From a virus, in the IMG/VR virus record IMGVR_UViG_3300042731_008414, positions 1-24,451 of that record: DNA of 24,451 nucleotides; one strand, written 5' to 3'. The position numbers were made by a program, and so were the translations under genes. The notes beneath the pieces are model-generated. The model was not told where the DNA came from. It saw nothing but the letters and a program-made list of their open reading frames with translations, and searched no databases. Numbering within the stretch: the stretch's first letter is position 1; every line of letters begins with the position of its first letter. Shown here one piece after another: positions 1-24,451 of this stretch.

Positions 1-746
1 AGCCAGAAGATGAACGGGATGACCTCCTCGTCGGCGTCGAAGTTGAAGATCGGCCCCGAGACGTCCAGCCCGTTGAAGAGCAGACGGCAGCGGGTGCCGA
101 GCATCTGCGCCTCCAGGGTGAACACCTCCGCGTCCCCGACCGTCTCGCCGAGCTCCGTGGTGACGGTGGCCGCGCCGTTGAGGATGGTCTCCTGCCGCAG
201 GTAGGCGGCGTCGGTGTCGTACTGGATGTTCAGGCAGGCGAGCTCGTCGTAGTCGTCGAGGTTGGCCTGGTACGCCTCGGCCTTCCGCCAGCCGAGGGCG
301 CACTCGCCGATGTTGGCGGCGGTGGCGAAGTGGGCACGCAGCCGGAGGAACATGCCCGGGTAGTCCACGTCCCCGGCCTTGACGCCGAAGGGGTTGGCCA
401 GAGCGAGGGCTGAGCCCGGCACGTACTCGACGCCCTCCGAAACGGCGACGTCCAGTCCGGCCAGGAACCAGCCGTTCGTGAAGTCCATCGAGGGGGCGAG
501 CAGGGTCTGTCCGGCCCCCTTGATGTGGTAGCCGAAGTCCGCGGGGAACGGCCCGCGGAACTGCAGCAGGTTGGTGTCTCCGGTGGCCCCGGTCGGATCC
601 CCGTACCCGTTCGGCGCGGAGCCGACAGGCAGCGGACCCGGGAACACCTGCTTGAAGTACCGGCCCTCGTACAGCTCCGGCCGGAACTTGTTGGGAATGA
701 CCGCATTCCCCTTCGCCATCGAACGATAGTTGACGCCACCAGGCAT
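1..746 (-). CDS. Putative virion structural protein, C-terminus cut off by window edge
   Basis: The frame is open from an ATG at 746 to the left edge (248 codons visible, no stop). AGGAGG lies eight bases before the start, which fixes it. It is the first gene after the major capsid gene, where environmental phages often carry a head or virion structural protein. Residues 130-248 alternate short beta-rich segments, including a Gly-Trp-Arg-Lys-Ala-Glu-Ala-Tyr-Gln stretch near 152-160 and a Phe-Asn-Phe-Asp-Ala-Asp-Glu-Glu stretch near 234-241. I read these as a jelly-roll or concanavalin-like fold, and they resemble proteins next to the capsid in marine phage contigs. No signal peptide or membrane segment is visible. 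The role in the particle (decoration, head fibre or tail part) cannot be told from this fragment. That it is coding is nearly certain; its function is inferred from position and general resemblance. Confidence 0.7.
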   Translation of the reverse strand, partial: MPGGVNYRSMAKGNAVIPNKFRPELYEGRYFKQVFPGPLPVGSAPNGYGDPTGATGDTNLLQFRGPFPADFGYHIKGAGQTLLAPSMDFTNGWFLAGLDVAVSEGVEYVPGSALALANPFGVKAGDVDYPGMFLRLRAHFATAANIGECALGWRKAEAYQANLDDYDELACLNIQYDTDAAYLRQETILNGAATVTTELGETVGDAEVFTLEAQMLGTRCRLLFNGLDVSGPIFNFDADEEVIPFIFW

Positions 747-764
747 GTCTGCGTCCTCCTCTCA

Positions 765-777
765 GCCCAGAGTGGGC
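765..777 (-). other. Small second hairpin before the 746 start
   Basis: GCCCA, a three-base loop and TGGGC form a short perfect stem just after the strong hairpin and just before the Shine-Dalgarno site of the next gene. It may tune access to that ribosome site. It is short enough that chance is possible. Confidence 0.3.
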
Positions 778-781
778 AAAT

Positions 782-809
782 CCCGGGGGGGCATGCCTAC
801 CCCCCCGGG
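782..809 (-). terminator. Strong hairpin between capsid gene and next gene
   Basis: A perfect ten-bp stem (CCCGGGGGGG paired with CCCCCCCGGG) closes an eight-base loop, 18 bases past the capsid stop codon at 827. In the minus-strand transcript it is followed by ATTTGCCC, so there is a little U content but no real U tract. Position and strength suggest a partial terminator or an mRNA-stabilising stem that lets capsid be made in excess over downstream genes. Confidence 0.6.
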
Positions 810-826
810 GGCACCGACGCTTGCGA

Positions 827-2086
827 CTAGTCCCCGCAGAGGGGGTCGTTCAGGTTCTCCAGACGGCACGAGGCGCGGGGCATCGTGCAGATCTGGTTCT
901 CGACGGACCCGACGTAGGCCAGGAACCCGGCCAAGTGCCCGCCATTGGTGGGAACCATCTTGAGCAGGGTGTCGTCGTCGATCCAGTCCAGCGCCATCGC
1001 CTCGTACCGGCCGAAGGTGTCCCAGGCCAGGAAGAAGATCCGGCGCGGCTGGACGTCGAAGTCCACCTCGAGCTTGCAGTTCACGCCGGGGGCGATGATC
1101 TGCAGGCTGTCCTCGTCGTAGCCCACGGTGTACTTCGGAGCCGATCCGGTCGGGCCGGGATACCTTCTCTCGGCCTGGATGAACTCCACGTACTTGCGGG
1201 CCTGCCCGTCGTTCGACAGGGCGCGGGAGATGCGCTTCCCGGTTTCCTGCCGGGGCTCGGAGATCGCGTCCAAGATGATCTGCTCGGTGAGGTCGCGGAG
1301 CCCTGCCGAGCCCCGCTGCACGAAGGCGGACAGCTCGGGGTACGTCACCCGGGACTGCCCGAAGATGGACGCCGCATCGGTCCCGTCGTCCACGATGTCC
1401 GACAGGGTCCAGTGCGACCGACCGTAGGTGCCGGTGATGAAGATCGAGTCGCCGGCCGCGATGGTGGCGTCGCTCACCCCGTCGTAGGTGATCTGGTGGT
1501 TCTGCCGATCGACGACGGTGAGCTTTCGGTTGGTGGCCGCACGGGCCGAGCCCCCCGAGAGCGCATCGTAGACGTCGATCCGCATGTTCTTGTTGAGGTG
1601 ACGGGTCTGGACGGGGACGTCCAGGGTGAGCACGTTCGATCCGTCGTTGGTGAGCACCAGGCCGAGTCGGCCGCGGTTGGATCCCGCGTAGACCCGGTTG
1701 ATGTACTTCCCGAGATCGGCGACGGTCCCCTCCACACGGTCGGCCATGATGCCGCCCGTGTTGAAGGTGCCGACCTTGTTCTTGCCGACGACCTTGCTCT
1801 TGATCCCGATCTGCATGGAGCCGACGAACAGCTCCGGCGTGACCTCACCCTGCACGCGAGTGGGGTCGATCGGGCTGGGCATGGCGCCCAGGTCCGCGAT
1901 GGAGCCGACGTTCCACGCGGACGCGACGCCCATCGGGAACTTGGCGATGCCGTCTCGCATGACGAGCTCGAGACGGTTCAGAGACACCCTGTAGGGCGCC
2001 TCCTTGTTGACGGGATCCTCGAAGGTCCCGCTCGGGTATGCGTTTTTCAGCTCGTTGGTGATGTCTTCGACTGCTCCGGTGGCCAA
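827..2086 (-). CDS. Major capsid protein (putative, HK97-like size and context)
   Basis: This 419-residue protein follows the scaffold gene by 19 bases and is the best candidate for the main head subunit. It has no signal peptide or membrane segment. It is rich in short beta segments with a mixed alpha/beta middle, and ends with three Cys near the C-terminus. The length fits HK97-fold capsids, but I see no unique signature, so the call rests on order (portal, then scaffold, then this) and on the strong hairpin after the gene. The start is a TTG at 2086 with GGAGG eight bases upstream. There is no in-frame ATG nearby, which is odd for a very highly expressed gene. Alternative: another abundant head protein. 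Confidence 0.75.
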   Translation of the reverse strand: MATGAVEDITNELKNAYPSGTFEDPVNKEAPYRVSLNRLELVMRDGIAKFPMGVASAWNVGSIADLGAMPSPIDPTRVQGEVTPELFVGSMQIGIKSKVVGKNKVGTFNTGGIMADRVEGTVADLGKYINRVYAGSNRGRLGLVLTNDGSNVLTLDVPVQTRHLNKNMRIDVYDALSGGSARAATNRKLTVVDRQNHQITYDGVSDATIAAGDSIFITGTYGRSHWTLSDIVDDGTDAASIFGQSRVTYPELSAFVQRGSAGLRDLTEQIILDAISEPRQETGKRISRALSNDGQARKYVEFIQAERRYPGPTGSAPKYTVGYDEDSLQIIAPGVNCKLEVDFDVQPRRIFFLAWDTFGRYEAMALDWIDDDTLLKMVPTNGGHLAGFLAYVGSVENQICTMPRASCRLENLNDPLCGD

Positions 2087-2105
2087 TATGCTGTCCTCCG
2101 GGCGG

Positions 2106-3233
2106 TCACCATCCCTTCGATGCGAGGAGCCTGCGGGCTCTCGCCATTCCGGGAGACAACTCGCCCACGGGGGAGACAGCAGAGACGTGCCGAGCCTTCT
2201 TGTCGGGCTCCTTACCCTTCTTGGGTGGCTCGTCCGCTACGTCGGTCTTGTCCTTCGATCGACGGGCGAAGTCGGCCTTTGAGGCGACGCCGTTGGCCTT
2301 CAGGAAGTGCCCGACGTGTCTTGCGACCAGCCGGGGGACGTCCACTTCGTTGAAGGGAACATCGGCGCCGATCCGCCAGAGGTCTACGGTGATGCGGTCC
2401 TGCACGATCTCTCGACAGTCGTCGATGAGACTCGCGGGGACCTTGGCGTCCGTCATCGACGCCTCGATCGCGCTGTTGACCTTCTCGGGAATCTGCTCGA
2501 GGGCTTCCTCGACGTCTTGCTGCTCCTGCCTTGCCTTGGCCCTCCCCTCCTTGGCGAGGTTCACCAGGTAGTGCTTCTCCTTCTCGGCCCTGGCCATCTG
2601 CCGCTCCAACCCCTTTGCTTCTCGCCACTGGCGATCGAGGTCTTTGCGGATCTGCTTGATGCCCTTCTCTCCGACACGAATCTCAGCCTTGAGGGTGCGG
2701 GCCTTGTCTTCGTCTTCCGCTTCCTCTGCGGCCTCGAGACGTCCCCGGAGTACGCCAAGGGCGCCGTTCTCGTCGTTCAGTTCCTTGAGGGAGTCGCGCT
2801 GTTCCTGCTTGAGTTCCTCTCCGCGTTGGTTCAGGTCGCTGATGGTGGACTCGACCTCCTGAATCTCGGGGATATCGGAAAGGTCTTCCTCTTCGGGGGG
2901 CTCTTCGCCGGGCGGTGTTCCTCGGCCTTCAAGCCTGCCCTCGAGTCGGGCCTTCTCGATCTCAGCGTCGCGCCTCTCCTTCGCGGCCTGGGACAGCTCT
3001 TTCGTCTGGGCCCAGTACGCTCCGGCTACGATGCGCTGCAGCTCCTCGTCAGACTTTCCAGGGTACTTCGCCTGGAGATCCTTCCAGTCCTTGTCGGGGT
3101 CCGGCTCAGGTGGGTCGTCGCCGGCATCACCAGAGGGAGGCTCCGGGTCGCCGTGGGGGTCGTCGTCGTCTCCGGGGGGCGGCCCCGGGTCGAGGTTGTC
3201 CTCGGGCGGATCAACCTCGGGGTCGTCTGGCAT
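2106..3233 (-). CDS. Scaffolding protein (putative)
   Basis: This 375-residue protein would guide capsid subunits into a procapsid and then leave or be degraded. The first 50 residues are almost all Asp, Glu, Pro and Gly. Residues about 55-260 are charged heptad-rich coiled coil (long Glu/Lys/Arg/Leu runs). The last 60 are Lys/Arg-rich, as in scaffold tails that bind the capsid floor. Length, acidic start, coiled-coil body, basic tail and position just before the capsid gene all agree. AGGAGG sits five bases before the ATG at 3233. A promoter-like TTGACA...GAGAAT pair lies upstream (3286-3315), so scaffold and capsid could be transcribed apart from the rest of the late operon. Confidence 0.8.
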   Translation of the reverse strand: MPDDPEVDPPEDNLDPGPPPGDDDDPHGDPEPPSGDAGDDPPEPDPDKDWKDLQAKYPGKSDEELQRIVAGAYWAQTKELSQAAKERRDAEIEKARLEGRLEGRGTPPGEEPPEEEDLSDIPEIQEVESTISDLNQRGEELKQEQRDSLKELNDENGALGVLRGRLEAAEEAEDEDKARTLKAEIRVGEKGIKQIRKDLDRQWREAKGLERQMARAEKEKHYLVNLAKEGRAKARQEQQDVEEALEQIPEKVNSAIEASMTDAKVPASLIDDCREIVQDRITVDLWRIGADVPFNEVDVPRLVARHVGHFLKANGVASKADFARRSKDKTDVADEPPKKGKEPDKKARHVSAVSPVGELSPGMARARRLLASKGW

Positions 3234-3263
3234 TCGATCCTCCTGCGGGGGCGTCCCGCGTGG

Positions 3264-3280
3264 CGTTACGAATGGTAACG
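3264..3280. promoter_or_regulatory. Inverted repeat, candidate operator before scaffold gene
   Basis: CGTTAC and GTAACG are perfect six-base arms around a five-base spacer. The site lies just downstream of the -10-like element of the leftward promoter, at or near the expected transcription start. A bound protein there could block or time expression of scaffold and capsid. Confidence 0.4.
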
Positions 3281-3285
3281 GGAGG

Positions 3286-3315
3286 ATTCTCGCGCCGCGA
3301 CGGCCCGGCTGTCAA
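3286..3315 (-). promoter_or_regulatory. Candidate sigma70-like promoter for scaffold-capsid genes
   Basis: Read on the minus strand, an exact TTGACA (3310-3315) is followed after 18 bases by GAGAAT (3286-3291), a four-of-six match to TATAAT. Transcription would start near the inverted repeat at 3264-3280 and reach the scaffold Shine-Dalgarno about 30 bases later. Confidence 0.5.
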
Positions 3316-3627
3316 GCGCGTGTTACCGATCTACACACGACCCCCCCACCATCGGCTCCCTCCAGTACCGTCCCGGAAGTGGCTTCAGGATCCCTTTGCC
3401 GTGTCCGAGCCCAGCCCGGGGACGAGCCCAGGGAAAGCCAGAGGGGATCTCCAGCCTTCAAGGCGAGTCTTCCGGTGCGGTCTGTCGGTCGCGGTGCCTG
3501 GACGGGGGGGTCGTCCTCTCTTGACCAGGCGACGGGCCGTGCGCGGGCACGAGCTGGGCACGCAGGGCTCCGGGGCGGTTTGGTGCTGTTCGACTGTGTT
3601 TGCCGGCCGTGGTAGGCTTCTGTCTGT

Positions 3628-3680
3628 CACGGACCCCAGTTCCGTGGCCCTCGCCGGCTCCCCCCGATTCACTCTCGGGG
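3628..3680 (-). other. Pair of perfect stem-loops in the non-coding region
   Basis: CACGGA/TCCGTG (3628-3646) and CCCCGA/TCGGGG (3662-3680) are six-bp perfect stems, each with a seven-base loop, 15 bases apart. Neither is followed by a U run on either strand, so they are not standard terminators. They could belong to a structured leader RNA. Confidence 0.3.
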
Positions 3681-3714
3681 CGGAGCTTTGTCCTGACGAG
3701 CGCCGAGGACAGGA

Positions 3715-3744
3715 AGACTACCCCCGGCGCCCGCCGGCTGTCAA
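3715..3744 (-). promoter_or_regulatory. Second, weaker leftward promoter-like pair
   Basis: An exact TTGACA (3739-3744) overlaps the TGA stop of the small membrane protein gene. TAGTCT (3715-3720) follows after 18 bases and matches TATAAT at only three positions. The spacer contains a GC palindrome (3724-3737). It could equally be a chance hexamer. Confidence 0.3.
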
Positions 3745-4067
3745 GGGAGTTCGCCGTCGGAGTGGCAGTTCTCGACCACGTGAGCCCAGTCCCGCTCGTC
3801 GTCGCGGTGCCGGGAGAACGACTCGAGGGCGCTGTCGCAGGCAGCCTCCCGGGCCACGTAGGACTGGAGCACGTCGTACTGCGTGTCCACGATGGCCTCG
3901 ACGCGGACACCCTCTCCGGCGGCCGTCTCTGTGGCCTGGAGCTCGCCGCGGGCCGCAACCTCAGCACTGCCGGCGGCGTAGGCCCCCAGAACCGTCACCA
4001 GAAGGCCCAGGGCCTTTCGAATCACCGGGGCCCACGACTCTAAGTCGTTCTCTGGTAGGTAGTTCAC
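3741..4067 (-). CDS. Small membrane-anchored coiled-coil protein (spanin-like or holin-like)
   Basis: This 108-residue protein has a short charged N-terminus, one hydrophobic segment at about 17-34 (Ala/Leu/Val/Gly-rich) and a helical charged tail to about 95 with two Cys (77 and 101). One N-terminal transmembrane helix plus a helical tail is the layout of inner-membrane spanins and some holins. The start is a GTG at 4067, two codons from an alternative GTG in another frame; the Shine-Dalgarno is a poor GGGGGG run. It follows the Cys-rich lipoprotein gene by 12 bases. A lipoprotein next to a single-pass helical protein is reminiscent of an o-spanin/i-spanin pair, but that lipoprotein is far larger than known o-spanins. 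I do not recognise a family. Confidence 0.55.
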   Translation of the reverse strand: MNYLPENDLESWAPVIRKALGLLVTVLGAYAAGSAEVAARGELQATETAAGEGVRVEAIVDTQYDVLQSYVAREAACDSALESFSRHRDDERDWAHVVENCHSDGELP

Positions 4068-4079
4068 GGCTCACCCCCC

Positions 4080-5255
4080 CTATCGGTGCCCCTCCGCAGC
4101 GGCCGTCGAGCCAGGGGCGGAGCACCAGGTTTCCCAGTGCCCACGGCAGTTTGACTGGGCCGGGTTGCCCCTCCAGCCCTCTTCCGGGACCCCGTTACAC
4201 CGCCACTTCTGGTCGCAGAGCTCAGCTTCGCACGTCGACCGATCGTGGCAGATGGCATCCGGCGGGACCCCAGGGCCGCACTCAGGGCGGACGGGGCAGC
4301 CGCAGCGGGGCAGCCCGCCGTGCTCCCCCAGGCCGATCTCCTCGCAGAACTCGCACTGGTTGACGGTGGTCCAAGTCGTGTCGAGATGGTTCCCCCTCTC
4401 GTGGACGTTGAACTTCATCCTCGAGACGTCGGGGTGGGGCTCAGGGCATTTTCCCGAGGGGGGTCCCCCGCAGTTCACCAGCCAGCCGTCCTGGGCTGCC
4501 CCCGGCGCCCAGCGGACCTGTCGGCCGCCGTAGTTGTAGACCTGGTAGTTCTCGTGGAGCTTCCCGTCGCAGAAGTCGCCCTGTTTCACGCTGATCTGGT
4601 CGGAGGCCCCCGGGGAGCTGTCCCGGTGACGGCCGCAGTTCAGGCCCTTCCCACACAGCCCCTCGCAGACCATTCCCATCCATGTGTCGGGGTGGAAGGT
4701 GATTGGGCAGTTTGAGCCCACCGCGCAGCCGGTGAGATCGGCCATGACCCGGTTGACGACGCTGCCGTAAGTGCCCGGATTCTGGACACCTCGGAAGCGG
4801 TCTTCGGGGATCCCCTGGGGGAAGCCGCACTCCCCAGGAGGCGGCTCCTCGCACTCCACCCACTCCTCGCCGCAGAAGCAGTCGCAGGCGTCGCTCTGGC
4901 ACCGCTCCGTGCCGCCCCGGTCCGTGAAGCGGGCGCACTGGGGCTCCGGAAGGGGCGTCTCGCACGGTTCGGTGAGAATGGGGCACTCCTCCGTCTCCGG
5001 CCAGTGCTTCACCGGCCGCTCCTCGGTAGAGCACGTGACCTCTCCGGCGTCGGTGTTCCAGATGGCCTCGGAGAGATCGGGCACGCAGGCCACACAGGCC
5101 CCATCGGAGCACATCAGCGGGTTCTCGACGTCCCGCTCACAGGAACCCGGAGAGCACGGTGGCGGCGGAGTCGGCTCCGTCGGTGGCTTCCACGGCGGCC
5201 ACGCGCATGCGGTCAGCAATGCGGTCAGCAATGCGGTCAGCAATGCTCTCGGCAT
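4080..5255 (-). CDS. Large Cys-rich exported lipoprotein, unknown function
   Basis: The product is 391 residues. The N-terminus is a lipoprotein signal peptide made of repeated Leu-Leu-Thr-Ala units ending in a Leu-Thr-Ala-Cys lipobox (Cys17), so the mature protein should be lipid-anchored and outside the cytoplasm. A Pro/Thr-rich linker follows (about 19-36). The rest contains about 35 Cys in all, many as C-x2-C to C-x5-C pairs, suggesting a heavily disulfide-bonded protein. I recognise no catalytic motif or family. The frame stays open upstream to 5957, but the start at 5255 has AGGGGG six bases before the ATG and gives the signal peptide. It follows the other lipoprotein by 11 bases. Such a protein is not a usual virion part; surface exclusion, adhesion or envelope modification are all guesses. 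Confidence 0.75.
   Translation of the reverse strand: MPRALLTALLTALLTACAWPPWKPPTEPTPPPPCSPGSCERDVENPLMCSDGACVACVPDLSEAIWNTDAGEVTCSTEERPVKHWPETEECPILTEPCETPLPEPQCARFTDRGGTERCQSDACDCFCGEEWVECEEPPPGECGFPQGIPEDRFRGVQNPGTYGSVVNRVMADLTGCAVGSNCPITFHPDTWMGMVCEGLCGKGLNCGRHRDSSPGASDQISVKQGDFCDGKLHENYQVYNYGGRQVRWAPGAAQDGWLVNCGGPPSGKCPEPHPDVSRMKFNVHERGNHLDTTWTTVNQCEFCEEIGLGEHGGLPRCGCPVRPECGPGVPPDAICHDRSTCEAELCDQKWRCNGVPEEGWRGNPAQSNCRGHWETWCSAPGSTAAAEGHR
5209..5244 (-). repeat. Three exact 12-bp tandem repeats inside a signal peptide
   Basis: The 12-mer GCGGTCAGCAAT occurs three times without mismatch and encodes Leu-Leu-Thr-Ala repeated in the hydrophobic core of the lipoprotein signal peptide. Because the unit is a multiple of three, copy number can change without a frameshift, altering only the length of the hydrophobic core. 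Confidence 0.9.
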
Positions 5256-5266
5256 AGAATCCCCCT

Positions 5267-6154
5267 TCATCGGTTGTCCTTGCAGACGAATCCGCCCCTG
5301 GCCGGGTCCCCACACGCCTCGGCCGCCTCGAGAGCGGCAGCGCAGGAGCAATCCCGGAACAGGTCGCCTGGACAGAAGCCGAATCGCTGCGAGTGGCGCA
5401 GGTGCGGGCGCGAGCTCGTCAGCACGATGTTGAAGTTGGTGTCCCCGGGCCCGCCCTGGTTGCTCACGTGGCAGCCGCTCTTCTTCGGGCAGTCCACGTC
5501 CCGACACACGGTCTTCGTGGTCGGCCCCTGACAGTCCCAGGTGGTCGTTTGCTTCCCGAGCTCGTGGCAGGGCTTCGTGCAGTTGGCCTTGAGCTCGGCC
5601 GGGCAGGCGCCCTCTTCGATGACCCCGCTCCAGACGATGTCGCCCACGTAGGGCCCCTCCTCGACGCAGACCGGCGGGGTCGGCGTGGGGCTGGGCGACG
5701 GTGAGGGCGTCGGGGTCGGGTTCGGGCAGGGCTTGATCTGGACGTAGCCGTCCGCGATCAGGCCCGGGATGATGCTCGAGCGGGCGCAGGACGTCGCCAC
5801 GTCGATCTGGACGCGGCACTGCTCCGGGGATCGCGACTTGATGTCCGGGAAGTGGAACCGCTCCGTCTCCCCGGCGGCGACCTTCACGACGGCGTCCTCG
5901 GCCGCCTTCTCCTGCTCGTGGGGACCCCACCAGAAGTAACAGATGAGCCCGTGCCATGGCCCTGTCACATCCACGGCCCCGTGAGCCCAGATCTTCGCGC
6001 TCGCCCCGCCCTCAGCCGCGGGGGCGGCCTGGGGAACGGCTGCGGGCTCGGCCGCGGCGACCGGATCCGGTGGAGGAACCGCGGTCGGCGGCGGTGTGTC
6101 GGTCGCGCAAGCCCCGACCAGGGCCAGCAGTCCGAGTACGATCCACTTCCTCAT
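5267..6154 (-). CDS. Cys-rich lipoprotein with Pro/Thr/Ser linker, unknown function
   Basis: The product is 295 residues. Residues 1-16 form a lipoprotein signal peptide (Met-Arg-Lys start, Leu/Val/Gly core, Leu-Val-Gly-Ala-Cys lipobox). A Pro/Ala-rich spacer (about 20-50) leads to a first domain (50-145) with Trp/Phe-rich stretches. Then comes a Pro-Thr/Pro-Ser linker (about 147-162) and a Cys-rich second domain; there are 18 Cys in all. The layout of anchor, spacer, domain, linker, domain is that of a surface lipoprotein of a bacterium more than a phage structural protein. The start at 6154 has AGGAGG five bases upstream. It follows the lectin-like gene by nine bases and precedes the larger Cys-rich lipoprotein, so the two may be partners. 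No family recognised. Confidence 0.75.
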   Translation of the reverse strand: MRKWIVLGLLALVGACATDTPPPTAVPPPDPVAAAEPAAVPQAAPAAEGGASAKIWAHGAVDVTGPWHGLICYFWWGPHEQEKAAEDAVVKVAAGETERFHFPDIKSRSPEQCRVQIDVATSCARSSIIPGLIADGYVQIKPCPNPTPTPSPSPSPTPTPPVCVEEGPYVGDIVWSGVIEEGACPAELKANCTKPCHELGKQTTTWDCQGPTTKTVCRDVDCPKKSGCHVSNQGGPGDTNFNIVLTSSRPHLRHSQRFGFCPGDLFRDCSCAAALEAAEACGDPARGGFVCKDNR

Positions 6155-6163
6155 GACGTCCTC

Positions 6164-8746
6164 CTACCAGAACTTCCCTTCGCCCGCCGCGTAGTCCTCG
6201 GCCACCCCGAGCGGCCCAATGTCCCGGGACCAGATCTTGACCTCGTCAATCGGTCCCTGGAACCACTGAGCCGGAGAACTATAGGCACCAACGGTCGTCT
6301 CTGCCGTCACTGAGCCCACGACTCCTGTGGCAGACTGCGGGGTGCCTGCTACTCCGTCCAGGTAAGCCGTTGTGGATGTCGCGGTGGAGACCCCGCAAAC
6401 ATGGTGCCAGGTATTAGCATTGAGTACTCCGCCTGTGGCAACTACCGCCGCCTCCGTGGGACGCCGCGTGATGAATGCGAGGGTTGCAGTGGCACGGTAT
6501 AGATACGCACCCACGCCACCGTCGTAATGGCTGACAATGTGAGCATTCCCAGCACCAACCGTCTCTGTGTTGATCCAAGCGCAGATCGTGAACGGCCCGT
6601 TGGTGAAGCCCAGCCCGGGGGAGGCCAAGCTGAAGTACTGGCTGGTCCCGTCGAGATCCACCCCCATCCCACTCGTCGGCTGCTCCACCAGCCCTGCGGC
6701 CTGGGTGGGGGTGTTGACTCCGCTGAGGGCATGGCCGACGGCCATCCCAAGCAGATTCGTCCAGGCTGGCTCCACCCCGTTGATCGTCAGCGGACTCGAT
6801 ACCTCGCCCTGTATGGCCGAAGAGAAGCCAATCTTGTAGGTGCCCGTTGCCTCGTCCGCGAACGTCACCTTGAGGACGTCGTTCAAGTAGCCCTTGACGG
6901 TGGTCCCCGTCTTCTCCAACTTGAGGACGTCTCCTGAGCCATCACAGTTCACGCCGGTCGTCTGAGCCTCTACGCTCCCGAGGCGATACCAGATGACTCT
7001 CGTGGTGTCGGGGTAGCAGTAGGCTGCATAGTTGAGTTTTGCATACTGATCGGACTCGGTGGCTGTGACGGTGGCGTCGGTCAGGCCAAACATCTGGTAG
7101 GTCGTTGAGTTGTTGGTGGAGGTGATGGTCACGTCGTCGGAAGGTCCGAAGGAGTCGGACGTCTCAGCCCAGCTATACCAAGAACTCGGGTAGGTCGAGG
7201 TCACGAAGGCATTGTTGCTGCCCACGTACCAAGTAGTTGCCGGGTCATCATCCATGTCCCAGCATTCAACGAGGTTGACCTTCTCGGCAGAGGTCAACTC
7301 GCCGCAGGTCTTACCCTTGCCGGAGTTGTAGAAACCCGCGATCAGGGTATCGAAGTCCAGCTCGGTCCCCTTCCACACGACGCCTGCACTATGGATCGCA
7401 TCTCCGTACGTTGCCCCCCTTCTGCCAACGTAGAGTCCACCCGTGCTATTCCCATACGCCCGATGCTCCGTCCCGCTCGCCCACGCCGACCCATAGTTGG
7501 TGGTGACACCGTTCGACGCGAGGGCCTTCTTCTCAGAGATGTCGGTCCCCATGCAGTAGAGGCTTCTTCCGCCAGCGGAAACCCCAGTCGCAATCGTGGC
7601 GACAGAAGCGGCACCCGTGTCGGACCAGGACTCGACGTTGAGCTGGGTTGTTGCGTTGTATGCCTGAAGAATTGGAGTGCCACCACTTGTTTCGAGGATG
7701 GCGATATCCAGCTCGTTTCCCGCCACGCCAGCGGGCCTCACCCACTGGCAATACAGGTAGTCACTGCTTCCCGGATGGAGGGACTCAGGCTCGCCGTCGA
7801 TGTAGGCATACTGCGTCGAGGCCGAGGCGACCTCCATCGCCAGCCCCTTCGCCCCGCCCGTGGGGGTGGGGGTGTTGACTGGGGTCAGGTCGTAGGCGTT
7901 CCCGTAGACGACCAGAGGATCGGACGCCTCCAGGGTCCCGGTCGCGGTCCCGACCGTCCCAAAGATCGAGTCCGTGAGCCCCCAGGTCGAGAGGTCCATC
8001 GAGTAGCAGGTCGTGGCGGTGGTGTTCGCCTCGATCCACTCGCAGCTCCGGCCAGCCCCAGCGTTGTACAGGTCGGAGGCAGGCGGCTCCCCGTCGACGA
8101 AGGTGACTATCTGGTCCACGATCCCAACAAGGTCGGCACCGAGCGCGTTGGCTCCGATCTGGAAGTCTGCCCCCGAGTTCGGCGCGTCGTAGTCCATGTC
8201 CCCGGTGTCGCTGATGTAGCTGCCGCCATTGACCGAAATCCTTGCTTTTCGTGTCGGATCGAAGAAGTATCCGCAGAGGAACGTCTTGGCCCCCGGCGTG
8301 AACGCAACGGTGACCGACGTCTCCGTGTCCCCGACGATCCCACTCGCGTACTGAACTCCGATGACGTTCGTCCCGGTGTAGAAGTTGAGTTCGGCGTCGA
8401 TGAACCCGCCCTTGAACAGGATCGTCTGGTCGTTGCCCACATCGTCTATCCAGATGCAAGCCGAGAGCCCCTTGCCGAACTTATGGTTGAAGGCTTCGCT
8501 GTCAGCCACAGAGACGGAGTCGCCCGCGGAGAACGTTGCTGACTCTGCCCGGACGTTGAACGCCCCATCCCTCCCGAGGTCGTCTGGGTCGTTGAAGTTG
8601 TAGACGGCCATCAGGTTCGATTCGTAGGGAGGAGTGAAGTCCCCCGTCATGTCCACCGCCGCATCGTCCGGCTGGGACTCGTAGACCGGGCTCTGGGCCC
8701 ACACCGGGGCCGCCAGGAGAATCAGGACCGCCAGTAGATTCCTCAT
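6164..8746 (-). CDS. Exported multi-domain LamG/concanavalin-like protein
   Basis: The product is 860 residues with a Sec signal peptide at 1-17 (Met-Arg-Asn, hydrophobic core, Ala-Pro-Val-Trp-Ala then Gln). I see four beta-sandwich modules: about 45-240, 300-500, 510-660 and 690-860. The last shows the clearest LamG-like features (Trp-His-His-Val, a Tyr-Leu-Asp-Gly-Val turn, and Ile-Asp-Glu-Val-Lys-Ile-Trp near the end). Modules two and four are each preceded by a Val-Asn-Thr-Pro-Thr linker. Such modules usually bind glycans or proteins; no catalytic residues are evident. The ATG at 8746 overlaps the previous stop as ATGA. Large lectin-domain proteins in phages are often fibres, but a signal peptide would send this one out of the cytoplasm. 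The DNA looks less GC-rich than the neighbouring genes, which hints at separate origin. Confidence 0.8.
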   Translation of the reverse strand: MRNLLAVLILLAAPVWAQSPVYESQPDDAAVDMTGDFTPPYESNLMAVYNFNDPDDLGRDGAFNVRAESATFSAGDSVSVADSEAFNHKFGKGLSACIWIDDVGNDQTILFKGGFIDAELNFYTGTNVIGVQYASGIVGDTETSVTVAFTPGAKTFLCGYFFDPTRKARISVNGGSYISDTGDMDYDAPNSGADFQIGANALGADLVGIVDQIVTFVDGEPPASDLYNAGAGRSCEWIEANTTATTCYSMDLSTWGLTDSIFGTVGTATGTLEASDPLVVYGNAYDLTPVNTPTPTGGAKGLAMEVASASTQYAYIDGEPESLHPGSSDYLYCQWVRPAGVAGNELDIAILETSGGTPILQAYNATTQLNVESWSDTGAASVATIATGVSAGGRSLYCMGTDISEKKALASNGVTTNYGSAWASGTEHRAYGNSTGGLYVGRRGATYGDAIHSAGVVWKGTELDFDTLIAGFYNSGKGKTCGELTSAEKVNLVECWDMDDDPATTWYVGSNNAFVTSTYPSSWYSWAETSDSFGPSDDVTITSTNNSTTYQMFGLTDATVTATESDQYAKLNYAAYCYPDTTRVIWYRLGSVEAQTTGVNCDGSGDVLKLEKTGTTVKGYLNDVLKVTFADEATGTYKIGFSSAIQGEVSSPLTINGVEPAWTNLLGMAVGHALSGVNTPTQAAGLVEQPTSGMGVDLDGTSQYFSLASPGLGFTNGPFTICAWINTETVGAGNAHIVSHYDGGVGAYLYRATATLAFITRRPTEAAVVATGGVLNANTWHHVCGVSTATSTTAYLDGVAGTPQSATGVVGSVTAETTVGAYSSPAQWFQGPIDEVKIWSRDIGPLGVAEDYAAGEGKFW

Positions 8747-9225
8747 TCGACATGCACCGTTTTCTGGAGGGTGGGAGGCTGCTCGACCCTCCAATGCCAG
8801 TCAAGGGTCGTCTGCGTGAGAGAACAGGTCGAGTTCATGGTGAACGTCACCTGATCGGTCCCGGTAGAGAAGCTCATCGTGTAGGCCGAGATCACTCCAC
8901 CAGGCATCCCCGAGTAGTCGCTTCCGATGTCGACATAGCAGTCGAGGACGCTGTCGTTGTAGCAGGAGATGTACCAGTCCTGCGTCCGGGCCGCCTCGTC
9001 CGTTCCGTCGCTGCAGCGAATCGTGCCGAACACCCGCGCCCCGAAGACGTCGCCGTCCGGGAGGTCGATGGTGAAGAAGTCGGTCGCAGTCGTCTCGGTG
9101 AGCGCCTTCACCCCATAGCTGACTGCCGCCGCCCCAGGCCCCGAAGGCGGTGGGAACGTCTGAGCCAGGGTCAGAGCGACCCAGACCAGAGTGAATGACG
9201 CCAGCCCGACGATCAGGTTCTTCAT
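8743..9225 (-). CDS. Small exported beta-rich protein, unknown function
   Basis: The product is 160 residues. The N-terminus has Met-Lys-Asn and a hydrophobic stretch to about residue 21 ending Thr-Leu-Ala-Gln, which reads as a Sec signal peptide (an uncleaved anchor is also possible). The rest is Thr/Ser/Asp-rich, likely beta, with several Cys. The composition resembles the exported 244-residue protein two genes upstream, so it may share a fold. It starts at 9225 with a TGATG overlap with the previous gene and ends with an ATGA overlap with the lectin-like gene, so all three are likely translated together. The frame extends upstream to 9288, but that would bury the signal peptide. Confidence 0.7.
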   Translation of the reverse strand: MKNLIVGLASFTLVWVALTLAQTFPPPSGPGAAAVSYGVKALTETTATDFFTIDLPDGDVFGARVFGTIRCSDGTDEAARTQDWYISCYNDSVLDCYVDIGSDYSGMPGGVISAYTMSFSTGTDQVTFTMNSTCSLTQTTLDWHWRVEQPPTLQKTVHVE

Positions 9226-10889
9226 CAGTCGCAGTCCCACGCCCCGTTGAGCTTCTTGGCGATAGCCCCGCTCCCGCTTCCCGCACACGGGGTCGCCTTC
9301 GTGCAGTCCGAACAGTAGACCAGCGACCCGTTGCCCGCAGAGCCCGGAAGGTTAGCGAAAAGAGTCGGCTCCAGGGCCAGCACGTCCGTGAAGGTGGTAG
9401 CCACAGCCGAAGCCGCGGAGCCGATGTTGTAGGTGCTGTCCGCATGTGGCACGAGGTCTCCCGTCGTACTGACGATGTCCCAACGTAAGGTTCCATCCGT
9501 CTGTAAGTAGAGGTATTGAGCCTCGTCTGGCCCCACGATCATTGGCATGGGGCTGCCAGTTCCATTCGACTCTGTGGTCAGCTTGAAACTACCGCCGGAC
9601 GTAGAAATGACAGCACGCCTGTAGTTGCTGGTGTCCGTGTACGTGGAGTACATTCGAAGGATCTGGGGGGTTGTGCCAGCTCTTTGCTCTAGAATCCCGG
9701 TGCCGCTTCTGATGAGCAGGATGTCGGGGGTCGTCACCCTCGGATCATTGGTGGAGTTGGTCCACCCCACGCCGTAGCCAGCAAACACCAGCCCACTTGA
9801 GCCGACCGCTGATCCCTGGAACGCAGCATTCCAGTCGTCCGCAGCGGTGGCGTTCCAGCCGAAGCTGATTGTGTCTGCCCCAACACTGATCCCGGTCGTG
9901 GAGTCCGCCGAAGCTGAGTACGCAGGACCCTGGGCATCACCAGCCGGAGCCAAGAACTGTCCAGTCGTCGTCCCCGAAGGACTCAGGGTGACCCCGCTGG
10001 AGTCGATGGTGAACTCGTTGGCGTTGCCTGCGCTCTGAGCCGACCGGACGATGAAGGTCGTGTCGGTCGCACGGAGCTGCATGAGCGTGTTCTTGCCGCC
10101 GACCGTGGTGTCGACAGCCGCCGCGTATACGTCGTTGTCGCTGAGCCAGAGGCGCGAGTACGCCGTGGCAACGTCGTCGTAGTTCGACAGCTCCAGAGAG
10201 TCCGCCCCGGCCCAGATCCCCGTCTGAGGACGATTCACAAAGCTGTACTGGGGAGTGGCAAGCCCACCGTCCGGAGCCAGGAGCGGCCAGAACCAGCCCG
10301 AACTGGGGATGTAGCCGTAGGCCGAGATGAAGGCCACCCTAAAGGACGTGAGGGTGATGTCCCCGGCCTGAGTCGCCGTCTCCCCCGTGAAGGCGATGTC
10401 GATGGTCGAGGAGAAGGTCAGGCCAGACACAGGCCCGGAGGCGTAGACTCCAGTGGTCCCCGTGGTTCGGGTGTACGTCCCCTTGCCGATCAGGCTATCG
10501 GAGCCGTCGACGTACATCTCCACGGAGTTCTGGAGCTGGTTCCCGCTGGTGGCATCTGCCGTGTGAACTGACACAACCGTGCCGGTCAGGCCCCCGACTC
10601 GGATGCGGACCGTCTTGGCGTTGGTGTTGGCAGCAGCATCCCAGGAGACGAAGGCGATGAAGCCCGCGAAGTCGTTGGTCCCACCGAGGGAGTCCGCCGG
10701 GATGGTGCAGCTCGCCAGCACTTCCTCGATCGTGCCGGTCGTGGCAGCGGACTGTTCCGTCTCGACGCACAGGTTGTAGATCCCGCTGGCGAAGTTGTCG
10801 AGGCCGGTGGTGTTGCCCTCCGGAGGATAGACGTCCTGGGCCAGCAGGGGCGCAGCCAGGAGAAGTAGAACCCCCAGGAGCCGCTTCAT
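9225..10889 (-). CDS. Exported fibre-like protein with signal peptide
   Basis: The product is 554 residues. Residues 1-18 are a textbook Sec signal peptide (Met-Lys-Arg, poly-Leu core, Ala-Pro-Leu-Leu-Ala-Gln). Residues 20-240 form a Thr/Ser-rich beta domain. The middle (about 240-500) has repeating short beta units like those in tail fibres, with an Asp-Ser-Thr-Tyr-Asn-Ile-Gly-Ser repeat-like element near 490. The last 40 residues have Cys-Ser-Asp-Cys, a Gly-Ser-Gly-Ser-Gly-Ala stretch and a terminal Leu-Asn-Gly-Ala-Trp-Asp-Cys-Asp, an ending I associate with tail fibres and secreted beta-repeat proteins. The start at 10889 overlaps the previous stop as ATGA; the open frame to 11060 is not needed. 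Fibre-like sequence plus an export signal is the odd point. Confidence 0.75.
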   Translation of the reverse strand: MKRLLGVLLLLAAPLLAQDVYPPEGNTTGLDNFASGIYNLCVETEQSAATTGTIEEVLASCTIPADSLGGTNDFAGFIAFVSWDAAANTNAKTVRIRVGGLTGTVVSVHTADATSGNQLQNSVEMYVDGSDSLIGKGTYTRTTGTTGVYASGPVSGLTFSSTIDIAFTGETATQAGDITLTSFRVAFISAYGYIPSSGWFWPLLAPDGGLATPQYSFVNRPQTGIWAGADSLELSNYDDVATAYSRLWLSDNDVYAAAVDTTVGGKNTLMQLRATDTTFIVRSAQSAGNANEFTIDSSGVTLSPSGTTTGQFLAPAGDAQGPAYSASADSTTGISVGADTISFGWNATAADDWNAAFQGSAVGSSGLVFAGYGVGWTNSTNDPRVTTPDILLIRSGTGILEQRAGTTPQILRMYSTYTDTSNYRRAVISTSGGSFKLTTESNGTGSPMPMIVGPDEAQYLYLQTDGTLRWDIVSTTGDLVPHADSTYNIGSAASAVATTFTDVLALEPTLFANLPGSAGNGSLVYCSDCTKATPCAGSGSGAIAKKLNGAWDCD

Positions 10890-11620
10890 GGCGTCACCGA
10901 AAGGGTGGTCGTGACGCTCTCCCGAGTGCCGCCGTCGCTGGTGCCGTAGGCCAGCGAAACCCGGCACTGAGAGAAGGCGTTGTGGGGGATCTTGTACGAG
11001 AGCCCCTGGCCAACGGTGGAGAACTGACACACCGTCCCGCTCAGGGTCCCGTCCCCACAATCCGAGCTCGGACCGGGATAGACGCGGACTGCCGCAGACC
11101 CCAAGCCCGCTTCCTTGCAGAAGAACGCGACGTCCAGCGTGCCCAAGTCGCCCGCCGAGTACAGCACGGTCATCTGGACCGTGTGGTAGCCCGAAACGGT
11201 GATCCAGCCGTCATCGGCCCCGGTCCCGCACGTGTTGTTCAGCCACGAGAAGGGATGACCGGCGCTCCAGTCCACGGCGGTGTCGACCGTGATCGAATCC
11301 GCGGTGGCCTTCGCGGTGATGACGCGCACGTCGCGCACCGTGTCTCGCGTGACCATGATGACGTCGCCGGCCACCAGGTTCGTGAAGGGGTTGGTCCCGG
11401 CCGTCACCGCCGTCACTGTCGTGGACGAGCCACTCGTTTCGATCGGGACGCTCGAGACGATCGGATCCAGCCATGGGTTGCCGCTCCGTCCCAGGAGCGC
11501 ACAGTACGTCGCTGTGGTGCTTGCGACGTCGTAGCTGTAAGTGAAGTTTGCCGCCCGAGTCTGGGCCGCGACGGGGACCGCCAAGGCCACCAGGAGGGCG
11601 AGAATTGCCAGCTTCTTCAT
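10886..11620 (-). CDS. Exported beta-rich protein, unknown function
   Basis: The product is 244 residues with a Sec signal peptide at about 1-19 (Met-Lys-Lys, Leu/Ala/Val core, Val-Pro-Val-Ala-Ala-Gln). The mature part is Thr/Ser/Val-rich and probably all beta, with six Cys that could pair. It contains an Asn-Pro-Trp-Leu-Asp-Pro turn near 48 and a Ser-Trp-Leu-Asn-Asn segment near 126. No catalytic motif or family recognised. It is the first of four successive genes with Sec signals, and its start (ATG at 11620) shares one base with the previous TAA. It could be a secreted adhesin, an envelope-associated factor, or a structural protein that happens to carry an export signal. Confidence 0.75.
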   Translation of the reverse strand: MKKLAILALLVALAVPVAAQTRAANFTYSYDVASTTATYCALLGRSGNPWLDPIVSSVPIETSGSSTTVTAVTAGTNPFTNLVAGDVIMVTRDTVRDVRVITAKATADSITVDTAVDWSAGHPFSWLNNTCGTGADDGWITVSGYHTVQMTVLYSAGDLGTLDVAFFCKEAGLGSAAVRVYPGPSSDCGDGTLSGTVCQFSTVGQGLSYKIPHNAFSQCRVSLAYGTSDGGTRESVTTTLSVTP

Positions 11621-11883
11621 TACTCCAATTTCTCCTTGATTTCCGCGAGATCCTCTCGAATCGCACGGAAGTTCGCGTCCAGACGCTCCCGCAACACGGC
11701 GTTCTCCATCTCCACGGCCGTCGCCTTCAAGAGGGCCTCACGGGAGTCTCTCGAGATGTGGTCACGGTCCAGCTTCAGAAGCGTCCCGAGAAGACCCACG
11801 ATGGCAAGACTGACGAACCCCACGATCCATTTGGTATGACTGTCCGTCCCGATGAGCCTTGCGACCGGGTGCTCGCCATTCAT
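11620..11883 (-). CDS. Small membrane protein with coiled-coil tail (spanin-like)
   Basis: The product is 87 residues: polar N-terminus, one transmembrane helix at about 19-37, then charged heptad helix to the end (Leu/Glu/Arg/Lys-rich). An N-terminal anchor with a coiled-coil tail is the shape of inner-membrane spanins, and small membrane coiled-coil proteins also occur as holin helpers. It lies between the GroES-like gene and the exported block. The start ATG at 11883 is four bases past the GroES stop with only a weak ribosome site, so coupling is likely. I cannot separate a lysis role from a role in handling the exported proteins that follow. Confidence 0.65.
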   Translation of the reverse strand: MNGEHPVARLIGTDSHTKWIVGFVSLAIVGLLGTLLKLDRDHISRDSREALLKATAVEMENAVLRERLDANFRAIREDLAEIKEKLE

Positions 11884-11887
11884 GGCC

Positions 11888-12178
11888 CTACTCTTCCGGC
11901 CGTCGGTAGGCCAGGATCTCGTCCTCGCGGAGCATCACGAGATCCTCGCCCTCGTCGAGGTCGGTGCCGCTGTGCTGTCCGAAGAGCACCTCCATACCAA
12001 CCTCGACGACCAGGCCCGCCCCGCCGACGCGCCCGGAGCCGGCCGCGACGACGATGCCCTTGTTCTGCTGCTGCTGGTAGGTGTCCGCTACCTTGATCCT
12101 ACCCTCGTCATCGTGCGTTTCCTTCGGCTTGTGACGCTTCACGATGAGCTTGTCGTAGAGCGGGTTCCAGTCGGCCAT
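11888..12178 (-). CDS. groES-like: Co-chaperonin GroES-like (Cpn10) protein
   Basis: The product is 96 residues, the usual GroES length. Visible family features: an N-terminal Pro-Leu-Tyr-Asp-Lys-Leu-Ile-Val-Lys-Arg strand, a mobile-loop region at about 18-34, a Gly-Ser-Gly-Arg-Val turn near 47-51, a Val-Leu-Phe-Gly-x-x-Ser-Gly-Thr motif near 64-72, and a C-terminal Leu-Arg-Glu-Asp-Glu-Ile-Leu-Ala (83-90). GroES caps GroEL during folding. Several phages, best known T4 gp31, bring their own to fold the capsid protein. No GroEL gene is in view, so it would work with host GroEL. The hydrophobic mobile-loop tripeptide appears as Ile-Lys-Val rather than the usual fully hydrophobic triple. The start at 12178 directly follows the previous TGA, with a purine-rich GGAGGAGGAC upstream. 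Confidence 0.92.
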   Translation of the reverse strand: MADWNPLYDKLIVKRHKPKETHDDEGRIKVADTYQQQQNKGIVVAAGSGRVGGAGLVVEVGMEVLFGQHSGTDLDEGEDLVMLREDEILAYRRPEE

Positions 12179-12502
12179 TCAGTCCTCCTCCTTCGACCGA
12201 GCCATGGCATCGCCAGCGTCCTGTGCGCTGAAGCTGGCAACGCCGGAAGCGACCGGCCGTTTCTTCTTCACTTTCTGGGGCTTCTCCGGCTCGATCTCCA
12301 CCAGGGAGCCACGCCGGATCGGCGCGGTGGTGTTGTCCCGGTAACGGATGGCGGCCTCGCCGTCCTCTGAGCGGATGCTGTCGCCCCCGTAGACCCGGGT
12401 CCCAACGGGGGCTTCCTTCCACTCCCTCGAGCCCGCTCTGCGGACACGTGGCGGACGGCCCTTCGAGGCCGTGATGACGCCGCGGTGAGCCTTCTCCGCC
12501 AC
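12179..12502 (-). CDS. FecR-like small basic protein with shared C-terminal motif
   Basis: The product is 107 residues. Residues about 25-72 resemble the FecR beta domain (Trp, then Val-Gly-Thr-x-Val-x-x-Gly-Asp-x-Ile-Arg-x-x-x-Gly-x-Ala-x-Ile, then Arg-Gly-Ser-Leu-Val-Glu-Ile). A Lys-rich stretch (76-82) leads to the C-terminal motif Ser-Ala-Gln-Asp-Ala-Gly-Asp-Ala-Met-Ala (92-101) and a charged tail. The motif is shared with the three genes upstream and is identical over ten residues to that of the 12507 gene. I chose the GTG at 12502 (GGAGG nine bases upstream) over the further upstream start at 12544, which would only add an Arg-rich run overlapping the previous gene. FecR domains usually act in periplasmic signalling, but there is no signal peptide or membrane segment here. 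Confidence 0.7.
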   Translation of the reverse strand: MAEKAHRGVITASKGRPPRVRRAGSREWKEAPVGTRVYGGDSIRSEDGEAAIRYRDNTTAPIRRGSLVEIEPEKPQKVKKKRPVASGVASFSAQDAGDAMARSKEED

Positions 12503-12506
12503 GGGC

Positions 12507-12809
12507 CTACTCCTCCTTCTTCTTCTTGTCCTTCGCCATGGCATCCCCGGCGTCCTGGGCGCTCACGCTGGACGGGGCCTGCGCCGCCGCACGCTCCTTG
12601 CGCTTCTTCTCGAGCCACGTGTTGTACTCCCCCGCCGTGGCGATTCCGTACTTCTTGCCCGTCTCCTTCTCCCACGCCTTCCGCCACGGAGCGTGGGCAG
12701 CCTCGGCCTTCTGGCGCTTCGTCTCCCGGCTCGCCCTCGACGCCTCCTTCGACCGCTCCACGTAGGCGCCGTGGCCCTCCCGCTTCCTGCGCTGAACCTC
12801 TTGCGGCAT
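12507..12809 (-). CDS. Small Lys/Arg-rich helical protein with shared C-terminal motif
   Basis: The product is 100 residues, about one third Lys/Arg/Glu, mostly helical with Ala-rich stretches, and no membrane segment. A Trp-Arg-Lys-Ala-Trp-Glu-Lys segment near 42-48 and Tyr/Trp near 55-66 suggest a small folded core. It ends in Ser-Ala-Gln-Asp-Ala-Gly-Asp-Ala-Met-Ala plus a Lys/Glu tail. Strong positive charge fits DNA or acidic-protein binding, such as an internal head protein or DNA-condensing factor, but nothing proves it. I take the ATG at 12809; a GTG one codon upstream is also in frame. A purine-rich GAGGGAG lies just upstream. Confidence 0.65.
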   Translation of the reverse strand: MPQEVQRRKREGHGAYVERSKEASRASRETKRQKAEAAHAPWRKAWEKETGKKYGIATAGEYNTWLEKKRKERAAAQAPSSVSAQDAGDAMAKDKKKKEE

Positions 12810-12816
12810 CACTCCC

Positions 12817-13041
12817 TCACTTCCTCGACTGCGCCAGCTTGTCGCCGGCCTCCGAAGCCGAAGGACCCCGCCGCCGCCGGCCGACCTTCCGCCCGTAGCT
12901 GGCCATCCGACGCCGCGCCTGGTCCTTTCCCACGACCGTCTTGCTTCCGCGCTTGATGCCCATCGAGTTCATGAGTGCCCAGGGGTTGTCTACACCGCCC
13001 GCTCGCATCCCCCGCTCGATCTTCTCAAGCCACTTTGGCAT
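12817..13041 (-). CDS. Small basic protein with shared C-terminal motif
   Basis: The product is 74 residues with many Lys/Arg and no membrane segment. The N-terminal half is amphipathic (Trp-Leu-Glu-Lys-Ile near 4-8) with a Pro-Trp-Ala-Leu-Met-Asn segment; an Arg-rich run (Arg-Arg-Arg-Arg near 55-58) precedes the C-terminal Ser-Ala-Ser-Glu-Ala-Gly-Asp-Lys-Leu-Ala motif. It lies four bases after the stop of the previous small gene, with GGAG upstream of the ATG at 13041. Internal basic proteins of phage heads often look like this, but the family is unknown to me. Confidence 0.6.
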   Translation of the reverse strand: MPKWLEKIERGMRAGGVDNPWALMNSMGIKRGSKTVVGKDQARRRMASYGRKVGRRRRGPSASEAGDKLAQSRK

Positions 13042-13044
13042 CCC

Positions 13045-13272
13045 CTAGCTCCAGCAGGCCGCCAGACGATCCGCGACCTGGGCCGCCGAGGGAACACCTC
13101 CCCTCTTGCCCTTCTTCATCTTGCCCTTCAGGGCCCGCGTCAGGACGGGACCGGGCCTGGTCACCCGATCCTCGTTGATTACCTCGTTCTTCTCGGTGAA
13201 GTGGTACTTGTTCGCGTACCGAGGGGGCGGGTGGCGCTCGCCGATCTGCGAGGACTGGGAACTCATCTTCAT
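13045..13272 (-). CDS. Small basic protein after portal gene, with shared C-terminal motif
   Basis: The product is 75 residues: a Ser-rich start, an Asp/Glu/Arg middle, a Lys-rich patch (about 49-57) and a C-terminal Ser-Ala-Ala-Gln-Val-Ala-Asp-Arg-Leu-Ala motif, the most divergent of the four. No membrane segment or Cys pairs. It begins ten bases after the portal stop, with AGGAG six bases before the ATG at 13272. It is the first of four consecutive small genes between portal and GroES. I do not recognise it. Confidence 0.6.
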   Translation of the reverse strand: MKMSSQSSQIGERHPPPRYANKYHFTEKNEVINEDRVTRPGPVLTRALKGKMKKGKRGGVPSAAQVADRLAACWS

Positions 13273-13282
13273 CGCTCTCTCC

Positions 13283-15958
13283 TTACTGGGGTGGGGCCTC
13301 TTGGGGGGCGGCCCCCGGAGGCTGTTCGGTATCGCCCGGCTGGGGCTGCATTGCCATCATCTGAGCCTGCATGATCTGGCGGAACGCCTCGATCACGGCC
13401 CGCATCCGCAGAAGGTCGAAGAGCAAGGCCGCCAACTCCGCGTCCTCGTTGATGGGCACCCCGACCTTCTCCGAAGCCTCCATGGCCAGGATCACGTCCC
13501 GCAGGTATGGGCCGAGCATCCGCTCCCAGACCGTGAAGATCCGGAGCTCCTTCGCCTTCGGCAGGAACCCCTCGTCCGGGGGCGGTGGAGGGGGCGTCTC
13601 GAGGCCGGACCCGGGAGGTGGAGGACCCTGGGGGAGGAGACCCGTATCACGAGCTTGCTGGACCGCGTCGTTGTACAGACCCGTTGCCTGGGCGTAGATC
13701 TGGCTCCACTGCTCCGGGGGATACTGCTCGTAGATCTGCCGCTGGGCAAAGTCGAGGGCCTCGGCCTGGGCGTAGACGTCCTCCCAGCCGGTCAGGCGAG
13801 CCCACGTCTCATCGAATCGCGCCTGCTGCTGGAGCACGAGGCAGTCGTCGTCCATCCACCGCTTCTGGAAGATCTTGAACCAGATCACCGGCTCGTAGAG
13901 CGACGTGTCCACCTGGGGGACCTTCTGCTCCCGCATGAAGTCCGACCAAGCCATCTCCGCTCGTCGAATCTGGATCTTCTGGTCCTCGTTCACGTCGTCC
14001 GGTAGCCTCATGTACTTCAGGGCCGTCTGGACGGCTACGGGGTCGTTCAACTGGTAGAGCCCCATGTTGACCGCCTCGGACGCGGCCTCCTTGTCGTAGA
14101 GGGCCTGATCGTAGCCGGGGGCCGCGATCATCTTCACCTTCACCGTGCCCCGGAGCTCCGTCGCGTCAAACGCTTTCATCTCCCAGAGCCCAGCGTCAGA
14201 CTGGACCCGGTACTCGACCGGGTCCTTCCTGAACGTCTTGGCCATGTCGAGGATGTGCTGGAAGATGCCCTCGTAGATCGAGACGAGGCTTCGCTCCTTC
14301 GGCGCCCGGCGCTCTCCGGCCTGCTCCTGGGCCAGCATCAGGCCCGACGTCGTCTTGATCCCGCCGGCGCCGCGGCCAAGCTCGATGTCCTGGGGCGTCC
14401 CAATCAACTGGGCGTCCACGAGGATCTGGTTGCGCTCCTCCATGTACGGGTTTCCGGTCATGGGCACGCCCGGGAACACCCCGTCCCTTGGGCTCCACCC
14501 ACTGTCGGACTCGAACTCGAGGAGCTGGAGGGCCCCTTCGGTGTCCTTCCGGAAGTGGAACTCGACGTCCATTGGCTTCCAGATCATCGGCTTCCCGCGC
14601 TCGCGCAGGTCGATCACCTGGGCGTCGAGCTCGTTCAGCCGGCGCTGCAGTGGGACCAGGTCGGACACGAAGCCGCGGCCCCAGAACATCCCCGGGACCC
14701 GCTTCTGGCGGGCGATGTGGTACTTCACCCGGGGGACGAGCACCTCCGCTCCGTCCTCGAGCTGCACCGGGACGCAGAGCGGCCGGGAAAGCAGGTTCTC
14801 GTTGACCTTGACGAAGTGGGCCCCGAGCTCAAGCCCGGGCCGGCTGTCGGGCTCGACGACACACTCCTCGACGAGAACATGGTTCTGGTAGGCGTCCATC
14901 CCGTGAGCGGCGAGCCCGAAGAGCATGCCCGTGGCCACCAGGGCCGGGTCGGAGTACAGGGGGTTGAGCCGGAGGATCTTCTGCGGGTCGTCGGGCTGGA
15001 TCTTGCCCTCGAGCTGCGGGTACCGCTTCAGCACCTCCTCCATGGGTCGCGCCGTCATCTGGTGGTGGACCCTGCAGGTGTAAGGCTCCACGCCAATCCC
15101 GCCGTTTTCCGGGTAGTATTCGTGGATCGACACCACCTCGATCGCGTCGTCACCCTTCGGCAGCATCCGTCCCAGGGGGTTGCCCAGAGAGTCCGCACCC
15201 TCGGCAGCCTCTTCCGGCCCCACGTCGTAGGGCTTGAGCTCCGCCTCGCCGCACATCGGGCAGTGGACGGCCTCGACGTTGTACTCCTTCGCCCCGGGCG
15301 CCACGGGCCCCGTCTCACGGACGGTGGCGGCACCCTTGAAGGGCTGAAAGGCCCCGCCCTGGGGAATCCCGGTTTCCAGCATCGTGTGGGGCAGATAGGG
15401 GCTCGCCAGCTTCGCATCGCACGACGGGCACACCCGGGCGTCGGGGGACCCGACCGGCTCCATCAGGTTCCGGTCCTCGTCCCAGAAGCTCCGGGCGATC
15501 GCCGTCTCGTCGATGCAGAGGTTGAAGGCGAGCTGCTCCCGCTTGTCGCCCCATGCTTGGCTGTTCGCCTGCCACGTGACGTAGTCCTTCGCCAGCCGCG
15601 CCGCGGCCAGCCAGTCCTGGTGGCGCTTCGACGTGGCCGTCTCCGGGACGTACTCCTTCTTCGTCAGCCGAGCCACCTCGTTGTCCACCGCCGGGGCGAT
15701 GATGTTGGTCACCGGCCGCTTGTACTCCGCCAGCGACCGCTTGTAGACCTCGCGGAAGTGGTAGACCCCCTGGCCGGCGGAAAGCTCTCCCACCGGCTCG
15801 ACCCACTGGCGCCCGTGATACATCCAGGCGTTGAGGGCGGAACGCTGGGTGATCCAGCGACGACGCGGGGAGATGGGGTTGATGGTCCGCGCCAAGTATT
15901 GCTTGACGCGGTCCTCGGACGTGTTCAGGGTCGGTAGTGCGTGCTCCTGCCAGTCCAT
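13283..15958 (-). CDS. Portal protein (putative)
   Basis: The 891-residue protein would form the dodecameric ring at the head vertex through which DNA is packaged. It lies after large terminase, at the size and in the order expected of a large portal, with a Pro-rich C-terminal region (about 770-800) and a helical C-terminus rich in Met/Gln. Residues 177-180 (Cys-Pro-Ser-Cys) and 233-236 (Cys-Pro-Met-Cys) form a candidate zinc-binding insert, which is not a standard part of the family. It starts with ATG at 15958 directly after the previous TAG, with only a weak ribosome site. The call rests on size, context and general sequence character; I see no single diagnostic motif. Confidence 0.8.
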   Translation of the reverse strand: MDWQEHALPTLNTSEDRVKQYLARTINPISPRRRWITQRSALNAWMYHGRQWVEPVGELSAGQGVYHFREVYKRSLAEYKRPVTNIIAPAVDNEVARLTKKEYVPETATSKRHQDWLAAARLAKDYVTWQANSQAWGDKREQLAFNLCIDETAIARSFWDEDRNLMEPVGSPDARVCPSCDAKLASPYLPHTMLETGIPQGGAFQPFKGAATVRETGPVAPGAKEYNVEAVHCPMCGEAELKPYDVGPEEAAEGADSLGNPLGRMLPKGDDAIEVVSIHEYYPENGGIGVEPYTCRVHHQMTARPMEEVLKRYPQLEGKIQPDDPQKILRLNPLYSDPALVATGMLFGLAAHGMDAYQNHVLVEECVVEPDSRPGLELGAHFVKVNENLLSRPLCVPVQLEDGAEVLVPRVKYHIARQKRVPGMFWGRGFVSDLVPLQRRLNELDAQVIDLRERGKPMIWKPMDVEFHFRKDTEGALQLLEFESDSGWSPRDGVFPGVPMTGNPYMEERNQILVDAQLIGTPQDIELGRGAGGIKTTSGLMLAQEQAGERRAPKERSLVSIYEGIFQHILDMAKTFRKDPVEYRVQSDAGLWEMKAFDATELRGTVKVKMIAAPGYDQALYDKEAASEAVNMGLYQLNDPVAVQTALKYMRLPDDVNEDQKIQIRRAEMAWSDFMREQKVPQVDTSLYEPVIWFKIFQKRWMDDDCLVLQQQARFDETWARLTGWEDVYAQAEALDFAQRQIYEQYPPEQWSQIYAQATGLYNDAVQQARDTGLLPQGPPPPGSGLETPPPPPPDEGFLPKAKELRIFTVWERMLGPYLRDVILAMEASEKVGVPINEDAELAALLFDLLRMRAVIEAFRQIMQAQMMAMQPQPGDTEQPPGAAPQEAPPQ

Positions 15959-16228
15959 CTACTCGTCATCCGTGACCTCCCAGGAAGGTGCGGGTGAGGG
16001 CTCGGTTCCTGGGAGCAGAGGGTCCACAGCCTTCGGGGCCTGCGGAGCGGAGATCGGCGCAGCAGCGCGACGATCGGCCTGGACAACCCGGGAGTTGGCC
16101 CCGGGGTCCGCTATCTCGAGGAACCGCTTGTTCTGAGCGTCGAGCTGGGCCTGAAGCCACTCGATCGTCTCCTTCTGCCGGGCTATTTCTCCGTCCTTCG
16201 CCGAGCAGGCACTACATCGCGGCCACAT
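15959..16228 (-). CDS. Small CxxC coiled-coil protein before portal
   Basis: The product is 89 residues. It opens with Cys-Ser-Ala-Cys near 5-8, a candidate half zinc site, followed by a heptad helix (about 12-40) and a Pro/Ala-rich tail. Small phage proteins with one CxxC and a coiled coil often sit next to portal genes, but I know of no fixed function. Its first 17 bases overlap the end of the previous gene in another frame, and its stop is directly next to the portal start. Confidence 0.6.
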   Translation of the reverse strand: MWPRCSACSAKDGEIARQKETIEWLQAQLDAQNKRFLEIADPGANSRVVQADRRAAAPISAPQAPKAVDPLLPGTEPSPAPSWEVTDDE

Positions 16229-16616
16229 TGCGACTCTCCTTGGGCTTCCCCACCGTCATCAGGACTTCTCGCTGGACGATCTCTCGGGCTTCGTTGCGGA
16301 GCTCACGAACGTCCCGTCGAGCCTGGAGGGGGGACAAGCCGTGGTTTCGCTGACCGTGCAGGGCGACCGCGGCCCGGACATGAAGGGCCGAAAGCATCTC
16401 GAGGACGAGGTTCGCCGCGGCGTACCGCGACCAGGCCCCATGCTTCAGGGCGTAGGCGAGCATCACGAGCCTCTCTTTCGATGCCCCACACTCCATGAGC
16501 GCCTTCAACACGTCGGAGTTCCCGGGCTCGGCCGGGCATCCCCCTGTCCAGTCGATGACGAGCTTCAGCATGTCAGACGGCGTCAGAAGCTCTACTTCCT
16601 TGGTTCGTACTTCCAT
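16212..16616 (-). CDS. Small helical protein, unknown function
   Basis: The product is 134 residues, helix-rich with many Leu/Ala/Glu/Arg, and one hydrophobic-helical stretch around 50-80 that looks globular rather than membrane-spanning. Two Cys in the first half. No family recognised. It starts with an ATG that overlaps the upstream stop as TGATG. Its position between large terminase and portal suggests a packaging or head-vertex accessory role. Confidence 0.55.
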   Translation of the reverse strand: MEVRTKEVELLTPSDMLKLVIDWTGGCPAEPGNSDVLKALMECGASKERLVMLAYALKHGAWSRYAAANLVLEMLSALHVRAAVALHGQRNHGLSPLQARRDVRELRNEAREIVQREVLMTVGKPKESRNVAAM

Positions 16617-16912
16617 CAGCTCCAGTCCAGCATGACGCGCACGGCGCCTGTGTAGTCCTCGCGGTTCCGGTACTCGCCGAACATGGCGATAGACCAGTAG
16701 TTGTTGAGCTTGGCGGCCAGAACGCCCCGGATCTCCTTCTCCTCCGATCCCGGCTCCTTCTCGACCTCCACCTCCAAGATCGCGGAGTTCGTCTCGAGGC
16801 CGGAGAGGACCTCGTCGACCTTCATCTGCACCGCGAGATCGTTGAAGCGGCGGACTTCCTGAATGCCGCCCCGGCGCGTTGGCATGAGAACCTTGTGCAG
16901 TCTCGGATCCAT
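16616..16912 (-). CDS. Small protein directly after large terminase, unknown function
   Basis: The product is 98 residues from the ATG at 16912, which overlaps the TGA of large terminase as TGATG (a GTG nine bases upstream is also in frame). The sequence alternates charged and beta-prone segments with a Glu-rich middle (about 50-60) and ends in Asp-Trp-Ser. No membrane segment or motif is visible. Tight coupling with the terminase gene suggests a packaging or head role. Confidence 0.55.
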   Translation of the reverse strand: MDPRLHKVLMPTRRGGIQEVRRFNDLAVQMKVDEVLSGLETNSAILEVEVEKEPGSEEKEIRGVLAAKLNNYWSIAMFGEYRNREDYTGAVRVMLDWS

Positions 16913-18441
16913 CAGTTCCACCCGGGCATTTCCGCCCCTACTTCCTTGTTGCGTTGGTTGAGGTCAATCCGCTTCCGGATCGCCTTCCTGACGGCGATGT
17001 TGTGCTGCTCGATGAAGCCGGTCCCGCCCTCCTTCTCCTCCGCGATCTCCCGGCCCCAACGGTTCAGGTTCGACCAAGACTTCGGGATCAGCAACTGGCA
17101 GCCCTGAGTCAGAGCGTCCACCAGGTCGTCGTGGGCGCCGTGCGGGAACGTCGCGGCCTCGTTCACCAGCTCGTCGGCGACGTTGTGGCCGCGAGGCAGG
17201 TAGAAGTTGCCGGCCTCGATGAAACCGGCCACCGAGTTCACACCCCAGTGCATCCGGACGACCTTGGAGCCCTTCGCCCGCACGGGCACGATACCGGAGA
17301 GCTCACGCTCAAGCATCTGGATGATCGCGGGCCCGGAGGCCGCTTCCTCGATCAGAATCCGCTTGCCGAGGGGCCACTTCTTCTGCATCCCCCGGATCGC
17401 CCGCACGGTGTTCGGGGCGTTCAGATGCTCCCGGACCCCGTCCAGCATGTAGACCTTGTGGCCGATCACGCCGAGGACCAGCCCGCCCACGAAGTCGGAG
17501 GACGCGGTGTCCTTGAAGGTCGGGTCCCAGGTCTGAATGATCTTGTCGAAGGCTTCCAGCGCGGGGCGCTCGGTCTTCGGATCGTACCACCGCCACCAGG
17601 TCCGCTCGATAGCCAGACCCTCGGCTGGAGTCGGGCGCTGCTGGTAGAGCGCGGAGAAGACCCGCGGACGCTTCTCCCGGATGTTGTTGAGGAACTCGAA
17701 GTCAAAGCCCTTCTCGGGCCAGATGGGTTCGTCTTCGGCCCGGCCCAGGGGGTCGTCCTCCTCGGCCAGCGACGGCAGATTCAGGACCGTCCAGTTCTCC
17801 GGTTCTCTCGCGAGGAGCCGCCCGCACACGTCGTCCTCGTGCCACCGGGTCATGATGACCACCTGAATCGCGTCGGGGGCCCGGCGAGTGAGGAACGTCG
17901 TCTCATACCACTCCCAGGTGTTGTCCCGGATGACCTTGGAGTCTGCCGCCTCGGCATCCTTCACGGGGTCGTCGAGGATCAGGACGTCGGCGCCGCGCCC
18001 GGAGATACCGGTCCCGATACCGGCGGCGAAGAGACCCCCACCGTCCGTCGTCTCCCAGCGATGCGCGGCCCGGGAGTCCTCGAGAAGGCGGGTCCCCACC
18101 ATCGGGTAGTGCTCCCGGATCGACCGTCGGGTCGCCCGCGAGAACTTCGACGCCAGGGAGAGCGCGTAGGAGCAGAGGATGATGTTGGTGGAGGGGTCGA
18201 GGGCCAAATTCCAGACCGGGAACCAGTGGGAGCAAAGCTCGCTCTTTCCGTGCCGCGGGGGGCACATGACCATCAGGTTCCGAGGGGCCCCGGGCATTCT
18301 CGCGTGGAGCGAGACGAGCTCCCGCGAGATCATCCGATGGTGAGGAAAGGCGACCCACGGATCGGTGTGGCCTTTCGTCAGAGTCGTGGCGAGAGTCGCC
18401 GGGCTCAGAAGATGGGCGTAATCCTCAACGTGGGTCGCCAC
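16912..18441 (-). CDS. terL: Terminase large subunit
   Basis: The product is 509 residues. Residues 61-68 (Pro-Pro-Arg-His-Gly-Lys-Ser-Glu) are a variant Walker A loop. Residues 153-158 (Val-Leu-Ile-Leu-Asp-Asp) are Walker B, and Met-Thr-Arg-Trp-His-Glu-Asp-Asp (197-204) is the following family motif. The C-terminal nuclease has Thr-Trp-Asp-Pro-Thr near 304-308 and His-Asp-Asp-Leu-Val-Asp near 437-442, the expected acidic residues of the RNase H-like fold. It packages phage DNA into the procapsid using ATP and cuts it at the start and end. The start is GTG at 18441, four bases after the holin stop with no clear ribosome site, so translation is probably coupled. Confidence 0.95.
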   Translation of the reverse strand: MATHVEDYAHLLSPATLATTLTKGHTDPWVAFPHHRMISRELVSLHARMPGAPRNLMVMCPPRHGKSELCSHWFPVWNLALDPSTNIILCSYALSLASKFSRATRRSIREHYPMVGTRLLEDSRAAHRWETTDGGGLFAAGIGTGISGRGADVLILDDPVKDAEAADSKVIRDNTWEWYETTFLTRRAPDAIQVVIMTRWHEDDVCGRLLAREPENWTVLNLPSLAEEDDPLGRAEDEPIWPEKGFDFEFLNNIREKRPRVFSALYQQRPTPAEGLAIERTWWRWYDPKTERPALEAFDKIIQTWDPTFKDTASSDFVGGLVLGVIGHKVYMLDGVREHLNAPNTVRAIRGMQKKWPLGKRILIEEAASGPAIIQMLERELSGIVPVRAKGSKVVRMHWGVNSVAGFIEAGNFYLPRGHNVADELVNEAATFPHGAHDDLVDALTQGCQLLIPKSWSNLNRWGREIAEEKEGGTGFIEQHNIAVRKAIRKRIDLNQRNKEVGAEMPGWN

Positions 18442-18445
18442 CGGT

Positions 18446-18655
18446 CTACTTCACGGTGGGCTTCGGGGAGACGACCTTCTCGGGGTTCGACCACTTCGCC
18501 ACCGCTGCGACCAGGAAGGCGTAGGCGATGCTCACTCCCTCCCTCGTTGTGATGACGTCGTCCGCGAGACAGAGCTCCGCGGCACCGAGTCCACCGAGAG
18601 CGCCCCAGATGAGGGCAAGAGCCCAGACCGGGATCGGCGATGCCTGACCGTTCAT
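18446..18655 (-). CDS. Holin, short form from internal start (two-helix)
   Basis: The product is 69 residues from an ATG at 18655 with AGGAGG five bases upstream, the strongest ribosome site in this region. It has two hydrophobic segments, about 9-28 (Trp/Ala/Leu/Ile/Gly-rich) and 41-54, separated by a charged loop, and a Lys-rich C-terminus: the layout of a two-helix (class II) holin that would open the inner membrane for the endolysin next to it. The same frame continues upstream as a 121-residue form starting at 18811, also with a good ribosome site. Confidence 0.75.
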   Translation of the reverse strand: MNGQASPIPVWALALIWGALGGLGAAELCLADDVITTREGVSIAYAFLVAAVAKWSNPEKVVSPKPTVK

Positions 18656-18811
18656 GAGTACCTCCTGTACCCGCCGCCGCGGCCGGCGGCCGTAGCGGAG
18701 TTCCGTCAGTTCACGCGCCCGAAACCGGGCACGCTGCTCCGAATAGCCGCGCTCCTCTACGAGCCGGCGGACTTCCGCGTCGAACAAGGCCTTCCACTCG
18801 CCGTGGTCCAT
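18446..18811 (-). CDS. Long form of the holin frame (possible antiholin)
   Basis: The 121-residue reading of the same frame starts at an ATG directly after the endolysin TAG, with GGAGG five bases upstream. It adds 52 residues that are charged and helical (many Arg/Glu, no membrane segment) in front of the two-helix holin. Lambda S makes holin and antiholin from two close starts that differ by two residues; here the difference would be a whole basic domain. Either both forms are made and balance each other, or the front part is a separate function fused to a holin. Confidence 0.55.
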   Translation of the reverse strand: MDHGEWKALFDAEVRRLVEERGYSEQRARFRARELTELRYGRRPRRRVQEVLMNGQASPIPVWALALIWGALGGLGAAELCLADDVITTREGVSIAYAFLVAAVAKWSNPEKVVSPKPTVK

Positions 18812-19261
18812 CTACTCCTCCCAGAGAGAGCGGATCCCGAGAAGGCGACTTTCGTCGAAGAGACGCACGCTGACCATGTCGCCCTGGTTTCCGCCCAGCA
18901 CGGCGATCTTTCCCGGCTCCCTGCCAGCGAAGAAGCCGACGTGCCCGGGCGCGTCCAACACCTCCGGGCCCGGCTGAATGCCACCGCCGCGCTTCAGGAT
19001 GACGACGTCGAAGCCGACCTTGGCCAGATCCACCGCAAGACCGACGCCGAGCCACGACCGTGCTCGGAGGGACCGGGACCGCGGTAGTCCGAGGATGAAA
19101 GCGATGAAGTTCACGAAGGCTGAGCACCATGGGACCTCGTCGTGCTCAGGCCATGCGCCGTCGAGCTTCAGCATGGAAAGGATCAGTGGGTTGTTCTTCT
19201 TGCCGGGGACCTCTCGGACTCCGATGAAGCGGCTGGCGACGTCGAACGCTGTGACGTTCAC
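18812..19261 (-). CDS. Endolysin, TIGR02594/NlpC-P60-like
   Basis: The product is 149 residues. It shows the TIGR02594 pattern: Ile-Gly-Val-Arg-Glu-Val-Pro-Gly at 13-20, Asn-Pro-Leu-Ile-Leu, Pro-Trp-Cys-Ser-Ala-Phe at 44-49 with the catalytic-type Cys46, Ala-Arg-Ser-Trp-Leu at 67-71, Gly-His-Val-Gly-Phe-Phe at 106-111 with His107, and Gly-Gly-Asn-Gln-Gly-Asp at 123-128. Cys, His and a polar third residue are those of the CHAP/NlpC-P60 peptidoglycan-cleaving fold, so it should cut cell wall peptide bonds at lysis. No signal peptide, so it needs a holin, which follows directly. The start is the GTG at 19261 (GTGA overlap with the small-terminase stop). The longer reading to 19750 is out-of-frame overlap. 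Placement between small and large terminase is unusual. Confidence 0.93.
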   Translation of the reverse strand: MNVTAFDVASRFIGVREVPGKKNNPLILSMLKLDGAWPEHDEVPWCSAFVNFIAFILGLPRSRSLRARSWLGVGLAVDLAKVGFDVVILKRGGGIQPGPEVLDAPGHVGFFAGREPGKIAVLGGNQGDMVSVRLFDESRLLGIRSLWEE

Positions 19262-19707
19262 TCCGTGTCCTCGTCGTCCATGGGCCCGGGGAGAACAACC
19301 GCCTCCGTCTCCACGGCGGCCGGGATCGCAGCGGTCACGCTGGTACGGGCCAGCACGCGCTCCTCGAGTTCTGCGTGGAGCCCGGGCCGCTGGATGAGCG
19401 TGCGGAGCTCCTTCCGAATCTCGGCGAAGCGAGCCGTGTCGCGGGCGCCCTCGGCCTCGGTCGCCCGTTTCGGGTCGCCGTAGGCCCAGCGCCAGAGCCA
19501 GACCTCCATGCCCCCCGCCTCGCCTTCCCTGAGTCGCTTCTGGAGGTTCTCCTGGTACTTTTCGTCCTCGACGAGCTTCGCCGCAATCTGCCTGACATCC
19601 TTCGTGGCGACGGGCGGTTGGTGGTCGTGGCCTCCGGTGCGTCCCTCTTCCCGGGCCTTGGCCAGATTGTCGTGGTAGACCGGCGCGGGGACGGGGGCCT
19701 GGGCCAC
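19258..19707 (-). CDS. Terminase small subunit (putative)
   Basis: The product is 149 residues from a GTG at 19707 with AGGAGG seven bases upstream. The core at about 39-80 (charged helix, then Glu-Val-Trp-Leu-Trp-Arg-Trp-Ala-Tyr-Gly-Asp-Pro-Lys) resembles small terminase-like proteins of environmental phages, and the C-terminus is acidic. The small subunit binds the packaging site and loads the large subunit. It is the first gene of the leftward operon, close to its promoter (-10 about 22 bases upstream). The frame remains open to 19773, but that would run through the promoter. The call rests on resemblance and position. Confidence 0.65.
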   Translation of the reverse strand: MAQAPVPAPVYHDNLAKAREEGRTGGHDHQPPVATKDVRQIAAKLVEDEKYQENLQKRLREGEAGGMEVWLWRWAYGDPKRATEAEGARDTARFAEIRKELRTLIQRPGLHAELEERVLARTSVTAAIPAAVETEAVVLPGPMDDEDTE

Positions 19708-19728
19708 GCGGAAACCTCCTCGTGCGGA

Positions 19729-19757
19729 AGTGTGTGTCGTTTCGTAACACCTGTCAA
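19729..19757 (-). promoter_or_regulatory. Leftward promoter of the packaging/late operon
   Basis: TTGACA (19752-19757 on the minus strand) is followed after 17 bases by CACACT (19729-19734). Transcription would start near 19722 and give a leader of about 15 bases carrying AGGAGG before the GTG at 19707. The -10 box is a poor match to TATAAT, so an activator may be needed, which would suit late timing. Confidence 0.55.
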
Positions 19758-19766
19758 GATTTCCCG

Positions 19767-19795
19767 TTGACATGCGTGCGCGGGCATGTCAGACT
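19767..19795 (+). promoter_or_regulatory. Rightward promoter of the early operon
   Basis: TTGACA (19767-19772), 17-base spacer, CAGACT (19790-19795). The -10 box is nearly the same as that of the leftward promoter. Transcription would start at about 19801-19803, only a few bases before the ATG at 19806, which has no ribosome site, so the first early mRNA may be leaderless. Confidence 0.55.
19768..19791. promoter_or_regulatory. Perfect inverted repeat, candidate operator
   Basis: TGACATGC and GCATGTCA are perfect eight-base arms around an eight-base spacer. The site covers the -35 box and spacer of the rightward promoter, where a dimeric repressor would block transcription. A second half-site-like TGTCAA at 19752 pairs with TTGACA at 19767, so both promoters could be under one regulator. 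No repressor gene is in the window. Confidence 0.6.
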
Positions 19796-19805
19796 CGCTC
19801 GCGTT

Positions 19806-20069
19806 ATGGCCCATGAAACGAAGACCGCAGCGAAGCTGCGCGACAAGGATCTCTCCGACGAGGAGAGGTCGAAAGCGGCGGCCGATCTCGCCCGCCTGAA
19901 GAACCAGATGACGGCCCCGCGGACGCGCCGCCGGCAGGCGGCCCATGCGGCCCGCACCCTCTGGCAGAGGATGAGCCCAGAGGAGCGCCGTCGAGAGATG
20001 CGCCGTCGCCGCCGGCTGGGGATCCGCCGGAAGAAGCTGCGGGCGATCGGACAGGAGGATGAGGAATGA
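19806..20069 (+). CDS. Small basic protein, first early gene
   Basis: The product is 87 residues, highly charged, with an Arg-rich second half (runs of four to five Arg near 63-75) and likely all helical. It could bind DNA or RNA, but no helix-turn-helix is visible. The ATG at 19806 lies a few bases after the predicted transcription start and has no ribosome site. The frame extends upstream to 19722 only by reading through the promoter. Its stop overlaps the next ATG (ATGA). Confidence 0.65.
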   Translation: MAHETKTAAKLRDKDLSDEERSKAAADLARLKNQMTAPRTRRRQAAHAARTLWQRMSPEERRREMRRRRRLGIRRKKLRAIGQEDEE

Positions 20070-20950
20070 AGCTGAAGCCCGGGTTCTACCCCGGCGTGTC
20101 GTTCGACGAATACGCCTCGTGGCCGGCCATAAACCACTCTAAACTAGTGGGTTTCAAGCATACGCCGGCACATGCCCGCGACCTGTTCCTCAACGAGAAG
20201 CCCGCCACGAAGGCGAAGGAGATCGGCTGGGCGGCCCATCTGGCGATCCTCGAGCCCCACCGGCTCTGGGAGGAGTGCATCGTCCGCCCCAACGTCGACG
20301 GCCGGACGAAGGAAGGGCGGCCGATCCTCCAGAAGTTCAAGGAGAAGGCCGGGGGCAAGCTCATCATCACCGAGGAGGAGAAGGACAAGCTGGAGGCCAT
20401 GCAGGCCCAGGTCCGGGCCCACGCGACGGCGAACGAGTACGTCACCGGCCCCGGCCACAACGAGGTGTCGATCATCTGGAAGGACGAGGAGACGAAGCTG
20501 CCCTGCAAGGGTCGCCTGGACCGCGTGGCCGTCGTCTCGTCGATGCCGGGGGTGCAGCCTGACTTCCAGCCCCAGTCCGAGCAGTTCATGATCGCGCTGG
20601 ACCTGAAGACCCACGGGGACGAGTGCTCCCTGCGGAACGTCGAGCGGGCGATCTACAACTACGACTACGCCTCGGCCGCGGCCATGTACTTGGAGGGCCT
20701 CAACGCGGTCTTCCCGTCGAACGAGATGCGACCCTTCGTCTGGCTGTTCGTGGAGCAGAACCGGCCCCACCTGGTCCGGCTCTTCACGCCGAATCCGGAC
20801 CTTCTGGAGTACGGTCACCGCCGCTGGCACCAGTGGCTTCGCCAGTACGCGGAGTGCCGGCGGACGGACTCCTGGCCCGGATGGGACGAGGGGATCGAAG
20901 AAGCGAACCTGCCGCCGTGGGCGGCGAAGATTTGGGAGGCAAGCCTGTGA
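20066..20950 (+). CDS. RecE-like exonuclease (PD-(D/E)XK)
   Basis: The product is 294 residues. It follows the exonuclease VIII/RecE pattern: a His in Ala-Ala-His-Leu (58), Leu-Glu-Pro, Asn-Glu-Val near 132-134, Gly-Arg-Leu-Asp (149-152), Leu-Asp-Leu-Lys-Thr (178-182) giving the D-x-K core, and Tyr-x-Tyr-Asp-Tyr-Ala-Ser-Ala-Ala-Met-Tyr near 197-208. It would digest one strand of duplex ends to leave single strand for the annealing protein encoded next. Start ATG at 20066 with GGAGG seven bases upstream, coupled to the previous gene by ATGA. Confidence 0.87.
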   Translation: MKLKPGFYPGVSFDEYASWPAINHSKLVGFKHTPAHARDLFLNEKPATKAKEIGWAAHLAILEPHRLWEECIVRPNVDGRTKEGRPILQKFKEKAGGKLIITEEEKDKLEAMQAQVRAHATANEYVTGPGHNEVSIIWKDEETKLPCKGRLDRVAVVSSMPGVQPDFQPQSEQFMIALDLKTHGDECSLRNVERAIYNYDYASAAAMYLEGLNAVFPSNEMRPFVWLFVEQNRPHLVRLFTPNPDLLEYGHRRWHQWLRQYAECRRTDSWPGWDEGIEEANLPPWAAKIWEASL

Positions 20951-22170
20951 GCGAAGAGAACGGCGCGATTGTGCCGCAGGAAGAACAGGGCGGCCCGCCG
21001 GCTCCTCCGGCGGATCAGGGGGCATCGAAGGCCACCCAGTTGAAGCGGGGGCCCCGCGGGACCAAGTTCAACACTGTCGAGGAGGCCCTCGGCTACGCCA
21101 CCGCCTGCTGGCGCTCCGGGATGCTCCCAGAGCAGATCAAGAGCCCCCAGCAGGCGTTTGTCATCATGGACAACGGCGCGGAGCTCGGGCTGCGGCCCTG
21201 GGCCTCGTGGAAGCTGCTCTACGTGACGAAGAACGGCCGGATCGCGGCCCAGTCCAAGGGGGCCCTGGCGATTGCCCAGGCCAGCCCCAACTACGAGCAC
21301 TACGAGGAGCGCATTGAGCTCGAGGGCACCGAGGAGATGCGGGCGGTAGCTATCGCCAAGCGGAAGGGGAAGCAAGCGACGATCAAGACGTTCAGCATGA
21401 AGGACGCGGCGGCGGCCGATCTGCTGACCCGGAAGAAGAACCGGCGGGGCGAGGAGTACGACGGGCCCTGGCAGTCCTACGTGAAGGACATGCTGCTGGC
21501 CCGGGCTCGGGATCGGGCCCTGAGCGTGTGCTTCGCTGCGGAACTGGCCGGGATTGAGCTGGAGACGATCGCCGAGGACGCCGACCGGTTGGAGATCAAG
21601 GCCCAGGGGGGCGGCGTTACGCCCGTCGGCGCCCCCAAGGAACTGCCAGAAGTCGAAGAGCCGAAGGCGCTTCCGCCGCCCCAGGCGGATCCTCTGCTGA
21701 TGCGGGTCCTCAAGGACTCCGGGCAGGCCCCCGAGCCGGCCCCCGCACCTGCGGTCGAAAAGCCCCCCCAGGAAGCCGAGATCGACCGCAGTGTGGAGGA
21801 GGCGTTGCCACCGGAGCCCACCGTGAAGGCCACACAATGCCAGGGCTGCGGCACGATGTACCACGCCGATCGGGAAGGCTGCCCTGAGTGCGGTGTACTC
21901 AAGGGCGAGGCGCCTCCCACCAAGAAGCGCAAGAGCCGCAGGGTCACCGGCAAGAAGCCCGGGGACCTCATCCGGAACGGAACCCGGAGGGTCGTGGAGG
22001 TGGACGAGGAGGGGACCCCCACCGTCGTCGAGAAGGTGAAACCACCCAAGGCCGCCGAGCCTTCCGAGGAGGAGAAGCCCACCCACTGCCCTCGGGCGTC
22101 CTGCCGCACGAAGCTCAACCTGATCGGCCAGTGCGACAACTGCGGTTGGCCGACGGCGATGTACGGGTAG
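20947..22170 (+). CDS. RecT-like single-strand annealing protein with two zinc ribbons
   Basis: The product is 407 residues. Residues about 45-205 resemble RecT-family phage annealing proteins: Glu-Leu-Gly-Leu-Arg-Pro near 79-84, a Lys-x-Gly-x-x-Ala-Ala-Gln-Ser-Lys-Gly segment, and a C-terminal helix block with Tyr-Val-Lys-Asp-Met-Leu-Leu-Ala-Arg-Ala. A Pro/Glu-rich linker follows, then two Cys4 zinc-ribbon-like clusters: Cys298, 301, 312, 315 and Cys381, 386, 396, 399, with a basic patch between them. RecT proteins anneal single strands made by the partner nuclease; the zinc ribbons are unusual additions and could bind DNA or a partner. Start GTG at 20947 (GTGA overlap, GGAGG seven bases upstream). 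Confidence 0.85.
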   Translation: MSEENGAIVPQEEQGGPPAPPADQGASKATQLKRGPRGTKFNTVEEALGYATACWRSGMLPEQIKSPQQAFVIMDNGAELGLRPWASWKLLYVTKNGRIAAQSKGALAIAQASPNYEHYEERIELEGTEEMRAVAIAKRKGKQATIKTFSMKDAAAADLLTRKKNRRGEEYDGPWQSYVKDMLLARARDRALSVCFAAELAGIELETIAEDADRLEIKAQGGGVTPVGAPKELPEVEEPKALPPPQADPLLMRVLKDSGQAPEPAPAPAVEKPPQEAEIDRSVEEALPPEPTVKATQCQGCGTMYHADREGCPECGVLKGEAPPTKKRKSRRVTGKKPGDLIRNGTRRVVEVDEEGTPTVVEKVKPPKAAEPSEEEKPTHCPRASCRTKLNLIGQCDNCGWPTAMYG

Positions 22171-22176
22171 GGCCCG

Positions 22177-22929
22177 ATGGCACCCCTCCCGTGGCCGGCT
22201 GAGGCGTTCCTGGGGGATCCCGCCGTCCGGATCGCCTTGGCCGGCCAGAAGCACAAGCACGTCGCATTTCTGATCCTTTTCGCGTCCCAGGCGTGGCTCG
22301 ACGACACCGGAACGATGTCCGCCGACATTCCCAGACTGGCCGCGATCCTGGGTCTGCAGGAGACGGACACCAGCGAGGCCGTCACCTACTGGATGACCGA
22401 GGGCAAGCTAGAGAAGAAGGAGCAACGCCTTTATCTTCCGTGGCTTACGAGGGCCAAGGCGGCCCGGAAGGCATCCGCGGAGGCGAAGAGCATCCAGGCC
22501 AGTCAGGCGGCGCGGGCCCGGTGGAACAGGGAGCGCCCGAAGAAGGGCGAGAACATGGCCTTGCTGCCCGCATCCGGGCCGCATGCGGACCGCATAGAGT
22601 GGCCGAAGGACTACACCCGGATCGCCTGCGAGGTCTGGGTCGCACGCTGGGGCTCCGGGTCGGCCCCGGGAGACGTGATCGCGTCGAACCTCCGGGCCCT
22701 GAAGAAGGGCGGGGCCGAGTGGCCGGCCGTTCTGCGGTCGTTCCAGCGGTACGTGGACACCGTGGAGGGCCAGTACGCGAGCCCCGCGGGCTGGCGGAAG
22801 CGGTGGCGGGCCTACGACCCGGAGGAGCCGGAGCACGACCACGAGGCCGCCAAGGTGGTGGACTCCATGGACAGGCAGAGGCGCCAGAGGGCCAGGAAGG
22901 GCGCGATGGGCAGGCTTCTGGGGGAGTGA
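22177..22929 (+). CDS. Replisome organiser-like replication protein
   Basis: The product is 250 residues. Residues about 25-90 look like a winged-helix domain (phage replisome organiser or DUF1376 type), followed by an Ala/Arg/Lys-rich helix (about 92-120). The C-terminal part (about 140-215) has the Trp...Tyr...Ala...Trp, then Tyr-Ala-Ser-Pro-Ala-Gly-Trp-Arg-Lys-Arg-Trp pattern of the second domain in O-like replication proteins. It probably binds the origin and recruits helicase. The ribosome site before the ATG at 22177 is weak. The replication origin itself could lie inside this gene, as in lambda O, but I see no clear iterons. Confidence 0.7.
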   Translation: MAPLPWPAEAFLGDPAVRIALAGQKHKHVAFLILFASQAWLDDTGTMSADIPRLAAILGLQETDTSEAVTYWMTEGKLEKKEQRLYLPWLTRAKAARKASAEAKSIQASQAARARWNRERPKKGENMALLPASGPHADRIEWPKDYTRIACEVWVARWGSGSAPGDVIASNLRALKKGGAEWPAVLRSFQRYVDTVEGQYASPAGWRKRWRAYDPEEPEHDHEAAKVVDSMDRQRRQRARKGAMGRLLGE

Positions 22930-23169
22930 ATGGACGATCTGAACGGAGTCGACGCTCTGCACGGGCTGATCTCGCACCCGGGCGTCCCGGAGCTCCACGC
23001 GCTGCTGGAGGCCGACGTCGACGAGGCCCACCGGATCGCGCACGTGCGGAACTCGATGTTCATCGTCCACGAGGCGTGGGGGATGAGGCCGAATCTGTTT
23101 GACGACCGGGACCTGGTGACGCGGATCCTCGAGTTGGAGGGGGAGAAGGGAGTCTGGTGGGCGGCATGA
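22930..23169 (+). CDS. Small early protein, unknown function
   Basis: The product is 79 residues, with an Asp/His/Glu-rich first half and a Trp-Trp-Ala-Ala C-terminus. No membrane segment, Cys pair or known motif. It starts at an ATG directly after the upstream TGA with GGGGAG nearby and ends with an ATGA overlap, so it is a real member of the early operon. Function unknown. Confidence 0.6.
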   Translation: MDDLNGVDALHGLISHPGVPELHALLEADVDEAHRIAHVRNSMFIVHEAWGMRPNLFDDRDLVTRILELEGEKGVWWAA

Positions 23170-23282
23170 GGGTCAGTCTCGGCTGTGTGCTCTTCCTGGC
23201 CGGGATCGGGATCATGACGATCGTGGTCGTCATGGTGTTTGGAGCACTGGCGGTGCTGGACTGGGCGTGGAGGTTGCGATGA
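23166..23282 (+). CDS. 38-residue membrane peptide
   Basis: ATG at 23166 (ATGA overlap with the previous gene) to TGA at 23280-23282. Nearly the whole peptide is hydrophobic (Leu/Val/Ile/Gly/Met) with a Trp-Ala-Trp-Arg-Leu-Arg end, a single transmembrane helix with a basic tail. Both ends overlap neighbours by ATGA, which supports translation. Could be a small inhibitor, anti-holin or helper; no family recognised. Confidence 0.6.
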   Translation: MRVSLGCVLFLAGIGIMTIVVVMVFGALAVLDWAWRLR

Positions 23283-23773
23283 AGGACTTTCTCGGGCTGG
23301 ACGAGTTCCTTGTGGGGATCGGGCATCTGGAGCGGTTCTTCCGCCGGAGCCTCAAGCCCTTCGACCGGGACCAATACTACGAGGCGGTGAAGACGACCAC
23401 CCCGGAGAAGTGGGAGAAGGTCATCCGCTACGCCTACAACAAGGCCAAGGTCTTCCCGAAGCCGGTCGAGCTCCGGGAGTGGCTGGGGATCGGCGAGGAG
23501 CTGACACCGGCCGAGGAGGCCCACGGCAACTTCAAGGCGGGGACGATCCGGGGGTTCAGCCCCGGGGACATCTGCCGGATGGCCCAGCGGGGAGACACGC
23601 TGCCCTTCGACGACAACCCCTGGGAGGACGAGACGGAGCGGTTGGTCTACCTCGACGAGGTCTATCTGGACCCGCCGCCCGCGGAGTTGGGGCCGGACGG
23701 GGTGCTTGCCTGGATCCGGAAGCTCTCCGAACAGGCTGAGGCGAAGTACGCCGAGGCGAAGGAGAAGCCATGA
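23279..23773 (+). CDS. Helicase-loader-like protein
   Basis: The product is 164 residues from an ATG with GGAGG five bases upstream. The N-terminal 75 residues (Phe-Asp-Arg-Asp-Gln-Tyr-Tyr-Glu-Ala-Val, then Trp-Glu-Lys-Val-Ile, then Phe-Pro-Lys-Pro-Val-Glu-Leu-Arg-Glu) resemble the helical domain of phage helicase loaders of the G39P type. The C-terminal part is acidic. Its position after the replisome-organiser-like gene fits loading of host or phage helicase. The match is by pattern only. Confidence 0.6.
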   Translation: MKDFLGLDEFLVGIGHLERFFRRSLKPFDRDQYYEAVKTTTPEKWEKVIRYAYNKAKVFPKPVELREWLGIGEELTPAEEAHGNFKAGTIRGFSPGDICRMAQRGDTLPFDDNPWEDETERLVYLDEVYLDPPPAELGPDGVLAWIRKLSEQAEAKYAEAKEKP

Positions 23774-24192
23774 GGAGGAAGGAACTGATGGTAGTGGTGC
23801 TCGGGACGTTCATTCTCGCGGGGCTCGCGCTGTCGGCCCCCTTCGGCCTGGTGACGCGGACGGCAGAACAGGCGGACCAGGGCTTTTACCGGGACCGCGC
23901 CGGCAGTTGGAAGTACGTCGGCGAGGCGAAGCTCACGGACTGGCAGGTTCACGTGACCGTGGGGGGGAAGCGCGTCGTCTGCGAACACCCCACGATCTAC
24001 GACACCGAGGTCATCACGTGCTCCGACGTCCTCCAGATCGACGAGGCGGTCCCGGAGGCGCCGAAGGCCCCGCCGCGAAAGACGGCCTACGCGCCGATCC
24101 CGGAGCCGTTCTTCCCGGATCAGGAGCCAGCCTACGATCTCGAGGCCCGGATCGACCGGATCTACGAGGGCCTGGAGCCGCGGAAGAAGTGA
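23770..24192 (+). CDS. Exported early protein with signal peptide or anchor
   Basis: The product is 140 residues. Residues 1-23 start with Met-Arg-Arg-Lys and a hydrophobic stretch (Val/Leu/Ile/Ala/Gly) ending in Ala-Leu-Ser-Ala, a Sec signal or anchor. The mature part has two Cys, a beta-like middle (about 45-95) and a Pro-rich segment (about 97-122). No family recognised. It lies in the early operon with ATGA overlaps at both ends; AAGGAG five bases before the ATG supports the start. Superinfection exclusion proteins are one class of small early exported phage proteins, but nothing here proves it. Confidence 0.65.
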   Translation: MRRKELMVVVLGTFILAGLALSAPFGLVTRTAEQADQGFYRDRAGSWKYVGEAKLTDWQVHVTVGGKRVVCEHPTIYDTEVITCSDVLQIDEAVPEAPKAPPRKTAYAPIPEPFFPDQEPAYDLEARIDRIYEGLEPRKK

Positions 24193-24451
24193 GCAGTCGG
24201 CCGAACACGAAGGTGGAGACGACGGCCAGGGAACTCCGGGCCATCACGGAGGCAGCGTCGAAGCGGGAGCTCGCCGTGATCCGGCAGGCTCACGCGCTCC
24301 GCAAGGCCCGGGGGCTGTACCGGGACCTCTACTCGACCGAGGAGCTCGATCTCCTCCAGACGGCGCGGCGGCTCTGCTACAACTACGGCCTAGTGGCCTG
24401 GGGCCGGTTCCTGACGGTGCGAAGCCGGTGGAACAAGAAACGGTCACCGCG
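24189..24451 (+). CDS. Early protein, C-terminus cut off by window edge
   Basis: Starts at a GTG that overlaps the previous TGA (GTGA) and remains open to the right edge, 87 codons. The visible part is charged and helical (Arg/Lys/Glu/Leu), with Leu-Tyr-Arg-Asp-Leu-Tyr near 45-50 and a Lys/Arg-rich stretch at the edge. No motif; function unknown. Confidence 0.55.
   Translation, partial: MSSRPNTKVETTARELRAITEAASKRELAVIRQAHALRKARGLYRDLYSTEELDLLQTARRLCYNYGLVAWGRFLTVRSRWNKKRSP

Follow-up and report, generated by a model that had tools for sequence, protein, structure and literature searches.

The tagged genes between portal and GroES

The stretch of DNA analysed in this work (the window) comprises 24,451 bases and corresponds to a single IMG/VR virus record. 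Its structural genes all lie on the minus strand, in the order terminase large subunit, three small genes, portal, four small genes, GroES, a block with several genes for predicted exported proteins, putative scaffold and major capsid protein (MCP). The terminase large subunit (16912–18441) matches phrog_38 (E = 9e-108), and the MCP (827–2086) was recognised by its match to phrog_14242, major head protein (1.1e-19), and by capsid alignment. The portal protein (13283–15958), which matches phrog_332, head-tail adaptor (E = 4e-4), and is alignable across the clade described below, is the upstream neighbour of the four small genes, and a phage GroES (Cpn10; 11888–12178; PF00166, 2.6e-13) is their downstream neighbour. 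The putative scaffolding protein (2106–3233), whose gene precedes that of the MCP, has an acidic, coiled composition and gave no convincing match in a family search. It shares with scaffold-like proteins of L010 (14103–15245) and of other clade members a conserved C-terminus of the ARxxLxxKG[LW] type, found clade-wide, which is probably the coat-binding end of these proteins. Between the GroES and scaffold genes lie five consecutive ORFs (5267–6154, 6164–8794, 8743–9288, 9225–11060 and 10886–11620) with signal-peptide-like or lipoprotein-like N-termini, and such an exported-type block (5267–11620) is odd within a head module.

An earlier inspection of the window (the sequence-only reading) had described four consecutive small proteins (12179–13272) that all end in a common motif. 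This was confirmed for the four minus-strand ORFs that lie between portal and GroES. Protein 1 (13045–13272, 75 aa; family A), encoded by the first gene after the portal, is basic and largely unstructured, contains the sequence RPGPVL and could be aligned with 15 homologs; its tag, SAAQVADRLA, occupies residues 62–71 (13060–13089) and is followed by ACWS. Protein 2 (12817–13041, 74 aa) is a basic protein of family B that begins with MPKWLEKI and has homologs in L003 and L004, with the tag SASEAGDKLA at residues 61–70 (12832–12861) and QSRK after it. The Lys/Arg-rich protein 3 (12507–12809, 100 aa; family C) contains TGKKYGIAT and has a homolog in L002, and its tag SAQDAGDAMA (residues 83–92, 12534–12563) precedes KDKKKKEE; homology between this protein and that encoded at 11652–12158 of L020 was unsupported by BLASTP. 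Protein 4 (12179–12502, 107 aa; family D) consists of a FecR-like beta domain and a linker, and carries the tag SAQDAGDAMA at residues 92–101 (12200–12229), followed by RSKEED. It starts at a GTG, which the L002 homolog favours over an ATG at 12544.

The four bodies are unlike one another, as had been stated, without significant mutual BLASTP similarity, and the possibility that they are full-length duplicates was thereby dismissed. They had also been described as three Lys/Arg-rich proteins and one FecR-like protein. The FecR-like fold was supported, but the division by composition was not, as all four are strongly basic, the FecR-like one included (net charge of the bodies +8.7 to +12.5 at pH 7). 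A Pfam profile search of protein 4 returned no FecR match at E ≤ 1; the AlphaFold2 model of this protein has a beta domain at residues 6–69 (pLDDT about 90), and its top two matches among viral folds are both annotated as FecR protein (probability 1.0; E = 0.002 and 0.065). The short polar or basic tail attributed to every tag differs in all four proteins and forms no constant part of the motif. In proteins 3 and 4, the KKEE/KEED tail is encoded by AAGGAGGAG, which can act as a Shine-Dalgarno sequence for the next gene.

Distribution and conservation of the tag

The window belongs to a clade of about 28 IMG/VR contigs, and scans with the portal alignment and with the capsid alignment reached the same set. 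All relatives are metagenomic; none was found among 84,980 bacterial and archaeal genomes of GTDB, and a search by portal or MCP protein recovered no cultured relative among 50,697 phage records of INPHARED. The usual order in readable members is portal, small tagged genes, GroES, scaffold and capsid, and almost all readable portal–GroES clusters encode from one to six tagged small proteins, with one recognised in L036, two in L005 and at least six in L013. The tag remains conserved in genomes whose portals are as low as 38–48% identical. In L010, four tagged genes stand in a row; for the most part their bodies differ from the window's, and the tags form a dialect of their own (TTKSAGKALM, TTKDAGRALM, STKDAGRALM and DTKQAAKALM).

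Other genes also occur at or near the portal. A small RING-like zinc-finger protein, unusual in a phage, lies directly after or near the portal in L019 (8603–8824; zf-C3HC4 at E = 0.003, which does not reach the Pfam cut-off) and L027 (3967–4179), and similar Cys/His-rich ORFs are present in L017, L018, L025 and L033. A lytic transglycosylase matching phrog_342, internal virion protein with endolysin domain, directly follows the portal in L015 (7392–7862), L017 (5672–6121), L018, L025 and L033. The ends of these SLT lysozymes, mostly the tag-like LSGRDIEEALGGV (SGRDIEEALG), were suggestive by eye, and were set aside as not significant in the held-out test.

The tag is carried by about 20 body types in the clade, grouped by eye and none of them recognised as kin, and the body of each window protein has homologs in other genomes. 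The tag is C-terminal in most cases, with 1 to 32 residues beyond it, and N-terminal in a minority, as in L020 and L013. The FecR-like body illustrates this well: it bears a C-terminal tag in the window and in L002, whereas its L020 homolog (48% identity) lacks the C-terminal tag and has an N-terminal one instead, with the start MPSAKDAAAAIG. Bodies of the DUF6496 family (PF20106) were matched above the Pfam cut-off in L016 (7e-12) and L032 (4.6e-15), with the tag outside the domain match. DUF6496 proteins of six other phages showed no tag at the C-terminus, and the domain's own helix (e.g., SRKQAVAIALSEA) is somewhat tag-like. The tag is therefore a module, which is placed terminally at either end of a protein.

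The consensus of the ten residues in the clade is [ST]-A-x-[DE]-A-[GA]-x-A-[LMI]-[AM]. In all, 44 tags were curated, 31 of which come from genomes that do not belong to the subclade of the window. A position-specific model of these 31 scored highest, in each window protein, precisely where the tag lies (shuffle p = 0.0012, 0.0002, 0.0004 and 0.0002 for proteins 1 to 4). When each genome group was left out in turn, 43 of the 44 tags were recovered at the curated place, and 35 of the 44 had p ≤ 0.01. The reverse held-out model, trained only on the window, L002, L003 and L004 and applied to the other genomes, reached p ≤ 0.01 in 16 of 62 portal–GroES genes and in 1 of 246 other genes. The counts obtained with the full profile are descriptive, since it was built from the tags themselves: 39 of 53 small cluster proteins had a terminal score of at least 13, as against 0 of the 127 small proteins encoded elsewhere in these genomes and 2 of 297 from contigs of unrelated phages; over entire contigs, 25 genes reached this score, with 1.4 predicted from shuffles. 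That the motif is a common helix end, one of the two refuting conditions named beforehand (full-length duplication being the other), was rejected on the held-out test and the counts in unrelated phages. Weak single cases may be due to chance, Ala-rich motifs being easily matched. In a database-wide DNA scan for TKDAGxALM, the tag was found only in the L010 contig, the remaining matches being internal to unrelated genes. The scan for AxDAGDA[LM]A matched 84 contigs, and a near-C-terminal motif was convincing only in clade members (window, L002, L005 and L021); the near-C-terminal matches in L110 and L099 are probably fortuitous.

Conservation of the tag acts at the level of the peptide. Codons for the same residue differ between tags in 133 of 278 comparisons, against 153 expected if they were independent, and the tags of proteins 3 and 4, identical in amino acids, differ in 4 of 10 codons. 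Recent copying would leave identical codons; therefore, codons nearly as different as chance indicate that the tags are not recent DNA copies, and their near independence points to selection on the amino acids. Tags on different bodies are more alike within a genome (5.50 of 10 identical positions) than between genomes (4.06; permutation p = 0.0005). Such a pattern is to be expected if the tags of a genome share one receptor and this receptor has diverged between lineages.

Both the periodicity and one of the structure models suggest a helix. The information per position shows a periodicity of 100 degrees per residue (p = 0.013). A helix capping box is made up of [ST]1 and [DE]4, while positions 2, 5, 6, 8 and 9 point toward one side, so that conservation tracks a single face of an N-capped helix. 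In the AlphaFold2 model of protein 1, a helix is predicted at the tag (residues 63–73, pLDDT 71–78), which is the best-scored part of a chain whose overall value is 60. The model of protein 4 shows a low-confidence linker and tag after the confident beta domain, with the tag helix unresolved. Judged by the protein 1 model together with the periodicity, the tag is predicted to have helical character.

Proposed docking of the tag and alternative readings

These data give good support to the proposal that a common tag on unrelated bodies acts in targeting or docking, as the tag is modular, terminal at either end, selected at the amino acid level and found clade-wide. We consider it very probable that the tag docks to a partner shared by all the proteins that bear it. 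That this partner is a component of the procapsid is somewhat more likely than not. The portal and the putative scaffold are both candidate receptors. The scaffold is our first guess because in P22 it is the proposed docking site of the ejection proteins, although as a specific partner it is a tentative choice with slightly less than an even chance, and the portal ranks second. The correlations of tag distance with protein distance (scaffold 0.33, MCP 0.36, portal 0.21, GroES 0.10) are weak and not separable.

We hypothesize, with somewhat better than even confidence, that the tag is a portable docking helix that binds a procapsid partner and so packages mostly small basic proteins in the head with the DNA. 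In such a mechanism, a basic protein would be produced beside the portal and scaffold genes, and its flexible chain end would bear an alpha helix with an N-cap (S/T-x-x-D/E), small residues and a single binding face. This one-faced helix would bind a site on the growing procapsid, where many unrelated proteins could use one common partner, and the tagged protein would be enclosed in the head with the DNA and might exit with it at infection. The tagged proteins would thus end up in the virion, and roles in DNA compaction or anti-defence are guesses as to what the cargo does there. A broader claim, that these scaffold-type phages use a transferable terminal cargo-loading code, tuned to the receptor of each genome, accepted at either end, used by about 20 unrelated families and amounting to an open slot through which arbitrary proteins, such as packaging or anti-defence factors, could enter the head, seems to us as probable as its opposite.

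Other readings of the tag have to be weighed against packaging. It is unlikely, yet the most serious of these, that the tag docks to a partner outside the head, be it GroES/GroEL, a protein of the host (RNA polymerase, for example) or a complex formed early in infection. GroES lies downstream of the tagged genes in most loci, and the statistics point to a common partner, whichever that may be. However, the tagged genes are found among head genes, a second and weaker set lies near an internal-virion-protein gene (see below), L016 has tagged genes on both sides of GroES, and GroES is the protein whose distance is tracked least by tag distance, weak as these correlations are. Recruitment of GroES is thus the least likely of the options that had been listed before. 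A little less probable still is a homotypic assembly helix, by which the tags would bind each other through packing of the Ala-coil type and form one complex with no separate receptor. The small residues on one face (A2, A5, G/A6 and A8) would suit close packing, and self-recognition would also yield similarity within a genome; the single recognised tagged protein of L036 and the two of L005, together with the polar residues at variable positions, where no obvious self-complementarity is seen, argue against it.

The remaining readings are considerably less probable. A C-terminal end with no common function, spread through duplicated or recombining genes, could account for the identical tag peptides of proteins 3 and 4, since neighbours may swap ends, but such spread appears improbable in view of the codon differences in the whole set and between these two proteins, the maintenance of the tag across a clade with such divergent portals and its N-terminal position in L020. 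Duplication had been named as the alternative to targeting; in the form of a recent DNA event it is disfavoured by the codon divergence. We regard as marginally less probable again a protease-recognition or degradation signal, either a processing site or an ssrA-like degron, which is suggested by the A-L-A/A-M-A-like residues near the C-terminus. A C-degron would hardly be followed by as many as 32 residues or stand at the N-terminus of some proteins, as this tag does, and no Peptidase_S78 or Clp-type protease gene was found in the 8 contigs searched. Finally, the motif could be the chance translation of a nucleic-acid element that serves the next gene for ribosome binding or coupling. The possible Shine-Dalgarno sequence mentioned above encodes the residues just past the tags of proteins 3 and 4. 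In 35 of 42 tagged genes, moreover, the following gene starts no more than 15 nt away, and in 15 of these a Shine-Dalgarno core is present. Nevertheless, freedom at synonymous positions, helical periodicity and the N-terminal occurrences leave this explanation nearly refuted.

Known packaging signals and a second tag cluster

Among open-access papers, we found none on a common C-terminal motif of small portal-adjacent phage proteins, and, to our knowledge, how internal proteins are chosen in most scaffold-using phages is poorly known. The closest likeness is to phage T4, whose internal proteins are small and basic and whose targeting sequence (CTS) stands at the N-terminus, from which the gp21 prohead protease cleaves it. 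On the highly diverse T4 proteins IPI-III and Alt, this short conserved peptide directs its bearers to the procapsid core (PMC3012670). The tag of the window is likewise a short conserved peptide common to unrelated proteins of one phage. Unlike the CTS, it is mostly C-terminal and has a different sequence, and packaging is here a hypothesis. A search of 8 contigs for prohead proteases of the S78 and Clp types found neither, a result limited to these two types. By analogy, the tag may work like a targeting sequence, a likeness that falls short of placing it in the T4 kind.

Other systems resemble the tag in part. In phage P1, a short N-terminal stretch of the giant internal protein DarB sends this protein, and also a reporter, to the head, and no consensus among the Dar proteins was found by the authors of that work (PMC9024508). 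The tag is similar in being a short terminal stretch but differs in its clear consensus across many proteins. Encapsulins load cargo by short C-terminal peptides into a shell related to the HK97 type (PMC7925596); unlike the present phages, encapsulins are not viral, and they differ from them in the type of both peptide and binding site. The ejection proteins gp7, gp16 and gp20 of P22 are recruited during the procapsid stage of scaffold-based head assembly and are proposed to dock on the scaffold (PMC12005531), but no common short tag is described there and these proteins are few and larger. If the tag does load cargo, it would correspond to the T4 targeting sequence in a simple, mostly C-terminal form that serves many more protein families than usual. 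It would then provide a sequence rule by which packaged phage proteins, often candidates for anti-defence, could be listed straight from metagenomes, and a candidate handle to place foreign proteins in phage heads.

Entire contigs of relatives contain weaker tags in the same frame, drifting from the consensus, in another cluster, for example IRAGDLAEAMAARRL in L157 (629–817), AKAKDAFEALTR in G004 (34578–34778) and VSAKDGAKALADN in L170 (13693–13854). This second cluster lies close to a giant protein in G002 (2403 aa) and in G004 (2367 aa). Giant proteins of 2166–2835 aa are encoded in L156 (9523–16023; G001), L157 (1999–9210; G002), L162 (11479–19986; G003) and L165 (6006–13109; G004). Those of G001, G002 and G004, which span 2166–2403 aa, match phrog_6651, internal virion protein (E-values from 4e-18 to 3e-23), and that of G003 has helicase domains of the Strawberry-notch type, the domain type of phage P1 DarB. 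The giants are candidate ejected multi-domain proteins, and the position of the second tag cluster near internal-virion-protein giants gives circumstantial support to a packaging role. The giants of G001 and G004 also show Zeta_toxin-type domain matches. In one genome, G006, a cluster beyond the capsid genes (L170, 12958–16080) has the variant end motifs RPQDAYQAFL, ARPKDLFQAML (N-terminal) and PRDMFQSMS, which are perhaps a second dialect of the tag.
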